Assembly: GCF_900108295.1 (NCBI RefSeq)
Contig: NZ_FNWK01000001.1
Coordinates: forward strand, 868,001-932,000
DNA length: 64,000 bases
Origin: Sphingopyxis sp. YR583
GTDB lineage: Bacteria; Pseudomonadota; Alphaproteobacteria; Sphingomonadales; Sphingomonadaceae
Reading direction: 5' to 3'
Under the pieces are notes generated by a model, which made no database searches, was not told the DNA's origin, and saw nothing but the letters and a program-made list of their open reading frames with translations. Positions 1 through 64,000 of this stretch are shown piece after piece. Numbering within the stretch: position 1 is the first letter of the stretch; each line of letters begins with the position of its first letter. Made by a program: the position numbers and the translations under genes.

Positions 1-646
1 AGAGGTCGACACTCTCCTCCTCTAATGGATGCGCGAGCATGAAGGGACGGAAGAAAGCGACATCCTTGAGGTCGGGCCGCTCCGCCCTGCCCTCGCCCCA
101 TGCGAACAGCGGCGCATAGGGCGGCGGGATCGCGTGCCACAGCTCCTCGACATCGTCGACGGGAACATCGAACGCCTGCGCAAAAGCCTGCTTCGCCAGC
201 CGCGCCGATACGCCGACCCGCATCCCTCCGAGCGCAAGCTTGAGCAGTGCGTAGCGCCCGTCGGCATCGAGCCGGTCGAGCAAGGATGCCACCACGGCAG
301 GCGCATCGCTGCGGCTTGCGGCCGCGAGCGCATCGACGGCTTCGGAGACGCTGAGGTCGGCCTTCTTCCTCGACGCATCGGGCCAGAGCAGCGCTGCCGT
401 CTCCGCCGTATCACCGACAAAATGCCGCGACAGCCGGAACAATTCCTCATCGACCCGCGTCGCGAGCAACGCCCTTACCGTCCCCGCCTTCACCGCCGGA
501 AAGTCGAGGCTCTCGGTCAGCGCCGCGATCGCCCATCCCCGGTCGGGGTCGGGCGTGTGCCGCAGATAGTCGACGATCAGCGCGAGCTTCGAATTGCGCG
601 AGCGCGTATAAATCAGCCGGTCGATCAGGGCCGCGAAGCGCTTCAC
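1..646 (-). CDS. ATP-dependent DNA ligase, N-terminal part (runs off window)
   Basis: The 215 codons present read from a GTG at 646 without interruption to the window edge, so the gene is cut by the edge and not broken. The protein begins MKRFAALIDRLIYT and is mostly alpha-helical, like the N-terminal DNA-binding domain of bacterial LigC/LigB-type ATP-dependent ligases. The catalytic lysine motif (KxDG) should lie just beyond the edge and cannot be checked. The GTG overlaps the stop of the upstream exonuclease gene (GTGA, 643-646), which indicates translational coupling. Family assignment rests on the context (ligase-associated exonuclease directly upstream) plus the N-terminal sequence. Confidence 0.8.
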   Translation of the reverse strand, partial: MKRFAALIDRLIYTRSRNSKLALIVDYLRHTPDPDRGWAIAALTESLDFPAVKAGTVRALLATRVDEELFRLSRHFVGDTAETAALLWPDASRKKADLSVSEAVDALAAASRSDAPAVVASLLDRLDADGRYALLKLALGGMRVGVSARLAKQAFAQAFDVPVDDVEELWHAIPPPYAPLFAWGEGRAERPDLKDVAFFRPFMLAHPLEEESVDL

Positions 647-1656
647 GCCTCTTCCTCCAGATCGCGGCCGACCAAATGCAGCGCGCGCGCCTTGCGCTGA
701 TGCAGTTCGCACCAGCGCAGTAGGCCATCCTCGCTTCCGTGCGTGATCCAGCTTTCCTTCGGGTTCACCTCCGAAATCGTCGTCGTCAGCTCATCCCAGT
801 CGGCATGGTCCGAAATCACCAGCGGCAGCTCGACCATCCGCTGCCGCGCACGCTGACGCACGCGCATCCAGCCCGACGCCATCGCGGTCACCGGATCGGG
901 CAGCCGCCGCGACCAGCGATCGTTGAGCGCCGACGGCGGCGCCATCACGATCTGCCCGGCCATCTCGGCCTTATCGGTTTCACTCACGAGCCGCAGCTCG
1001 CCGAGATCGACGCCGCGCACGGCATAAAGCTGGCACATCTTCTCGAGCGCGCCATGGATATAGATCGGCGCATCCCACCCCGCTCCGCGCAATTCGGCGA
1101 TCACGCGCTGCGCCTTGCCCAGCGCATAGGCGCCGACGAGCACCGACCGATCAGGCTCGGCGCGCACCGCGCCGATCAGCTTCGCAATCTCGTCAACCGT
1201 CGGCGGATGGCGAAACACCGGCAGGCCGAAAGTCGCCTCGGTGACAAAGATATCGCACGGCACGACCTCAAAGGGCTTGCACGTCGGGTCGGGCCGACGC
1301 TTGTAATCGCCCGTAACAACGATCCGCTCGCCCTGATATTCCATCAATATCTGCGCACTGCCGAGCACATGTCCCGCCGGGTAAAAACTGAAGCGCACCC
1401 CGCCGCGCTCGAAACCGTCGCCATAGGAAAACGCCTGATTATGGCTCGCCCCGACATCGACGCCATAGCGCAGCGCCATGATCGCCAAAGTCTCGGGGGT
1501 CGCGAACACCGCGCCATGGCCGCTGCGCGCATGGTCGGCATGGCCATGCGTCACCGCCGCGCGTTCGACTGGGCGCGAGGGATCGATCCACAGGTCGGCG
1601 GGCTTCACATGAATGCCGCTTGGATGTGGCTCGATCCAGGTCTTCGCTTTTGCCAT
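643..1656 (-). CDS. ligase-associated DNA exonuclease (metallo-beta-lactamase fold)
   Basis: This 337-aa protein has the MBL-fold metal motif HGHADHARSGH near residue 40 and a later HVLGSAQI segment, with D and H residues typical of beta-CASP/Artemis/SNM1-like nucleases. This family is habitually encoded beside an ATP-dependent DNA ligase and a ligase-associated helicase, and is thought to trim DNA ends before joining. Here it overlaps the UdgX gene upstream (ATGA at 1656) and the ligase gene downstream (GTGA at 643). No signal peptide is present; a cytoplasmic role in repair is inferred. The exact substrate cannot be read from sequence. Confidence 0.87.
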   Translation of the reverse strand: MAKAKTWIEPHPSGIHVKPADLWIDPSRPVERAAVTHGHADHARSGHGAVFATPETLAIMALRYGVDVGASHNQAFSYGDGFERGGVRFSFYPAGHVLGSAQILMEYQGERIVVTGDYKRRPDPTCKPFEVVPCDIFVTEATFGLPVFRHPPTVDEIAKLIGAVRAEPDRSVLVGAYALGKAQRVIAELRGAGWDAPIYIHGALEKMCQLYAVRGVDLGELRLVSETDKAEMAGQIVMAPPSALNDRWSRRLPDPVTAMASGWMRVRQRARQRMVELPLVISDHADWDELTTTISEVNPKESWITHGSEDGLLRWCELHQRKARALHLVGRDLEEEA

Positions 1657-3083
1657 CAGGCGGCAAGTTTCCGTGCGCGGATCAGGTCGGCGACAAACAT
1701 CTTGCGTTCCTCAGCAGCACGTTCGCGATCGGGCAGGCGAAGCAGGAAGGATGGATGGATCGTCGCGACCAGCTTGCTGCCGCCCGCCAGTTCATGCACC
1801 GCGCCGCGCATCGACGTGATGCTCGCACTCTTGCCCGTCACCCCGCGCAAGGCGCTTCCACCCAAGGTCACGATCAAGTCGGGTTTCACGAACGTGCGCT
1901 CCTTGTCGAGCCACCAGCGGCACATATCGATCTCGCCGGTCGTCGGGTTTTGGTGCAACCGCCTTTTACCGCGCGGCTCGAACTTGAAATGCTTGACCGC
2001 GTTGGTGAGGAACAGCCGCGTCCGGTCGAGCCCCGCTTCCGCCAGCGCTTCGTTCAGCACCTGCCCCGCCGGGCCCACGAAGGGCCGTCCCTGCAAATCC
2101 TCATGATCGCCCGGCTGCTCGCCCACGACCATGATGCGCGCATCGGTCGGCCCCTCGCCCGCGACGCCTTGTGTCGCATTGCACCCGATCGGGCAGCGCT
2201 TACAGCGATCAACCGCGCGCGCGACGTCGCTGAGCGACTTCACATCATCATCGAGGAGCAAGTCTTCGGGCACGCGCGTCCGCCATTTGTTGGTCAGAGG
2301 GTTCGCGAGAGAAACGGCCGCTTCGCGCATGCGTTCCACCCGTGCCTCGGCGCCCGCAAGCAGCGGCGCGATATCCTGCGCCTCGGGCAGGTTCTTCCAA
2401 TATTTCTTGGGCATCTCGGCGCGCATCGCGTCGATCTTGACACGCGCGGGGTTGAAGATCGCGCCATAATAGGTGCGCCATTGATCCTCAACGATATCGC
2501 TATCAGGCACCTCGTCCTTCGTGCCGCCGGGTCCATAAATGAGTTTCTCGTCCCGCCAGATCGCGCGCGCATCGGGCGTCACGATTGCCCAATCCATCCC
2601 GTAGAAGCGCCGCTGAAAGAAAGGCGCGGTCAGCCGCAAGATGCGGTGGGTCGGCTCGAACCAAGCGGCGAAACTTTCTCGTCCAGCCTCCTCGCCAAGG
2701 CGGCGAAAGCGCACAAAGGCATGCATTTTGTGCACGTCGCGGCGGATCGCCTTGTCGGCCTTACGCAGCCAGTCGACCTCGGCATCGGTCGCCCGCGCGA
2801 GCAATTGCCGATCGCGTGCCGCGCGCCAGATGATCCGATAGAGCCGCGCCGGCACTTCAGGATCGCGATGGCAAATGACCCGCTCGGCGATCTCGAGCAA
2901 TTCGCGCGGCAGCGATACGGCGCCCGCGGGCACCGCGACCGCCTCATCGCCGAACAGCGACGCCCCCTCGGCACCACCGCGCCAGCTCACATCGTCCGGC
3001 GCAATACCGCTCCCGAGAAGCCCTCGCGCAGCACTCCGCCACTCAGCGAAATCGCCGGGGGTTTGCAGCACCACCTCCCTCAC
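1656..3083 (-). CDS. DUF4130 domain fused to UdgX-type uracil-DNA glycosylase
   Basis: The first half (about residues 1-240) matches the DUF4130 module found with a radical SAM repair protein. The second half is a family-4-like uracil-DNA glycosylase with CKRCPIGC, VVGEQPGDHED and a C-terminal IHPSFLL motif. The loop KRRLHQNP near residue 373 is the UdgX signature; in characterised UdgX the His of this loop bonds covalently to the sugar after uracil removal, and here it is about His377. The chosen start is GTG 3083, overlapping the stop of the radical SAM gene (GTGA); upstream in-frame codons lie wholly inside that gene. Nearby GTGs at 3074 and 3071 are alternatives. It probably acts on uracil-containing DNA in the cytoplasm. 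Confidence 0.88.
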   Translation of the reverse strand: MREVVLQTPGDFAEWRSAARGLLGSGIAPDDVSWRGGAEGASLFGDEAVAVPAGAVSLPRELLEIAERVICHRDPEVPARLYRIIWRAARDRQLLARATDAEVDWLRKADKAIRRDVHKMHAFVRFRRLGEEAGRESFAAWFEPTHRILRLTAPFFQRRFYGMDWAIVTPDARAIWRDEKLIYGPGGTKDEVPDSDIVEDQWRTYYGAIFNPARVKIDAMRAEMPKKYWKNLPEAQDIAPLLAGAEARVERMREAAVSLANPLTNKWRTRVPEDLLLDDDVKSLSDVARAVDRCKRCPIGCNATQGVAGEGPTDARIMVVGEQPGDHEDLQGRPFVGPAGQVLNEALAEAGLDRTRLFLTNAVKHFKFEPRGKRRLHQNPTTGEIDMCRWWLDKERTFVKPDLIVTLGGSALRGVTGKSASITSMRGAVHELAGGSKLVATIHPSFLLRLPDRERAAEERKMFVADLIRARKLAA

Positions 3084-4330
3084 AGCGCGAGCGCCAGCTG
3101 CTCCGCGGGCGGCGCGAAGCGTGCGCGCAGATCGGCGCTGTCGGTCAGCTTGCCCGGCCGCCAATCAGGGGTGACGATAAACGGCAAAACCTTCTTCACC
3201 GACGCGGTCAGCTTCGCGAGATCGCCGAGCCGCAAATTGCCCAGCCGCCGCGCCGCGACGATGCGGTCGACCGCCTTCGTCCCCAACCCCGGCACACGCA
3301 GCAGCAACTCGCGCGGCGCGCGGTTGATGTCGACGGGAAATGCCTCGCGCCGCATCAGCGCCCATGCGAGTTTTGGATCGATGGCGAGGTCGAGCATCCC
3401 GCCGCTCGCGCCCTCCATGATCTCGGCGCGCTCGAAACCATAGAAGCGCAGCAGCCAGTCGGCCTGATACAGCCGGTGCTCGCGCATCAAAGGCGGGCGT
3501 ACCGGCGGCAAATCGCTGCTCGCATCGGGGATCGGGCTATATGCGGAATAATAGACGCGGCGCAGTTGATAGCCCGAATAGAGGTTCGTCGCGGTCTTGA
3601 GGATATCATCGTCGCGCGCGGCATCGGCGCCGACGATCATCTGCGTCGATTGCCCCGCGGGCGCGAAGCGCGGCGGCACCGCCTTGCCGATCAGCCGGCT
3701 CTTCGCCGCCTCGATCGCATCGTCAGCGCCGACGCGTACCGATGCCATCGTCTTGCGGATCGTCTCGGGTTTCTTTTCGGGCGCGAAGCTCTGCAACCCC
3801 GCCTCCGTCGGCAATTCGACATTGGTCGACAGGCGGTCGGCATAGAGCCCCGCAAGCGCGATCAGCCCCGGATCGGCACCCGCAATCGTCTTCAGATGGA
3901 TATAGCCGCCAAAGCGATGCTCTTCGCGCAGGATACGCGCAACCTCGACGAGCTGCTCCATCGTGTAATCCTCGGACCGGATGATTCCCGACGACAGAAA
4001 CAATCCCTCGATATAATTGCGCTTGTAGAAATCGAGCGTCAGCCGGACGGCCTCCTGCGGGCTGAACCGCGCGCGTTCGACATTGCTCGACGCGCGATTG
4101 ATGCAGAAGCGGCAGTCGTAGATGCAGAAGTTGGTCAGCAGGATCTTGAGCAGCGATATACACCGGCCGTCGGGCGCATAGCTGTGGCAGATGCCCATGC
4201 CCTCGGTTGATCCGATCCCCTTGCTTTGGGTCGAATCGCGCTGCACCGTCCCCGACGACGCGCAGGACGCATCATATTTCGCCGCATCGGCGAGCACGGC
4301 CAGTTTTTCGAGAATCGGTTTGGCAGACAT
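3080..4330 (-). CDS. putative DNA modification/repair radical SAM protein
   Basis: The 416-aa protein carries the radical SAM cluster motif C69-x3-C73-x2-C76, followed by barrel segments such as LFLSSGI and GGYIHLK. The C-terminus has a helix-hairpin-helix DNA-binding element (LLLRVPGLGTKAVDRIV). This is the family that is almost always encoded next to a DUF4130 or DUF4130-UdgX protein, as here. The reaction is unknown in the literature I can recall; a role in DNA repair or modification is inferred from the HhH and from partners. It appears to be the first gene of a four-gene operon with 4-nt overlaps. ATG at 4330 is the only plausible start. Confidence 0.85.
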   Translation of the reverse strand: MSAKPILEKLAVLADAAKYDASCASSGTVQRDSTQSKGIGSTEGMGICHSYAPDGRCISLLKILLTNFCIYDCRFCINRASSNVERARFSPQEAVRLTLDFYKRNYIEGLFLSSGIIRSEDYTMEQLVEVARILREEHRFGGYIHLKTIAGADPGLIALAGLYADRLSTNVELPTEAGLQSFAPEKKPETIRKTMASVRVGADDAIEAAKSRLIGKAVPPRFAPAGQSTQMIVGADAARDDDILKTATNLYSGYQLRRVYYSAYSPIPDASSDLPPVRPPLMREHRLYQADWLLRFYGFERAEIMEGASGGMLDLAIDPKLAWALMRREAFPVDINRAPRELLLRVPGLGTKAVDRIVAARRLGNLRLGDLAKLTASVKKVLPFIVTPDWRPGKLTDSADLRARFAPPAEQLALAL

Positions 4331-4390
4331 GTTCCATGCTTAGCGTCAGAACATAAAGAGAACAAATACTTCGATATCGGCCGAACGCGC

Positions 4391-5938
4391 TTATGCGTCG
4401 CGCCAGCGCGCAGGCAGGGCGATTTCGACGATCAGCCCGCTCGGGTCCCACCGCCGTTCGACCGTCCCGCCAAGATTGTTCTTCACGCTGCGCTCCATCA
4501 GCAGCGTGCCGAAACTCGTATGCTCGGGCGCCACCACCTCGCGGGCGCCGCCGCTTTCGGCCCAGGTCAGGCGGAACATGCGGTCGTCGGCGCCCTCTTC
4601 TTCCTGCGTCCAGCTGACATCGACACGGCCATTTTCTCCGGTCAATGCGCCATGCTTGACGGCATTGGTCGCCAGTTCGTTGAACAGCAGCGCCATCGCG
4701 ACCAGAGCGTTTTCGGGCAGCAACAGGTCAGGCCCCGACCAGCGGATGCGCGGAAAGGCCGCCTCGACCTCGCGCATCAGTGCGTGCATCGATCCGGTCA
4801 TGAAGTTCGACCCGAGCAGGACATTCTGCGCGCGGTTCAGCGCGTCGAGGCGGCTGCTGATCCGTTCGACATAGTCGTCGACATCGCGCGCGGCATGACG
4901 GGTCAGCGAGATGATCGCGCTGACCGTCGCGAACAGATTGCGCATCCGGTGATGCAGTTCGCGCATCAGTAGATTGGCATTTTCCTGACGGCTTTTCTGT
5001 TCGGTGATGTCGATGCTCACCCCGGTCAGCATTGCCTCGTCCGAATGACCGACCCAGTCGCCGCGCACGGCGTTCCAGCGGACACCCCTTTCCGAATTGA
5101 GTACGCGATATTCGGCCGAATAAGGGGTGCGATTGGCGACTGTTTCTTCCAATAGGGTCCGCAGCGCCGCTCGATCGTCGGGATGCACGAGATCAAAAAA
5201 GCCGTTGCCCGTCGCCAGTGTCGCTTCGAAACCCGAACCCCAAAGTTCGGCTCCGGCGCCCTGCGTGCTCAGCCGATCGGCCTTCGGATCATATTGCCAG
5301 GTCGCTATCCCGGAAAAATCGAGAGCCCGCTCAAGTGTGCGGCGCGCGTCGTCGCGCTCGGCACCGATGCGGCGCAGATCGGCCTCGGCCATGATGATTC
5401 CGGCAAAATCCTCGAGCCGCGCCAGATCGACCTCGGTCAGCGCGGCCCGCTCCTTGCGGTCGAGGACGCAAAGGCTGCCGAGGATCGCGCCATTATGCGC
5501 GCGAAGGGGCACGCCTGCGTAGAAGCGGATATGAAAATCGCCGATGACGAGCGGATTATCACGCGAGCGGGGATCGGCCAGCGCGTCGATCACCATGACC
5601 GGCGCATCCTCCGCGATCACATACGGACAAAAACTGAAGTCGCGCGGCGTTTCGCGGGTTTCGATACCATGCGCCGACTTGAACCACTGACGTCGGTCGT
5701 CGACGAGCGATATCAGCGCGATCGGCATATCGAACAATTCGGCAACCATTCGCGTTACGCGGTCGAACGCCGCCTCGGGCGCGGTATCCATAATCCGATA
5801 CTCGCGAAGCGTGTCGAGCCGCAGCCGTTCGGCCGCGATTGCCGTGTCGTTGCCCCCGTCCGCCAAATTCCCTCCCTCGCTACGCTGCGATACCGGTGAC
5901 CCTGTATCGCTCGATTCCCCGGGGCGCCGCTCTGCCAT
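4391..5938 (-). CDS. GAF-PAS sensor histidine kinase, HWE type (candidate PhyR kinase)
   Basis: This soluble 515-aa kinase has a GAF domain (about 50-190), a PAS domain (about 200-315), and a dimerisation/phosphoacceptor segment with ELHHRMRNLFATV (His329/330). The ATPase domain has the HWE-family hallmarks: an N box containing a His (NELATNAVKHGAL) and a W-x-E motif (TWAESGG). HWE/HisKA_2 kinases are the usual phosphodonors of PhyR, and this gene is transcribed divergently from phyR, so it is a strong candidate PhyK. The ATG at 5938 is preferred over upstream codons because AGGGA lies about 10 nt before it. No membrane segment is visible, so the signal is probably cytoplasmic. Confidence 0.87.
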   Translation of the reverse strand: MAERRPGESSDTGSPVSQRSEGGNLADGGNDTAIAAERLRLDTLREYRIMDTAPEAAFDRVTRMVAELFDMPIALISLVDDRRQWFKSAHGIETRETPRDFSFCPYVIAEDAPVMVIDALADPRSRDNPLVIGDFHIRFYAGVPLRAHNGAILGSLCVLDRKERAALTEVDLARLEDFAGIIMAEADLRRIGAERDDARRTLERALDFSGIATWQYDPKADRLSTQGAGAELWGSGFEATLATGNGFFDLVHPDDRAALRTLLEETVANRTPYSAEYRVLNSERGVRWNAVRGDWVGHSDEAMLTGVSIDITEQKSRQENANLLMRELHHRMRNLFATVSAIISLTRHAARDVDDYVERISSRLDALNRAQNVLLGSNFMTGSMHALMREVEAAFPRIRWSGPDLLLPENALVAMALLFNELATNAVKHGALTGENGRVDVSWTQEEEGADDRMFRLTWAESGGAREVVAPEHTSFGTLLMERSVKNNLGGTVERRWDPSGLIVEIALPARWRDA

Positions 5939-6091
5939 GAATATGGTCCCTGTAAAAGCATACGCGCGGCGCAAAAGGAAAGTGGTTTTATTCCACTCAC
6001 TTACGCCGCTTCATCATCGCGTCCCGGCTGACTCTACGCTTTGATGCGCGACAAGTTGCAGTCATCAACGCGGCTTTCCGGTCGCCGCGCG

Positions 6092-6117
6092 GGAACCCAC
6101 CCGCGCCGGGGCGCGTA
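6092..6117 (+). promoter_or_regulatory. candidate EcfG-type promoter of phyR
   Basis: GGAAC (6092-6096) is followed after 17 nt by CGTA (6114-6117), close to the alphaproteobacterial EcfG consensus GGAAC-N16/17-CGTT. It lies about 28 nt before the phyR start, a suitable distance. The last base of the -10 element deviates from consensus, so this is weaker than the nepR box. Autoregulation of phyR by EcfG is known in related bacteria. Confidence 0.6.
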
Positions 6118-6144
6118 TGACTGAACTCAAGAGGGAGCAATTTG

Positions 6145-6939
6145 ATGACATTGGGTGAGGAACTTCGCGGACATTTGCCCTTCCTGCGCCGCTATGCCCG
6201 GGCTTTGACGGGCAGCCAGCAGCATGGCGACAATTTCGTGCACACGACCCTCGAAGTCATCGTCGCGGCGCCCGATGAATTTCACAGCGGCGACGGCACG
6301 CGGATCGACCTCTACCGCAATTTTCACCGCATCTGGGAAAGCGCCTATATCGACGAGGGCGAAGACAGCGACGAAGGCGAACACCCGCTCGTCCGCGCGG
6401 CGCACCGGCGCCTTGTCCAGATCACACCGCTCGGACGACAGGTGTTGCTCCTCACCGCGCTCGAGGGCTTTTCGGTCGAGGAAGCCGGCTTGATTACGGG
6501 CACCGACAACCGGACGGTCGAAACCCTGCTCGCCGATGCGGTCGGCGAACTCGACCGCGAATCGCGCACCTCGGTGTTGATCATCGAGGACGAGCCGTTG
6601 ATCGCCATGGAGCTCGAACAGATCGTGCGCGATCTCGGCCACCGCGTCGCGGGAATCGCTACGACGCACGAGGATGCGGTCGCGGCATTCGAGGAGACCG
6701 ACGCCGGGCTCGTTCTCGCCGATATTCAACTCGCGGACGGATCGTCGGGGATCGATGCGGTTCAGGACATATTGGCGATCGCCCCGGTCCCCGCGATCTT
6801 CATCACCGCTTTTCCCGAACGGCTGCTGACCGGCGGCCGGGTCGAACCGACCTTCCTCATCTCGAAACCCTTTCGCGAGAATACGGTCCGCGCTGCGATC
6901 AGCCAGAGCCTGCTCTTCACGCCGCAACTCGCGGCGTAA
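6145..6939 (+). CDS. phyR: PhyR, general stress response regulator (copy 1)
   Basis: The 264-aa protein has the PhyR architecture: an ECF-sigma-like domain (about 1-130, with region 2-like LPFLRRYARALTG and region 4-like LTALEGFSVEEAG) and a C-terminal receiver (about 142-260). In the receiver the acidic pocket IEDE (147-150), phosphoacceptor D193 (VLADIQL), T221 and K241 are intact, together with the FITAFPERLLTG segment typical of PhyR. When phosphorylated, PhyR exposes the sigma-like domain and sequesters NepR, freeing EcfG. ATG 6145 is chosen because GAGGGAG precedes it by 8 nt. It lies divergent to a HWE kinase and 1.4 kb from nepR-ecfG. Confidence 0.95.
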   Translation: MTLGEELRGHLPFLRRYARALTGSQQHGDNFVHTTLEVIVAAPDEFHSGDGTRIDLYRNFHRIWESAYIDEGEDSDEGEHPLVRAAHRRLVQITPLGRQVLLLTALEGFSVEEAGLITGTDNRTVETLLADAVGELDRESRTSVLIIEDEPLIAMELEQIVRDLGHRVAGIATTHEDAVAAFEETDAGLVLADIQLADGSSGIDAVQDILAIAPVPAIFITAFPERLLTGGRVEPTFLISKPFRENTVRAAISQSLLFTPQLAA

Positions 6940-7024
6940 GACAGCTTATCCCGACGGCCGCAAGGTGCTGTAGGCATCAATCGTAACGAGAAAACGGACG
7001 AGGCGTGCGGTCCGAAAGTTCCGC

Positions 7025-7708
7025 TTAATCCGGTGACGGCCCGCCCCCGGTCAACTGGTCGACATTGTCCATGATCGTTCGAAACGCCTCGCTCGACGGG
7101 ATGGCGTCGGTGCTGCGCAGCGGCATTTCGCCGCTTTCCAAAATGGCCTGAAGCGCCGCCCGGCCGCGCGACACGCGGCTTTTCATCGTACCGACTGCGC
7201 AACCGCAAATCTCGGCGCCCTCTTCATAGGAGAGCTGCCCTGCGCCGATCAGCACCAGCGCCTCGCGCTGGTCGACGGGCAACAGCATCAGCGCCCGCTG
7301 TACGTCCGCCAGATGCAGGCTGTCGTCCTGATCGTCGGGCGCGACAAGCAAACGCTCGGCCGCCATTTCGTCATATTCCGCCGTGAATTTCTTGCGCCGC
7401 ATCTGCGACAGGAAACAGTTGCGCAGGATGACGAAGGCCCAGCTTTTCATGCTGGCCGGTCCGGGCACATATTGCGCGCGCGCCTTCCATGCCTTTAGCA
7501 TCGTTTCCTGCACCAGATCGTCGGCGAGGTCCGCATTGCCCGTCAGGCTGCGCCCGAACGCGCGCAGGTGCGGCAGCATCGCCGCCAATTCGCGCTTGAA
7601 GCTGGCATCGTCGAGCGGTTGGGGCGTTATATCGCTGATAAAAAGGCCTTTGTCTGGCAATGTTTCTTCATGTTCCAACCGGCTTAGCGTTTCGACCTTG
7701 CATTGCAA
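7025..7708 (-). CDS. EcfG-like ECF sigma factor (copy 2), downstream of BLUF gene
   Basis: The product of up to 227 aa has sigma region 2 (HLRAFGRSLTGNADLADDLVQE, abbreviated here) and region 4 (LSYEEGAEICGCAVGTMKSRV). It is closely similar along its whole length to the EcfG encoded 1 kb away, including the C-terminal IPSSEAF/PPSSEAV tail, so the two are paralogues. A stop lies in frame just upstream, so the longest form begins at TTG 7708; TTG codons a few residues later are alternatives, as the conserved core starts near residue 36. It follows the BLUF gene by 12 nt and is probably co-transcribed. No separate anti-sigma gene lies beside it. Confidence 0.88.
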   Translation of the reverse strand: MQCKVETLSRLEHEETLPDKGLFISDITPQPLDDASFKRELAAMLPHLRAFGRSLTGNADLADDLVQETMLKAWKARAQYVPGPASMKSWAFVILRNCFLSQMRRKKFTAEYDEMAAERLLVAPDDQDDSLHLADVQRALMLLPVDQREALVLIGAGQLSYEEGAEICGCAVGTMKSRVSRGRAALQAILESGEMPLRSTDAIPSSEAFRTIMDNVDQLTGGGPSPD

Positions 7709-7720
7709 GCGCGCCGCCGG

Positions 7721-8140
7721 TCACTCTACAAACGGGCGGCGGCCCAGTGCGATGAAATTGGCGAATATCTTTTCGTCTACGGCATCGATCCGGCCGTCGG
7801 CCGCGAGCCGCGACAGACCGTCGTCGCGCCATTCGAAACGCGGGTCATACAGCATCGCCCATTCGCCGAAGTCGCGTGCTTCGATCGTGCGGCGGCGCAC
7901 TTCGATCATGCCACTGTGCCGCGCGTCGTCGCGGATGACAGCAAGGCAGGCTTCGACCTTTTCGTCCGGCCCTTCCAGAAGTTGAAGGAAGTTATGCCCA
8001 TTATAGACGAGCGCGCCGGTCAGTTCGTCGCGCACATTGTTGCGGCGCGCCGACACCAGGATCGACGCAATTTCTTCGTCGCTGATCGACGGATCGGCGA
8101 CGCTCACATAGGTAACGGAAAGCAACTGGCCACCTCGCAT
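7721..8140 (-). CDS. BLUF-domain blue-light photoreceptor (short type)
   Basis: The 139-aa protein is a single BLUF domain (about 5-100) with a short C-terminal tail. Tyr11, Asn35 and Gln53 have the same spacing as Tyr21, Asn45 and Gln63 of AppA, the residues that hydrogen-bond around the flavin; the RNN...LTGAL..YNGHNFLQLLEG pattern is typical. It should bind FAD and report blue light to a partner protein, as short BLUF proteins lack an output domain. The ATG at 8140 gives the longest form; a TTG five codons later has a better-placed GAGGTGG. It is the first gene of a probable operon with an EcfG-like sigma factor and lies divergent from nepR-ecfG. Confidence 0.9.
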   Translation of the reverse strand: MRGGQLLSVTYVSVADPSISDEEIASILVSARRNNVRDELTGALVYNGHNFLQLLEGPDEKVEACLAVIRDDARHSGMIEVRRRTIEARDFGEWAMLYDPRFEWRDDGLSRLAADGRIDAVDEKIFANFIALGRRPFVE

Positions 8141-8242
8141 GCCCCGGACGCAGGCCGGGCAAAATGTGACCCCTCACAGGACATGGCTTACGGCCGGTGT
8201 GGTTTATTGGCAACGCATTCGTCGCAAAAAAACGGAATCCGT

Positions 8243-8267
8243 GGAACCAGCGGGCGCCTTCCTCGTT
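8243..8267 (+). promoter_or_regulatory. EcfG-type promoter of nepR-ecfG
   Basis: GGAAC (8243-8247), a 16-nt spacer and CGTT (8264-8267) match the EcfG consensus exactly. Transcription would start near 8274, which supports the ATG at 8300 as the nepR start and implies autoregulation of the operon. Confidence 0.85.
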
Positions 8268-8299
8268 GCTCCCGCATGGCTACGCAAGGCAACAACAGG

Positions 8300-8530
8300 A
8301 TGAACGGCAAGGCCCCGCCGCCCCTGGGCGCCGATACGCCGCGCCGAACGGAGGGAAGCTTTCCCGGTACGAACGGCGACGAGTGGCATCGCACGCTTAC
8401 GGGACGGCAGGCACCCGAGCCGGTGAGCGCGAAGCTGCGCATGATTTACGGCAATGTCGTTGCCGAAAAACTGCCCGACAACATGCTCGATCTTCTTTCC
8501 CGGCTCGATCAGAAAAGTCCGAAGCCATAA
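8300..8530 (+). CDS. nepR: NepR, anti-sigma factor of EcfG (copy 1)
   Basis: This small protein (76 aa from ATG 8300) carries the NepR core KLRMIYGNVVAEKLPDNMLDLL near its C-terminus, matching the two-helix consensus that clamps EcfG or PhyR. The N-terminus is polar and probably disordered. ATG 8300 with AAGG 10 nt upstream is preferred; ATG 8276 would sit at the predicted transcription start. Its stop overlaps the ecfG start (TAATG, 8528-8532), so the two are translationally coupled. It probably holds EcfG inactive until PhyR is phosphorylated. Confidence 0.92.
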   Translation: MNGKAPPPLGADTPRRTEGSFPGTNGDEWHRTLTGRQAPEPVSAKLRMIYGNVVAEKLPDNMLDLLSRLDQKSPKP

Positions 8531-9165
8531 TGACCGGAACCACCGCCGCTGCTTCGCAGCCGCAGGCCGAAACCCTGTCCGACAGCGAATTCAAGACGCT
8601 GCTCGCCGGTGTCATCCCCCATCTGCGCGCCTATGGCCGCAGCCTGTCGGGCAATCCCGATCTCGCCGACGATCTGACGCAGGACACGATGGTCAAGGCA
8701 TGGGCGTCGCGCGAACGGTTCGAACGCGGCACGTCGATCAAGGCTTGGACCTTCGTCATCCTTCGCAACACCTTCCTGTCGCAGATGCGCCGCAACAAGT
8801 TCGTCGGCGAATATGACGAGACCGCGGTCGAGCGCACCATGTCGACCCCGGCCAGTCAGGAAGACAGCGGCGAGATGGCCGACCTCCAGCGCGGCCTGAT
8901 GGAATTGCCGCAGGACCAGCGCGAGGCATTGATCCTCGTCGGCGCAGGCGGCCTGTCCTACGAAGAAGCCGCCAGCATCTGCGATTGCGCGCTCGGCACG
9001 ATGAAGAGCCGCGTCTCGCGTGCTCGCGCCGCGCTCGAGGATATCATGAATAGCGGCCAATTTTCCCAGAAACGTGCCGACGCTCCGCCATCGAGCGAGG
9101 CGGTCGACGCAATCATGGACAGCGTCGAGACGATCACCGCGCGGCGCGAGGCGGCGAACCGTTAA
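8530..9165 (+). CDS. ecfG: EcfG, general stress ECF sigma factor (copy 1)
   Basis: The 211-aa sigma factor has region 2 (HLRAYGRSLSGNPDLADDL), a region 2.4-like RNTFLSQMRRNKFVGEY, and region 4 with YEEAASICDCALGTMKSRV. Its position directly after nepR behind a consensus EcfG promoter identifies it as the GSR sigma factor. ATG at 8530 overlaps the nepR stop. It directs RNA polymerase to GGAAC-N16/17-CGTT promoters, of which this window shows several. It is closely related to the sigma factor encoded at 7025-7708. Confidence 0.94.
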   Translation: MTGTTAAASQPQAETLSDSEFKTLLAGVIPHLRAYGRSLSGNPDLADDLTQDTMVKAWASRERFERGTSIKAWTFVILRNTFLSQMRRNKFVGEYDETAVERTMSTPASQEDSGEMADLQRGLMELPQDQREALILVGAGGLSYEEAASICDCALGTMKSRVSRARAALEDIMNSGQFSQKRADAPPSSEAVDAIMDSVETITARREAANR

Positions 9166-9234
9166 GCCCTCTCGACTTTGCGATGCGGGCGCGTCAGAAC
9201 GGCGCGTCCCTCCCTCAGCAAAGCGAGCTTCCCG

Positions 9235-10410
9235 ATGACGAACCTGCCGCCCCTCGCCCTGATCGCCGCACTCACCATCGCTGCCTGCTCGGCGCCCGCC
9301 GCGACCGAAGCCGCCCCTGCCGACACCGCAAAACTCGACGCATCGGGCGCACAGCCGGCGACGCCGCTCGCCGACGCGCCCTTCACGGTTCAGGAGATCG
9401 CGAGCTTCAACGAACCTTGGGCGATGACCTTCGTCCCGGGCACGCGCGCCGCGCTGGTTACCGAGAAATCGGGCAAGCTCAAACTGTGGCAGGAGAATGG
9501 TCCGACACAGGATGTCGCGGGTGTCCCCACCGTCGCCTATGGCGGGCAGGGCGGTTTCGGCGACGTGATCGTCGCCCCCGACTTTGCGACCAGTGATACC
9601 ATCTATTTGAGCTGGGTCGAGGCCGGCAGCGGCGATACCTTCGGCGCCGTCGTCGCCAAGGCGAAGCTGGTACAAGGCGCCGCGCCGCGGCTCGACGGTC
9701 TGCAGATCATCTGGAAACAGGATCCGAAGGTCACCGGCCGCGGCCATTTCTCGCACCGCCTCGCTTTCTCGCCCGACGGCAAATATCTCTTCATCGGATC
9801 GGGCGAACGCCAGAAGTTCGATCCCGCACAGGATATGAAGGCCAATCTCGGCAAGATCCTCCGCCTCAACCCCGATGGCAGCGTCCCCGCCGACAATCCC
9901 TTTGCTGCTCAGGGCGGCGTCACCGCGCAAATATGGTCGCTCGGCCACCGCAACATTCTCGGCCTCGCCTTCGATGGCACCGGCAAACTGTGGAATCAGG
10001 AAATGGGCCCGAAGGGGGGCGACGAAGTCAATCTGGTCGAGGCGAAGGCGAATTACGGATATCCGATCGTTTCGAACGGCGATCATTATGACGGCAAGGA
10101 TATTCCCGACCATCCGACCCGCCCCGAATTTGCGGCGCCGAAGCTGTGGTGGAACCCCTCGGTCTCCCCTGCAGGGCTCGCCTGGTACGATGGCGACCTT
10201 TATCCGGGCTGGAAGAACAGCCTGCTGATGGGAGCGCTGTCGGGCGAAGGGCTGGTCCGCATGAGCATCGACGGCGACACGCTGCATAAGTCCGATCGCT
10301 GGAATTTCGGCCAGCGGATCCGCGAGGTCGAGGTGCGCGACGACGGATCAGTCTGGCTGCTGACCGATGGCGAGAATGGCAAGCTGGTGAAACTCGTCCC
10401 GAAAAGGTAA
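9235..10410 (+). CDS. PQQ-dependent aldose sugar dehydrogenase-like lipoprotein
   Basis: The 391-aa product starts with a lipoprotein signal (LIAALTIAAC, Cys about 18) and then has a six-bladed propeller of the soluble glucose dehydrogenase/YliI family. Recognisable elements include FNEPWAMTFVPG, AYGGQGGFGDVIVAP, GRGHFSHRLAFSPDGKYLF, WSLGHRNILGLAF and MGPKGGDEVNLV, which carry the catalytic His/Arg and PQQ- and calcium-binding sites in this family. It would oxidise aldoses in the periplasm with PQQ. ATG 9235 was chosen for the signal peptide. It lies 70 nt after ecfG and just before a hydrolase gene. Confidence 0.85.
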   Translation: MTNLPPLALIAALTIAACSAPAATEAAPADTAKLDASGAQPATPLADAPFTVQEIASFNEPWAMTFVPGTRAALVTEKSGKLKLWQENGPTQDVAGVPTVAYGGQGGFGDVIVAPDFATSDTIYLSWVEAGSGDTFGAVVAKAKLVQGAAPRLDGLQIIWKQDPKVTGRGHFSHRLAFSPDGKYLFIGSGERQKFDPAQDMKANLGKILRLNPDGSVPADNPFAAQGGVTAQIWSLGHRNILGLAFDGTGKLWNQEMGPKGGDEVNLVEAKANYGYPIVSNGDHYDGKDIPDHPTRPEFAAPKLWWNPSVSPAGLAWYDGDLYPGWKNSLLMGALSGEGLVRMSIDGDTLHKSDRWNFGQRIREVEVRDDGSVWLLTDGENGKLVKLVPKR

Positions 10411-10420
10411 AGGCGGCCGC

Positions 10421-11194
10421 ATGATCCGCGGCTTCCTCACCCGGCGCGCCGAATGGCCGGCGCGCATTCCCGACCCCGACGCGCTGCCGCCGCTCGCGCT
10501 CTTGTGGCGCGAGATGGGGTCGCTGGCGCGCGCGCTCGGCGGCCGCATCCGGCCGATGCCGGCCGAGCCCAATCCCGACAGCGAACATCCCCCGGTCATG
10601 GTTCTTCCGGGCTTCCTGTCGGGCGATTGGGCAACGAAGGCGCTTCGCGCCGACCTCCGCCGCTCGGGCTTCCGCTGCTATGCGTGGGGCCTCGGCTTCA
10701 ACCGCGGCGCGACCGCCGACATCATCGACCGCATCGACACGCGCGTGCAATGGATCATCGACCGCACCGGCTATGCCCCCGCGCTCGTCGGATGGAGCCT
10801 CGGCGGCATCTACGCCCGCGAATATGCCAAGCATCATCCGGACAAGGTCGCGCGCGTCGTGACGCTCGGTTCGCCCTTTTCGGGCAGCCGCCGCGCCAAT
10901 CGCGCCTGGCGTCTCTATCACCTGATCGCGCGCCATCCGGTCGACAATCCGCCGATCGACTTTCACCCTGCGCCGCGACCCGAAATGCCGACCTTCGCGC
11001 TCTGGTCGAAACATGACGGCGTCGTCGCGGTCGGCAGCGCGCGCGGGCTTCCGCACGAAAGCGACCGGCAGGTCGAGGTCGACTGCGGCCATATGGGCTT
11101 CGCTTACGCCCCGACCTCGGTCGCCGCGATCGCCAAGGCGCTGACCGAAGAGGTCGCCCCGCCCGGCCCCTATCAGCAGACGTCGATGCGATAG
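10421..11194 (+). CDS. alpha/beta-hydrolase (lipase/esterase-like)
   Basis: This 257-aa protein has the nucleophile elbow GWSLGG (GxSxG, Ser about 126), a preceding MVLPGF oxyanion segment, an acid region (SKHDGVV) and a C-terminal catalytic His in DCGHMGF. The fold resembles triacylglycerol lipases/PGAP1-like hydrolases. No signal peptide is evident, so it is probably cytoplasmic. It starts 10 nt after the sugar dehydrogenase gene and may be co-transcribed. Its 3' end overlaps the convergent acetyltransferase gene by 22 nt. The substrate is unknown. Confidence 0.8.
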   Translation: MIRGFLTRRAEWPARIPDPDALPPLALLWREMGSLARALGGRIRPMPAEPNPDSEHPPVMVLPGFLSGDWATKALRADLRRSGFRCYAWGLGFNRGATADIIDRIDTRVQWIIDRTGYAPALVGWSLGGIYAREYAKHHPDKVARVVTLGSPFSGSRRANRAWRLYHLIARHPVDNPPIDFHPAPRPEMPTFALWSKHDGVVAVGSARGLPHESDRQVEVDCGHMGFAYAPTSVAAIAKALTEEVAPPGPYQQTSMR

Positions 11195-11691
11195 GCGGGC
11201 GCCGCACGCCAGGCCATCAGCGTCCGCCCCGGACGCTTTCCGGGGCGGCCTGTCGAGACAAAGCCGATCCGACGCAGCAGCGCGCGCGAGCGCTCGTTGT
11301 CGGGATGGCATTCGGCGACGATCGAGCATCCCGGCCGCGACACGGCGAGTGCGTCGACCACCGCGCGCACCGCCTCGGTCGCGATCCCCTTGCCGCGCAC
11401 ACGCGCCGCGAACCAGTATCCGATCTCATACTCCTGCCCCAAACGGCGGTGAACCCCGATTACACCGTTGAGGTCGAGGCCGCTTTCGTCGCGCACCGCA
11501 TGAAAAACGTCGCCGCCGCCGGATCTGGCGATCAACGCACGCGCATCGGCTTCGGTGAAGGGTGCAGGCAGAAAATGGACCCGCGCGGTCACCGTCTCGT
11601 CGGTGATCGCGGCCAGCGCGCGCGCATCATCGGCAAAAAGCGGCGTGATGCGGCAATGGTCGGTCGACAGGGCAAGCAAGGTATCGGTCAT
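11173..11691 (-). CDS. GNAT-family N-acetyltransferase (RimJ/RimL type)
   Basis: The 172-aa protein follows the RimJ/RimL pattern: an N-terminal LSTDHCRITPLFADD strand-helix, the central GVIGVHRRLGQEYEIGYWFAARVRGKGIATEAV acetyl-CoA site (Q/RxxGxG/A as VRGKGIA), and CHPDNERSRALLRRIGF. It would acetylate an amine, perhaps a protein N-terminus or small molecule; the acceptor cannot be read from sequence. The gene converges on the hydrolase gene with a 22-nt overlap of coding ends. Confidence 0.83.
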   Translation of the reverse strand: MTDTLLALSTDHCRITPLFADDARALAAITDETVTARVHFLPAPFTEADARALIARSGGGDVFHAVRDESGLDLNGVIGVHRRLGQEYEIGYWFAARVRGKGIATEAVRAVVDALAVSRPGCSIVAECHPDNERSRALLRRIGFVSTGRPGKRPGRTLMAWRAAPAYRIDVC

Positions 11692-11803
11692 GTCGCGTCT
11701 TCTTCAAAAAGCGCACGCCGAGGCCGGGGTTTCTGGTCTGATGATGTGATGACAACCATTCGCCTTCCGGTCACGGCGGCGATGGTCACAGGTGATGCCA
11801 TGC

Positions 11804-11823
11804 CGCTCCTATGTAAAGGAGCG
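11804..11823. repeat. 7-bp inverted repeat upstream of the Rrf2 gene
   Basis: CGCTCCT and AGGAGCG are separated by 6 nt. The hairpin lies between divergent genes, about 120 nt before the Rrf2-type regulator gene. It may be an operator or a small transcript structure; it has no T-run. Confidence 0.4.
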
Positions 11824-11908
11824 CCAATACGCCTTGAATCGGGTGGATCGGTCGTTGGTCATCGTGAGTGGACCTATCAGCGCCGCGCCATGCGATCAAG
11901 CCCCGGGG

Positions 11909-11936
11909 TTGACCTCTGCATATCACGTACTATTTA
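11909..11936 (+). promoter_or_regulatory. sigma-70-like promoter of the Rrf2-methyltransferase operon
   Basis: TTGACC (11909-11914) is followed after 16 nt by TATTTA (11931-11936). The predicted transcription start falls at or next to the ATG at 11944, so the message may be leaderless. The segment is much richer in A and T than its surroundings. Confidence 0.55.
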
Positions 11937-11943
11937 AAGTTAC

Positions 11944-12402
11944 ATGAAACGCGACAGCCGGCTCTCGGGCGTACTCCACGTCCTCCTCCACATGGCCGAA
12001 CAGGAATCCCCGATGACCTCGGATCAGCTTGCGAAAGCGATGCAAACGCACGCGGTCGTGATCCGCCGCATCCTCGGCGGGCTACGCGATGCGGGCTTCG
12101 TCCACAGCGAAAAGGGACATGGCGGCGGCTGGACGATCGCAAAGCCCCTCGCCGATATCACCATGCGCGATGTCTATGACGCGATCGGGCAGCCCAGCCT
12201 GATGGCGATGGGAAACCGCACCGAGGCGCCCGGCTGCCTCGTCGAACAGGCGGTCAACGCCGCACTCGACTCCGGCTTTCGCGATGCCGAGGCGCTGCTG
12301 CTCGCGCGCTTCGGCGAAGTAACCCTCGCGGCCCTCGCCGCCGATTTCCACGCGCGCATGGCCGCACGATCCCCCGATACAAAGGAGCATATTCATGGCT
12401 GA
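11944..12402 (+). CDS. Rrf2-family transcriptional regulator
   Basis: The 152-aa protein has an N-terminal winged helix (SDQLAKAMQTHAVVIRRILGGL, with GGGW in the wing) typical of Rrf2 regulators. Only one cysteine (C98) is present in the region that carries three cluster-binding Cys in IscR/NsrR, so an Fe-S cluster is unlikely; it fits the YwnA-like subgroup. Its 3' end overlaps the methyltransferase gene by 8 nt, so it probably controls that operon. ATG 11944 sits almost at the predicted transcription start. Confidence 0.85.
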   Translation: MKRDSRLSGVLHVLLHMAEQESPMTSDQLAKAMQTHAVVIRRILGGLRDAGFVHSEKGHGGGWTIAKPLADITMRDVYDAIGQPSLMAMGNRTEAPGCLVEQAVNAALDSGFRDAEALLLARFGEVTLAALAADFHARMAARSPDTKEHIHG

Positions 12403-13090
12403 AGGCACGCAGCATTTCCTCGACAGCTTCAAAGATCCAGAGGCGGTCGCGCGCTACACGGATGGGCCGCGCCGTTTCGTGCCCGGCCTCGACGGGCTCC
12501 ACCGCATGACCGGGCTTCTGCTCGCCGAGCGCGTCCCCAATGACGCCCATATCCTCGTCCTCGGCGCGGGCGGCGGCAGCGAGATCAAGGCGATGGCCGA
12601 GGCGCATCCGGGATGGCGCTTCACCGGCGTCGACCCGGCAGGCCCGATGCTCGACCTCGCCGCGCAGGTGCTTGGCCCCGAAGCCCAGCGCGCCGACCTG
12701 ATCGAAGGCTATATCGACGACGCCCCAGCCGGACCGTTCGACGGCGCGACGTGCCTGCTGACGCTCCATTTCCTCAATGTCGAAGAGCGCATCCGCACCG
12801 CCGCTGAAATCCGCCGTCGCCTGAAACCCGGCGCCCCCTTCGTAGCCGCGCACGGCAGCTTTCCGCAGGGCCCGGACGAGCGCGAGCGCTGGCTCGATCG
12901 ATACGCTGCCTTTGCCATTGCCTCGGGCGGCGACCCGGAACAAGTCGCAAAGGGCCGCGAGGCTGTCGCCACGCATGTCGCGATGCTCAGCCCCCAAGCC
13001 GACGAAGACATATTGCGCGCCGCCGGGTTCGCGGGCGTCGAACAATTCTACGCCGCGTTCACCTGGCGCGGCTGGGTGGGTTATGCCTGA
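12395..13090 (+). CDS. class I SAM-dependent methyltransferase
   Basis: The 231-aa product has a Rossmann-type methyltransferase core: motif I HILVLGAGGGSEI (about residues 49-61), an acidic residue after the second strand (FTGVDPAGPM), and CLLTLHFLNVEERI. It overlaps the Rrf2 regulator gene by 8 nt and is probably regulated by it. Such Rrf2-methyltransferase pairs often respond to small toxic or electrophilic compounds, but the substrate is not readable here. The gene ends 7 nt from the convergent desaturase gene. Confidence 0.82.
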   Translation: MAEGTQHFLDSFKDPEAVARYTDGPRRFVPGLDGLHRMTGLLLAERVPNDAHILVLGAGGGSEIKAMAEAHPGWRFTGVDPAGPMLDLAAQVLGPEAQRADLIEGYIDDAPAGPFDGATCLLTLHFLNVEERIRTAAEIRRRLKPGAPFVAAHGSFPQGPDERERWLDRYAAFAIASGGDPEQVAKGREAVATHVAMLSPQADEDILRAAGFAGVEQFYAAFTWRGWVGYA

Positions 13091-13096
13091 GCGCGA

Positions 13097-14206
13097 CTAG
13101 CGCCCCGCCGCACCGCGCGCGGAACCGGCGACGAGGTTCATCACCAGCTTGGGCAGGCTGTCGTAGTTCGCGCCATGATATTGCGAATCCACGGGCAGCG
13201 CGTCCTTCAGGCGGCGGTGCGCCTCGCCCAGCGAATGATAAGGCACACCCGGCAGCAGGTGATGCAGCGCGTGATAGCGCAGACCCACCGGCGCCCACAA
13301 TTCGGGCAGCAGCCCCGGCGGCGGGACGTTGACGCTGTCGAGGAACTGGCCGGTCACGGTCAGTACGTCGCCGTCATTTTCCCACAGATGCGCGACGAGG
13401 GTGCGGATCTGGTTGAGCACAAGCGTCGCCGACGCAATCGCGCCGAAGATGAGCAGCGCGCGGAGCGGCACCCAGCCGAAAACGCCAGCGGCAATCAGCA
13501 GGCTCGACCACGCCCAGGCGCCGCCCTCCTGCCATGCCCATTGCCGACGGAACTCGCCTTCGGGCGGCTTGCGGCGGAACAGCGGGTTGATGATCATCCC
13601 CGAATAGCGTTCGACGACGATCCGGCGCAGCGGCGGGATCAGGAACGACAGCGGGGTGAGCACGGCATAGCGAAAGACCAGCGCGACCGGCGCGAACGCG
13701 GCTGCGACGACGAACAAGGGCACCGTCCACGGCTTCATCAGCGCGAGCGGCAGATATTCGGGATCCTCGACCGTGCCATATTTGGTACGGTTGTGGTGCA
13801 GGCTGTGGATGCCCTCATACATGAAGGACGGGATCAGCATCGGCACGCCGACAAGGATGTTCCAGCCAAGACGGAAGCCCGGCAGCGCATTTTTTCGGAT
13901 ATGCGTCAGCTCGTGAATGAAGCTGCCCGCGCGATACAGCGCGATCACCGAAATCGCCGCGGCGACCAACATCCACGCCGTGGAGGGGGCGAGAATCGCG
14001 GCCGCGATACCGGCATAGCCGACGAAAGCCGAGGCGAGCATATCGGTCCAATAGATACGCGCGTTCGGCTGCACGAGATCGCGCGTCAGCTCCGAGGCCG
14101 CGCGGATCATCGCCATGTCGTCGGCAATCGCCGACTTGGGCACTTTCGTCGCCGACGTCACGAACGGGGTCGCGATCCGATCGGCAGGAGGATTGATCGT
14201 CGTCAT
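13097..14206 (-). CDS. membrane fatty acid desaturase
   Basis: The 369-aa protein contains the three histidine boxes of membrane di-iron desaturases: HELTH, HSLHH (in EGIHSLHHNRTKYG) and YHALHHLLPGVPYH. Hydrophobic stretches flank these boxes (IAAAILAPSTAWMLVAAAI; VPLFVVAAAFAPVALVF). It probably introduces double bonds into acyl chains or a related lipid in the inner membrane. ATG at 14206 is preferred over one 11 codons upstream because it removes an odd basic extension, though its ribosome-binding site is weak. Confidence 0.85.
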   Translation of the reverse strand: MTTINPPADRIATPFVTSATKVPKSAIADDMAMIRAASELTRDLVQPNARIYWTDMLASAFVGYAGIAAAILAPSTAWMLVAAAISVIALYRAGSFIHELTHIRKNALPGFRLGWNILVGVPMLIPSFMYEGIHSLHHNRTKYGTVEDPEYLPLALMKPWTVPLFVVAAAFAPVALVFRYAVLTPLSFLIPPLRRIVVERYSGMIINPLFRRKPPEGEFRRQWAWQEGGAWAWSSLLIAAGVFGWVPLRALLIFGAIASATLVLNQIRTLVAHLWENDGDVLTVTGQFLDSVNVPPPGLLPELWAPVGLRYHALHHLLPGVPYHSLGEAHRRLKDALPVDSQYHGANYDSLPKLVMNLVAGSARGAAGR

Positions 14207-14324
14207 AGCGGGTCCAAAACCATATTTTCGTGGCAGCAAAATGGCCGAATGCGGGTCGCCAGCGCCATTTCTATGCCGTAATGCGTCGCCACAAAATATA
14301 GGATGCCCTTTTCAGGAAACCAGT

Positions 14325-15491
14325 ATGAGCGGACATAGCGACGGCCCGATCACCATCCACCCGGTCAAGGACAAGGCCGATCTGCGCGAGTTCGTCGAGC
14401 TTGCCTATCGGCTCAATCGCGGTGATCCGTCGTGGGTTCCGCCGCTGAAGGGCGAAGTGTACGGCCTGCTCACTCCGGGCAAGAATCCGTGGTTCGAACA
14501 TGGCAAGGCGCAGTTCTTCCTCGCGCGGCAGGGTGGCCGCACGATCGGCCGCATCTCGGCGCATATCGACGAACTGGCGCTGGCGCAGCCGGCCGAACAG
14601 GGCATGGGCCCCGGAACCGGCAATTGGGGCCTGCTCGAAGCCGAAGATGAAGCCACCGCGCAGGCGCTGCTGGCTACCGCCGAGGATTGGCTGCGCACCC
14701 AGGGCATGCACCGCGCGCTGGGCCCACTGTCGATTTCGATCTGGGACGAACCCGGCCTGCTGATCGAGGGGTTCGACAACCGGCCGACGGTGATGATGGG
14801 GCACAACAGCCCGCTCTATCGGGCATGGATCGAGGGCGCGGGCTATCGCCGGGTCAAGCAGCTGCTGAACTATGACGTCGCGATTGCCGACGGGTTCCCG
14901 CCCCTCGTCAATCGCATCGTCGCGGCCGGCGAAAAAAATGCCCGCATTCGCATCCGCAAGGTCGACAAGCGCCGTTTCGCTGCCGAAGCGAAACTGATCA
15001 TGGGGCTGCTCAACGATGCCTGGTCGGACAATTGGGGCTTTGTCCCGCTGACCGACAGCGAGATCGCCTATGTCGGCAAAAAGCTGAAAGACATCGTGTT
15101 CGAGGATCTGATCCGCGTCGCCGAAGTCGATGGCGAACCGGTCGCCTTCATGATCGTGCTGCCCAACATCAACCAGCTGCTGATCGACATGGACGGCTCG
15201 TTGCTTCCCTTCAACTGGGCGCGGCTGCTGTGGTGGCTACGCAAGCCGCAGAGCCACATCCTGCGCGTGCCGTTGATGGGTGTCGCGAAAAAGCTGCAGA
15301 ACAGCCGCATGGCGAGCACGCTTGCCTTCATGATGATCGAATATATCCGCCGCGACGCGGTGCGCGATTATGGCACCCAGCGCGGCGATATCGGCTGGGT
15401 GCTCGACGACAATCAGGGGATGAACGCCGTCGCCGACGCGATCGAGGCCAAGGTTAACCGCGTGTACCAGATTTACGACAAATCGCTCTGA
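14325..15491 (+). CDS. GNAT-fold conserved protein (YghO-like)
   Basis: The 388-aa protein contains a GNAT-like N-terminal half (RTIGRISAHIDEL; LLEAEDEATAQALLATAEDWL) and conserved tracts such as LGPLSISIWDEPGLLIEGFDNRP and DDAWSDNWGFVPLT-like NDAWSDNWGF. These are found in a widespread bacterial family of unknown function related to N-acetyltransferases. ATG 14325 (MSGHSDGPITIHPV) is chosen because it begins the conserved region. It lies alone between the divergent desaturase gene and the DUF1800 gene. No substrate is proposed. Confidence 0.75.
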   Translation: MSGHSDGPITIHPVKDKADLREFVELAYRLNRGDPSWVPPLKGEVYGLLTPGKNPWFEHGKAQFFLARQGGRTIGRISAHIDELALAQPAEQGMGPGTGNWGLLEAEDEATAQALLATAEDWLRTQGMHRALGPLSISIWDEPGLLIEGFDNRPTVMMGHNSPLYRAWIEGAGYRRVKQLLNYDVAIADGFPPLVNRIVAAGEKNARIRIRKVDKRRFAAEAKLIMGLLNDAWSDNWGFVPLTDSEIAYVGKKLKDIVFEDLIRVAEVDGEPVAFMIVLPNINQLLIDMDGSLLPFNWARLLWWLRKPQSHILRVPLMGVAKKLQNSRMASTLAFMMIEYIRRDAVRDYGTQRGDIGWVLDDNQGMNAVADAIEAKVNRVYQIYDKSL

Positions 15492-15553
15492 CGCCGGGAC
15501 AGATTTGCGACAAATGACGACCATCGTGCGTTTGGGGCGCGGAAAGGTTTGTC

Positions 15554-16987
15554 ATGGCAGTCCAATATCTTGCCGCCCACCGCTTCGGTCTCGGCCGCCG
15601 GTTCGACGATCCCGCGATCGGTGACCCGAGGGCCTGGCTGACGCGCCAGATCGACGATTACGATCCCGCCCCGCCCGCGCTCGCTGGCCTTGCCGGACGC
15701 GCGGCGATCGCTAATGCCTATGCCGAATATCGCGATGAGCGGCAGGCGATGCGCCGCGAGGCGAACGATGTGGCGCAGATGAACGATGGCGAAGCGTCGA
15801 TGCCCCAGGAGCTTCGCCGCATGTCGCGCGCGGGTTTCCGGCGCCACTATGCCGAGGCCGTGGGCGCGCGCCTCGCCGCAGCGATCGCGACACCGACGCC
15901 TTTCCCCGAACGGCTTGTCCATTTCTGGTCCAATCATTTCGCGGTGTCGGCGGACAAGCAGACCGTCGTCGGCTTTGCGGGCAATTACGAGAATCAGGCG
16001 ATCCGCCCGCATATCATGGGCAAATTTTCCGACCTGCTGGTCGCCGCGATCCGTCATCCCGCGATGCTTCTCTATCTCGACCAGGCGCAAAGCTTTGGCC
16101 CCGACAGCCCCTTCGCGACACGCATCCGTAATCGCGGCAACCGGCAGGCGCCGGGGCTGAACGAGAATCTCGCACGCGAAATCATGGAATTGCACACGCT
16201 CGGCGTGCGCACGGGCTATACGCAGGCCGATGTGACGAGCTTTGCGAAGGCGCTCACCGGCCTGACCGTGGCGGGCCTTGGGCGCGGCGCGGGCCAGCGG
16301 CTGATGCCCGCCGACGCAGAACCCGGCGAGACATTGTTCGTCGAGCGGCTGCACCAGCCGGGCGCGCAGACGATCCTCGGCAAAAGCTACAACCAGCCCG
16401 GCGGCCGTCAGGCCGAAGCCGTGCTTCGCGACCTCGCCGTCCATCCCGCGACCGCGCAACATATCGCGACCAAGCTGGCGCGACACTTCACCAGCGACGA
16501 TCCGCCCGCCCCGCTTGTCGACCGGCTGTCGGCAGACTTCCTCAAGACCGGCGGCGATCTTCCGTCGCTCTATCGCACGCTTGTCGCTTCGCCGGAGCCA
16601 TGGGTGGTCGCCCCCGCAATGTTCAAATCCCCTTGGGACTGGACTGTGTCGATGCTGCGCGTGCTGAAAACTCCGGGGCTCGGCGAGCGGCAGAATATCG
16701 CCGCGATGTTCGCCCAACTCGGCCAGCCGATGTGGCGCCCGGGATCGCCCAAGGGCTATGACGATGTGGTCGCAACCTGGGCCGGATCGGCAGCGCTGAT
16801 GCAGCGCGTCGAACTCGCGAGCCGCATCGCGGGACGGATCGGCGACCGCGCAGATGCCCGCGCCCTCGCCCCGCTTGTTCTAGCCGACGCACTCACCCCC
16901 GAAACCGCCCAAGCGATCGCGCGCGCCGACAGCCCCGGACAGGGGCTCGCGATGCTGTTCGCCAGCCCTGCTTTCCTGCGGAGATAG
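15554..16987 (+). CDS. DUF1800 domain protein
   Basis: The 477-aa protein has the DUF1800 hallmarks: HRFGLGRR at the start, FPERLVHFWSNHFAVS, QAPGLNENLAREIMELHTLGV, and a Cys-free C-terminus ending in LFASPAFLRR. The family is usually encoded together with a DUF1501 protein, as here, where the DUF1501 gene begins at the very next base after the stop. The pair is thought to act in the envelope or in protein export, but the function is not established. ATG 15554 fits the family start; no obvious cleaved signal is seen. Confidence 0.85.
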   Translation: MAVQYLAAHRFGLGRRFDDPAIGDPRAWLTRQIDDYDPAPPALAGLAGRAAIANAYAEYRDERQAMRREANDVAQMNDGEASMPQELRRMSRAGFRRHYAEAVGARLAAAIATPTPFPERLVHFWSNHFAVSADKQTVVGFAGNYENQAIRPHIMGKFSDLLVAAIRHPAMLLYLDQAQSFGPDSPFATRIRNRGNRQAPGLNENLAREIMELHTLGVRTGYTQADVTSFAKALTGLTVAGLGRGAGQRLMPADAEPGETLFVERLHQPGAQTILGKSYNQPGGRQAEAVLRDLAVHPATAQHIATKLARHFTSDDPPAPLVDRLSADFLKTGGDLPSLYRTLVASPEPWVVAPAMFKSPWDWTVSMLRVLKTPGLGERQNIAAMFAQLGQPMWRPGSPKGYDDVVATWAGSAALMQRVELASRIAGRIGDRADARALAPLVLADALTPETAQAIARADSPGQGLAMLFASPAFLRR

Positions 16988-18112
16988 ATGATGATCCTCT
17001 CACGCCGTTCGATCGTCCTGTCTGGGATTGCCGTCACAGCCACGGGCGCGCTGCCCAGCTTTGCCTATGCCGCCGCAGGCACGCCAAAGCGCCTCGTCTT
17101 CATCATCCAGCGCGGCGCCGCCGATGGTCTCGCCACCGTTGCGCCCACCGGCGACCCTGCCTTTGCCGCAGCGCGCCGCGCGATGGCGGACGAAACTGCC
17201 GCCGGCGCGAAGCTCGACGGCATGTTCACGCTGCACCCGGCGCTCGCGACGACAGCTGGCCTCTACACCGGCAAGCAGGCGCATTTCGCACACGCCGTCG
17301 CTACCGCCTATCGGGATCGTTCGCATTTCGACGGGCAGAATATGCTCGAGGGCGGCGGATCGCGGCCCTATGGACGTGATGATGGCTGGGTCGGTCGGCT
17401 CCTCACTCTGCTTCCCGCCGCCGAACGCGACGCCATTGCCATCGCCCCAGCGGTGCCGCTCGCGCTTCGCGGATCCGTACAGGTCGGCACCTATGCGCCG
17501 AGCCGCCTGCCGCAGGCCGACGCCGACCTGATCGCGCGGCTGACTGCGCTCTATCAGGACGATCCCCTCCTTCATCCACTCTGGGACAGCGCGATCAAGA
17601 CGCAGGAACTCGCGGGCGACATCGGCGGCAACAACGGCCGCAACGGCGCCGACCTTGGCAAGCTCGCAGCGTCGCTGATGCTGCCCGTCGACGGCGCGCG
17701 GGTGATGATGGTCGAAACGGGCGGCTGGGACACGCACAGCGGCCAGCGCGGACGGCTCGCGGCGCAATTGCGCGGGCTCGACCAGCTCGTCGGTGCGCTC
17801 CAGACGGGGCTCGGTCCCGCATGGAACGACACGCTGGTCATCGTCGCGACCGAATTCGGCCGCACGGTCGAGGTCAACGGCACCGGCGGCACCGACCATG
17901 GCACCGCATCGACCGCGATGCTGCTCGGCGGCGGATTGAGCGACGGCGGCAAGGTGTCGGCCGACTGGCCCGGCCTCGGCACCGCCGCGCGCTACGAAGG
18001 CCGCGACCTCAAGCCGACGCGCAGCCTCGAAAGCGTGATCGCAGGCGCGGTGGCGCATCATTATGCGCTCGACCTGACGCGGGTGATGTCGACGCTGTAT
18101 CCCGACGCTTAG
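16988..18112 (+). CDS. DUF1501 domain protein, Tat-type signal
   Basis: The 374-aa protein begins with a twin-arginine-like signal (SRRSIVLSG, residues 5-13, then a hydrophobic stretch ending FAYAAA). DUF1501 proteins belong to the alkaline phosphatase/sulfatase-like superfamily; conserved tracts here are FIIQRGAADGL, VETGGWDTHSGQ, IVATEFGRTVEVNGTGGTDHGTAS. It follows the DUF1800 gene without a spacer. Its TAG stop interlocks with the TAA of the convergent xth gene (18109-18112). Periplasmic location is inferred. Confidence 0.85.
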   Translation: MMILSRRSIVLSGIAVTATGALPSFAYAAAGTPKRLVFIIQRGAADGLATVAPTGDPAFAAARRAMADETAAGAKLDGMFTLHPALATTAGLYTGKQAHFAHAVATAYRDRSHFDGQNMLEGGGSRPYGRDDGWVGRLLTLLPAAERDAIAIAPAVPLALRGSVQVGTYAPSRLPQADADLIARLTALYQDDPLLHPLWDSAIKTQELAGDIGGNNGRNGADLGKLAASLMLPVDGARVMMVETGGWDTHSGQRGRLAAQLRGLDQLVGALQTGLGPAWNDTLVIVATEFGRTVEVNGTGGTDHGTASTAMLLGGGLSDGGKVSADWPGLGTAARYEGRDLKPTRSLESVIAGAVAHHYALDLTRVMSTLYPDA

Positions 18113-18879
18113 TCGAGGATCGCCCAGGTCGGCGCATGGTCGCTGGCCTTTTCACGGCCGCGATGATCCTTGTCGACGCCCGCGTCGACAAGCCGGTCGG
18201 CGAGCGCGGGGCTGAGCAGCAGATGGTCGATGCGGAACCCATGGTCGCGCTGCCAGCCGCCGGCCTGATAATCCCAGAAGGTCCAGACCCCGCCCGCCGG
18301 ATGGCGGCTGCGGATCGCGTCGGTCCAGCCGTCGCCGAGCAGGCGGAACCATGCGTCGCGCGATTCGGGCTGCATCAGCGCGTCGGTCGCCATGACGCGC
18401 GGATCCCACACATCATCGTCGTGCGGGATGACATTATAGTCACCGGTCAGGATCGTCGGAATTTCGGAGGCGAGGAGGAATTTCGCGCGCTCGCGCAACC
18501 GTGCCATCCACCGCAACTTGTAATCGAATTTCGGTCCGGGCTGCGGATTGCCGTTGGGAAGATAGATCGACGCGACGCGCAGGCCATGGACGTCGGCCTC
18601 CAGATAGCGTGACTGCTCGTCTTCGGGTTCGCCGGCGAGACCGCTCTGCGTTTCCACCGGCTGGGTGCCCTTCGCGAGGATCGCGACGCCGTTGAAGCCC
18701 TTTTGACCATGATAGAGAAAGCCGTAACCCGCCGCCTCGATCTCCTTCGTCGGCATCGTCTCGTCGCTCGATTTCAGTTCCTGCAGGCAGGCGATATCGG
18801 GCTGCGTTTCCTCGAGCCATTCGACGAGGCGCGGCAAACGGGCCTTAATCCCATTGATATTGAAGGTCGCGATTTTCAT
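18109..18879 (-). CDS. xth: exodeoxyribonuclease III (AP endonuclease)
   Basis: The 256-aa enzyme has all the signatures of the ExoIII/EEP family: MKIATFNINGIKARL, CLQELKSSDE (metal-binding Glu34), GDYNVIPHDDDVWD (catalytic Asp/Asn), FRIDHLLLS and the terminal SDHAP histidine. It cleaves DNA at abasic sites and removes 3'-blocking groups in base excision repair. Length is normal. The gene runs convergent to the DUF1501 gene with interlocked stops and is followed upstream by erpA on the same strand. Confidence 0.94.
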   Translation of the reverse strand: MKIATFNINGIKARLPRLVEWLEETQPDIACLQELKSSDETMPTKEIEAAGYGFLYHGQKGFNGVAILAKGTQPVETQSGLAGEPEDEQSRYLEADVHGLRVASIYLPNGNPQPGPKFDYKLRWMARLRERAKFLLASEIPTILTGDYNVIPHDDDVWDPRVMATDALMQPESRDAWFRLLGDGWTDAIRSRHPAGGVWTFWDYQAGGWQRDHGFRIDHLLLSPALADRLVDAGVDKDHRGREKASDHAPTWAILD

Positions 18880-18918
18880 GGGCTCGCTATGCCAGCAAGC
18901 GCGCCGCTGTGAAAGGCG

Positions 18919-19260
18919 TCAGATCGAGAAGCTCGATCCGCAACCGCAGCCCGAGGCCGCGTTGGGATTTTCGACCTTGAACGACGATCCGCCGAGCGAA
19001 TCGACGAAGTCGACGATGCACCCGCGCACCAGATCGATGCTGATGGGGTCGACAACCAGCTTCACCCCGTCGGTTTCGGTGACGATGTCATCGGCATCGA
19101 TTCCTTCGGCGAGGCCGAAGCGGTAAGTGAAGCCCGAACAGCCGCCGCCATCGACCGCGAGGCGGAGCGCGGCCTCAGCCTCTCCCTTGCGGGTCGCGAT
19201 CCAGCGGACGCGCGCTGCGGCGGCGGGCGAGAGGGTGATTTCGGAAAGCTGCGTGGCCAT
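18919..19260 (-). CDS. erpA: A-type Fe-S cluster insertion protein
   Basis: The 113-aa protein shows the HesB/IscA pattern ALRLAVDGGGCSGFTYRF with the C-terminal SGCGCGSSF, giving the three conserved cysteines (C-x~60-C-G-C). It receives Fe-S clusters from scaffold proteins and delivers them to apo-targets. The name erpA is by similarity; a SufA/IscA role cannot be excluded from sequence alone. It lies alone on the minus strand between xth and the M23 peptidase gene. Confidence 0.85.
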   Translation of the reverse strand: MATQLSEITLSPAAAARVRWIATRKGEAEAALRLAVDGGGCSGFTYRFGLAEGIDADDIVTETDGVKLVVDPISIDLVRGCIVDFVDSLGGSSFKVENPNAASGCGCGSSFSI

Positions 19261-19290
19261 GAGCGCTAGATAGGGACCTTATGCACAAAT

Positions 19291-19327
19291 AAAAAGGGCG
19301 CCTCGACGGTTGACCCGCCTGGCGCCC
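19291..19327 (-). terminator. intrinsic terminator of the M23 peptidase gene
   Basis: On the minus strand GGGCGCC and GGCGCCC arms with an 18-nt loop are followed by TTTTTATT. It lies 25 nt after the peptidase stop codon. Confidence 0.75.
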
Positions 19328-19352
19328 CTCCTCTCCGACCCAGGAAAGCTTG

Positions 19353-20054
19353 TTATTCGGGACCGCCCATCGCGACATTCTTGCCGGTGATGGCGGCGAT
19401 CGCCATCTGGTCCGAGCGAACGAACGGCATCGGGTTGACCGGAGCGCCTTCGATGCGGACTTCATAATGGAGGTGGTTGCCGGTCGAACGACCGGTCGAA
19501 CCGACGTAACCGAGGACTTGGCCCTTCTTCACCGACTGGCCCGGGGTCACGATGTACGATGACATATGACCATAGCGCGTCTGGATCGCGTTGCCATGCT
19601 CGACTTCGACATAATTGCCATAGCCGCCGAGACGCTGGGCGCGGCCGACGATGCCATCGGCGGTCGCATAAATCGGGGTGCCGTGCGGTGCCGGAATGTC
19701 GATGCCATTGTGGCGGGCGACCTTGCCGGTGACGGGGTGGACGCGCATGCCGTACGACGACGACAGCGACATCTGGTCGATCGGGCGGCGCGACGGAACG
19801 GCAACACCGATCGAGGCGGTCAGGCCGGTGTCGAGGCGCTTCCACGCTTGGAAGATTGCGCGGGCTTCGCTGTCCTCGCCGACCGACGGAACGCCAGCGG
19901 TGAAGCTGTCATCATCGGGTTCGTCGGGCGTGACAATACCAGCGTCGGCACTGGTTTCGGCAGCGTGGGCGGCCGGTGTGGCCAGTCCGAAACATGCTGC
20001 CGCGCAGAATATTGCGACTTGGTGCAACTTCTGCGCCAGAAGAGTGTTTATCAA
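19353..20054 (-). CDS. M23-family peptidase (LytM-type), secreted
   Basis: The product of about 233 aa has an N-terminal signal sequence (VAIFCAAACFGLATPAAHA) and a C-terminal LytM domain with the zinc motifs HNGIDIPAPHGTPI and HLHYEVR. Such enzymes cut peptidoglycan peptides or act as activators of amidases in the periplasm. The first in-frame start is TTG 20054, preceded by GGGG; no ATG lies nearby, so the start is uncertain. A good intrinsic terminator follows the gene. Confidence 0.85.
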   Translation of the reverse strand: MINTLLAQKLHQVAIFCAAACFGLATPAAHAAETSADAGIVTPDEPDDDSFTAGVPSVGEDSEARAIFQAWKRLDTGLTASIGVAVPSRRPIDQMSLSSSYGMRVHPVTGKVARHNGIDIPAPHGTPIYATADGIVGRAQRLGGYGNYVEVEHGNAIQTRYGHMSSYIVTPGQSVKKGQVLGYVGSTGRSTGNHLHYEVRIEGAPVNPMPFVRSDQMAIAAITGKNVAMGGPE

Positions 20055-20171
20055 AACTACGACCCCGCGTTTGCCATGTCGCCAAAGTCCGTAGAATGGG
20101 CCTTGGCGCCGGTGTTTCTTGGTTTGGATGATTGCTCATCCCCCGCGGAAGCCTGTGTGCTGTTCCAATCC

Positions 20172-20963
20172 TTACGAAGCAATAACGGCGTAGAATTCTT
20201 GCGTTAAACCGGCGTCGTGGCGCGCCGAGTCGTTGAACGGAGGCTTCAGACTGCCCCGAAAGCGCGACTTCACCAGCGCGTGCCACGTTTCGACGACGTT
20301 GAATCCCATTTCATCGCACTTTTGCCGAAACCAGACTGTGCCAGCGGTCACATGGCGGATTTCATCGTTGTAAATACGCGATAAAATATTCGCCGACGTC
20401 TCATCCCCCGCCGCACGGAAGCGCTCGACCGTTGACGGCGTGACGTCAAGTCCGCGCGCCTCGAGCACCATTGGCACGATCGCAAGCCGCGCCAGTACAT
20501 CGTCTGCGGTGGATTCGGCCGATTCCCACAATCCGGCGTGCGCTGGGAGCGCGCCATAATGGCTGCCGAGCTGCCGAAGTCGCCGGTCGAGCAATGCGAA
20601 ATGCATCGCCTCGTCGGCAGCCACGGCGATCCAGTCGTCGACGAACCGACGCGGGAATTCGCCGCCGAACCGCCCGACCAGATCGACAGCCAGGTCGATC
20701 GCGACGAACTCGATATGCGCGAGCGCATGAAGCAACGCGACGCGCCCACGCTCGGACCCGCCCCTGCCGCGCTTCGGCATCCGGTTCGGCGGGAGCAGTT
20801 CTGGCGTTGCCGGCCATGCGGGTTGGTCCGGCATCGGCGTATCGCAGCGATGCGCGAGTCGGCCCTGCCGCCACGCCCGTGCCAGGCTGCGCGCCGCGCG
20901 GCGCTTGTCGTGCGGGTCCGGCGTCAGCAGGACCGCGCGCGCGGCTTCGCCCAGCGACTGCAT
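20172..20963 (-). CDS. DUF455 ferritin-like protein
   Basis: The 263-aa protein contains paired E/ExxH segments of a ferritin-like di-iron fold: HALAHIEFVAIDL, AVAADEAMHFALL, PMVLEARGLD and YNDEIRHVTAG. DUF455 is related to the tRNA hydroxylase MiaE, but no function is established. ATG 20963 overlaps the stop of the upstream bcp gene (ATGA), so the pair is coupled. An oxygen- or iron-related role beside a peroxiredoxin is inferred only. Confidence 0.85.
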   Translation of the reverse strand: MQSLGEAARAVLLTPDPHDKRRAARSLARAWRQGRLAHRCDTPMPDQPAWPATPELLPPNRMPKRGRGGSERGRVALLHALAHIEFVAIDLAVDLVGRFGGEFPRRFVDDWIAVAADEAMHFALLDRRLRQLGSHYGALPAHAGLWESAESTADDVLARLAIVPMVLEARGLDVTPSTVERFRAAGDETSANILSRIYNDEIRHVTAGTVWFRQKCDEMGFNVVETWHALVKSRFRGSLKPPFNDSARHDAGLTQEFYAVIAS

Positions 20964-21427
20964 CAAAGGGCCTTTGCGGCCTCCAGCACGGCGTCGGCAT
21001 GACCCTTCACACGCACCTTGCGCCACTCCTTCGCCAGCTTTCCTTCACGGTCGAAGAGAAAAGTCGAGCGTTCGATCCCCATATAGCTGCGACCGTAATT
21101 CTGTTTTTCCACCCAGGTACCGAACGCTTCGCAGGCGGTGCCATCTTCGTCGGAAGCGAGGCGGACGGTGAGGCCGTATTTGTCACGAAACTTGCAGAGT
21201 TTCGCCGGTGCATCGCGCGATACCGCAAAGACCTGCGCGTTCAGATGCGCGAATTCGGGCGCAAGGCGCGTGAAATCCTGCGCCTCGGTCGTGCAGCCGG
21301 GCGTGTCGGCCTTGGGATAGAAATAGACGACCAGCGGCGCGCCCTTCATCGCGGCGAGGTCGATCGTAGCACCATCGGCGTCGAGCAGCTTCACGGCGGG
21401 AACGCCATCTCCGATTGCGAGGGTCAC
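20963..21427 (-). CDS. bcp: peroxiredoxin, Bcp/PrxQ family (no Cys at position 50)
   Basis: The 154-aa protein has the peroxidatic motif YPKADTPGCTTEAQDF with Cys45. The resolving cysteine that E. coli Bcp has five residues on (C50) is Gln here, so it must use another thiol or act as a 1-Cys enzyme; further Cys residues occur near LCKF and TACEAF. It reduces peroxides in the cytoplasm. GTG 21427 overlaps the glnE stop (GTGA) and gives the normal family N-terminus; the longer reading would begin inside glnE. It is probably co-transcribed with glnE and DUF455. Confidence 0.88.
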   Translation of the reverse strand: MTLAIGDGVPAVKLLDADGATIDLAAMKGAPLVVYFYPKADTPGCTTEAQDFTRLAPEFAHLNAQVFAVSRDAPAKLCKFRDKYGLTVRLASDEDGTACEAFGTWVEKQNYGRSYMGIERSTFLFDREGKLAKEWRKVRVKGHADAVLEAAKAL

Positions 21428-24132
21428 GGCTTTGTCTCCTGCTTTGCGGGGCGAATCGATGCCCACCAATTCGCGATCTCCTGCCGCACGGCGTCGTGCG
21501 CGGCAAGCAGTTGCGGCCAGCCGGGCTCACCGCACTGGCTCGCGACGAGCTGGCGCGCGGCGGCGGTCGGCGGTTCGCCTTCGGGTGCGGTCAGGCGCAG
21601 CATCACCAGCATCCGCGCAAGCAGGCCGTGCGCCTCGATCACTTCGGGCGGAACGAGCGCTACCGCCTTCATGCAGCCAAGCGCCGACGAAATATTCGGG
21701 TCATGGCATTGCCCGCTGACGAGCTGCGTCACCTGCATCGCGAATTCGAGGTCGACGAGCCCGCCGGGTCCGCCCTTGATGTCGAGCGGCCCCTGTGGCG
21801 GCTTGTGCGCCGAAATCTTCTCGCGCATTTCGGCAGCGTCGGCCGCGAGCTTCACAGGATCGCGCGGGGCGGCGAGCAATTCGTCGATAATGCGCTGCAC
21901 CTCGCCCTTTGCTGCGTCGGAACCATAGACCGGCCGCGCGCGGAGCAGCGCCATATGCTCCCACGTCCAGGCTTCCTCGCGCTGATACCGTTCGAAGCTG
22001 TCGACCGTCACGACAAGCGGTCCCTGCGCGCCCTGCGGGCGCAGCCGCGTGTCGACATCGTAGAGCTTGCCCGCCGCGGTCGGCACCGACATCGCGCCGG
22101 TCACGCGCTGTGCAAGCCGGTTGTAATAGGTGGTCGCGCCGAGCGGACGCGGCCCGTCGGATTCGGCGAGATGGTCGCCGGTGAAAAGATAGATGAGATC
22201 AAGGTCCGACGCATGCGTCAGCGCGCGGCCCCCGAGGCGCCCGAGCGCGAGCACGACAAGTTCGCTATTTGGGATGCGGCCATGCGCCGCGACGAATTCG
22301 GCAACCGTTGCGTCGGCGAGCACTTGCAGCGCCGCTTCGGCGAGTTCGGAATAGCCGCATGCAATCACGAGCGGATCGGTCGCCCCCGCGACAAGCTGCG
22401 CGCCATAGGCGAAGCGCCGTTCACCGACATGGTCGCGGACGCGGTCGAGCAACCGCTCATAATCGAGCACCGCGAGCCCCGGCCCCCATTCGGCGGCGAG
22501 CTGTTCCTTATTTGCGGGCGCATCGAAAGCGCGCTGGTCGATCAGCCCCTCGATCAGCTCGACCCGCGTCCCGAGCGCATCGGCGAGCGTTGGCGCGAGC
22601 GACAAGATCCGCGTCGCGATCCGCGCCAGTGCCGGCTGCGCCGCGAGCAGGTGAAAGAAATTGATGGCGCTCGGCAGCCCGGCAACGAGCTTGTCGAAGC
22701 GCGTCAGCGTCGCTTGCGGATCTGGTGCCGCGCCGAGCGCCTTGACCAGCTCGGGCAGCATCGTCTCAAGCGCATCGAGCGCGGCGGGGCTGCGCAGCGC
22801 ACGCAACTTGCCACCGCGCCATTCGGCGATCGTGCGGAGCGCCGCGTCGGGCGGATCGAACCCCGCCGCGGCCAGTTGCACCGCAAGACCATCCTCGTCG
22901 CGCGGCAGTCCGGTCGTCACTGCGCGTTCGGCGACGAGCCGGTCGTAACAATTTCCGACGTCGGCGACGACGGGTTCGAGCACCGCAAGCAGCCCCGCAC
23001 CATCGGCTTCGCCATCGAGCCGCGCGACGCAGTCGAGTGCGGTCTCCTGCGTTGGCAGGCTGTGCGTCTGCTGGTCCTCGATCATCTGCAGACGGTGCTC
23101 GATCCGGCGCAGCGTCGCGTAATGGCCCGACAGGCGGGCCGCGATCTCGGGCTCGATCCGCCCTGCGGTCGCAAGCGCCGCGAGCGCATCGGCCGTCGCG
23201 GGCACGCGCAGCGAAGGATCGCGCCCGCCATAGATGAGTTGATGGACCTGCGCGAAAAATTCGATCTCGCGGATGCCGCCGCGCCCGCGCTTCAGGTCGA
23301 ACCCCGGCCCGAACGCCTGCCCCTGTGCGAAATGGTCGCGGATCCGATCGCTCATCGCGCCGATTTCCTTGAGCTGCCGGAAATCGAGGCTGCGGCGCCA
23401 GATGAAGGGCTGGATCGCCGACAGGAACTGTTCGCCAAGCGCGCGGTCCCCCGCAGACGCGCGGCTACGGATGAAGGCCGCCTGCTCCCAAGCTAGCGCC
23501 TCCGATTCATAATAGGAGATCGCCGCATCGACGGGCAGCACGATCGGCGTCACCTCGGGATGCGGACGCAGCCGCAGGTCGACGCGCAGCACATGCCCAT
23601 CGCCGGTCCGCGCCGACAATATTTCGGTCATCCGCCGCGCGATCCGCACCGCCGCCTCGCCGGGATCGTCGCGCGACCGGCGCGGCAGGGTTTCGGGATC
23701 GAAGATCAGGATCGGGTCGATGTCCGACGAGTAATTGAGCTCGTGGCTGCCGAGCTTGCCCAGCGCGATTACCGCAAGCCCGCGCGGCTCCTCGTCGGGC
23801 ACCCGCTCGGCAAAGGCCGCCGCGAGCGCGGCATCGCACGCCTGATCGGCGAAATCCGACAGGAGCCGCGTCGTCGTCGCGACATCATGCTCGCCCGACA
23901 AATCGCCAAGTGCAAGGAGCAGCGCCAGCCGCCCGCGCCACTGGCGCAGCGTCCGCATGATATCGTCGCCCGCCGACGGCGGCGTGATGGCCGCCAATGC
24001 CACGTCCGTACCGTCGCGCAGATAACGGGCGACGTCATCGGGATTGAGATCGGCAAGCCGTGCAAGGAAGGGCGCGTGCGCTGTCAGGCGGTCGAGTGCC
24101 GACTGGCGGCTGGAAGCATCGAGGATAGCCAT
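21424..24132 (-). CDS. glnE: bifunctional glutamine-synthetase adenylyltransferase/adenylyl-removing enzyme
   Basis: The 902-aa protein has the two nucleotidyltransferase domains of GlnE. The N-terminal (deadenylylating) domain carries LGKLGSHELNYSSDIDPI (DxD at 137-139) and the C-terminal (adenylylating) domain LGRLGGRALTHASDLDLIY. It adjusts glutamine synthetase activity to nitrogen status through PII. It lies 54 nt after the second phyR gene on the same strand and overlaps bcp, so transcription from the phyR2 promoter could reach it. Confidence 0.94.
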   Translation of the reverse strand: MAILDASSRQSALDRLTAHAPFLARLADLNPDDVARYLRDGTDVALAAITPPSAGDDIMRTLRQWRGRLALLLALGDLSGEHDVATTTRLLSDFADQACDAALAAAFAERVPDEEPRGLAVIALGKLGSHELNYSSDIDPILIFDPETLPRRSRDDPGEAAVRIARRMTEILSARTGDGHVLRVDLRLRPHPEVTPIVLPVDAAISYYESEALAWEQAAFIRSRASAGDRALGEQFLSAIQPFIWRRSLDFRQLKEIGAMSDRIRDHFAQGQAFGPGFDLKRGRGGIREIEFFAQVHQLIYGGRDPSLRVPATADALAALATAGRIEPEIAARLSGHYATLRRIEHRLQMIEDQQTHSLPTQETALDCVARLDGEADGAGLLAVLEPVVADVGNCYDRLVAERAVTTGLPRDEDGLAVQLAAAGFDPPDAALRTIAEWRGGKLRALRSPAALDALETMLPELVKALGAAPDPQATLTRFDKLVAGLPSAINFFHLLAAQPALARIATRILSLAPTLADALGTRVELIEGLIDQRAFDAPANKEQLAAEWGPGLAVLDYERLLDRVRDHVGERRFAYGAQLVAGATDPLVIACGYSELAEAALQVLADATVAEFVAAHGRIPNSELVVLALGRLGGRALTHASDLDLIYLFTGDHLAESDGPRPLGATTYYNRLAQRVTGAMSVPTAAGKLYDVDTRLRPQGAQGPLVVTVDSFERYQREEAWTWEHMALLRARPVYGSDAAKGEVQRIIDELLAAPRDPVKLAADAAEMREKISAHKPPQGPLDIKGGPGGLVDLEFAMQVTQLVSGQCHDPNISSALGCMKAVALVPPEVIEAHGLLARMLVMLRLTAPEGEPPTAAARQLVASQCGEPGWPQLLAAHDAVRQEIANWWASIRPAKQETKP

Positions 24133-24186
24133 CGCCCCGCCCTATCACCCGCGACGCGGCGCGTGACAAGGGCGGGCGGAAACGGT

Positions 24187-24978
24187 TCAGGCCGGGATCG
24201 TGCTTTCGTCGAAGAACAGCACCTGCGAAATGGCGGCGCGCAACGTCGCGGGCTGGTACGGCTTGGTGAGCAGGAATGCGGGCTCCGGCCGGTCGCCGGT
24301 CAGCAACCGTTCGGGAAAAGCGGTGATGAAGATGACCGGCACCTTGAGGTCGGTCAGAATTTCCTGCACCGCCTCGATTCCCGAACTGTTGTCGGCGAGC
24401 TGAATATCGGCGAGCACAAGGCCGGGCTGGTGCTTCTGCGCCTCGTCGACCGCTTCGCGGTGCGTCGTCGCGACGCCGACGACATCGTGGCCCAGTTCGC
24501 GAACAATCATTTCGATATCCATCGCGATGATCGGTTCATCCTCGATGATCAAAATGCGTGCGCGGGTCTGGCGATCGATCTCGTCGGTTGCATCGGCGAT
24601 CAGGCCGCGCACCGCCTCGGCATCGCGGCCTATGATGCGGCCGGTATCTTCGACGCTAAAACCCTCGACGGCGGTAAGAAGCAAAGCCTGCCGCGCGAGC
24701 GACGGAATGCGGCGCAGGCGGGCGTCGGCGATCGCGATGTCGCTCGACGGTGCTTCGCCACCCGCCGCCTGCTCGGTCATCAGGCCGAAATTGTCGTGGA
24801 CCATCCGGTACAGCTGGATGCGGAGGTCGGCGCCGACATCGACTGCGCCGGGGTTCGCGACCAATGTCTCGAGCAACCGCGCGACCAACGCGTCACCGCT
24901 TGGCTGGCTACCAGAGATGGATCGGCCATACCGCCGCAGATAGGGAAGATGCGGCGCAACCGACTGACCCAATGACAT
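24187..24978 (-). CDS. PhyR-like response regulator (copy 2)
   Basis: The 263-aa protein has the same architecture as PhyR1: an ECF-sigma-like domain (HLPYLRRYGRSISG; LTAVEGFSVEDTG) and a receiver with IEDE, D191, T219 and K239 plus the same FITAFPERLLTG tract. The receivers are much more alike than the sigma-like domains, which suggests that copy 2 may bind a different NepR. A short NepR gene lies divergently 210 nt away, behind an EcfG-like box. No kinase gene is adjacent. I saw no GGAAC box on its own strand in the intergenic region. Confidence 0.92.
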   Translation of the reverse strand: MSLGQSVAPHLPYLRRYGRSISGSQPSGDALVARLLETLVANPGAVDVGADLRIQLYRMVHDNFGLMTEQAAGGEAPSSDIAIADARLRRIPSLARQALLLTAVEGFSVEDTGRIIGRDAEAVRGLIADATDEIDRQTRARILIIEDEPIIAMDIEMIVRELGHDVVGVATTHREAVDEAQKHQPGLVLADIQLADNSSGIEAVQEILTDLKVPVIFITAFPERLLTGDRPEPAFLLTKPYQPATLRAAISQVLFFDESTIPA

Positions 24979-25079
24979 ATTTTACCTCCTGATAGCCCGC
25001 ATAAACATCGATGGACGCGTCCGAAAAAGGGACAGCGCTCTCCACTTTCCCGGCATCATCCAATATATTTCGTCGATAG

Positions 25080-25104
25080 GGAACGATTTAGCGCGAAAAT
25101 AGTT
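25080..25104 (+). promoter_or_regulatory. candidate EcfG-type promoter of the short nepR2 gene
   Basis: GGAAC (25080-25084) is followed after 16 nt by AGTT (25101-25104), differing from CGTT by one base. The predicted leader to the ATG at 25189 is about 78 nt. A second GGAAC at 25115 lacks a -10 element. Confidence 0.55.
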
Positions 25105-25188
25105 TCATCGCGAAGGAACAAACGCGCCATTGCTCTTTGGTGTATGCGCGGTTAGCAAAAGGCCCCATGTCCAGCGGATGCTTCGATA

Positions 25189-25359
25189 ATGTCGTCTAAA
25201 ACCGGTTCGCCGCGCAGCGAGACCTCCGGAAAGGACGCGGATAAAAAACCTTCCGCCAAGGGGCAGGACGTCAACGGCGCCCTGCGCCGCGCGTATGAAT
25301 CCACCGTCGACGAAGATATTCCCCAGTCGCTGCTCGATCTGCTCGGCAAGCTCGACTGA
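25189..25359 (+). CDS. short NepR-like anti-sigma factor (copy 2)
   Basis: This 56-aa reading frame ends with the NepR core LRRAYESTVDEDIPQSLLDLL, aligning with LRMIYGNVVAEKLPDNMLDLL of NepR1. The N-terminal 26 residues are Lys/Ser-rich and probably disordered. It is small enough to be missed by gene callers. It is divergent from phyR2, repeating the phyR-nepR pairing seen 17 kb away, and is preceded by an EcfG-like box. The ribosome-binding site is weak (GCGGATG). The stop is 2 nt from the convergent tgt gene. It probably binds one of the EcfG-like sigma factors and PhyR2. Confidence 0.85.
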   Translation: MSSKTGSPRSETSGKDADKKPSAKGQDVNGALRRAYESTVDEDIPQSLLDLLGKLD

Positions 25360-25360
25360 C

Positions 25361-26509
<1,149 letters not shown>

Positions 26510-26546
26510 CTATGACGGCGCGGGCGCCAAAAGTCGAGCCGGCCGG

Positions 26547-27035
26547 TCAGGCCTTGGCATGCTCGCTCGACGGCTCCTCCTCTGCCGCCTTCGCCTTTTC
26601 CTTCGGCTTCTGCTTTTCGAATATCTTGATGAGCTCGCGTTTCTTCGCGTCCGACAGTCCCTTTTCAGCCTCGGGGAACATCTCTTCCTCCTCCTCGTCG
26701 ATATGGTGGAGGTAGCGTTCCTTCATCGTGCGGAATCGCGTGAGCCAGCCGGTCGAGGAAAAATCCATCTCGTACAGCTCGGTCAGGAAATCCTCGATTT
26801 CCTTATGCTCGGCAACGCTATGCTGCGCCTCGTCGCGCAAATCGGGATTGGCGAGCATTGTCGCATAGAGCGACATCTCTTCGGACGCGGCATGCGCAGT
26901 CACCTCGACGCGAAACGTCTCGAACAGGTAACGGCGCTCGTCGCTATCGCCTTGGGTCGCGTCGATCCGGTCGAGAAGCTCGCGGTGCCGGTCGTGATCG
27001 GCCTTCAGTCGCGCAAAGATTTTGGTCTCGGTCAT
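26547..27035 (-). CDS. hemerythrin HHE-domain protein
   Basis: The 162-aa protein has the metal-binding pattern of HHE hemerythrins: LKADHDRHRELLDRI, HAASEEMSLYATM, HSVAEHKEIEDFL and YLHHIDEEEEEMFP. The C-terminus is a Lys/Glu-rich, probably disordered tail. It would carry a di-iron site that binds oxygen or handles iron or NO. ATG 27035 follows GGAG at a good distance; an upstream in-frame ATG lies inside the promoter. A consensus EcfG promoter lies 33 nt upstream, so it is probably a general stress response gene. Confidence 0.88.
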   Translation of the reverse strand: MTETKIFARLKADHDRHRELLDRIDATQGDSDERRYLFETFRVEVTAHAASEEMSLYATMLANPDLRDEAQHSVAEHKEIEDFLTELYEMDFSSTGWLTRFRTMKERYLHHIDEEEEEMFPEAEKGLSDAKKRELIKIFEKQKPKEKAKAAEEEPSSEHAKA

Positions 27036-27067
27036 GTTCGTCTCCGTCCATTGGCGGTCGGAGAGGA

Positions 27068-27092
27068 AACGATTCAACGAAGCGGCGGTTCC
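27068..27092 (-). promoter_or_regulatory. EcfG-type promoter of the hemerythrin gene
   Basis: Read on the minus strand, GGAAC (27092-27088), a 16-nt spacer and CGTT (27071-27068) match the EcfG consensus exactly. The predicted start near 27061 leaves a 26-nt leader before ATG 27035. The -35 element lies close to the 3' end of the upstream gene. Confidence 0.8.
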
Positions 27093-27096
27093 GGCC

Positions 27097-29283
27097 TCAA
27101 GCCGCTTTCCAGTCGCTCGTCGTCGTAAACGACGGCAGCGCCAATGCCGAAGTGGACTGGGTCGCCGCCGCGATCAGATAGGGTGAAACGCGGTGACGCG
27201 TACAAAGCCCGCCATTGCCGTCGCTGACCATCGTCTGCTCGAATTCAACGCCCTGCTGATGCTTCATCGAACGGCGGACCGTTGCGGTGACGAGCTGCCC
27301 CTCACCGAAATCGATCACAAAACGCGTGCCGACGGGCACGTCGAGCAGGCCCTCGATAAAGGCACCCGTGGTCGACAGGTTACGGATCACGACGGCATAA
27401 CGATGATTGTCGTGGATCGCGCCCACTTTGCGGAACAGCGAGAAACGGTCGTTGCGCTGGCGCGCGGGGCCATCCGGCTTGATCGTCCACGTCCCCTCGG
27501 CATGTTCGAGCAACTCGGCCTGTGGCACCGCCTTGCTGTAAACATAGCCTTGGACATGGCTGACGTTCAGCTTGCGGATGAGTTCGAGCTGGTCGAGCGA
27601 TTCAATGCCTTCGGCGGTCGTCTCCATTTCCAGCGCCTCGGCAAGTGCGACGATCGCGGCAATGATCGCGGCATTGCGCGATCCGGGAATCGTCGCGTCG
27701 CGGACAAAGCTCTGATCGATCTTGATCTTGTCGAACGGCGCCGATTGCAGATAGGCGAGTGAGGAATAGCCGGTACCGAAATCGTCGAGTGCCAGACGAA
27801 CCCCCAGCGCCTTCAGCGCCTTGAACATCCGCGCTGTTTCGGCCGTGTCACCCAGGAAGACGCTTTCGGTTATTTCGAGTTCGAGCCGGTCCGGCGAGAG
27901 GCCGGTCGCGGCAAGCGCCTTGGCAACCGCTTTCGACAATTCCTCGTTGGCGAACTGGATCGGCGAGACGTTGACCGCTACCCGCATGTCACCCGGCCAA
28001 CTCGCCGCATCTTCGCACGCCGTCCGCAGCACCCACTCGCCGATCTTCCAGATCAGCCCGGCTTCCTCGGCGATCGGAATGAAGACCGCTGGAGAGATCA
28101 CACCGCGGTCGGGGTGGGTCCAGCGGATCAGCGCCTCGACCCCGCTCACCATGTTCGATTTGGCATTGACGACCGGCTGATAAATCAGCGCCATCTCGTT
28201 CCGTGTCAGCGCGTCGCGCAGATCATCCTCGAGCGCGCGACGATCTTCGGCCGCGGTGTGGAGGTCGCTCGAATAAAAGCTGAACCGCCCGCGGCCGTTC
28301 CCCTTGGCCGCATAGAGCGCGAGGTCGGCGTTGCGGACCAGTTCGTCTCCGCTCAAGCCGTCGAAGGGCGCGATCGCGATCCCCACCGAAGCGCCGATGA
28401 TGCAGCGACTGCCCTCGACGGAATATGGCTGCGACAGGCTCGCGATGATATCCGCGGCCATGTCGCCCAGCTTGCCGCGATCCTCGATGTCGGGAAGGAT
28501 GATCTGGAATTCGTCGCCGCCAAGGCGGCTGACCATCTCCTTGTCGCCGACGATCTTGAGCAGGCGTTCGGCGACCTGCTTCAACAGCGCGTCGCCCGCA
28601 GGATGGCCGAGCGTATCGTTGACCTGCTTGAACCGATCGAGGTCGAGCAGCATGATCGCGCAGGACCGTTGCTGCTGCGCAAAGGCCGCCAGCGTCTTGT
28701 CGAGCTTTTTCGAGATGTTGAACCGGTTGGCGAGCCCGGTCAGCGAGTCATATAGCGCCAGACGCGACGCGTCTTCGGCCGAGCGGCGCTGCGCGGTCAC
28801 GTCGGTTCCGCTGCCGCGATAGCCGCTGAAATTGCCGCCGCCGTCGAACTGCGGCCGGCCCGATATCGCCCACCAGCGATCGTCGCCTTCGAAAGCGCTG
28901 CGCAGCGGCAAATCGTCGAACTTCGATTGCTTCGTCAGCAGGAAAGGCAGTGTCCGCTGGCGCTCGCCATGGCTGTCGACGGGCAGGAAAAGGTCGGTAA
29001 AGGCGGTACCGAGCAACGCGCCTGTCGTGCGCCCCATCAATCGCGCTACCGAATCGGTGATATAGGTCAACCGCCCCTTGTCGTCGGTCGACCAGAACCA
29101 CCCCTGCCCGCTTTCCTCATAATTCTGGAGCAGCAGCAGCGCCTCTTGGGTATCCAGGCTTGCCGAAATATCGCTGCGCGCTTTTCCGGTGCGGGCGCCT
29201 AGCAGGCGGAAAAAACCGCGCGCGCTTTCGCTCGCCTCGTCCTTCGCTTGCTCGTCGGAATTAATCCGCGATGGCCCGTCCAT
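27097..29283 (-). CDS. PAS-GGDEF-EAL-PilZ c-di-GMP turnover protein
   Basis: The 728-aa cytoplasmic protein has a PAS domain (about 50-165), a GGDEF domain with intact GGDEF (255-259) but no RxxD inhibitory site before it, an EAL domain with EAL (383-385), LELEITES, LALDDFGTGYSSL and KIDQSFV intact, and a C-terminal PilZ domain (RFSLFRK and RNLSTTG, about 610-710). Both synthesis and hydrolysis of c-di-GMP are possible. The PilZ domain may give product sensing. It lies between the hemerythrin gene and the pilus cluster, facing away from the latter's PilZ-XRE regulator. Confidence 0.93.
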   Translation of the reverse strand: MDGPSRINSDEQAKDEASESARGFFRLLGARTGKARSDISASLDTQEALLLLQNYEESGQGWFWSTDDKGRLTYITDSVARLMGRTTGALLGTAFTDLFLPVDSHGERQRTLPFLLTKQSKFDDLPLRSAFEGDDRWWAISGRPQFDGGGNFSGYRGSGTDVTAQRRSAEDASRLALYDSLTGLANRFNISKKLDKTLAAFAQQQRSCAIMLLDLDRFKQVNDTLGHPAGDALLKQVAERLLKIVGDKEMVSRLGGDEFQIILPDIEDRGKLGDMAADIIASLSQPYSVEGSRCIIGASVGIAIAPFDGLSGDELVRNADLALYAAKGNGRGRFSFYSSDLHTAAEDRRALEDDLRDALTRNEMALIYQPVVNAKSNMVSGVEALIRWTHPDRGVISPAVFIPIAEEAGLIWKIGEWVLRTACEDAASWPGDMRVAVNVSPIQFANEELSKAVAKALAATGLSPDRLELEITESVFLGDTAETARMFKALKALGVRLALDDFGTGYSSLAYLQSAPFDKIKIDQSFVRDATIPGSRNAAIIAAIVALAEALEMETTAEGIESLDQLELIRKLNVSHVQGYVYSKAVPQAELLEHAEGTWTIKPDGPARQRNDRFSLFRKVGAIHDNHRYAVVIRNLSTTGAFIEGLLDVPVGTRFVIDFGEGQLVTATVRRSMKHQQGVEFEQTMVSDGNGGLCTRHRVSPYLIAAATQSTSALALPSFTTTSDWKAA

Positions 29284-29451
29284 TAAACCAACTCTTCACC
29301 TGATCCCCACACCCCGGCCGCTATGCAGGCAAGGCATTGCGATAGAGTAAATATCTAAGGGTTTTCCGGAAACGGTTTCATTTGAGTGGGTTGTCGCTAT
29401 CTCACCTCTGCGATGCAGGATGGGCGTCGTGACTTTTAGCACCCCTCCCCT

Positions 29452-29481
29452 ATTAACCTTTTCGCGAAGCCAAAAGTTAAT
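29452..29481. promoter_or_regulatory. candidate operator: ATTAAC-N18-GTTAAT before PilZ-XRE gene 1
   Basis: ATTAAC (29452-29457) and GTTAAT (29476-29481) form inverted half-sites, extended inward by CTTTT and AAAAG. A near copy, TATTAAC-N12-CAAAAGTTAAT, lies before the second PilZ-XRE gene. The site ends 12 nt before ATG 29494, so it would overlap the promoter. Binding by the XRE domains is inferred; CtrA half-sites (TTAACC) look similar. Confidence 0.5.
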
Positions 29482-29493
29482 GTTAGCCTCGCG

Positions 29494-30171
29494 ATGGGTG
29501 TGCGCATGGCGATGACTGTGTATCTGAACAATACCCCTCGAGCGGCCGAAAGCGGCCGTGCATCGCGACGGCAATTGCGGCTTCCGCTTCACGGATCGAA
29601 AGCGACGGGCGCCGAGATCGAGGCACTTGTTCACAATATTTCCGCGACAGGCTTGCTCGTTGAAAGCCAAGTGTCGCTCGAAATCGGCGAAATCATCGAG
29701 GTCAATCTGCCGCACAGCGGCAAAACCGCCACGCGAGTGATCTGGACCAGCGGCGACCTTGCCGGATGCCGGTTCGAAATGCCGATCTCGCCAGCGACGC
29801 TCAGCGCTGCGCAGCTACGCAGCGTGGTGAGGCCGGACGCAGTCGTGCCCGACGACCAACCCGCCCCCGGCGCTGAAAGCTTTGGCCTCCGCCTGCAGCG
29901 ACTGCGAACGGCACGGGAATTGACGCAGGGACAGCTCGCCCTCCGGCTCGGAGTCAGCGAGCCGTCGATTTCCGCATGGGAACTTGACAAGGCACGGCCC
30001 AAGGCCGGCCGGATGGAAGCTCTGTCGGTCGCGCTCGGCGTTGAAATCGCTGAACTTCTCGGCGTCGGGGAGGCCGAAAATCTGAACGCGCTGGTCGAGC
30101 GGGCCAAGGCGCAAATCGCCAGGGCCGCTGGCGTCAGCCCCGACAAGATCCGGTTCACGATCGAAATGTGA
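29494..30171 (+). CDS. PilZ-XRE fusion regulator 1
   Basis: The 225-aa protein joins an N-terminal PilZ domain (about 20-110, with RRQLR as RxxxR and HNISATG as NxSxxG, the c-di-GMP binding residues) to a C-terminal Cro/C1-type helix-turn-helix (about 133-190, LTQGQLALRLGVSEPSISAWE). The tail (ARAAGVSPDKIRFTIEM) is shared with regulator 2 at 37159. It probably couples c-di-GMP to transcription. It sits at the distal end of the pilus cluster, facing it convergently. ATG codons at 29506 and 29512 are alternative starts; none has a strong ribosome-binding site. Confidence 0.85.
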   Translation: MGVRMAMTVYLNNTPRAAESGRASRRQLRLPLHGSKATGAEIEALVHNISATGLLVESQVSLEIGEIIEVNLPHSGKTATRVIWTSGDLAGCRFEMPISPATLSAAQLRSVVRPDAVVPDDQPAPGAESFGLRLQRLRTARELTQGQLALRLGVSEPSISAWELDKARPKAGRMEALSVALGVEIAELLGVGEAENLNALVERAKAQIARAAGVSPDKIRFTIEM

Positions 30172-30192
30172 CCTTGACCCTCGCGCAACACA

Positions 30193-30219
30193 AAACCCTC
30201 CGGAATCGCCGGAGGGTTT
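30193..30219 (+). terminator. terminator between PilZ-XRE gene 1 and the pilus operon
   Basis: Perfect 11-bp arms AAACCCTCCGG and CCGGAGGGTTT enclose a 5-nt loop. With TTT after one arm and AAA before the other it can serve both convergent transcription units. Confidence 0.85.
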
Positions 30220-30243
30220 GTGCTTGCCGTCATCCGGCCGTCG

Positions 30244-30657
30244 TCAGGTCGGAATGATCGTCAGCTCGAAGCGATCGGTGTCGAAACCCTCTTCGCCCGG
30301 AACCGCGGCGATCGGCCGCTCCCTGATCCGCGGACCCGTCGCGCGGCTGAGCACGGCGTGACCCGATCCGTTAAGAATGATCTCGTCATTTCCGGCGATG
30401 ATCCGGGTGCCTTCCAGCGAACCGGGGGCATAGTTGATGACAAGATCATAGCCCGTCGGCGCGTTGCAATATTCGCGGAAGCTGCCGAGCGACACGGCAT
30501 TGCCGTTAATCGCGCCGAACCCCGTCGCCTGATGCTGGACCGTGCAATGCACCGGAACCGTCAGACTGAGATTGAAACCGAACGTCGCCGCCATGGCGGT
30601 CGTCGGTGCCGCCACGAGCACGAAGCTCGCAACGCCGAGCGAGAATTTCTGAATCAT
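30244..30657 (-). CDS. small secreted fimbrial subunit-like protein
   Basis: The 137-aa product has a clear signal peptide (LGVASFVLVAAPTTAMA) and a small beta-rich domain with two Cys (VPVHCTVQHQ and REYCNAPTGYDLV). The pattern of a Cys-containing strand, a GAINGN turn and a second Cys resembles minor pilins of chaperone-usher systems and the minor subunit at 36119. It is the last gene of the pilus cluster, 124 nt after the tip-protein gene, and ends near a strong terminator. It could be a periplasmic terminator subunit; its role is inferred from context. Confidence 0.7.
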   Translation of the reverse strand: MIQKFSLGVASFVLVAAPTTAMAATFGFNLSLTVPVHCTVQHQATGFGAINGNAVSLGSFREYCNAPTGYDLVINYAPGSLEGTRIIAGNDEIILNGSGHAVLSRATGPRIRERPIAAVPGEEGFDTDRFELTIIPT

Positions 30658-30781
30658 CCGCCAAACCTTTCCGCCTGTAGGCCGAAGCTGTTGGATGATT
30701 GTTTAGGCTCGCAAATCTAACATTCAGTTAAGGCAGCGCGCCGGAATCCGGCTCAAGAGTCGCGATCGAAGTGGGTGCGTA

Positions 30782-31696
30782 TCAGCGCGCGGTGACCGAA
30801 ATCGAGATGACGTCGCTGTACGTTCCGGCGCGCCGATCGGAGGTGTCGCCGATCACGAACTGGATGGGGAGCGAGTCACGACGATAACCGCTGCCGGTCG
30901 GTCCCGAAACACGGCCGGCGCCCGACAGATTGACCGAGGTGCCACCCACCGCAACAGAATAGGGGACCGTCCAATCGCTTGCGCCAAGACGCAGCTTGCC
31001 CGAATTCGCCGACGTCACCTGCAGATCATATTGGCCCGTGCTGTTTACACGCAGGTGCAGCGGTACCGGCGCAACCCCGGGGCGCAGCTCGCCCAGATCG
31101 ACAACGGCGTGGCCGTCGGCCATCGAATATGCGCCCGACAGTCCCATGCGGGCCGAGGGCAGCACTTCGAGGCCCAGCACAATCTGCGTACCACCGAGCG
31201 AGCGGAATCTGCGATCCTGCGCCTCGATCCTGATATCCTGGGTGAAAGTGCCCGAATCGCGGACATCGTCGGGATTGGCGACGAGCTTATACAGGAACGT
31301 CTTGCTCTCGTTCGGTGCAAGGACCAGTTCGCGCTGCGATGCCGTGCGCAGCGAACGTCCTGCACGCGGCGTCACATCCTGCGAGTCTGTAAGGTTGAGC
31401 AGCGCATAGCCGATCGACCTGCCCGTCCCTTTCGACAGGCCGAAGGTCTGCTGGTTCGTCTCGAACGACGGCGTAAAGCGGCATTCCGACCCACCACCGT
31501 TGATGTAAGTGATGTTGAACGTGGCCTGCGGCGTCTCGCCGCCGAATGGGTCGTACCCGCGGAGCATCCATGCGGCCGGAGCCGCGCTCATGCGAACAAG
31601 GCAGTCGGTCTGCATCGGCGCCTGAGCAGGGCCCGCCTGCGCAAAAGCCGATGTGGCCGTCAATGCCGCTGCAACAGTCAGGAAATGGCGAAGCAT
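30782..31696 (-). CDS. spore coat U-like tip adhesin of the pilus
   Basis: The product of about 304 aa has a signal peptide (LTVAAALTATSAFA) and two beta-sandwich regions, the second ending in YSDVISISVTAR as in Spore Coat U/SCPU and pilin domains. Two Cys flank the first domain (TDCLVR and SECRFT). It follows the usher gene by 9 nt. AGGAGG at 31707-31702 gives the best spacing to ATG 31696; ATG 31699 is only 2 nt from it. A tip adhesin or minor pilin exported by the usher is likely. Confidence 0.75.
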   Translation of the reverse strand: MLRHFLTVAAALTATSAFAQAGPAQAPMQTDCLVRMSAAPAAWMLRGYDPFGGETPQATFNITYINGGGSECRFTPSFETNQQTFGLSKGTGRSIGYALLNLTDSQDVTPRAGRSLRTASQRELVLAPNESKTFLYKLVANPDDVRDSGTFTQDIRIEAQDRRFRSLGGTQIVLGLEVLPSARMGLSGAYSMADGHAVVDLGELRPGVAPVPLHLRVNSTGQYDLQVTSANSGKLRLGASDWTVPYSVAVGGTSVNLSGAGRVSGPTGSGYRRDSLPIQFVIGDTSDRRAGTYSDVISISVTAR

Positions 31697-31705
31697 CATG
31701 GCCTC

Positions 31706-34324
31706 CTAATTTTTCGAACCGCGAAGAACGGTGCCGAGTTTCACCAGACCGTCGGTGTCGGCTGGCACGGTAAATTCGAACGCCTTGTCTATCGTCCCGT
31801 TCGGGCCATAGGTCTCTACCAGATAACGGCGTCCGGGTGTGAGGCTTGGCACCGCGAAACGTCCCACCGAGTTGGTGAAGAACGGAATCGGTTTCGGCGC
31901 GTCCTTATCCTGCACGTCTAGCATCGTGACCCGGCCACCGATAAGCGAGACCGGCTTGCCGTCGCCGAGTTCGAGCGTGCCCATGGCCGTGGCAAAGGCA
32001 TCGGTCCCGATGCGAGCGACATAGCCGCTCTTATAGGGCGGATTGACGCGCACCACACCTGTACCGATGTCATATCCCGGCGGCGCATCCTCGACGTCAT
32101 ATTGGACCGATTGAGGGACATAAGAGCCGAGGAAGTTGTAAAGCGCCGGCCCCATCGCGCCGCTGCGGGCAACATAGTCGTTCTTCGCCAGAGTCTGGCC
32201 GACAACGACGCTGCGCTTGCCGAGATTGTCATAGGGCTTCAACAACATGAAACTGTCGTTGACCCGCCGACCGATGCCGAACATGCCATCGGCGTATGCG
32301 ATCGTCGTTCCGACGCGAACGGTCGTGGCGTTGACGTCGCCGAAGCGCGAGACGCTGGGACCGAATGTCGCGTGACTGACGGCGGCGTCGAAACGATTGG
32401 CCGAATAGGTCGCATAGCCCTGCGCGCGCGTCTGCCCGTCTTCATAAGCCGCCACGCCGCCGAAGCCGAAGCTGTTCATCAGATTCTCGTTGCTCTGATT
32501 ATAAGAGAGCTCGGCCAGCTTCTCGCGGCTCTCATAGCGGGCCTCGGCGCGGCGCAGGTAATTCGGCTGGAACACCACCCCGACCGTGAAGCTGATGCCG
32601 TTCCGGCTTCCCAAGCCGCTGGGATAGCGCGTGTAGTCGACGCCCCCGCGCATGGTCCACTGCCGGTCCAAGCGGTAATTGGCGGTCGATCCGACCCGAT
32701 AGGTCTTGCCATATCCGTTTCGCCCCTGAATGTACGACGCATTGGACGACACCATCAGCTTCTGGCTGAACATGCGCGTATATTGTGCGCTCAGCGTGAG
32801 TGCCGAGGTATTGATCGCGTCGACATTGCCCAAAGTGGCATAGCGGGGCGAAAAATAATCGCCGCGGACGGTCAGCGTATCAGACGTGGCGCCGTTGTCG
32901 AAAAAATGTTCATACCCGACGCCACCCGCAAAACCGGCGCCCGCCGACTTTGAATGGCTGGCGCCTCCGTCCAGCAGGATGCGACCGCCGTTGGGCAGAA
33001 CAAATTGAGTCTGGCCCGTCAGCGTCTGGACGTCCTTGCTTGCCTGGACACCCACGCCAACCGCCGGCGCGTCGAAAAACGCCTTGCGGAAAAAGCCCGA
33101 GAACGCCATCGGCCCGCGATAATCGGGCGCCCCGTCAAAGGTTCGACTCGTCGGGCCAAGATAGGCGCCATATTCGAAATCGCCGGGATCGAGATCGATC
33201 GGATCGAGATACTGCTGATATGCCAGATTCTGCACCGCACCGCTGTTGTCGGTGACCTGGATCTGAATATCGTTGCTGCCCGCAATCAGCGGCAGCGAAC
33301 TGAAATCGTAGCGGCCCGGCTGAAGGCGCATTTCGCGGTACAGCGTCCCGTTACGCAGGAAACGCACGGTCGATTCGCGTTGCACGACGAGTTGTCGGTC
33401 GGCCTGCAGCACGGCAGAGCGAAAGGCATTGAAGCGGCGGCGCTGGCGCAAAACCCCGATACCGCCCATCTGGACATAGGATTGCAGCCCCCGCGTTTCG
33501 GTATCGAGATCGCCCAGATACCAGCGCCGATAATCCTCCGGCTGGTCGAAGACGACACGCGCATAGTTGCGCGTAAAACGATATTTGCTGTCGGTCAGGC
33601 CGATACGCTCGCCAACCTGTGCATCGCCTTCGAACACAAAACGGCCAAGCCGGATCGCACCATCGAAATTGACCGTGGGGGGCTGGCGCTCCCTGGCCTC
33701 CCATACATGCGTTCCGATCACGTTGAGATTCAGGAACGCCGAAAATCCAGCGGGCTGCATCGAGACATCGTTCAGGTCGGCTCGCGGCGGCGCGAACAGG
33801 TCTTCGACCGAACGCTGGTCGGGGTCGACCTGCACAACCACCACGGCCAGCGTGCTGGGGTCGTAGGTCAATTGAACGCCGGTGCGATCGAGGTCGTCCG
33901 GGCCGAATTGTTCGAGTCCCTGCAAGCGACCAGCCAGCGATGCCTGCGCCTCGTCATTGAGGACTGGTTTCATCAGGCTGACGAAAACCGCGGCATCGAG
34001 CAGGAATCGGTCGTCGGCGGTCAGCCGCATCGGGATATCGCCCAGCGACCTGTTCATAAACGTCAGCGGCGCCGTCATATCGATGTCGCGGTCGTAGGGG
34101 TTGATGTCGGGCCGCCCGTGCGGGCCGATCGGCAACTGCGGCCCTAGCGGTGCCGGCGTTGGCGCCGGGGTCGGCGCGGGGAGCGGGCCGCCCGGAAGCG
34201 GAATCGGCGTCTGCGACCCAGCCGCCGGCGGCTTCGACGGCAGGGGGATCGAGACCTGCGCGGCCGCGCCAGCCGCGTAGATCGCGGGCAGCGCGACCGA
34301 ACAGAGAAACCTGGCAACCCTCAC
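31706..34324 (-). CDS. fimbrial outer-membrane usher
   Basis: The 872-aa protein begins with a signal peptide (LCSVALPAIYAAGAAA) and a Pro-rich linker (about 29-72), then an usher N-domain, a long beta-barrel (alternating aromatic strands such as RRWYLGDLDTETRGLQSYVQMGG), a plug-like segment (LRNGTLYREMRLQPGRYDFSSLPL) and C-domains (TPGRRYLVETYG). These are features of FimD-type ushers; the sequence resembles the CU alpha-type found in alphaproteobacteria. It would form the outer-membrane pore through which pilins are assembled. GTG 34324 overlaps the chaperone stop (GTGA). Confidence 0.9.
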   Translation of the reverse strand: MRVARFLCSVALPAIYAAGAAAQVSIPLPSKPPAAGSQTPIPLPGGPLPAPTPAPTPAPLGPQLPIGPHGRPDINPYDRDIDMTAPLTFMNRSLGDIPMRLTADDRFLLDAAVFVSLMKPVLNDEAQASLAGRLQGLEQFGPDDLDRTGVQLTYDPSTLAVVVVQVDPDQRSVEDLFAPPRADLNDVSMQPAGFSAFLNLNVIGTHVWEARERQPPTVNFDGAIRLGRFVFEGDAQVGERIGLTDSKYRFTRNYARVVFDQPEDYRRWYLGDLDTETRGLQSYVQMGGIGVLRQRRRFNAFRSAVLQADRQLVVQRESTVRFLRNGTLYREMRLQPGRYDFSSLPLIAGSNDIQIQVTDNSGAVQNLAYQQYLDPIDLDPGDFEYGAYLGPTSRTFDGAPDYRGPMAFSGFFRKAFFDAPAVGVGVQASKDVQTLTGQTQFVLPNGGRILLDGGASHSKSAGAGFAGGVGYEHFFDNGATSDTLTVRGDYFSPRYATLGNVDAINTSALTLSAQYTRMFSQKLMVSSNASYIQGRNGYGKTYRVGSTANYRLDRQWTMRGGVDYTRYPSGLGSRNGISFTVGVVFQPNYLRRAEARYESREKLAELSYNQSNENLMNSFGFGGVAAYEDGQTRAQGYATYSANRFDAAVSHATFGPSVSRFGDVNATTVRVGTTIAYADGMFGIGRRVNDSFMLLKPYDNLGKRSVVVGQTLAKNDYVARSGAMGPALYNFLGSYVPQSVQYDVEDAPPGYDIGTGVVRVNPPYKSGYVARIGTDAFATAMGTLELGDGKPVSLIGGRVTMLDVQDKDAPKPIPFFTNSVGRFAVPSLTPGRRYLVETYGPNGTIDKAFEFTVPADTDGLVKLGTVLRGSKN

Positions 34325-35124
34325 TGGATAAAGGTCATCTTGATCGGATCGGGGCCAAAGCCCGGGATGGGAAGGCGGAAGCTCCGCTCGCCGAGCGCGG
34401 GAACATAACCGGTGCCGATCGCCTGGATCAGTTCGTCGGACGAGACATCGACGCGAAGATATTTGCCTTCACGATCCTTGCCCTCAAGCCGCCAGCCGAA
34501 ATTCGACATCATGGCATGACGGCGCCCGGCGTTAGTGAGCGTGACCTCGACCCCATCTTGCATCGGCGGCTGATCGGTTGCGCCCGGCAATGCGGGCGGC
34601 TGGTAATTCAACTGGCGCGCAGGCAGCGCGCTGACATCGGGTTTCGCGCCGGGAGGCGCGACGACAAGCAAGGCGCGCATATTGTAGAGCACCTGTACTT
34701 GGGCATCGAGCCCCTCCTTCGACCCGGGCTCAAGCGTCACAGGAAGCTGCTCGACGGAGACATAATAGGCTTCGGAGGCCGCAATTTCGGCATCGCCGAC
34801 CCATTGCAGGCGGATCACCTGGCGTCCGCCCGGCGGCAGCGCGCCCTGCGGCGGAAAGACCAGGAATTTGTCGTCGGCCGGCGTTTCGGTGATGCTGCCG
34901 TCCTTGCCGAATTCAAGGTGCAGGATGCGAACCTGATAGGGCATATTGCCCTTGTTGAGATTCTGGACCTCTATTCGTGCTGCGGTGCTGGTGCCGCGCG
35001 AATCGATTTCGAGGACCATGGGCGTCACGCGCATCGCGAGCGCCGCGGGAACAAAGACGAAGATCGCCGCCAGAATCGCGAGCATAGCCCGCCATTGGCG
35101 CTTCAGCGCGAGCATCTTCGTCAT
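34321..35124 (-). CDS. periplasmic fimbrial chaperone
   Basis: The 267-aa protein has a signal peptide (LAILAAIFVFVPAALA) and PapD-like immunoglobulin folds. Typical chaperone features are VTPMVLEIDSRG, the FPPQGALPPGGRQVIRLQW linker with the conserved Arg/Lys cleft residues nearby, and YYVSVEQLPV. It stabilises pilin subunits by donor-strand complementation and delivers them to the usher. Its stop overlaps the usher start by 4 nt. A perfect hairpin separates it from the upstream pilin gene, so it is probably expressed at lower level than pilin. Confidence 0.88.
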   Translation of the reverse strand: MTKMLALKRQWRAMLAILAAIFVFVPAALAMRVTPMVLEIDSRGTSTAARIEVQNLNKGNMPYQVRILHLEFGKDGSITETPADDKFLVFPPQGALPPGGRQVIRLQWVGDAEIAASEAYYVSVEQLPVTLEPGSKEGLDAQVQVLYNMRALLVVAPPGAKPDVSALPARQLNYQPPALPGATDQPPMQDGVEVTLTNAGRRHAMMSNFGWRLEGKDREGKYLRVDVSSDELIQAIGTGYVPALGERSFRLPIPGFGPDPIKMTFIQ

Positions 35125-35172
35125 ATTTCCCCCATTCCCTGCGAAGGGCCGGATAATTGCATTGATTCATAA

Positions 35173-35204
35173 AGAAAGGGGAAAGATCGCTCTTTCCCCT
35201 TTCT
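35173..35204 (-). terminator. intercistronic hairpin between major pilin and chaperone genes
   Basis: On the minus strand AGAAAGGGGAAAGA and its exact complement (14 bp) enclose a 4-nt loop and are followed by a short T-run (TTTATG). It lies 20 nt after the pilin stop and 48 nt before the chaperone ATG. It probably stops part of the transcription or protects the pilin mRNA 3' end. Confidence 0.7.
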
Positions 35205-35223
35205 CCAAACTTACCGCTTGCTC

Positions 35224-35973
35224 TTAGAGCGCGGTCAGCGTCAGGCGGGTCGTGCCTTCATACTGGCCCGCGACAAGCGCCTTGGCGGCGACCGGAGCGA
35301 GGAAGGTCAGGATCATGCCCGAACGCCAAGCGCCCTGGCCGATGGTGTTGGTGAGCTGCGTTTCCGAGACGCTGAGCGACTGCGGCGTTCCAGCAACGGC
35401 GCCCGCACCACCGAGAACACCGGTCCAAGCGGCATCGACGCGATAGGGGATGTTGGCCTGGAACTGGTTGCTGTCATACGACAGGGTCGGATTGGTGTTG
35501 ACCATGCCCGAAGCGCTGCTCTTTTCGATCTTGACGTTGTTGTGGAAATTGCAACCAGCGGTCGCCGAAGTCACAACCGCAGCAGCCGGACCGGTCATTT
35601 CGAAGGCGTCGCTGACGTTGACGTTGTTGCCAGCCTGGATGCCGATCGTGCCGAAGTTGAGCGTGGTCGCACTAGCATTGTTACCGGCGTAGAACGAGCA
35701 GTCCTTGCTCACAGCGCCCTTCAGGGTGAAGGAAACATCGACGTTGCCGACGGTGCCGACGTTGCTCGAAGCACCCGCATTGGCGGTGTAGCGCGTGCCG
35801 ATGCCGGCGAGGACGCCGATATTCAGCGCAGTGGTGCCGAACGAAGGATTGGTCACATTGCCGAGAACGGGAATGCCGGCATAGTGATTTTCATTCGTCT
35901 GCTGAGCGGCGGCGGGCGAAGCAACGCCCACGAGAGCGATGGCGGCAATCGCGCCGGTAAGAATCTTCTTCAT
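35224..35973 (-). CDS. major pilin subunit (chaperone-usher type)
   Basis: The 249-aa product has a classical signal peptide (MKKILTGAIAAIALVGVASPAAA) and a Ser/Thr/Asn/Gly-rich secreted domain with two Cys (KDCSFYAG and AGCNFHNN), ending in GTTRLTLTAL as pilins do. AGGGA lies 10 nt before ATG 35973, a good site for high expression. It is the second gene of the operon and is followed by a strong hairpin, both expected for the major structural subunit. The name rests on context and composition; no direct homologue can be checked. Confidence 0.78.
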   Translation of the reverse strand: MKKILTGAIAAIALVGVASPAAAQQTNENHYAGIPVLGNVTNPSFGTTALNIGVLAGIGTRYTANAGASSNVGTVGNVDVSFTLKGAVSKDCSFYAGNNASATTLNFGTIGIQAGNNVNVSDAFEMTGPAAAVVTSATAGCNFHNNVKIEKSSASGMVNTNPTLSYDSNQFQANIPYRVDAAWTGVLGGAGAVAGTPQSLSVSETQLTNTIGQGAWRSGMILTFLAPVAAKALVAGQYEGTTRLTLTAL

Positions 35974-36118
35974 AATCTTCTTCCCTCTATTTTGTCGCCG
36001 CCGCCCGAAACCACGGACGAAGGCATCTTTTGCACCGGCTGGTCGGAGAAACCGGGAGGACATCGGTGCCTGCCCTTCCGGTCTAATTCCGCCCGCGACG
36101 AAGCCGCAGGCGAATTCT

Positions 36119-36643
36119 TTAAATCGGAGCGACGGTGATCGTGATCGTTTCCGAATATTCGCCGGCGAGCAGCCCGGCCTCGCCCGAGGGCTGACCAAGT
36201 TCGACCGACAGTCGCATGCCGTCGGTGGCGATGCCGCCGTTGCTGGAAATGATGCCGCCCGACAAAAGCTGGCGGCTGTTGAAAGAACGGCTGATGATCT
36301 GCTGCGCCGGATACCGGATCGGCATTTCGACCGCGAGGCTGTACGGCAGCGTGCCGCTGAACGGCCCCTGCCCGCCCGGCATGCTGCTATGCGTCAGCCC
36401 GCCGTGAGCGCCCTTGATCGTCATCGTGAAGGGGACATTGCAGTCGAGCGCGACCTGCGTTTCGACGCCCAGGCCGCGACGTTCCAGATTGCCGAAATCC
36501 ATATTTCCGATGCTGCCCATCGCGCAATGCTGGCGAACAGCACCGCTCACCGCGATATCGAGCGATTTGACGTTCCGGATTTCTTCTGCGTTCGCAGGCA
36601 CAGCGAAAGCCGCCGCCGCAAGCGCAAAAATCATGAATCTCAT
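36119..36643 (-). CDS. minor pilin/fimbrial subunit, first gene of pilus operon
   Basis: The 174-aa product has a signal peptide (MRFMIFALAAAAFAVPANA) and a beta-rich domain with two Cys (QHCAMG and LDCNVPF) ending in YSETITITVAPI, the terminal strand pattern of pilins and Spore Coat U proteins. It is the first gene downstream of the 515-nt regulatory region. ATG 36643 (with GGGGG upstream) is chosen over an upstream ATG because it gives the signal peptide. It may initiate or cap the pilus; the exact role is inferred. Confidence 0.75.
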   Translation of the reverse strand: MRFMIFALAAAAFAVPANAEEIRNVKSLDIAVSGAVRQHCAMGSIGNMDFGNLERRGLGVETQVALDCNVPFTMTIKGAHGGLTHSSMPGGQGPFSGTLPYSLAVEMPIRYPAQQIISRSFNSRQLLSGGIISSNGGIATDGMRLSVELGQPSGEAGLLAGEYSETITITVAPI

Positions 36644-36716
36644 GACACGAACCCCCAAAATTTCCTGACGGTTCGGGCCCCGCTTTGCGGCTGGCCTTCT
36701 TGGCACCCCCGTGCCC

Positions 36717-36738
36717 GATGAGTTGCAACCGACTCATC
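36717..36738 (-). repeat. hairpin in the pilus operon leader
   Basis: GATGAGT and ACTCATC form 7-bp arms with an 8-nt loop, about 75 nt before the first pilus gene. A second short hairpin (GGCAC-cccc-GTGCC) lies next to it. It may structure the 5' untranslated RNA. Confidence 0.4.
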
Positions 36739-36747
36739 AATCCGTCT

Positions 36748-36776
36748 GTTAATAAAAACTTAGTACAGAAATTAAC
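36748..36776. promoter_or_regulatory. candidate operator of the pilus operon: GTTAAT-N17-ATTAAC
   Basis: GTTAAT (36748-36753) and ATTAAC (36771-36776) face outward with a 17-nt spacer, about two helical turns centre to centre. It lies 105 nt before the first pilus gene. The same half-sites occur, in inward order, before both PilZ-XRE genes. Confidence 0.45.
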
Positions 36777-36944
36777 TTGGGACGGCACCCCCTAAAAGGC
36801 CCCGGCCGAAAATCCGGGGACGCAACGCCGTTCATCTCAAACGAGAATCCAGACTTTTTCGGGCTTGACGAGGGTTAATCGCGCGCGTGTCGCGCATAGG
36901 AAGAAAGCACCCCTGTTCAGAATCGGGACAGCGACAGATTAATT

Positions 36945-36973
36945 ATTAACATTGAAATTGGTCAAAAGTTAAT
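36945..36973. promoter_or_regulatory. candidate operator: ATTAAC-N17-GTTAAT upstream of PilZ-XRE gene 2
   Basis: ATTAAC (36945-36950) and GTTAAT (36968-36973) repeat the arrangement seen before PilZ-XRE gene 1, including the shared CAAAAGTTAAT. It lies about 185 nt before ATG 37159. Confidence 0.5.
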
Positions 36974-37158
36974 CCGAATCGCAAAAATCTGGGGGAGAAT
37001 CGCGGCGATTTGGCGATTCACCTGCCGCAAGCCGCACACAGTTCGCCCCGGCGGGGATGAGTGGACCTTGTTGCCAAAGGTCCGGCGGCGCATGGGCTTG
37101 CGATGCGGAGCCGCCCATTAACCACTCGACAACCGATCACCGCGCATAGGGCTGGACC

Positions 37159-37848
37159 ATGGCCATTCATGCGATGATCGAAGAGCAGAAGACCGCCGAT
37201 AGCGCGCGCGGCGCTCCCCGCATGCATATGCGCTTCGAAGCGCCCGGATCGCTCGGCGACAGCGAGGGTGCCACGGTCTTGATCCACAATTTGTCGGCGA
37301 CCGGCATGCTGATCGAGACAACGTCCGATCTCGCCATCGACCAGCGGCTCACGCTGGCACTGCCCGAAGCGCCGGATACCGCGGCCACGGTCGTCTGGCG
37401 CAGCGAAGCGCTCGCCGGTTGCCGATTCGACCGGCCGCTGTCGCGCGCGGCGCTCAGCGCGGCGCAGCTACGCAACCCGCTTCCAGGCGACGTCGACCCC
37501 GCCCGCACGCCCGATGGCGGCGAGATATTGGCGCAGCGCCTGCTCCGTCTCCGCAAGGAACGCGGACTCAGCCGCGCTGCACTTTCGGACCGGACCGGGT
37601 TCAGCAAACCCAGCATTTGGGCCTGGGAAAGCGGCAAGACCGTTCCGCGGCGCAGCAATCTGATGATGCTGGCCGACGCATTCGGCATTTCGGAACGCGA
37701 ACTGCTTGCCGGCGAGCCCTCGGCCGCACATGGCGACCCCGCGGCGAGCGCGCAGCAAATGCATGCGCTGGTCCGCTCGAGCCGAGAAGAGATCGCCGCG
37801 CTCGCGGGCGTCGAGCCCGGCAAGGTCAAGATCACGATCGAATATTGA
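37159..37848 (+). CDS. PilZ-XRE fusion regulator 2
   Basis: The 229-aa protein is a paralogue of the one at 29494: PilZ domain (about 15-110, RMHMR and HNLSATG), XRE helix-turn-helix (about 133-190, LSRAALSDRTGFSKPSIWAWESGK) and the same end pattern (ALAGVEPGKVKITIEY). It should bind c-di-GMP and DNA. It is transcribed divergently from the pilus operon across a long regulatory region and is thus its most likely direct regulator. It ends 13 nt from the convergent queA gene. Confidence 0.86.
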   Translation: MAIHAMIEEQKTADSARGAPRMHMRFEAPGSLGDSEGATVLIHNLSATGMLIETTSDLAIDQRLTLALPEAPDTAATVVWRSEALAGCRFDRPLSRAALSAAQLRNPLPGDVDPARTPDGGEILAQRLLRLRKERGLSRAALSDRTGFSKPSIWAWESGKTVPRRSNLMMLADAFGISERELLAGEPSAAHGDPAASAQQMHALVRSSREEIAALAGVEPGKVKITIEY

Positions 37849-37861
37849 CGCTTCGCCTGCC

Positions 37862-38893
37862 CTATCGGGGCGGCAACAATAAACTCGCGTCGCCGTAGCT
37901 ATAGAAGCGATAGCCCTCTTCGATGGCATGGGCATAGGCCGCCTGCATCGTCTCCAATCCCATCAAGGCGCTGACCAACATGAACAAGGTCGAGCGCGGC
38001 AAGTGGAAATTGGTCATCAGCCCGTCGATCGCCTTGAAACGATAGCCGGGGGTGATGAAGATCGCGGTGTCGCCCGCGAAGGGCACGATGATGCCGTCAT
38101 CCTGCGCCGCGCTTTCCAGCAGGCGCAGGCTGGTGGTGCCGACCGCGATGACGCGGCCGCCCGCCGCGCGCACCGCATTGAGCCGCGCCGCGGTGTCGGC
38201 GTCGATACGCCCCCATTCGGCGTGCATGACATGATCTTCGGTGTCGTCGGCCTTCACCGGCAGGAAGGTGCCCGCCCCGACATGCAGCGTCAGCGTTTCG
38301 CTCGCGATCCCGGCCGCCGCGAGCGCCTCGATCAGCTTCGGCGTAAAGTGCAACGCTGCGGTCGGTGCCGCGACCGCGCCGTCTTCGCGCGCGAACATCG
38401 TCTGATAGTCGCTGCGGTCGTCTTCGTCGGTCGGCCGCTTGCCCGCGATATAGGGCGGCAGCGGCATCGTCCCCGCCCGTTCGAGCAGGACTTCGACCGG
38501 CTCGTCGCCGGCGAAGGCAAGGATGAAGCTGCCGTCGGCCAGCCGCTCCTCGGCGAGCGCTTCGACGCCCGCGCCGAAATCGACCGTCTCGCCGACGCGC
38601 AGCCTTTTGGCGTTGCGGATGAACGCCTGCCAGCGGCGCAGATCGATCCGCTTGTGCAGCGTCGCGCCGATCTTCGCCTCTCCGCGCCACCCCTCGAGCT
38701 GCGCAGGAATGACGCGCGTATCGTTGAAGACGAGGCAGTCGCCGGGGCGCAGCCACGCCGGCAGGTCGGTTACCCCCGCATCGACCATCGTACCGCCATC
38801 GACGACGAGCATCCGCGCCGCATCGCGTGGCCGCGCGGGACGGAGCGCGATGCGCTCATTGGGCAGATCGAAATCGAAGGCGTCGACGCGCAT
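37862..38893 (-). CDS. queA: S-adenosylmethionine:tRNA ribosyltransferase-isomerase
   Basis: The 343-aa enzyme has the family signatures [17 protein letters not shown] at the start, [33 protein letters not shown] and [20 protein letters not shown]. It converts preQ1-tRNA to epoxyqueuosine-tRNA using the ribosyl group of SAM, acting after Tgt. It is followed upstream by cyclophilin and coaD on the same strand; tgt, normally adjacent, lies beyond the pilus block. Confidence 0.95.
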
Positions 38894-38928
38894 GGCTGGA
38901 TCGTATTCCGGACGGCGCGCGCCCGCGC

Positions 38929-39726
38929 TTACTGTTTGATCGGAGCGTTGAGCTCGTCGACCGTCACTTCGGGCGCGGGTGCGGGCACGGCTTCGGTCAG
39001 CATCGAGGCGGGCGGCACCGGCTTGTTGTCGGCAGCAACCGACACCTGCACCATCCGCGACATCACTTCGGGCGGCTCGCCCTTATGGATCGCGTCGATA
39101 TATTGCATACCCGAAACGACGCGGCCGAAGGCGGTGTAGCGGCGGTCGAGCGAGAAGCGCGGCTGGAGCATGATGAAGAACTGGCTGTTCGCACTGTCCT
39201 CATTCTCGGCGCGCGCCATCGACAGCGTCCCGCGCAGATGCGGGGTCGGGTTGAATTCGGCCTTCAGGTCCGGAAGCTGCGATCCGCCCTGTCCCGTCGC
39301 GGACGGATCGCCCGTCTGCGCCATGAAGCCGTCGATCACCCGGTGGAACTTGATCCCGTCGTAAAAGCCCGCGCGCGCGAGTTGCTTGATGCGGTCGACA
39401 TGGTTCGGCGCGACATTGGGAAAGAGTTGGACCACAACCCGGCCGCCCGTCGAAAGGTCGAGGTTCAGCATATATTCGGGGTTGTTGATATATTGGTCGG
39501 GCGTCATCGTCGGCACCGCGGGCACGTCCGCAGCGGGCGCGGTCTCATTCGTCGCCGGCGCAGCGGGTACGTCGACCGGGGCCGGAGCAGGCGCTTCGAC
39601 CGGCGGTGCCGGCTGGCTTTCCTCCGGGTTCGGGGCGGGCGCGGGCGGCGCCTCCTGTGCCACGGCCGCAACCGAAAGACCGAACGCCATCGCCATAAGT
39701 ACCAAGGGGCGGAAGGAAGATGTCAT
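38929..39726 (-). CDS. secreted cyclophilin-type peptidyl-prolyl isomerase
   Basis: The 265-aa protein has a signal peptide ([17 protein letters not shown]), a Pro/Ala-rich linker (about 26-75) and a cyclophilin domain with [31 protein letters not shown] and [10 protein letters not shown]. The active-site FHRVI, FMxQ and FGxV elements are kept. It would catalyse proline isomerisation in the periplasm. ATG 39726 is chosen for the signal peptide. It lies between coaD and queA, a common alphaproteobacterial order. Confidence 0.9.
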
Positions 39727-39813
39727 GCTGGATCGGCCTTTAGAAGAATAGACTGGATTTGCGCCCTGATGGCGCGCCCTAGCGGGAAAAAGCTGAACGC
39801 TCAATGATCGGCG

Positions 39814-40320
39814 TCAGCGCTCGCCCTGAAGGAGCCCCCGCTCGGCGATACGGCTGACGACCGCCTCGCGCACGGCTGGGGTCACGAATTTATGGATATC
39901 GCCGCCAAAGATCGCGATTTCCTTGACCAGCCGCGAAGCGATCGGCTGCAGGCTGACATCGGCCATCAGGAAGACGGTTTCAACGCGCGCGTTGAGCTGG
40001 CGGTTCATTCCCGTCAGCTGATACTCATATTCGAAATCGGTGACGCCGCGAATGCCGCGGATGATGATCGACGCGCCCTGCGCATCGGCAAAATCCATCA
40101 ACAGCGAATTGAAACCGACGACCTCGATGTCACCGTCGATTCCCGCGACTTCGGCCTTTACCATCGCGATCCGTTCGTCATCGTCGAACAGGGGCGACTT
40201 CGCGATGTTGGTCGTCACGCCGATAACGAGCCGGTCGACGAGCTTCGCACCGCGGCGGATGATATCCATATGCCCGAGCGTGATCGGATCGAACGTTCCC
40301 GGATAAACCCCCACCCGCAT
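39814..40320 (-). CDS. coaD: phosphopantetheine adenylyltransferase
   Basis: The 168-aa enzyme starts with the nucleotidyltransferase motif VGVYPGTFDPITLGHMDII (TxGH) and has RGIRGVTDFEYEYQLTGMNRQL and the C-terminal SRLVKEIAIFGGDI. It makes dephospho-CoA from phosphopantetheine and ATP. ATG 40320 shares one base with the ispA stop (TGATG), indicating coupling. Confidence 0.96.
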   Translation of the reverse strand: MRVGVYPGTFDPITLGHMDIIRRGAKLVDRLVIGVTTNIAKSPLFDDDERIAMVKAEVAGIDGDIEVVGFNSLLMDFADAQGASIIIRGIRGVTDFEYEYQLTGMNRQLNARVETVFLMADVSLQPIASRLVKEIAIFGGDIHKFVTPAVREAVVSRIAERGLLQGER

Positions 40321-41240
40321 CAACGGTCCCTTTCCACGACATAATGCGCGATCGCACGCAGCAGCGCCGCCTCTTCGCCGAAGCCGCCGAGATGCGCAAT
40401 CGCCTGTTCGACGAGCAGCCCCGCCTGTTCGCGCGCGCGCTCGATCCCCATCAGCGTGACGAAGGTGGCCTTGCCCGCGGCGTCATCCTTGTGCAGCGCC
40501 TTGCCCGCCAGCGCTTCGTCGCCCTCGACGTCCATGATGTCGTCGGCGATCTGGAAAGCAAGGCCGATATCGCGCGCATAACCGCGCAAGGGGCGGCGGC
40601 CCTCGGCCGGAATCCGCGCGAGAATCGCGCCCGCCTCGACCGAAAAGGCAATCAGCGCGCCGGTCTTGAGCTGTTGCAACCGCGTCACCGTCGGCAGGTC
40701 GAAGTTCGATGTCTCGGCGGCGAGGTCCATCATCTGCCCGCCCGCCATGCCTGCCGGACCCGCGGCGCGCGCAAGCTCGCAGCACAGTTCGGCGCGCACG
40801 AACGGATCGGCGCTCGTCACCGGATCGCACAGCCATTCGAACGCGAGGGCATGGAGCGAGTCGCCCGCGAGTACTGCCGTCGCCTCGTCGAACGCCTTGT
40901 GCACCGTCGGCTTCCCGCGGCGGATATCGTCATCGTCCATGCACGGCAGGTCGTCGTGGATCAGCGAATAGACGTGCATCGCCTCGACCGCGGCTCCGAC
41001 GCGAAGCGTCAGCGAGCGGTCGACGTGGAACAGATCACCCGCCGCGCGAACCAGCAGCGGCCGCAGCCGCTTGCCGCCGGCGACCGCGGCATGGCGCATC
41101 GCTTCATAAAGCGGACCGCGCGGATCGGGCGGAACCGCGAGCAGATGGTCGAACAACGTATCGATCCCGGCCGCGACCTCTGCCTGGGTGGACAGCAGCA
41201 ATTGCCTTCCGCGTGAAATGTCCTCCTCGACGAGCGCCAC
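40320..41240 (-). CDS. ispA: farnesyl diphosphate synthase
   Basis: The 306-aa prenyl transferase has the first Asp-rich motif DDLPCMDDDDIRRG and the second DDIMDVEGD, plus GGKRLRPLL and LKTGALI. It condenses isopentenyl and dimethylallyl/geranyl diphosphate to farnesyl diphosphate for isoprenoids, including quinones and carotenoids. The start is GTG 41240, 6 nt after xseB, a usual partner. Confidence 0.93.
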   Translation of the reverse strand: MALVEEDISRGRQLLLSTQAEVAAGIDTLFDHLLAVPPDPRGPLYEAMRHAAVAGGKRLRPLLVRAAGDLFHVDRSLTLRVGAAVEAMHVYSLIHDDLPCMDDDDIRRGKPTVHKAFDEATAVLAGDSLHALAFEWLCDPVTSADPFVRAELCCELARAAGPAGMAGGQMMDLAAETSNFDLPTVTRLQQLKTGALIAFSVEAGAILARIPAEGRRPLRGYARDIGLAFQIADDIMDVEGDEALAGKALHKDDAAGKATFVTLMGIERAREQAGLLVEQAIAHLGGFGEEAALLRAIAHYVVERDR

Positions 41241-41246
41241 GGTCGA

Positions 41247-41510
41247 TCAGCTTTCGCCGAAGGGGGTGGTTCCCGTGGGCCGCCCGTCGGCGCCCAGGCT
41301 GACCTGTTCGATCCGTGCCTGTGCCGCGGCCAGCCGCGCCTCGCAATGGCCGCGCAGCGCATGGCCGCGCTCGTAAAGCGCCACCGATTCCTCGAGGCTG
41401 ACGTCGCCGCTTTCGAGCCGCCGCACGATCGTTTCGAGCTCGCCCATCGCGGCTTCGAACGACAGCGAGGCGATATCGGCGGTGGCTGCGGTTTCGGGGG
41501 TGTCCGTCAT
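41247..41510 (-). CDS. xseB: exodeoxyribonuclease VII small subunit
   Basis: The 87-aa protein has the XseB pattern [33 protein letters not shown]. It pairs with XseA, which is not in this window. ATG 41510 is chosen over an upstream ATG because it gives the normal length. It precedes ispA by 6 nt, the conserved order in proteobacteria. Confidence 0.93.
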
Positions 41511-41582
41511 CGCCCTGCTTTGGCCCCTTCGCCCCCTTTCGGTCAAGCTTGACGTGGTGATTTTGCCCTATAGCGTCGCGCC

Positions 41583-42236
41583 ATGTTCATCGGCCATTTC
41601 GCTCCGGCATTGATCGCGGCCGCCCGGCCAAAGGCGGCGGGGCTCGGAACCCTGTTCGTCGCGGCGCAACTCGTCGATATCGGCTTCGCCGCACTGCTCA
41701 TCCCCGGCGTAGAGGCGATGCGGATCGTCCCCGGCATCACCGCAATGAACCCGATGGACCTCTATCATATGCCCTATACGCACAGCCTGCTCGGCGCGCT
41801 GATATGGGCCAAGATTTTCGGGGCGCTCGTCTGGTTCGCCACGAAGCGCAAGCAGGCGGCAATCGGCGCTGCGCTGGTCGTGGTGTCGCACTGGTTCATC
41901 GACCTCATCGTCCATATTCCCGACCTGACGCTCTATGGCATGCCGCCCAAACTCGGCCTCGGACTCTGGGACCATCCGCTGGTTGCGATGCCGCTGGAGA
42001 TCCTGCTGATCGGCGGCGCATTCCTTTATTACATGGCGCGCACCAAGGCACCGGGCGGGAATGCACGGATCTGGATTCTTGCCGGATTGATGGCCTTTGC
42101 GCAGGCGGTCGACTGGTTCGGCCCCAAAGAACCCGTCTATTCGCTCGCGGTCCCGGCGACGATGCTGTTTGCCTATACGCTGCTCGCGGGAACCGCGGCA
42201 TGGGCCGGGGCGAACAGGCGCCTCGCCGCCGGCTGA
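41583..42236 (+). CDS. polytopic membrane protein of unknown function
   Basis: The 217-aa protein has about five to six hydrophobic segments. Conserved-looking polar residues (GHFAPAL, PYTHSLLGALIW, SHWFIDLIVHIPD) place His and Asp at membrane edges and resemble the DUF457/YdjM-like metal-dependent hydrolase family, although this assignment is tentative. It starts divergently from xseB. No function is proposed beyond an inner-membrane location. Confidence 0.75.
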   Translation: MFIGHFAPALIAAARPKAAGLGTLFVAAQLVDIGFAALLIPGVEAMRIVPGITAMNPMDLYHMPYTHSLLGALIWAKIFGALVWFATKRKQAAIGAALVVVSHWFIDLIVHIPDLTLYGMPPKLGLGLWDHPLVAMPLEILLIGGAFLYYMARTKAPGGNARIWILAGLMAFAQAVDWFGPKEPVYSLAVPATMLFAYTLLAGTAAWAGANRRLAAG

Positions 42237-42366
42237 CCCATTCGCTTCGACGCAATCACGGTTCCGCTTTTTGCAATTGCCGGCGCGCACGCCGGCATTC
42301 ATGTTGCACCGCACAAGAAGAGAGGGGCTCAAAGGCAAGTTTTGTTTTCAGACAAGGACTTGCACC

Positions 42367-42663
42367 ATGAAAAAATATATTCTCCCCGCCCTCGGCCTGC
42401 TCGCGCTGGCGCCGTCCGTCGCTCTTGCGAAGGATGCACCGACCAACCGCTTCGAGCATGAGGGCAGCACCTACAGCTACAGCGTCACGCAGGTCGGCGA
42501 TACGCGTGTCATCAGCGGCGTCGAGGAACGCACCGGCAAGCCGTTCACGCTCCGCGTCGGCCAGCACCGCGTCCGCGGCACCGTCGGCTCGCAGCAAGTG
42601 AGCTTTGCTCTCCGCGACGTCGAACCGCTCAAGATCGAGACGGCTACCCTCGCCTCGCGCTGA
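42367..42663 (+). CDS. small secreted protein of unknown function
   Basis: The 98-aa product has a signal peptide (MKKYILPALGLLALAPSVALA) and a short, basic, beta-rich mature part without Cys. I do not recognise the family. A GCAAGT/ACTTGC inverted repeat (42335-42363) covers the ribosome-binding site just before the ATG and could modulate translation. A strong terminator follows, so it is a monocistronic unit. A periplasmic role is inferred. Confidence 0.72.
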   Translation: MKKYILPALGLLALAPSVALAKDAPTNRFEHEGSTYSYSVTQVGDTRVISGVEERTGKPFTLRVGQHRVRGTVGSQQVSFALRDVEPLKIETATLASR

Positions 42664-42680
42664 ACCCTCTCTCCGACCGC

Positions 42681-42720
42681 AGACCCCATGGTGCAAAATG
42701 CATCATGGGGTCTGTTCGTT
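42681..42720 (+). terminator. intrinsic terminator after the small secreted protein gene
   Basis: AGACCCCATG and CATGGGGTCT form a perfect 10-bp stem with a 13-nt loop that can pair further, followed by GTTCGTTTT. It lies 18 nt after the stop codon and insulates purL. Confidence 0.85.
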
Positions 42721-42747
42721 TTGCGCTGGTATCGCTAAAGGCGCGCC

Positions 42748-44991
42748 ATGACTCAGCAAGCGCCCGCCATCACCCCCGAAATCGTCGCCGAGCACGGCCT
42801 TTCGCCCGAGGAATATGATCGCGTCCTGAACGCGATCGGGCGCGAGCCGAACCTCGTCGAACTCGGCATCTTCTCGGTCATGTGGTCGGAGCATTGCAGC
42901 TATAAAAGCTCGCGCCTGCACCTCAAGAAACTGCCGACCGAGGCGCCTTGGGTGATCTGCGGCCCCGGCGAGAATGCCGGCGTTATCGACATCGGCGAAG
43001 GGCCGGACGGCAAGAAGCTCGCCGCGATCTTCAAGATGGAGAGCCACAACCACCCGTCGTATATCGAACCCTATCAGGGCGCGGCGACCGGGGTCGGCGG
43101 CATCCTGCGCGACGTGTTCACCATGGGCGCGCGCCCGGTCGCGAACCTCAACGCGCTGCGCTTCGGCCGTCCCGACCATCCGAAGATGAAGCACCTCATC
43201 TCGGGCGTCGTCCACGGCATCGGCGGTTACGGCAATTGCGTCGGCGTGCCGACGGTGGGCGGCGAGGTCAATTTCCACAAGGCCTATGACGGCAATATCC
43301 TGGTCAACGCGATGACCGTGGGCGTCGCCGAGCAGGACAAGATCTTCTATTCGGCTGCCTCGGGCGTCGGCAATCCGATCGTCTATGTCGGCTCGAAGAC
43401 CGGCCGCGACGGCATCCACGGCGCGACCATGGCGTCGGCGGACTTCGGCGAGGATGCCGAGGAGAAGCGTCCGACCGTGCAGGTCGGCGATCCCTTCACC
43501 GAAAAGCTGCTGATCGAGGCGTGCCTCGAACTGATGGCGTCGGACGCGATCGTCGCGATCCAGGACATGGGCGCCGCAGGCCTTACCTCCTCGTCGGTCG
43601 AGATGGCGTCAAAGGGCGGCGTCGGCCTCCACCTCAAGATGGACGATGTGCCGCAGCGCGAAACCGGCATGACGGCATATGAGATGATGCTGTCCGAATC
43701 GCAGGAACGCATGCTGATGGTCCTGAAACCCGGCAAGGAAGAGTTCGCCAAGGCGATCTTCCACAAATGGGAACTCGATTTCGCGGTCATCGGCACCGTC
43801 ACCGACACCGGCCGCATGGTTCTCGAGCATCATGGCGAGATCGTCTGCGACATCCCGCTTGCCCCCCTCGCCGACGACGCGCCGCTCTATGATCGCCCGC
43901 ACGTGCCCACGCCGAAGCAGGCCGAGCTGACGAACGTCCCCGAAACCAAGGACGTCGCCACCGACCTCAAGACGCTGATGGGCACCCCCGACATCGCCAG
44001 CCGCCGCTGGATCTACGAACAATATGACAGCCAGGTCGGCGCCGACACGCTCCAGACCGGCGGCGACGCCGCGCTCGTCCGTATCCACGGCACCAACCGC
44101 GCGCTCGCCATGTCGACCGACTGCACCCCGCGCTATTGCTATGCCGACCCGGTCGAGGGCGGCAAACAGGCGGTCGCCGAAACCTGGCGCAACATCAGCG
44201 CGGTCGGCGCGACGCCGCTCGCGATCACCAACTGCCTGAACTTCGCAAACCCGCAGCGCCCCGAAATCATGGGCCAGATCACCGGCTGCCTCGACGGCAT
44301 GGCGCAAGCGTGCCGCGCGCTCGACTATCCGATCGTCTCAGGCAACGTCAGCCTCTACAACGAGAGCAAGGCGACCGGCGGCGGCAGCGCGATCCTGCCC
44401 ACCCCCGCAATCGGCGGCGTCGGCGTGATCGACGACCTGAACCGCGCGGTCGGCATCGGTTTCAAGCGCACCGGCGACATCGTGCTCGCGGTCGGCGAAC
44501 GTGCCGGCCACCTCGGCCAGTCGGTGTGGCTGCGCGAAATCCTCGGCCGCGAGGAAGGCCCGCCGCCGCCCGTCGACCTGCGCGCCGAAAAGCGCACCGG
44601 CGACTTCATCCGTCACGCGATCAATGCCGGCTGGATCACCGCCTGCCACGACGTCTCGGACGGCGGCATGGCCGTGGCGCTCGCCGAAATGGCGCTGAAG
44701 TCGAACATCGGCGTGCTCGTCAGCGAAGAACAGCCCTTCGGCGTCGCCGAGAGCTTCTTCGGCGAGGATCAGGGGCTATATCTGGTTACCGTCTGCGACA
44801 CCTGCCTCGCCGACTTCCTCGACGCCGCCGGCCGCGCCGACGTGCCGGTCGATCCGGTCGGCCGCACGATCAAGGACCGCATCGTCTTCGAACTCGAAGG
44901 CAGCGATCATCAGGTGACGCTCGCGGAACTCCGCGAAGCGCATGAAGGCTTCTTCCCGAACCTGATGGGGGCCGACGCGGCGCTCGCATAA
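42748..44991 (+). CDS. purL: phosphoribosylformylglycinamidine synthase subunit PurL
   Basis: The 747-aa protein is the small-type PurL. It has [36 protein letters not shown], the ATP-binding [13 protein letters not shown] and a second half with NYDSQVG-like [11 protein letters not shown] and [16 protein letters not shown]. It converts FGAR to FGAM together with PurQ and PurS, which are not in the window. Length and motifs are complete. Confidence 0.96.
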
Positions 44992-45008
44992 CTGAAAGAG
45001 AGGGGCCG

Positions 45009-45743
45009 ATGAGCATCCATGTCGGAGTCGGGGGCTGGACCTTCGAACCGTGGCGCGGCCCCTTCTACCCCGCCGGCCTCGCGCAGAAGCGCGAGCTCGA
45101 ATATGCCGGCCAGCATCTGACCGGCATCGAGATCAACGGCACCTATTATGGCAGCCAGAAGCCCGAGACCTTCGCCAATTGGGCCGCCTCGGTTCCCGAC
45201 GGCTTCCAGTTCAGCGTCAAGGCGTCACGTTTCACCACCAACCGCAAGATACTGGCCGAGGGCGCGGGCTCGGTCGAGAAATTCCTGACGCAGGGGCTGA
45301 CGCGGCTCGGCGACCGGCTCGGTCCGATCCACTGGCAATTCATGGCGACGAAGAAGTTCGATCGCGACGATTTCGTAGGCTTCCTCGACCTGCTGCCCGA
45401 CAGCCAGGACGGCTTGCCGCTCCGCCACGCGATCGAGGTCCGCGACGAAAGCTTCCGCGATCCGGCCTTCACCGCCATGCTGCGCGAGCGGAACATGGCG
45501 GTGGTCTATGCCGACAGCGACGAATTTCCGTGCATCGATGAGCAGACCGCCGACTTCACCTATGCGCGGCTCCAGCGCAGCCAAGAGGATATCGAAACCG
45601 GCTATGACGCCAAGGCGCTCGACAAATGGGCACAGCAAGCCAAAGCTTGGGCCGAGGGCGACCGCGATGTCTTCCTGTTCTTCATCTCGGGCGCCAAGGT
45701 CCGCAACCCCGCCGCTGCGCAGGCATTGATCGCGCGGCTGTAG
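45009..45743 (+). CDS. DUF72 domain protein
   Basis: The 244-aa protein has the DUF72 (YecE-like) TIM-barrel features: VGVGGWTFEPWRGPFYP, EINGTYYGSQKPETFANWA, FSVKASRFTTNRK, LGPIHWQF and HAIEVRDESF. The function of the family is unknown. It follows purL by 17 nt and could be co-transcribed. Its stop abuts that of the convergent small secreted protein gene. Confidence 0.88.
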   Translation: MSIHVGVGGWTFEPWRGPFYPAGLAQKRELEYAGQHLTGIEINGTYYGSQKPETFANWAASVPDGFQFSVKASRFTTNRKILAEGAGSVEKFLTQGLTRLGDRLGPIHWQFMATKKFDRDDFVGFLDLLPDSQDGLPLRHAIEVRDESFRDPAFTAMLRERNMAVVYADSDEFPCIDEQTADFTYARLQRSQEDIETGYDAKALDKWAQQAKAWAEGDRDVFLFFISGAKVRNPAAAQALIARL

Positions 45744-46097
45744 CTATCGCTGCTGCCGCGCGTAGGGCTGGAAACTGCAGTCCGCAGACCGCACCATGAT
45801 ATAGACGATCTCGGGTTGATCGGCTTGATTGCCGGCCTCGACGAACAGCGGGACATTGCCGCTCTGGCTTGCCGCCTCGATATCGGACGGCGCCAACTGC
45901 CGCGGAAGGCCATATTTTGTGTAGGTGCCGCCCGCAAAGCTGATCGCCTCATTCTTCACAAACCATCGAACGCCGGCAGCTTCGAACGCGGGCGAAGGAT
46001 AAGGCGAATGTCGGACAGTCCCGTTGGTCGGACTATAGACACAGGCCATGACCGGGCTTGATGAGGCAAGCGCTACGACCAACGGCGTCAAAATCAT
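45744..46097 (-). CDS. secreted hypothetical protein
   Basis: The 117-aa product has a short signal sequence (MILTPLVVALASSSPVMA) and a mature part with Cys at its start and near its end (ACVYSPTNG; SADCSFQPYA). I do not recognise a family. GGGG lies 6 nt before the ATG. It is followed by the convergent DUF72 gene without a spacer, so its reality rests on signal peptide, codon usage and the tight fit between neighbours. Confidence 0.65.
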   Translation of the reverse strand: MILTPLVVALASSSPVMACVYSPTNGTVRHSPYPSPAFEAAGVRWFVKNEAISFAGGTYTKYGLPRQLAPSDIEAASQSGNVPLFVEAGNQADQPEIVYIMVRSADCSFQPYARQQR

Positions 46098-46114
46098 GGA
46101 AAACCCCTGACGAC

Positions 46115-46153
46115 GCGACCCGGCGGCATGATAGCAAGGTGCCGCCGGGTCGC
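46115..46153 (-). terminator. 14-bp hairpin downstream of the coq4-like gene
   Basis: GCGACCCGGCGGCA and TGCCGCCGGGTCGC form a perfect stem with an 11-nt loop. It lacks an immediate T-run but sits 22 nt after the coq4-like stop, in terminator position, and just before the secreted protein gene. Confidence 0.55.
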
Positions 46154-46174
46154 AAGGCAGGAGCTGTCAGACTG

Positions 46175-46954
46175 TCAGGCCGCCGCGACTTCCGCCGCGA
46201 GGAAATTATACGGATCGATGCCGCGGTTGCGGTAGGCGCGGTGCGCTTCCTGATAGAGCGTCGGCTCGCCGATGCCGAGGCGGGCTCGCGCGGCTTCGAG
46301 CGGTTCGGCGAGCAGCGAACGGATGTCCTGCTCGATGATCGCCTTCGACGCCTTGCCATGGCGCTGGCCCTGACGGATCGCGCCCATCACGGGCGCATTG
46401 CTCTTGATGCTGCGCTTCACTTCATAACCACCGGCATAGGCGATGAACGCATTGCCGTAATTGCCGGTCTGGCCATAGGTGAAGCCAAGCACACATTGTT
46501 CGCCAAGGGCGTCGCGGCCATAGCCGGTCAGGATATGGAACAGGTCGTGCGTATCGCGCAGGCGGTTCGAATACCATTGCACCTGATCGTCATATTGCGG
46601 ACGGCCCATCTTGTCGCTTTCGGCGACGAGACCGGCAGCCGACAGGCCTTCGCGGCGCATGAAGGTGACATAGGCGTGGCCGACGGTGCCCTCGGGCAGC
46701 GCATCGATCCAGCTATGATCGTCGAGCAGGTCGGGCAGATAGGGTTCGCGTTCCATCAGCTTCTTGCCGAAATCGCTTTCCACAAAGGCGCGCGCATCGT
46801 CCATGAAACCCTTGCGCGGCAGATTCTCGAAGATGTGGAAGACCTGTTCGGTGTCTTCCTTATCCTTGATGAGCTTGCGGAAGTGCTGGAACGCCTTGAA
46901 CGGGCGGAACTTCGGCATCTGACGGTCGGGGTGGGAGAAGATGGTCGGGGTCAT
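46175..46954 (-). CDS. Coq4-family protein (ubiquinone biosynthesis)
   Basis: The 259-aa protein carries the Coq4 metal motif HDxxH-x11-E exactly (H136-D-L-F-H140, E152) within DTHDLFHILTG, and other Coq4 tracts such as VGHAYVTFM. Coq4 organises the ubiquinone synthesis complex in mitochondria and has recently been linked to a C1 decarboxylation/hydroxylation step; the bacterial role is inferred. ATG 46954 was chosen because sequence before it is not conserved-looking. Confidence 0.85.
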   Translation of the reverse strand: MTPTIFSHPDRQMPKFRPFKAFQHFRKLIKDKEDTEQVFHIFENLPRKGFMDDARAFVESDFGKKLMEREPYLPDLLDDHSWIDALPEGTVGHAYVTFMRREGLSAAGLVAESDKMGRPQYDDQVQWYSNRLRDTHDLFHILTGYGRDALGEQCVLGFTYGQTGNYGNAFIAYAGGYEVKRSIKSNAPVMGAIRQGQRHGKASKAIIEQDIRSLLAEPLEAARARLGIGEPTLYQEAHRAYRNRGIDPYNFLAAEVAAA

Positions 46955-47093
46955 GGCTGTTCTCGTTCGAATCAGGTGATGTGGCGGAGATAGCATTACT
47001 GACACAGATGTCAATAACTCGTTGACGCCGAAACTCCTCGACGCTTTTCGTCCTCCGCTATACCCCGTCCTCTCGACCATCAGGGGAACGGGG

Positions 47094-48341
47094 ATGAACA
47101 TGGCACCGGCGCGATACGAAAGTCTCGACGCGATCCGCGGCGTCGCGGTCATGGGCATATTGGCGATGAACATCATCGCGTTCGCCCTGCCCTTTTCGGC
47201 CTATACCAACCCCATGGCGGGCGGTCCGATCGGAAACATCGATCTCGCGACCTGGTTTTTCACGTTCGTCTTCGTCGATTCAAAGATGCGCGGCCTGTTC
47301 TCGATGCTATTCGGCGCGAGCACCCTGCTCGTGATCCAGAGCGCCGCGGCAAGCGGACGGAGCGCCGCCGGCGCCCATTATTCGCGCATGTTCTGGCTCG
47401 CCATTTTCGGCCTCATCCATTTCTATTTCATCTGGTTCGGCGACATCCTCTTTCTCTATGCGATATGCGGCCTCCTGCTCTTTGCATTCCGCAACCTGTC
47501 GATCCGCGCGCTCGTCGTCTGGGCGGTCGTCTTCCTCGTGACAGGCATCGGCTTCCTCGGAATGGGCTGGCTCATGTTTTCACTGGCCGAGGCGGGAAGA
47601 CTCCCCGCTGAAGGCGCGGCGCAGATCCGCAGCGACCTTGTACAACTCAACGCCGACATGGGTCCGAATGCCGCGAGCTATGCGAAGGAAATCACGCTTC
47701 ACCTTGGAAGCTATGGCAGCATCGTCGCCGAGAAATTGGGCGAACGGCTCAGCGAACCGCTCGTCTCGGCGCTGATGTTCCTGTGGGAAACGATGGGGCT
47801 GATGCTGATCGGAATGGCGCTGTTCAAATCGCGGATGCTGACCGGCGAATGGGAAGCGGCGCGCTATCGCAAATGGGCGCTGACCGGCTTCCTGATCGGG
47901 ATTCCTCCGCTCGTCGGCCTTGCATGGTATCAATATGCCGACGGCTTCGGCGCGGTCTCGACGTTCGGCGCGTCGCTGTCGCTGTCGGCGCCCTTCGATA
48001 TCGCGATGACGATCGGCTGGGCGGCGCTAATCATGCTGTTGATCAAGACCGCGGCGAGCGACCGCGTGCGGGCTCGCCTCGCCGCGACTGGACGCATGGC
48101 GTTCACCAATTATCTCGTGACGTCGATCGTCATGACGACGATCTTCTACGGCTATGGCCTTGGCCTCTACGGGAGCGTCGGCCGCACCGCGCTCTATCTT
48201 TTCTGCTTTGCTATGTGGGCCGCCATGCTTCTCTGGTCAAAGCCCTGGCTCGACCGCTTCAATTACGGCCCCCTCGAATGGATCTGGCGCAGCCTGTCTC
48301 GCTGGCGGCTTCAACCTATGCGGAAGCTGTCCGGCGCCTAA
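47094..48341 (+). CDS. DUF418 family membrane protein
   Basis: The 415-aa protein has about ten hydrophobic segments and the DUF418 hallmarks RYESLDAIRGVAVMGILAMNI at the start, FSMLFGAS, and the C-terminal RMAFTNYLVTSIVMTTIFYGYGLGLYG. DUF418 proteins are related to acyltransferase-like/YeiB membrane proteins of unknown function. AGGGG lies about 8 nt before ATG 47094. Its stop interlocks with that of the convergent Hpt gene. Confidence 0.85.
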   Translation: MNMAPARYESLDAIRGVAVMGILAMNIIAFALPFSAYTNPMAGGPIGNIDLATWFFTFVFVDSKMRGLFSMLFGASTLLVIQSAAASGRSAAGAHYSRMFWLAIFGLIHFYFIWFGDILFLYAICGLLLFAFRNLSIRALVVWAVVFLVTGIGFLGMGWLMFSLAEAGRLPAEGAAQIRSDLVQLNADMGPNAASYAKEITLHLGSYGSIVAEKLGERLSEPLVSALMFLWETMGLMLIGMALFKSRMLTGEWEAARYRKWALTGFLIGIPPLVGLAWYQYADGFGAVSTFGASLSLSAPFDIAMTIGWAALIMLLIKTAASDRVRARLAATGRMAFTNYLVTSIVMTTIFYGYGLGLYGSVGRTALYLFCFAMWAAMLLWSKPWLDRFNYGPLEWIWRSLSRWRLQPMRKLSGA

Positions 48342-48742
48342 TAGCCGACCGCGCGGTCGAAACCGGACGGACGCCGCTGGACGAGCGGATTTGCCTCGCG
48401 CTCCAGCGCACCCAGCGTTTCCTCGAACAGCGAACGAAGCTCGACAACGCGGGGCAGATATTCTTCGGGGCTGATCTGGCTTTCGACGCAGTGTCGCGCA
48501 AAAACCTCTATATCCTCGGCCAGCGCGCCGAGCCTTTCGCCGCCGAACTGGCGCGCTTCGCTTTTCAGCGTGTGCGCGGGCATGACGAGGCCGCGAGCGT
48601 CTCGCGCGCGCATCGCCTCTTCGATCGCGGCAACCGATTTGGTCCCGTCCTCGCGAAAATAGCCGAGAATCCGTACAAACGCCGCGCCCAACTGGGTGCG
48701 CGTCGCGCGAAACTCATCCCAATCGACCAGGATTTCGTCCAA
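48338..48742 (-). CDS. orphan Hpt histidine phosphotransfer protein
   Basis: The 134-aa helical protein has the Hpt signature AHTLKSEARQFGGERLGALAE with the phosphoacceptor His (about 57). It could pass phosphate between a hybrid kinase and a response regulator; neither is adjacent. The first in-frame start is TTG 48742, preceded by AGGGA, and no ATG is near. Its stop interlocks with the DUF418 stop (48338-48341). Confidence 0.82.
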   Translation of the reverse strand: MDEILVDWDEFRATRTQLGAAFVRILGYFREDGTKSVAAIEEAMRARDARGLVMPAHTLKSEARQFGGERLGALAEDIEVFARHCVESQISPEEYLPRVVELRSLFEETLGALEREANPLVQRRPSGFDRAVGY

Positions 48743-48859
48743 TGTTCCGTCCCTTGGTGTTCAAATTCGGCCGTGGTCCCGGTCGATCCATGCCCCAACT
48801 TCGGTAAAAAAGACGTTACGGCGTCACGATACTTGATGCGCAAGGCGCCCCATTTTGGA

Positions 48860-49090
48860 TCAGCGCCGGACGCGCCAGCCTGCCTCGCCGGAAGCCGCCA
48901 CGGTATCCTCGACCGACCAGCCATGCTCATCCGCCAGCGCCGCGACCTCGCGCCCCGCCTGGGCATCGTCGGCGAGCAGCAGCACGTCGGACGCTTCGCG
49001 CAGCGCGCGCGCGAGCCGGAGTGCGGGCCAGGGACAGCGCATACCGCGCGCGTCGACGACAAGCGGCCCCAATGCGTCAGGCCCGGTCAC
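48860..49090 (-). CDS. TusA-like sulfurtransferase
   Basis: The 76-aa protein has the TusA/YedF/SirA pattern VVDARGMRCPWPALRLARAL with the CPxP motif (Cys about 19). It is a persulfide carrier for sulfur transfer, for example to tRNA or molybdopterin. It overlaps the der gene by 4 nt (ATGA). The partner cannot be read from sequence. Confidence 0.85.
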   Translation of the reverse strand: MTGPDALGPLVVDARGMRCPWPALRLARALREASDVLLLADDAQAGREVAALADEHGWSVEDTVAASGEAGWRVRR

Positions 49091-50475
49091 TCGTCGTAGG
49101 GATTGCGCGAATTGCGGAAATTGAGGCGCACCGGCACACCCTGGAACCCCAGTTCCTTGCGCATGCCATTGACCAGATAGCGTTCATAGCTTCCCGGCAG
49201 ACTGTCGGTGCGCGATCCGAAGACGACGAACGTCGGCGGGCGGGTGCGTGCCTGTGTGATGTACCGCAGCTTGATGCGCTTGCCGCCCGGCGCCGGGGGC
49301 GGATTATTGTCGACCGCGCCTTCGAACCAACGGTTGAGCCGCGCGGTCGAAACACGGTTGGTCCAGATTTCGCGCTGTTCGAACGCGACCTTAACCAGCG
49401 TGTCGATGCCTTTGCCCGTCGCGCCCGAGATGCTGAGCACGGGCACGCCCTTCACCTGGCTGAGCCCGTCGTCGAGCGCGGTACGAACGCCGTTGAACAG
49501 CGCCGAGGGATCTTCAGCGATATCCCATTTGTTGAGCGCAACGATCAGCGCGCGCCCTTCCTGCAATACCTTGTCGGCGATACGCAGATCCTGCGCCTCC
49601 AGCCCCTTGGTCGCATCGAGCAGCAGCACCACGACCTCGGCAAAATCGACCGCGTGGAGCGCGTCGGCGACCGAGAGCTTTTCGAGCTTGTCGACGACCT
49701 TGGCGCGCTTGCGCATGCCCGCGGTGTCGAACAGCTGGATCTCGTGGACCTCGCCGTCCTTTTCCCATTGCCAGTCGACGCGGATCGAGTCGCGCGTGAT
49801 CCCCGCCTCCGGTCCGGTAATCAGCCGATCCTCGCCGATCATGCGGTTGATCAGGGTCGACTTGCCCGCATTGGGGCGGCCGACGATCGCGAGCTTCATC
49901 GGGCCGAGCGGCGCATCCTCATCCTCTTCGCCTTCGACGGACGGCGGGAACGCTTCGGCTTCGGCGGCGTCATAAGCCTCGACGATCGGGCGCAGCGCGT
50001 CGAACAGGTCGACGACGCCCTCGCCATGCTCGGCGCTGAGTGCGATCGGATTGTCGAAGCCGAGCGAATAGCTCTCCATCAGGCCATTTTCGCCCTGTTT
50101 CCCCTCGGCCTTGTTTACGAGGAGAATGATCGGCGTGTCCTCGCTGCGCAGCCAGCGCGCGATTTCCTCGTCGAGCGGGGTTACGCCCGCGCGCCCGTCG
50201 ATCATGAACAGCGCGGCATCGGCCTCGCGCACCGCCTTTTCGGTCTGCACGCGCATGCGGCCCGGCAGCGTCGCCGCGTCATAATCCTCGAAACCCGCGG
50301 TATCGACGATCGTGAATTTCAGGCCGAGCAGTTCGCCGTCGCCCTCGCGCCGGTCGCGCGTCACCCCGGGCTGGTCGTCGACAAGCGCAAGGCGCTTGCC
50401 GACCAGCCGGTTGAACAGCGTCGATTTGCCGACATTGGGGCGGCCGACAATGGCAATCGTCGCGAATCGCGACAT
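49087..50475 (-). CDS. der: ribosome biogenesis GTPase Der
   Basis: The 462-aa protein has two tandem GTPase domains (GRPNVGKSTLFNRL and GRPNAGKSTLINRM as G1 sites, DTAGFEDY and DTAGMRKRAK as G3) and a C-terminal KH-like domain. It acts in 50S ribosome maturation. bamB and a YfgM-like gene lie upstream on the same strand, the conserved yfgM-bamB-der order. AGGATAGGA precedes ATG 50475. Confidence 0.95.
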   Translation of the reverse strand: MSRFATIAIVGRPNVGKSTLFNRLVGKRLALVDDQPGVTRDRREGDGELLGLKFTIVDTAGFEDYDAATLPGRMRVQTEKAVREADAALFMIDGRAGVTPLDEEIARWLRSEDTPIILLVNKAEGKQGENGLMESYSLGFDNPIALSAEHGEGVVDLFDALRPIVEAYDAAEAEAFPPSVEGEEDEDAPLGPMKLAIVGRPNAGKSTLINRMIGEDRLITGPEAGITRDSIRVDWQWEKDGEVHEIQLFDTAGMRKRAKVVDKLEKLSVADALHAVDFAEVVVLLLDATKGLEAQDLRIADKVLQEGRALIVALNKWDIAEDPSALFNGVRTALDDGLSQVKGVPVLSISGATGKGIDTLVKVAFEQREIWTNRVSTARLNRWFEGAVDNNPPPAPGGKRIKLRYITQARTRPPTFVVFGSRTDSLPGSYERYLVNGMRKELGFQGVPVRLNFRNSRNPYDE

Positions 50476-50521
50476 GGCTTGGTTCCTATCCTATCCGGGC
50501 CACCCCGGCCCGAACGCTGTA

Positions 50522-51856
50522 TCAGCGCCAGGCCGTGAGCTTGCCGTCGTCCGCGAGGACATACAAAATATTGTTCGCAACCACCGGGGGCTGCGACAGC
50601 GACGATTTGAACTCGGTCGACCCCAGCAACGATCCGTCGGTCGGCGAGAATTCGGACAGCGTCCCTTCGCTGTTCACCGCGATCAGACGGCCGCCCGCAA
50701 GAATCGGCCCGGTCCAGCGGATCGGATCCTTCTTCTTCTTTTCGGTTTCGACGCGGAAACGTGCGAGCTGCTGCATCCAGCGGACCTTGCCGCTGGTGCG
50801 CGCGACGCACAGCAGCTTGCCGTCGTCGGTCATCGCATAGACCCACTCACCAACGACATAGGGCGTGGAGATGCCCGCGATCGAGATTTCCCAGCTGCGC
50901 TGGCCGGTAACGAGTTCATAGCTCGCCATGCGTCCGCCCTGCCCGAGCGCAAAGACGCGGCCCCGGTCGACGACCGGATCGGCATCGACGTCGGTGAGCG
51001 TCGAGACCGACAGCGCCATCGAGGTGCGCGCCAACGCATCTTCCCACAGGTCACGGCCGTTTTCATAGCGGTACGCCTGTACCTCGCCCGACGAGAAGCC
51101 GGCGACGATCGTCCCCTGCCCCGCTGCCGGCGAAGCGGCGCCGAACACGCTGCCCGCCTCCATCGACGCGGTCGCTTGCCACTGCACCGCGCCATCGGCG
51201 GCGTTGAGCGCAAAAATCTGATTGTCCTGGCTGATCACATAGACGCCGCCAAAGGCAATCGTCGGTGCGCCGCGCAGCGGGCCCGAGGGCTTCACTTTCC
51301 AGATCACCGACCCGTCGGCGACATTCAGCGCCGCGACGTCGCCGACGCCGCTCGTCGCATAAACGACATTGCCGTCGACACCGGCACCGCCGCCGAACAG
51401 CGACGCCTTGAAATCCTTACCGGTGCTGCCGATCGCCGCGCTCCACAGCTTTGCGCCGGTATCGGCGGCAAAGGCGGTGACGACCGCGTCGGTGTCGACC
51501 ACGAACAGACGGTTGTCGGCCACGACCGGCGACGCGGCGAGGCGCTGCTTGTTGGTGCCTCCGGCGACGCTGACTTCCCACAACCGGCTACGCGTCGCGG
51601 CGAGGGCGGGATGGCCCATCGACTTCGACGCATTGCCGCCCGACTGCGCCCAATTGGCGTTGACGGCGGGTTCGGGCAGCACGACCGCGATCGCCGCAGT
51701 GGCCGGATCGACCTTGACGCTGTTGTCGTTCGACAGGATCGACACGCGGTCGCCGACGGTCGGGGTTTTCGGTCCGCCGTCGCCCTTCAGCACCCCACAT
51801 GCCGTGAGCGGCAGCGCCAGCAGCGCCGCATAAATTCCGTAACGCGTTTTCCGCAT
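50522..51856 (-). CDS. bamB: outer membrane assembly lipoprotein BamB
   Basis: The 444-aa product has a lipoprotein signal (LLALPLTACG, Cys about 20) and PQQ-like beta-propeller repeats, recognisable as AASPVVADNRLFVVDTDAVVTAFAADTGAKLWSA and similar units. It is the BamB subunit of the outer membrane beta-barrel assembly machine. ATG 51856 follows the YfgM-like stop by one base. Position between yfgM-like and der supports the name. Confidence 0.9.
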   Translation of the reverse strand: MRKTRYGIYAALLALPLTACGVLKGDGGPKTPTVGDRVSILSNDNSVKVDPATAAIAVVLPEPAVNANWAQSGGNASKSMGHPALAATRSRLWEVSVAGGTNKQRLAASPVVADNRLFVVDTDAVVTAFAADTGAKLWSAAIGSTGKDFKASLFGGGAGVDGNVVYATSGVGDVAALNVADGSVIWKVKPSGPLRGAPTIAFGGVYVISQDNQIFALNAADGAVQWQATASMEAGSVFGAASPAAGQGTIVAGFSSGEVQAYRYENGRDLWEDALARTSMALSVSTLTDVDADPVVDRGRVFALGQGGRMASYELVTGQRSWEISIAGISTPYVVGEWVYAMTDDGKLLCVARTSGKVRWMQQLARFRVETEKKKKDPIRWTGPILAGGRLIAVNSEGTLSEFSPTDGSLLGSTEFKSSLSQPPVVANNILYVLADDGKLTAWR

Positions 51857-51857
51857 A

Positions 51858-52631
51858 TTATTTGGCTTCCTCAGTCTTTTCGGCTGCCGCTGCCTTTGGC
51901 GCAGCATTGCCTTTCTGGTCCTTTTCGGCGCTTTCGTCGGCCCGGTCGGCGACCGCATCGACGCCGAGCATGCCCGCCATCTGCACCGAGCGCGACTGCA
52001 GCGACTTGGTGACGTTGGGCAATTTCGCGATGCGTCCATAAAGCGCGCCGGCCTGATCGAACTGGCCCAGCTGATAATGCGCGGTCGCAGAGAGTTCGGC
52101 GGCGCTCGCGAACCAGCTCGACGCCGGATCCTTCGCGTCGACCATCGGCTTCATCCGCGAGATCACCACTTCGGGCTTCAGCGTGTCATATTCGAACGCC
52201 GTCTGGCGGATCAGCGCGAGGTCGCGCAGCGCCTGGTCGAGCTTGGTGTCGGCGGCGACCTTCGCCATCAGTGCGGCGGCGGCCTTCAGGTCGCCGGTCT
52301 GCGCCTTGATGTTCGCTTCCTGCATCTGCGCAACGGCGCGATAGGCGGGGTCGCCTTCGGCCACGAGCTTTTCCAGTTCGGCCGTCGCAGCGCGCGGCTG
52401 GTTGGCACCGAGCTTTTCGAACGCCGCGATCAGTTCTTCGGCCTGCTCGCCACGCGCGGCATCCTGCCGGTGGCTCCAGAAGAGATAACCGCCAAACGCC
52501 AGCAATGCGGCCAGAACACCACCGATGATCCAGCGGCCATAACGCTGCATGATCGTATCGAGCCGGTCCTTGCGGACGGCCTCGTCGACTTCCTGCAACA
52601 GCGCGGCATCATTCGTCGGGCTCAGGGCCAC
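51858..52631 (-). CDS. YfgM-like TPR membrane protein
   Basis: The 257-aa protein has an N-terminal cytoplasmic segment, one membrane helix (WIIGGVLAALLAFGGYLFW), a periplasmic helical TPR-like region and an Ala/Lys/Glu-rich tail. It corresponds to YfgM, a partner of periplasmic chaperones encoded before bamB. GTG 52631 is preceded by GGAGG at a good distance. Confidence 0.85.
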   Translation of the reverse strand: MALSPTNDAALLQEVDEAVRKDRLDTIMQRYGRWIIGGVLAALLAFGGYLFWSHRQDAARGEQAEELIAAFEKLGANQPRAATAELEKLVAEGDPAYRAVAQMQEANIKAQTGDLKAAAALMAKVAADTKLDQALRDLALIRQTAFEYDTLKPEVVISRMKPMVDAKDPASSWFASAAELSATAHYQLGQFDQAGALYGRIAKLPNVTKSLQSRSVQMAGMLGVDAVADRADESAEKDQKGNAAPKAAAAEKTEEAK

Positions 52632-52731
52632 TCAAACCTCCATATACTCGATATCGGCGCCAGGGCCCGCCGCTTCTTAGCGACGGCGCCGAAAAACGCC
52701 AAGCGTTTCACTTTGCATGATCGCCGTGCCG

Positions 52732-53595
52732 TCAACCGGCGTAGGTCTGATCCTCGGTCGGGAATGAACGGGACCTGACTTCGTCGGCATAGTCCTTGAC
52801 CGCGCCGTTCACGACACTTGCCATGTCCTGATAGCGCTTCACGAATTTGGGGACGCGTTCGAACATGCCGAGCATATCGTCGGTGACGAGCACTTGCCCG
52901 TCGCACTGCGCCGAAGCACCGATGCCGATCGTCGGGCAATCGACCTTGTCCGTGATCTCGATCGCGATCGATTCGAGCACGCCCTCGATGACGATCGAAA
53001 AGGCGCCGGCTTGCGCAACGGCAACCGCATCTTCGACGATCGAGCGTGCTTCCTCTTCGCTCTTGCCGCGCACGCCATAGCCGCCGAGAATATTGACCGC
53101 CTGCGGGGTCAGCCCGACATGGCCCATCACCGGAATGCCGCGCTGGGTCAGGAACTCGATCGTCGGCGCGAGCACCTTGCCGCCCTCGACCTTCACGGCG
53201 GCGGCGCCGGTTTCCTTGAGCAGCCGCGCGGCATTGTCGAACGCCTGCTGCGGGCTGGCCTCATAGCTGCCGAAGGGCATGTCGACGATCACCGCGGCAT
53301 GATAGCTGCCGCGCACCACCGCGGCACCGTGCAGCGCCATCATCTCCATCGTCACGCCGACGGTGTGCGGCAGGCCGTAAATCACCTGCGCAAGCGAATC
53401 GCCGACGAGCAGCATGTCGCAATGCGGGTCGAGCAGCTGCGCCATGCGGACGGTATAGGCCGTGAGCATCACAAGCGGCTCGCCGCCCTTGCGCTGGCGA
53501 ATACGCGGCACCGTCAGGCGCTTCATCGGCTGCGGCGTCGGATTGGCGCGGCTTGTCGAGGTGTCGAGGGTGAGCGTTTTGGGGAGTGTGGACAT
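52732..53595 (-). CDS. panB: 3-methyl-2-oxobutanoate hydroxymethyltransferase
   Basis: The 287-aa enzyme has PanB motifs [49 protein letters not shown] and [12 protein letters not shown], including the Mg-binding Asp residues. It makes ketopantoate for pantothenate and CoA synthesis. About 24 residues at the N-terminus (to TPQPM) are not typical; the internal ATG before KRLTVPRIR is an alternative start. Confidence 0.94.
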
Positions 53596-53661
53596 GGCGC
53601 GGGGGCTTAGCGGCTAAAGCGCGGGCGCGAAAGCGACAAAGGTCGGCGATGTAATGAAATA

Positions 53662-53690
53662 TTGACTCAATGTTAAAAATATTATACATA
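53662..53690 (+). promoter_or_regulatory. sigma-70-like promoter of the membrane protein/XRE cassette
   Basis: TTGACT (53662-53667) is followed by an AT-rich spacer and TATACA/TACATA (53683-53690). It is one of the most AT-rich stretches in the window and lies 33 nt before the first gene of the cassette. Confidence 0.65.
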
Positions 53691-53722
53691 AGGTTCGAAT
53701 CACATGACACAGAGCCTTGCGA

Positions 53723-54145
53723 ATGTCGTTTCGGGAGAAAATTCACTGGGTCACGCTGGTGACGATGATTCTGGCCTTCGGTTGGTATTTCCTCGTTTAT
53801 CCGTGGCAGATCGTGGACAGCCCTGCGGGCGTCATGACGACCGCCGGCATGCTGGTGCCCGTGACCATCGCCATCATCATCGCGATGACCATCGCAACAG
53901 CCTTGCTGGCAATCCGCAGCCCGCGCGATACCGAAGCCCGCGCGGATGAACGCGACCGCAGCTTCGATATGCGCGGCACATATTTCGGCTATTATCCGCT
54001 TGTCGTCGGCATCTGGATCAACATCTTCCTGATCTTCTGGGGGATCGGGCAGGCCGCGCAGCTCAACCTGATGATCGCCACGCTGGTCGTGGCGGAGGCG
54101 GTACGGATCGGGACGCAGCTTTATCTTTATCGCCGGGGCTGTTGA
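53723..54145 (+). CDS. membrane protein A of XRE-linked cassette
   Basis: The 140-aa protein has about four hydrophobic segments and a central ADERDRSFDMRGTYFGYY tract. The same layout (MxFREK start, ADERDR centre, YRRG end) is seen in the next gene, so the two are paralogues. They resemble the small membrane proteins found beside short XRE regulators in many bacteria. ATG 53723 (MSFREK) is preferred over TTG 53717. The function is unknown. Confidence 0.75.
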   Translation: MSFREKIHWVTLVTMILAFGWYFLVYPWQIVDSPAGVMTTAGMLVPVTIAIIIAMTIATALLAIRSPRDTEARADERDRSFDMRGTYFGYYPLVVGIWINIFLIFWGIGQAAQLNLMIATLVVAEAVRIGTQLYLYRRGC

Positions 54146-54211
54146 GCCATGTCGCCCGCGATCCTCGAATCCGCCCGGCAACTTGCCGACCCCGACACCG
54201 GAGACTCGTCG

Positions 54212-54637
54212 ATGAACTTCCGCGAAAAGACCGCATGGCTGAACGTCATCGCGATGGTCGCCGTCTACACCCTCTATTTCGGGCTTCTTCTCTCCGGACA
54301 TCCCGCCGGGCGCGAGGTGTTTCCGATGCTGTGGCTCTTCGGATCGATCGCCGTGGCGCACGCCACCACCGTCATCGTCGGCACCGTCATCCTGTCGGCG
54401 CAGGCGCCGAAATCGGAGCGCGTGCGTGCCGACGAGCGCGACCGCGCGATCCGCCGGCGCGGGGCGACCGCCGGCTATTATGTGCTGCTGGTGGGAATGA
54501 TGGTCGTCGGCGTCTACATGCCCTTTGTCGAAGGCGGAGTGCGGCTGGCGAATTGCGGCCTGTTCGCGATCGTCGCTGCCGAACTGGTGAACAGCGTCGT
54601 GGTGCTCCTCAGCTACCGAAGGGGCTGGCATGGCTAA
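54212..54637 (+). CDS. membrane protein B of XRE-linked cassette
   Basis: The 141-aa protein has four hydrophobic segments, a central ADERDRAIRRRGATAGYY and an SYRRGWHG end, paralogous to the preceding gene. ATG 54212 (MNFREKTAW) with GGAG upstream matches the paralogue's start; an ATG at 54149 gives a longer form. Its 3' end overlaps the XRE gene by 8 nt. Confidence 0.75.
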   Translation: MNFREKTAWLNVIAMVAVYTLYFGLLLSGHPAGREVFPMLWLFGSIAVAHATTVIVGTVILSAQAPKSERVRADERDRAIRRRGATAGYYVLLVGMMVVGVYMPFVEGGVRLANCGLFAIVAAELVNSVVVLLSYRRGWHG

Positions 54638-54851
54638 GCCCCCTTTCACCAACGACATCCGCACCCTGCGCTTTCTTGCCGGCGAAATGACGCAGGGCGA
54701 TCTCGGCGACCGTGTCGGCGTCACGCGCCAGACGATCGCGGCGATCGAGCAGGGCAAATATTCCCCATCGCTGGAGGTCGCATTCCGGATCGCCCACGTC
54801 TTCGGCAAGCCGCTCGAGACTGTGTTCCAGTGGGATAAAACGGGCGATTGA
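54630..54851 (+). CDS. short XRE-family regulator
   Basis: The 73-aa protein is one helix-turn-helix domain (MTQGDLGDRVGVTRQTIAAIEQGKYSPSLEVAFRIAHVFG) of the YozG-like type. It overlaps membrane protein gene B by 8 nt and is probably translated with it. Such regulators usually repress their own operon with the membrane protein genes. Confidence 0.88.
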   Translation: MAKPPFTNDIRTLRFLAGEMTQGDLGDRVGVTRQTIAAIEQGKYSPSLEVAFRIAHVFGKPLETVFQWDKTGD

Positions 54852-54910
54852 GACAGCGCGGCCGCGCGGGCCCGGGCCGATGCCCCTCCCCGGTGGTGTC
54901 GGCCCGGGTC

Positions 54911-55840
54911 TTAGGTTGCGCCGAGTGCTTCAAGCTGCCCGTCGTCGAGACGGAGGTCGAGACTGCCCATCAACTCGTCGAGTTGCGCGGTCGATGTCGC
55001 GCTGGCGATCGGCGCGGTGACCCCGGGCTGTGCGGCGACCCATGCGAGGGCGATCTGCGACAGGGTGGCGCCCGTCTCGGCGGCGATGCGGTCCATCGCC
55101 GCCAGCACCGCCGGTCCCTTCCCTTCGAGATAGGGTTTGACGCGCGCACCGCGCGGGCTTTTCCCTAGATCGTCGGCACCGCGATATTTGCCCGACAGAT
55201 AGCCCGAGGCGAGGCTGAAATAGGTGACGACCCCCAGCCCTTCGTCGATGCACAATTTTTGCAATGCGCCTTCATATTGCGCGCGATCGAGCAGGTTGAG
55301 TTCGGGCTGCATCGCGGTGAAGCGCGGCAGGCCATTTTCGTCCGCCACGCGCAGCGCCTCGGCGAGGCGTTCTGCCGAATAGTTCGACGCGCCGATCGCC
55401 CGCACGATGCCCGCATCGACCAGTTCGGCAAAGGCGCCGAGCGCCTCGTCCAGTGGCACGTCGGGATCGTCCTTGTGCGCGAAATACAGGTCGATCGTGT
55501 CGACGCCCAGGCGATCGAGCGACCCCTGCACCGCCTCGCGGATGCGATCGGGTTTCAGGCCGCCGGGCATCATGCCGACCTTGGTCGCGATCAATACATT
55601 GTCCCGCGCGCCGCTATGCTTCAGCCAGGCGCCCATCATGCTCTCGGATTCGCCGCCCTTATGGCCCGGAACCCACGCCGAATAGACGTCGGCGGTATCG
55701 ATCATCCCGCCGCCAAGCTCGACGAAGCGGTCGAGGACGGCAAAGCTGGCATCGCGCCCGGCCGTCATGCCGAAGACATTGCCGCCCAGCACGAACGGCC
55801 GGATCGACAGGCCGCTCTGGCCCAATGGCTTTTCGCTCAT
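54911..55840 (-). CDS. aldo/keto reductase
   Basis: The 309-aa protein has the AKR tetrad in GMIDTADVYSAW (Asp, Tyr), LIATKVG (Lys) and LYFAHKDD (His), and the NADPH-binding end (PIASATSTAQLDEL). It reduces carbonyls; the substrate is unknown. ATG 55840 overlaps the stop of the GDPD gene (ATGA). The chain arsC-like-GDPD-AKR is joined by 4-nt overlaps and is probably one operon. Confidence 0.9.
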   Translation of the reverse strand: MSEKPLGQSGLSIRPFVLGGNVFGMTAGRDASFAVLDRFVELGGGMIDTADVYSAWVPGHKGGESESMMGAWLKHSGARDNVLIATKVGMMPGGLKPDRIREAVQGSLDRLGVDTIDLYFAHKDDPDVPLDEALGAFAELVDAGIVRAIGASNYSAERLAEALRVADENGLPRFTAMQPELNLLDRAQYEGALQKLCIDEGLGVVTYFSLASGYLSGKYRGADDLGKSPRGARVKPYLEGKGPAVLAAMDRIAAETGATLSQIALAWVAAQPGVTAPIASATSTAQLDELMGSLDLRLDDGQLEALGAT

Positions 55841-56910
55841 TCTCCGCTTCCCTTCACCGTGGCAACCGCCTCGCGCGGATTGTCGCTGAACAGGCCATCG
55901 ATTCCGGTCGCAAGATAGGCAGCGATCTCGCCCGCAAGGTCGCCATGCCCTGCGGGATTGACCCCGCCCTTGTCGCCGAGCGGCAGGAAGTAATTTTCGC
56001 GGCGGAACGTCCACGGGTGGACTTTCAGTTTCGCCGCATGCGCATCGCGCACGAGATCGGTCGGATTTCCGAGCCGGCCGAGCGCTCCGCGCGGAATGAC
56101 CAGAGCCTTTGCAGGACCGATACCGTCGGCATAGCCCGCGATCATTTTCAGCCCCGCCGGTGACGTCATGGCGGCATAGCTGGTACCCGGCCGATCGGCG
56201 GGACCACCTTCGGCATCCATCAACTGGATCAGCGGCAACTCGCTCCTGGCGCGCAGGTCCATCAGATTGCCGACCTCGAAACTCTGGATGAACACGGGCG
56301 CGGTCCGGCCGCGATAGCCGAAACGATCGAGCATCGCGAGCAACGGCGCCTCGTGCGGCAGGCCGATCGCCACGAAATAACTCGGGTGCTTGGTTTCGGG
56401 ATAGACGCCGACGGGTTTATCTCGTCCCTTGTTCACCTCGGCGAGCAGGGTCAGGATCTCCTCGAACGTCGGGATTTCGAACTGGCCGTCATATTCGGTG
56501 CTGCGCAGTTTCGGCAGCCGCTCGCGCGCGCGCAGCGTCTTGAGTTCGGCCAGCGTGAAATCTTCGGTGAACCAGCCCATGACCTGCTGTCCGTCGATCG
56601 TCTTCGTCGCCTTGCGGCCCGCGAATTCGGGATGCGCAGCGACGTCGGTGGTTTCCGAAATCTCGTTCTCGTGCCGGGCGACGAGCACGCCGTCCTTGGT
56701 CAGCACCAGGTCGGGCTCGATATAGTCGGCACCGAGATCGATCGCGAGCCGGTAGCTCGCCAGCGTGTGTTCGGGGCGTTCGCCCGACGCCCCGCGGTGC
56801 GCGATTACAATCGGCGGCTGGCCGTCGAGGGTCGGCTGCGCGGTCACGACGTCAGCCGAGCAGCCCGAGGAGAACAACACGGCCAGCAAGGCCAAAAACG
56901 ACCGGGTCAT
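55837..56910 (-). CDS. glycerophosphodiester phosphodiesterase, lipoprotein
   Basis: The 357-aa product has a lipoprotein signal (ALLAVLFSSGC, Cys about 18) and the GDPD motifs HRGASGERPEHT, DYIEPDLVLTKDGVLVARHE and HPWTFRREN, giving the catalytic His pair and metal-binding acids. It hydrolyses glycerophosphodiesters in the periplasm. ATG 56910 overlaps the ArsC-like gene stop (ATGA). Confidence 0.9.
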   Translation of the reverse strand: MTRSFLALLAVLFSSGCSADVVTAQPTLDGQPPIVIAHRGASGERPEHTLASYRLAIDLGADYIEPDLVLTKDGVLVARHENEISETTDVAAHPEFAGRKATKTIDGQQVMGWFTEDFTLAELKTLRARERLPKLRSTEYDGQFEIPTFEEILTLLAEVNKGRDKPVGVYPETKHPSYFVAIGLPHEAPLLAMLDRFGYRGRTAPVFIQSFEVGNLMDLRARSELPLIQLMDAEGGPADRPGTSYAAMTSPAGLKMIAGYADGIGPAKALVIPRGALGRLGNPTDLVRDAHAAKLKVHPWTFRRENYFLPLGDKGGVNPAGHGDLAGEIAAYLATGIDGLFSDNPREAVATVKGSGE

Positions 56911-57257
56911 GCTGCAAAACGTGCCTTCCATTCGTCGGCCGAGAAACCGACGCTGACATCACCCGCCGTTTCGACAACCGGTCGGCGGATCATCGCGGGC
57001 TGATCGAGCATCAAAGCCTTTGCGGATGCGGCGTCGAGGCCGTCCTTTTGCGCGTCAGGCAGTTTGCGGAAGGTCGTACCGGCCTTGTTGAGCAATTTTT
57101 CCCAACCGAGCGCGTCGATCCAGCCCTGCAGCCGCGCCGCGTCGAGCCCATCCTTGCGCACATCGTGAAAGCGATAGGCCACGCCTTGCTCGTCGAGCCA
57201 GCGCCGCGCCTTTTTCACCGTGTCGCAGTTCGAAATACCATAGAGAATCATAGTCAT
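56907..57257 (-). CDS. ArsC/YffB-family thioredoxin-fold protein
   Basis: The 116-aa protein has the YffB/Spx/ArsC pattern YGISNCDTVKKARRWL (Cys about 11) and MIRRPVVE. YffB-type proteins keep the ArsC fold but an arsenate reductase role is not established for them. It starts the operon with the GDPD and AKR genes. Confidence 0.88.
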   Translation of the reverse strand: MTMILYGISNCDTVKKARRWLDEQGVAYRFHDVRKDGLDAARLQGWIDALGWEKLLNKAGTTFRKLPDAQKDGLDAASAKALMLDQPAMIRRPVVETAGDVSVGFSADEWKARFAA

Positions 57258-57311
57258 GGACAGAGGCCTAGCAGGGGCGGGTTGCAGTTTCGAGGCTGAG
57301 AAGGGGCGAAC

Positions 57312-57989
57312 TCAGGAAATCGACGGCCGGTCGGCGATACGCGTGTTCGCGCTCGCCAGCTTGCCACGCAGCGCGCGCGCAAAGCCTTCGTGCAGCGACC
57401 CCGCAATGCCCGGATTCGCCGCCAGATAAGCGCGCAGCGCCGCGGCCGGCACGAACCACATGCGGGCGTTGGTGCTCAGGAGCACCGTTCCCGTCGCATG
57501 CGATCCGTCGAGCACGGTCGCTTCGCCGATCAATGCGCCGTCCGAGAGTTTCCCAATCTCGACCCCGTCACGCAGGATAGCCGCCTTGCCCTCCGCCAGA
57601 TAGAAGAGGCTGGGCGCCGCCTGACTCTCGCGGATCAGCACCTCGCCGCGCTTTGCCGATATCCAGTTTCCCTGATCGATCAGGTCGCGCGCGACCGCCG
57701 CGCCGAGCCCCGGAAAATGCTGGCGGCGCAATTCTTCTTCCTCGGCCGTGAAGCGGACATTCGCTCCCCCGAACCACAGCCGGGCCAATATGCCGAGGTT
57801 GATCGCGAGGATGGCGAGTACCAGCAGGCCGTAACCGACGTCGGGGCCCCGGAACAGGGTCAGCGGCAGCGCCACCAGAGCGGCTGCGGCAAGGCCAAGG
57901 CGCGCATATTCGATTCGCACGACAAGGCTTGTCGCGAGCAACAAGAGCAGAACCCCATATACGAACCACGCGGATTCGAAATTCGCCAT
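57312..57989 (-). CDS. membrane protein with degenerate cyclic-nucleotide-binding domain
   Basis: The 225-aa protein has about three N-terminal membrane helices (VYGVLLLLLATSLVV; GLAAAALVALPLTLF; GLLVLAILAINLGILA) and a C-terminal cNMP-binding-like beta-roll (about 100-215). In the phosphate-binding cassette, IGEATVLDGSHATGTV replaces the usual GE...RAA, so the phosphate-contacting Arg is missing and nucleotide binding is doubtful. It resembles Popeye-type proteins. It is a sole transcription unit. Confidence 0.78.
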   Translation of the reverse strand: MANFESAWFVYGVLLLLLATSLVVRIEYARLGLAAAALVALPLTLFRGPDVGYGLLVLAILAINLGILARLWFGGANVRFTAEEEELRRQHFPGLGAAVARDLIDQGNWISAKRGEVLIRESQAAPSLFYLAEGKAAILRDGVEIGKLSDGALIGEATVLDGSHATGTVLLSTNARMWFVPAAALRAYLAANPGIAGSLHEGFARALRGKLASANTRIADRPSIS

Positions 57990-58242
57990 AGCTAGTTGCT
58001 CGCATCCCGACCCGTCTTCGGGTCACCGGGTGTATGACGTTGCCGATCGCAAAAAGCCTTGGACGCAGATCGCTCCGCATCCAAAGCGCGTAACAAACTA
58101 ACCGTTTTTGCCATCCAAGAAAAGCATAGGTGCGCAAATGTCACGATAATGCTAATTTTCAGCGCTGTTCGTGCCGGAAACATTGCTTCTGCGCGACATA
58201 GGCGCCATGTGGCGCTCGATTCGAACGCGAAAAGACAGGCAT

Positions 58243-59616
58243 ATGACGAAAAACTGGCAACCGCATAGCTGGCGCTCGCACGAGGCCCGCCAGCTTCCCA
58301 CCTATCGCGACGCCGATGCGCTGGCCGCTGCCGAGCGCGAGCTCAGCAATTATCCGCCGCTGGTATTTGCCGGCGAAGCACGCGACCTGACCGCTGAACT
58401 CGGCAAGGTTGCCGAAGGCAAGGCGTTCCTGCTGCAGGGCGGCGATTGCGCCGAAAGCTTTGCCGAGTTTCATCCGAACAATATCCGCGACACCTTCCGC
58501 GTGTTGCTCCAAATGGCGGTCGTGCTGACCTTTGCGTCGAAAATGCCCGTGGTGAAGCTCGGCCGTATGGCAGGCCAGTTCGCCAAGCCGCGTTCGGCCG
58601 ACATGGAAGATGTGAACGGCGTCGAATTGCCGAGCTATCGCGGCGACATCATCAACGACATCGCGTTCGAGGAAGCGGGCCGCGAGCCCGATCCGCAGCG
58701 CATGGTCAAGGCGTATAACCAGTCGGCGGCGACGCTGAACCTGCTGCGCGCCTTTGCGAACGGCGGCTATGCGAACCTGCAGCAGGTCAACGCCTGGACG
58801 CACGACTTCATGGACCGCAGCCCGTGGGCCAAGAAGTATCAGGAAACCGCCGCGCGCATTTCCGAAGCATTGGCTTTCATGGAAGCATGCGGCGTGACCC
58901 CCGAAACGGTCCCGCAGATCAAGGGCACCAGCTTCTACACCAGCCACGAGGCGCTGCTGCTCCCCTATGAGCAGGCGCTGACGCGGCAGGACAGCCTGAC
59001 CGGCCTCTGGTACGACACCTCGGGCCATATGCTGTGGGTCGGCGATCGCACCCGCTTCGAGGGGTCGGCGCACATCGAATATCTGCGCGGCATCGGCAAT
59101 CCGGTCGGCATGAAGTGCGGCCCGAGCCTCGAGCCCGACGTGCTGCTGCGCCTGCTCGATACACTCAACCCGAACCATGTCGCGGGGCGCATGACGCTGA
59201 TCACGCGTTACGGCCACGACAAGATCGAGGCGCATCTGCCCAAGCTGGTGCGCGCGGTGAAGGAATCGGGCCATCCCGTCGTCTGGTCGTGCGACCCGAT
59301 GCACGGCAACGTCATCAAGACACCGAATGGCTACAAGACGCGCCCGTTCGAGCGCATCCTTGCCGAAGTGCGCGGCTTCTTCGCTGTACACCGTGCCGAG
59401 GGTACGCATGGCGGCGGCATCCATATCGAGATGACGGGCCAGAATGTCACCGAATGCACCGGCGGTGCGATGGACGTGACCCAGATGGATCTCGCCGACC
59501 GCTACCACACGCATTGCGACCCGCGCCTGAACGCGGGGCAGAGCCTCGAACTCGCCTTCCTGCTGGCCGAAATGCTCAATCAGGAAATGGCCGACCGCGC
59601 CAAGCAGGCGGCGTAA
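58243..59616 (+). CDS. class II DAHP synthase
   Basis: The 457-aa enzyme is the plant/class II type: [89 protein letters not shown] and [19 protein letters not shown]. It condenses erythrose-4-phosphate and PEP in the first step of the shikimate pathway. ATG 58243 gives the normal start; ATG 58207 adds 12 basic residues. It ends at a complex hairpin region. Confidence 0.94.
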
Positions 59617-59621
59617 TTCGC

Positions 59622-59640
59622 GTTTCGGCCTAGCCGAAAC
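59622..59640 (+). terminator. short hairpin after the DAHP synthase gene
   Basis: GTTTCGGC and GCCGAAAC form a perfect 8-bp stem with a 3-nt loop, 6 nt after the stop codon. It lies immediately before the 33-bp inverted repeat. Confidence 0.5.
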
Positions 59641-59644
59641 GAGG

Positions 59645-59725
59645 CGGCACCGGCCCGCTCCCCCACCCGGCCTCCCATTCCAGTGTATTCTGTGGGAGGC
59701 CGGGTGGGGGAGCGGGCCGGTGCCG
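59645..59725. repeat. perfect 33-bp inverted repeat between convergent genes
   Basis: Arms 59645-59677 and 59693-59725 are exact complements, starting CGGCACCGGCCCGC and ending GGTGCCG, with a 15-nt loop. It is G/C-rich with strong strand asymmetry (C-runs then G-runs) and is followed on the plus strand by TTTT. It can serve as terminator for both convergent genes, but its length and composition resemble a dispersed hairpin (REP-like) element. Confidence 0.8.
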
Positions 59726-59747
59726 TTTTCGCGCTAGCGGAAAATCA

Positions 59748-61262
59748 CTACTTACCCGGCCACCGCGTCGTGTCGGCGAACGCCCGCCCCAACGCGACAT
59801 GCAGGTCGGCGTCCTCTGCGGCGCCCCCAAGCGGAATCTTGTCGGAGAAATTGTCGGCCGCGCTGTGATAGTCGCTGCCGAGGAAGGCTTCGAGCAAAGC
59901 CATGTCCGAAAAGCTGCCGCCGACCATCAGCGAGGTCACGCCCTTGGCGCCGAGCGCCCAGCCGTCCTGCCGCTGGATGAAGGCGTCGGCCTCGCCATCC
60001 TCGTCGAGCTTGCGGCCAAGCTTCGTCGCCGCCTCGCGCACCACCGCGTCATAGGCGGGCTTGCCGCGACCGATCGTCGCAACCGGCGTGCCGCGCGGCG
60101 AGATCGCGACCGTATCGACATTGAGCGCGACGGTGATGTCCGACAGCGGCACCACCGGATGATCGGCGAAATAATGAGCGCCGAGCAGGCCTTTCTCTTC
60201 CGCCGTCGTCGCCATGAAATAGATGTCGCGGTCGGGACGCGCGCCCGATCCGAGCCGCTTTGCAACCTCGATCAGCACCGCGATCCCGCTCGCATTGTCG
60301 ACAGCGCCATTGCAGATGCGATCGGCGGCGCCTTCGGGCTCGCAGATGCCGAGATGATCCCAATGGCCGAGGAACAGCACCGCCTTGCCATCGGGCTTGG
60401 CGCCGGGAAGCTTCGCGATGACATTGTTGCTGGCGAACGGACGCGTGGTCGATTTTGCCGCGAGGTCGGCAGTCACCGGCAGGGCCACGCCCTTGTAGTC
60501 CGCAGATTTCGCGGCCTCGCTCAGCGCGCCGCTATCCTGCCCCGCCCTTTTGAGCAGCGCGTCGGCCGCCTCCATCGACAGGAAACCAGTGACCGGCGCG
60601 CCCGGCTTGGCGCTCGCGAGCCGCACCGATTTCACACCGGCGCTTTCACGCAGCGCCGTCCATGGCACGGCATCGCTCGAGATGACGAGAACGGCAGACG
60701 CACCCGCATCGGCGAGCATCTGGCGCCGTTCGCGATAACGCGGCAGCTTGTCGCCAAAAGGCGCATTCTCGAACAGCATGATCGCAAGCTTGCCCTTGAC
60801 GTCGGCATTGACCTTGCCCGCACCATCGAGGCCATAGCCGACGAAAACGGCCGGAAGGTCGACGAACGAGGCCGACGCATCGCGGCTGCTGAGGATGATC
60901 CCGTCGTCCGCCAGCGCGAAATCGCGACCATTGACCTTGAATTTCGCCGTGCCGCCTAGCGCCTGCGTTTCGACGAAGGGCACCGGCTGCAACCAGGGCG
61001 TCGCGCTCCCCGGGACGGCTTCGAGCCCCGCCTTCGCCCATTCACCGACGATATAGGCGATCGTGCGATCCTCGCCCTCGGTCCCCGGCGCACGCCCCTC
61101 GAACGCGTCGCTCGCCAATATCCTGATATGGTCGGCAAGCTGCGCCTCGGTAACCGGGGCGTCGCTCTTCGCGGGCGCGGCCGAAACGGGGGGAGCGAAA
61201 GCGACAAGGGCGATGGCCGCAACGGCGGCGTGGAAACGGGCAGTTTTCATGGCCCGCCGCAT
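59748..61262 (-). CDS. secreted M28-family zinc aminopeptidase
   Basis: The product of about 504 aa has a signal peptide (ARFHAAVAAIALVAFAPPVSA) and an M28 domain with LGHWDHLGI, NASGIAVLIEVAKRL, MATTAEEKGLLGAHYF and LNVDTV, which provide the metal ligands and catalytic Glu; a PA-like domain (IMLFENAPFGD, VLVISSDAVPW) is inserted before. GGGAG before ATG 61262 supports that start; ATG 61250 is an alternative. It acts in the periplasm or outside. Confidence 0.9.
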   Translation of the reverse strand: MRRAMKTARFHAAVAAIALVAFAPPVSAAPAKSDAPVTEAQLADHIRILASDAFEGRAPGTEGEDRTIAYIVGEWAKAGLEAVPGSATPWLQPVPFVETQALGGTAKFKVNGRDFALADDGIILSSRDASASFVDLPAVFVGYGLDGAGKVNADVKGKLAIMLFENAPFGDKLPRYRERRQMLADAGASAVLVISSDAVPWTALRESAGVKSVRLASAKPGAPVTGFLSMEAADALLKRAGQDSGALSEAAKSADYKGVALPVTADLAAKSTTRPFASNNVIAKLPGAKPDGKAVLFLGHWDHLGICEPEGAADRICNGAVDNASGIAVLIEVAKRLGSGARPDRDIYFMATTAEEKGLLGAHYFADHPVVPLSDITVALNVDTVAISPRGTPVATIGRGKPAYDAVVREAATKLGRKLDEDGEADAFIQRQDGWALGAKGVTSLMVGGSFSDMALLEAFLGSDYHSAADNFSDKIPLGGAAEDADLHVALGRAFADTTRWPGK

Positions 61263-61315
61263 GGCATTTCTCCCGAAGCCCGACAAGGCGGTTCGTCGAA
61301 AGACGAACGACAGCC

Positions 61316-62140
61316 TCAGCCGCGCCCCGCGCGCTCCAGCAACGCCTTTGCGGCCGCGACATGCATATCCTCGATCATCCGGCCATCATGGCGCTGCGCC
61401 CCACCCGTCGCGGCCGCGACCAGTGCTTCGGCCGCCGCGATCTCGCGTTCGGAGGGCGCAAAAGCCACGTTGCAGGGATCGACCTGTGACGGATGGATCA
61501 GCGTCTTGCCGTCGAAACCGAGCCGCCGCCCCTCGGCCGCCTCGGCCGCAAAACCCGCGGCATCGTCGATCGCATTATAGACGCCGTCGAAACACCATAT
61601 CCCGCCGGCACGCGCCGCCAGCACGATCGCCTGGATCGCGTGGCTCATCGCGCCGCGGTCCATTCCGTCGGGCAGCCTCAGCTCGTGCGCAAGGTCGTTG
61701 AGCCCCGCGATCAATCCGGTCACGGCCGGGTCGACCGCAATATCGCGCGCGGCATAGATCGCCGCCGGCGTCTCGATCATCGCAAAGACCGGCAAGCCCA
61801 TGCCGCGAAGCGGATCGAGATCGGAGGGCGCATCGACCTTGGGCAGCACGACCGCGTCGAGCGCGAGGCCATAGAGCGCCGCGATATCGGCCTCCTGCTC
61901 ATACGCCCCCGTGGCGTTGACGCGCACCGCGACCCGCTTGCCCGGATATCCGGCTTCGACCGCCCGGCGCATCGCCTCGCGCGCCTCGATCTTGCGGTCC
62001 GCAGGCACCGCATCCTCCAGGTCGATGATCAGCATATCGGCGGCAAGCCCACTGGCCTTTTCGAGCGCGCGCGCGTTCGAACCGGGGACATAGAGCAGCG
62101 AGCGCGGCGGATGGTCCGCGGAGTAGTCACTTGGGGTCAT
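61316..62140 (-). CDS. HpcH/HpaI aldolase, CitE-like lyase
   Basis: The 274-aa protein has the CitE pattern RSLLYVPGSNARALEKA, DMLIIDLEDAVPADRK, VRVNATG, VFAMIETPAAIYAARDI, GLIAGLNDLAHEL and GFDGKTLIHPSQV. It is a free-standing CoA-ester lyase such as a malyl- or citramalyl-CoA lyase; no citD/citF partners are nearby. ATG 62140 is chosen for the family start. Confidence 0.9.
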   Translation of the reverse strand: MTPSDYSADHPPRSLLYVPGSNARALEKASGLAADMLIIDLEDAVPADRKIEAREAMRRAVEAGYPGKRVAVRVNATGAYEQEADIAALYGLALDAVVLPKVDAPSDLDPLRGMGLPVFAMIETPAAIYAARDIAVDPAVTGLIAGLNDLAHELRLPDGMDRGAMSHAIQAIVLAARAGGIWCFDGVYNAIDDAAGFAAEAAEGRRLGFDGKTLIHPSQVDPCNVAFAPSEREIAAAEALVAAATGGAQRHDGRMIEDMHVAAAKALLERAGRG

Positions 62141-62222
62141 GCGCTTTTCTGTGGCGCAACCCTGCCATTGCCGCAATAAGGAAGCGGGTTTGCAAAGGCC
62201 GATTTTGCAGAGGGGATGATCG

Positions 62223-63137
62223 ATGGAATTCGCACTTGCACTGGTGGTTCTGGCGCTGGTGTTCCTGCTATGGGCGCTGACGCCCGTCCGGCAAGGCTAT
62301 GCCTATACGATCGAACGTTTCGGTCGCTTTACGCACACCGCGCAGCCGGGGCTCAATTTCATCATGCCGATCTTCGACCGTGTCGGTCGCAAGGTGAACA
62401 TGATGGAACAGGTGCTCGACATTCCGGGTCAGGAAATCATCACCAAGGACAATGCGATGGTCGCCGTCGACGGCGTCGTCTTTTTCCAGGTGCTCGACGC
62501 CGCAAAGGCCGCTTATGAAGTCAGCGACCTCTATCTCGCGATCATGAACCTGACGACGACGAACCTGCGCACCGTGATGGGATCGATGGATCTCGACGAG
62601 ACGCTGTCGAAGCGTGACGAGATCAACACCCGCCTGCTGCACGTCGTCGACGATGCGACGACGCCGTGGGGCGTCAAGATCACCCGCGTCGAGATCAAGG
62701 ACATCCGCCCGCCCGCCGACATTTCGAACGCGATGGCGCGCCAGATGAAGGCCGAGCGCGAAAAGCGCGCCAACATCCTCGAGGCCGAGGGCATGCGCGC
62801 ATCGGAAATCCTGCGCGCCGAGGGTGAGAAGCAGGGCCAGATCCTCCAGGCCGAAGGGCGCCGCGAAGCCGCCTTCCGCGACGCCGAGGCGCGCGAGCGC
62901 GAGGCCGAGGCCGAAGCCAAGGCGACGCAGATGGTGTCGGACGCGATCGCCGGCGGCAATGCGCAGGCGATCAATTACTTCATCGCGCAGAAATATGTCG
63001 AAGCGGTCAGCCAGTTCGCGACCAGCCCGAATGCCAAGACGATCCTGTTCCCCGTCGAGGCGACGCAGCTCATCGGCACGCTCGGCGGCATCGGCGAACT
63101 TGCCAAGGACGCGCTGGAACGGAAGACGGGAGGCTGA
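62223..63137 (+). CDS. SPFH/band 7 membrane protein (QmcA/stomatin-like)
   Basis: The 304-aa protein has an N-terminal membrane anchor ([17 protein letters not shown]), an SPFH domain ([48 protein letters not shown]) and a long charged coiled coil ([20 protein letters not shown]). It forms ring-like membrane microdomain scaffolds. The NfeD gene follows 1 nt after the stop, the conserved partner pair. Confidence 0.92.
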
Positions 63138-63138
63138 C

Positions 63139-63585
63139 ATGCCCGAATGGCTGACGAACATGGAACCCCATTGGGCGTGGCTGTCGCTCGGCGTGCTGCT
63201 CGCCGCTGCCGAGATCGTCGCACCGGGCTTTTTCCTGATCTGGCTGGGCGCGGCCGCGATCGCCACGGGCGCGATCGCCTGGGTCGTCCCGCTCAGCATC
63301 CCGGTGCAGCTCGGGGTCTTCGCCATCCTGTCGTTCATCGCGCTCTACGGCGCGCGCCGCTGGCTGAAAGCGAACCCGATCACCACCACCGACCCGCACC
63401 TCAACCAGCGCGGCGGCCGTCTGATCGGTGAAGTGCTGACGGTGACCAAGGCGATCGAGGATGGCCGCGGGCGCGCGAAGGTTGGTGACGGCGAATGGCC
63501 GGTGCGCGGGCCGGACGTCGCCGAAGGCAGCAAGGTCCGCGTCGTCAGCGCCGACGGCAGCGTGCTGGTGGTCGAGCCGGCCTAA
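63139..63585 (+). CDS. NfeD-family protein
   Basis: The 148-aa protein has three to four membrane helices (AWLSLGVLLAAAEIVAPGFFLIWLGAAAIATGAIA and others) and a C-terminal OB-fold (GGRLIGEVLTVTKAIEDGRGRAKVGDGEWPVRG). It is the short NfeD1b type, partner of SPFH proteins. It overlaps the convergent acetyltransferase gene with interlocked stops (63582-63585). Confidence 0.9.
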   Translation: MPEWLTNMEPHWAWLSLGVLLAAAEIVAPGFFLIWLGAAAIATGAIAWVVPLSIPVQLGVFAILSFIALYGARRWLKANPITTTDPHLNQRGGRLIGEVLTVTKAIEDGRGRAKVGDGEWPVRGPDVAEGSKVRVVSADGSVLVVEPA

Positions 63586-64000
63586 CCGCCCTTTGGTCGC
63601 GAATAGATCGCGACCACATGACCCAATGCGTCGCTCTCACCGATGCGGCGAAAGCCGAGCTTCGCCGACACGCGCTCCGACGCATCATTGCCGGGGTCGA
63701 TGATGCAGCGCACTTCAGTGGCATCGAGGTTCGCATCGGCCCAGCCCAGCGCGGCGCACATCGCCTCGGTCGCATAACCGGCACCCCAATGGTCGGCGTC
63801 GAACGCCCAGCCCGCCTCCGGAACCCCCTCGAGCTCTGGGATACCGCGGCCGAAATAGCTGAGCCCGCCCATGCCGACCAGCGCGTCGCTGTCCTTGTCG
63901 GCAAACACCCAATAGCCAAAGCCCATCACCGGCCACAGCCCCGCCGAGCCCAGAAACTTGCCCCAGCTTACGTCGGGCGCGCGCGGTTCGCCGCCGATGA
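63582..64000 (-). CDS. GNAT-family acetyltransferase, 3' part (runs off window)
   Basis: The reading frame is open from the TAG at 63582 to the window edge (139 codons); the true start lies beyond. It shows the RimJ-like pattern FGYWVFADKDSDALVGMGGL, GWAFDADHWGAGYATEAM and NDASERVSAKLGFRRIGESDALGH. An internal ATG at 63929 is not taken as the start because the frame upstream also matches the family (SWGKFLGSAGLWPVMGFG). The acceptor is unknown. Confidence 0.82.
   Translation of the reverse strand, partial: IGGEPRAPDVSWGKFLGSAGLWPVMGFGYWVFADKDSDALVGMGGLSYFGRGIPELEGVPEAGWAFDADHWGAGYATEAMCAALGWADANLDATEVRCIIDPGNDASERVSAKLGFRRIGESDALGHVVAIYSRPKGG

What the first reader, a model, noticed from the sequence alone, without database searches (positions are those of the whole stretch)
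7025..8140. BLUF blue-light receptor gene in an apparent operon with an EcfG-like sigma factor
A short BLUF protein with Tyr/Asn/Gln at the AppA spacing is encoded 12 nt before a second EcfG-like gene and opposite nepR-ecfG. LOV kinases are known light inputs to the GSR in some alphaproteobacteria, but a BLUF-sigma operon would be a different route. The BLUF protein may bind the sigma factor, a NepR or the PhyR pathway.
Basis: partly seen in the sequence, partly recalled or inferred. Interest (0 to 1): 0.85.

Follow-up and report, generated by a model that had tools for sequence, protein, structure and literature searches.

The report
Blue-light sensor inside stress-switch gene cluster
In Sphingopyxis bacteria a small blue-light sensor gene often sits inside the gene cluster that controls the general stress response, next to its master switch; many species keep it and others have lost it, so light is a plausible but unproven extra input to that response.

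Summary
The window (a Sphingopyxis-like genome) has a short BLUF gene with the flavin-site residues, directly upstream of ecfG2 and divergent from nepR-ecfG1, near phyR and an HWE kinase. The "12 nt operon" is wrong: the TTG taken as the ecfG2 start is the -35 box of a conserved promoter, and ecfG2 most likely starts at an AUC codon 81 nt after the BLUF stop. The linkage is conserved: of 80 genomes of the genus 49 have a BLUF, and in 46 of these it lies directly upstream of an EcfG gene on the same strand. The BLUF is under purifying selection. It has been lost more than once; five BLUF-less loci keep scars. Outside the genus, among 263 locus records examined, one genome (two records) has a BLUF beside nepR-ecfG and phyR. 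No paper in the held library joins BLUF with EcfG. Best reading: an accessory, PixD-like blue-light modulator of the EcfG/NepR/PhyR switch. Its target and any effect of light are untested; an unlinked target or hitchhiking remain possible.

The parts
   Evidence: PF04940 E 8.8e-27; start by comparison with 35 distinct genus BLUFs
7025..7639 (-). ecfG2, EcfG-type ECF sigma factor, likely AUC start at 7639
   Evidence: start:
7681..7708 (-). promoter P2 of ecfG2, TTGCAA-N16-TAAGCC; its -35 was read as the ecfG2 start codon
   Evidence: pattern in 35 of 36 BLUF+ and 14 of 28 BLUF- loci, about 0.1 in shuffles
7647..7651 (-). AAAGG, ribosome-binding-like site 7 nt before the AUC
   Evidence: AAAGG or one base off in most of the 32 AUC/AUU loci of equal spacing
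8185..8213 (-). putative promoter P1 upstream of BLUF, TTGCCA-N17-TAAGCC
   Evidence: pattern in 25 of 35 BLUF+ loci, 0.42 in shuffles
8243..8267 (+). EcfG-type promoter GGAAC-N16-CGTT of nepR-ecfG1
   Evidence: found on the nepR strand of each locus listed (duplicates included); none on the BLUF strand
8276..8530 (+). nepR (like TFA nepR2), overlaps ecfG1 by 1 nt
   Evidence: PF18557
8530..9165 (+). ecfG1
6142..6939 (+). phyR, convergent with ecfG2
   Evidence: PhyR_sigma2, Response_reg; NF006623 over cut-off
4391..5974 (-). GAF-PAS-HWE histidine kinase, divergent from phyR
24187..24978 (-). second phyR
25189..25359 (+). second nepR, divergent from the second phyR

Best explanation
The gene encodes a short, PixD/BlrB-like BLUF photoreceptor that serves as an accessory blue-light input to the general stress response. 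It is transcribed from its own promoter (P1) and may read through into ecfG2, which has its own promoter (P2). Under blue light the protein changes conformation and alters, by direct contact, the EcfG2/NepR/PhyR partner switch. Shown here: the gene, its fold family, its flavin-site residues, its conserved place and its purifying selection. Inferred: photochemistry from residues; contact and its sign (activation or inhibition) from gene position only.
For: BLUF domain and fold, flavin-site residues. One BLUF in the genome. No match to the LOV histidine kinase model at the strict cut E<=1e-40 in the own genome; 10 of 80 genus genomes have one, none over the curated cut-off. Same slot and strand in 46 of the 49 BLUF-bearing genus genomes. 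dN/dS 0.05-0.25 in 13 pairs. One different BLUF-GSR arrangement elsewhere; that BLUF is also the best non-genus match to the genus profile, by a small margin (106.6 against 101.9 bits). In S. granuli TFA ecfG2 is expressed constitutively and is the main switch (PMC7083833, passages), so a post-translational input would make sense.
Against: BLUF comes and goes while ecfG2 stays (12 changes by parsimony, at least 5 forced by starred branches; scars). P2 means no strict co-expression. No EcfG-type promoter on the BLUF strand. Of 263 non-genus locus records (duplicates included) 261 show no EcfG-PhyR pair near the BLUF within the DNA held; the other two, L059 and L113, are one genome. The trees do not join that BLUF with the genus clade. 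No interaction or light data.
Confidence: 0.4

Rival explanations
1. The BLUF protein is functional but acts on a target outside the GSR (for example a second-messenger enzyme or an adhesion or motility regulator), and only shares a neighbourhood with ecfG2.
For: Short BLUFs elsewhere act on partners encoded away from them or on non-GSR targets (recalled, no call). BLUF has a putative promoter of its own and no EcfG-type promoter on its strand; the GSR locus exists without it.
Against: Place beside ecfG2 kept across the genus tree; a second, differently arranged BLUF-GSR linkage.
Confidence: 0.35
2. Hitchhiking: BLUF entered this intergenic slot in an ancestor of the genus and stays there only by vertical inheritance, without functional link.
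For: The linkage is almost confined to one genus. Repeated absence. A single outside case among a few hundred BLUF loci could be chance (my estimate, not computed in a call).
Against: The BLUF itself is under purifying selection and has not moved from the slot in 46 of 49 BLUF-bearing genomes, although it has diverged widely (58-86% identity to the window's BLUF among 29 named loci with an unbroken gene).
Confidence: 0.22
3. Coupling in cis: read-through from P1 across BLUF sets the EcfG2 level, and the BLUF protein is secondary.
For: Same strand, 81-nt gap, no minus-strand terminator-like site listed; P1-side sequence kept in four BLUF-less loci with scars (L341, L342, L343, L345).
Against: Purifying selection on the BLUF protein and intact flavin-site residues; P2; ecfG2 constitutive in TFA, which has no BLUF reported there.
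Confidence: 0.03

Closest known systems
Sphingopyxis granuli TFA GSR locus (nepR2-ecfG1 / ecfG2 / phyR2 / HWE kinase; PMC7083833)
   Same: Same gene order, ecfG2 divergent, EcfG-type promoter GGAAC-N16-CGTT before nepR2, a second nepR divergent from a second phyR
   Different: TFA ecfG1, nepR2 and ecfG2 bear consecutive locus tags (SGRAN_1161-1163) and the word BLUF does not occur in the paper's main text; here a BLUF sits between
PixD (Tll0078, Slr1694) and BlrB short BLUF proteins
   Same: Stand-alone BLUF domain with C-terminal helices; among the best sequence and fold matches
   Different: About 25-34% identity in the fold search; partner here unknown, PixE not searched for
LOV histidine kinases acting on the alphaproteobacterial GSR (e.g. 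Brucella LOVHK, PMC4438053; search listing with abstract start only)
   Same: Blue-light receptor with an effect on the PhyR-NepR-EcfG response
   Different: A kinase there; here a kinase-free BLUF encoded beside the sigma factor
Bacillus subtilis YtvA, stressosome and sigmaB (PMC4844311, passages)
   Same: A flavin blue-light receptor feeding a general stress sigma factor through protein contacts
   Different: LOV, not BLUF; other sigma and switch families

Membership tests
BLUF photoreceptors (PF04940) | BLUF domain over the curated cut-off | tested here: met
   93.5 bits, cut-off 25
BLUF photoreceptors (PF04940) | conserved Tyr, Asn, Gln, Met of the flavin site (positions recalled from AppA) | tested here: met
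   35 of 35 distinct genus BLUFs, window included
BLUF photoreceptors (PF04940) | binds FAD and red-shifts in light | not testable with these tools
   needs purified protein
PixD-type short BLUF | stand-alone BLUF with C-terminal helices | tested here: met
   134 aa; model helices 102-109 and 115-127, mean pLDDT 79.5 but 53-62 in residues 81-100; top PDB matches AppA BLUF, then Tll0078 and Slr1694, TM-score 0.65-0.70
PixD-type short BLUF | PixE-like partner in the genome | not tested
   no search made
EcfG (ECF15) sigma factors | sigma2 and sigma4 regions, EcfG-like sequence | tested here: met
   61% identical to ecfG1, next match in the genome 30%; the ECF classifier was not run
EcfG (ECF15) sigma factors | encoded with nepR and phyR | tested here: met
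Light input to the GSR | light changes GSR output through this receptor | not testable with these tools
   reporter experiment needed

The most novel reading that the evidence does not exclude
A kinase-independent blue-light route into the alphaproteobacterial general stress response: a stand-alone BLUF protein directly gates the EcfG2-NepR-PhyR partner switch, feeding a master sigma factor whose synthesis is itself held low by a non-canonical AUC start codon.
Probability: 0.25. Interest if true: 0.8.

Novelty: new variant of a known kind. Interest (0 to 1): 0.6.

Why it matters
The light inputs to the alphaproteobacterial stress response that I know of (recalled; listing) are LOV histidine kinases. 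A BLUF protein encoded beside the master sigma factor would be a second, kinase-free route, testable at once with the kind of reporters already used in Sphingopyxis and with natural BLUF+ and BLUF- species. The conserved AUC start of ecfG2 would make a master stress sigma factor one of very few bacterial genes known (recalled) to start at such a codon.

Tried and rejected
Tight operon with a 12-nt gap: rejected; the supposed ecfG2 start is a promoter box. Orthology of the outside BLUF (L113) with the genus BLUFs: open. Two trees, each of a part of the 353 BLUF-matching frames (107 rows, 60 rows), keep the genus BLUFs together (support 93) and do not join L113 to them; the AU test does not reject joining (p 0.289). 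The NF.ALG tail is shared by 64 of 66 genus frames (the two without are the pieces of broken L111) and, of 287 others, only by L059/L113 (one genome), but similar tails (NFAVLN, NFAALN) occur in other short BLUFs. LOV kinases as the light input instead: no match at E<=1e-40 in the own genome. Promoter consensus scan: 0 sigma-70-like sites in 6900-8600, so P1 and P2 rest on conservation alone. Literature: BLUF+EcfG (0 papers), BLUF+general stress response+sigma factor (19 papers, listing only, plus passages of one), BLUF+Sphingo+NepR, BLUF+PhyR (8 papers, listing only; no title or abstract start on this pairing), Sphingopyxis+blue light+BLUF, start-codon searches (listings, nothing on this gene seen).

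Full report
What is there. One BLUF match is found in the genome. Of eight matches to ecfG1 in the genome, two are strong: ecfG1 itself and ecfG2 (61%); the next is 30%. A second phyR/nepR pair lies at 24.2-25.4 kb of the same window. This is the gene order described for Sphingopyxis granuli TFA, where ecfG2 is expressed constitutively and EcfG2 is the main switch. There ecfG1, nepR2 and ecfG2 carry consecutive locus tags, and the word BLUF does not occur in the main text (PMC7083833; first of eight parts and found passages seen). That the window is a Sphingopyxis is my inference from its nearest named relatives.

Is the pairing conserved? Of 80 genomes of the genus 49 have a BLUF match. In 46 of the 49 a BLUF lies within 1.5 kb upstream of an EcfG gene on the same strand (from the listed rows; one search did not list its weakest rows). 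The other three are G012, G025 and G074. In 28 genomes without such a BLUF the divergent EcfG pair remains with a shorter gap (450-649 nt between matches, against 838-1094 in the 45 BLUF-bearing genomes where both were listed). Among 80 loci fetched from named genomes, the first 30 (L082-L111; 27 titled Sphingopyxis) show ecfG1, nepR, BLUF and ecfG2 in this order. phyR is not seen in the DNA held for L104, L107 and L108. In L111 the BLUF frame is broken into two pieces.

Outside the genus. I examined 263 locus records around other BLUF matches (family, class and GTDB; some BLUFs occur twice; flanks about 1.5 kb for L022-L051 and L059-L081, up to 5-6 kb for the rest, less at contig ends). EcfG and PhyR lie beside a BLUF in two records, L059 and L113, which are one genome: BLUF, nepR and ecfG on one strand, phyR opposite. 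One more record, L265, has a partial, weak sigma-factor match (37%) 2.5 kb from its BLUF. The survey is incomplete: one search did not list all matches; seven of its weakest listed rows and ten weak or family rows were not fetched. A second EcfG gene is itself rare outside the genus: 3 of the 136 non-genus genomes (G080, G091, G173) have two matches at E<=1e-35.

History. A tree of EcfG2+EcfG1+PhyR for 63 distinct loci (35 BLUF+, 28 BLUF-) needs 12 changes of BLUF presence, of which at least 5 are forced by starred branches (quick tree, 22 of 60 inner branches weak). Five BLUF-less loci (L341, L342, L343, L345, L349; L341 and L345 are sisters in the tree) match BLUF ends and the flanking promoter DNA at nucleotide level; at protein level only L349 is clear (E 2.5e-7), so the BLUF part of the other four is short. 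These are losses; for the other BLUF-less loci no remnant was found. BLUF is under purifying selection (dN/dS 0.05-0.25 in 13 chosen pairs; ecfG2 0.01-0.09 in 12 of them, and 0.9 in the pair with the frame-shifted ecfG2 of L021). Y, N, Q and M of the flavin site are invariant in 35 of 35; W in 27, F in 8.

Promoters and starts. Upstream of ecfG2 the pattern TTGC[ACT][ACT]-N14-19-TAAG occurs in 35 of 36 BLUF+ and 14 of 28 BLUF- loci (shuffles about 0.1); of the 14 misses ten share the -10 but not the -35, three have a shorter spacer, and L344 has neither. Downstream, 25 of 64 loci have no ATG, GTG or TTG between the -10 (or last in-frame stop) and the conserved coding sequence; six of these 25 have an in-frame CTG. 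By a hand-made rule the start position holds ATC in 39 and ATT in 1 of 64 loci, ATG or GTG in 24; 15 of the 40 ATC/ATT loci also have some in-frame ATG, GTG or TTG nearby, the window among them (TTG 7678 and 7660). In the 32 ATC/ATT loci of equal spacing the codon is ATC in 31, preceded by a mostly conserved AAAGG ending 7 nt upstream. Codon-position bias is absent before it and appears only from about the fifth codon after it, so a start a few codons further in is not excluded by that measure, but no start codon there is conserved. P1 (TTGCC-N16-19-TA[A/T]) is seen in 25 of 35 BLUF+ loci; nine of the ten misses lie in one 13-row clade, the tenth is L012. The nepR promoter GGAAC-N-CGTT is present in each locus listed (N16; N17 in L338 and L339).

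Mechanism. The BLUF protein is predicted to fold like the AppA BLUF domain and PixD proteins (model mean pLDDT 79.5, weak in residues 81-100). By analogy with PixD and AppA (recalled) it should act by light-dependent protein contact. Its place beside the main stress sigma factor and anti-sigma factor makes the EcfG2/NepR/PhyR switch the likeliest target, but nothing here tests that. Its absence from many species says that it is an accessory input.

Known or new. No paper in the held library has both BLUF and EcfG or BLUF, Sphingo- and NepR. Blue light reaching stress sigma factors through LOV proteins is known (PMC4438053, listing only; YtvA, passages of PMC4844311). So: a new variant of a known kind, with the AUC start of ecfG2 as a separate oddity with stronger comparative support.

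Noticed in passing
window 7637-7639 (-): ecfG2 most likely starts at AUC; 39 ATC and 1 ATT of 64 genus loci by a hand-made rule, 25 of 64 without any ATG/GTG/TTG option, with a mostly conserved AAAGG upstream. A rare start codon for a master stress sigma factor.
   Followed up: partly
window 8215-8232 (-): A conserved T-rich stretch (like TTTTTTGCGACGAA) between the BLUF and nepR promoters, seen in similar form in a number of BLUF-less loci; function unknown.
   Followed up: no
L298:2864-5474: In an alphaproteobacterium of another family a kinase similar to the window's HWE kinase (35%), a single receiver and a short BLUF are encoded in a row; another possible BLUF link to HWE signalling. Domains by similarity only.
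   Followed up: partly
L021 (ecfG2) and L111 (BLUF): Frame breaks in single genomes: ecfG2 of L021 and BLUF of L111 each fall into two pieces; sequencing errors or decay.
   Followed up: no
L349: Decayed remnant of the BLUF 3' end upstream of ecfG2; stretch with P2 82% identical to the window over 218 nt.
   Followed up: yes
L116, L122, L123 and other Erythrobacter-group loci: Two BLUF matches in tandem.
   Followed up: no
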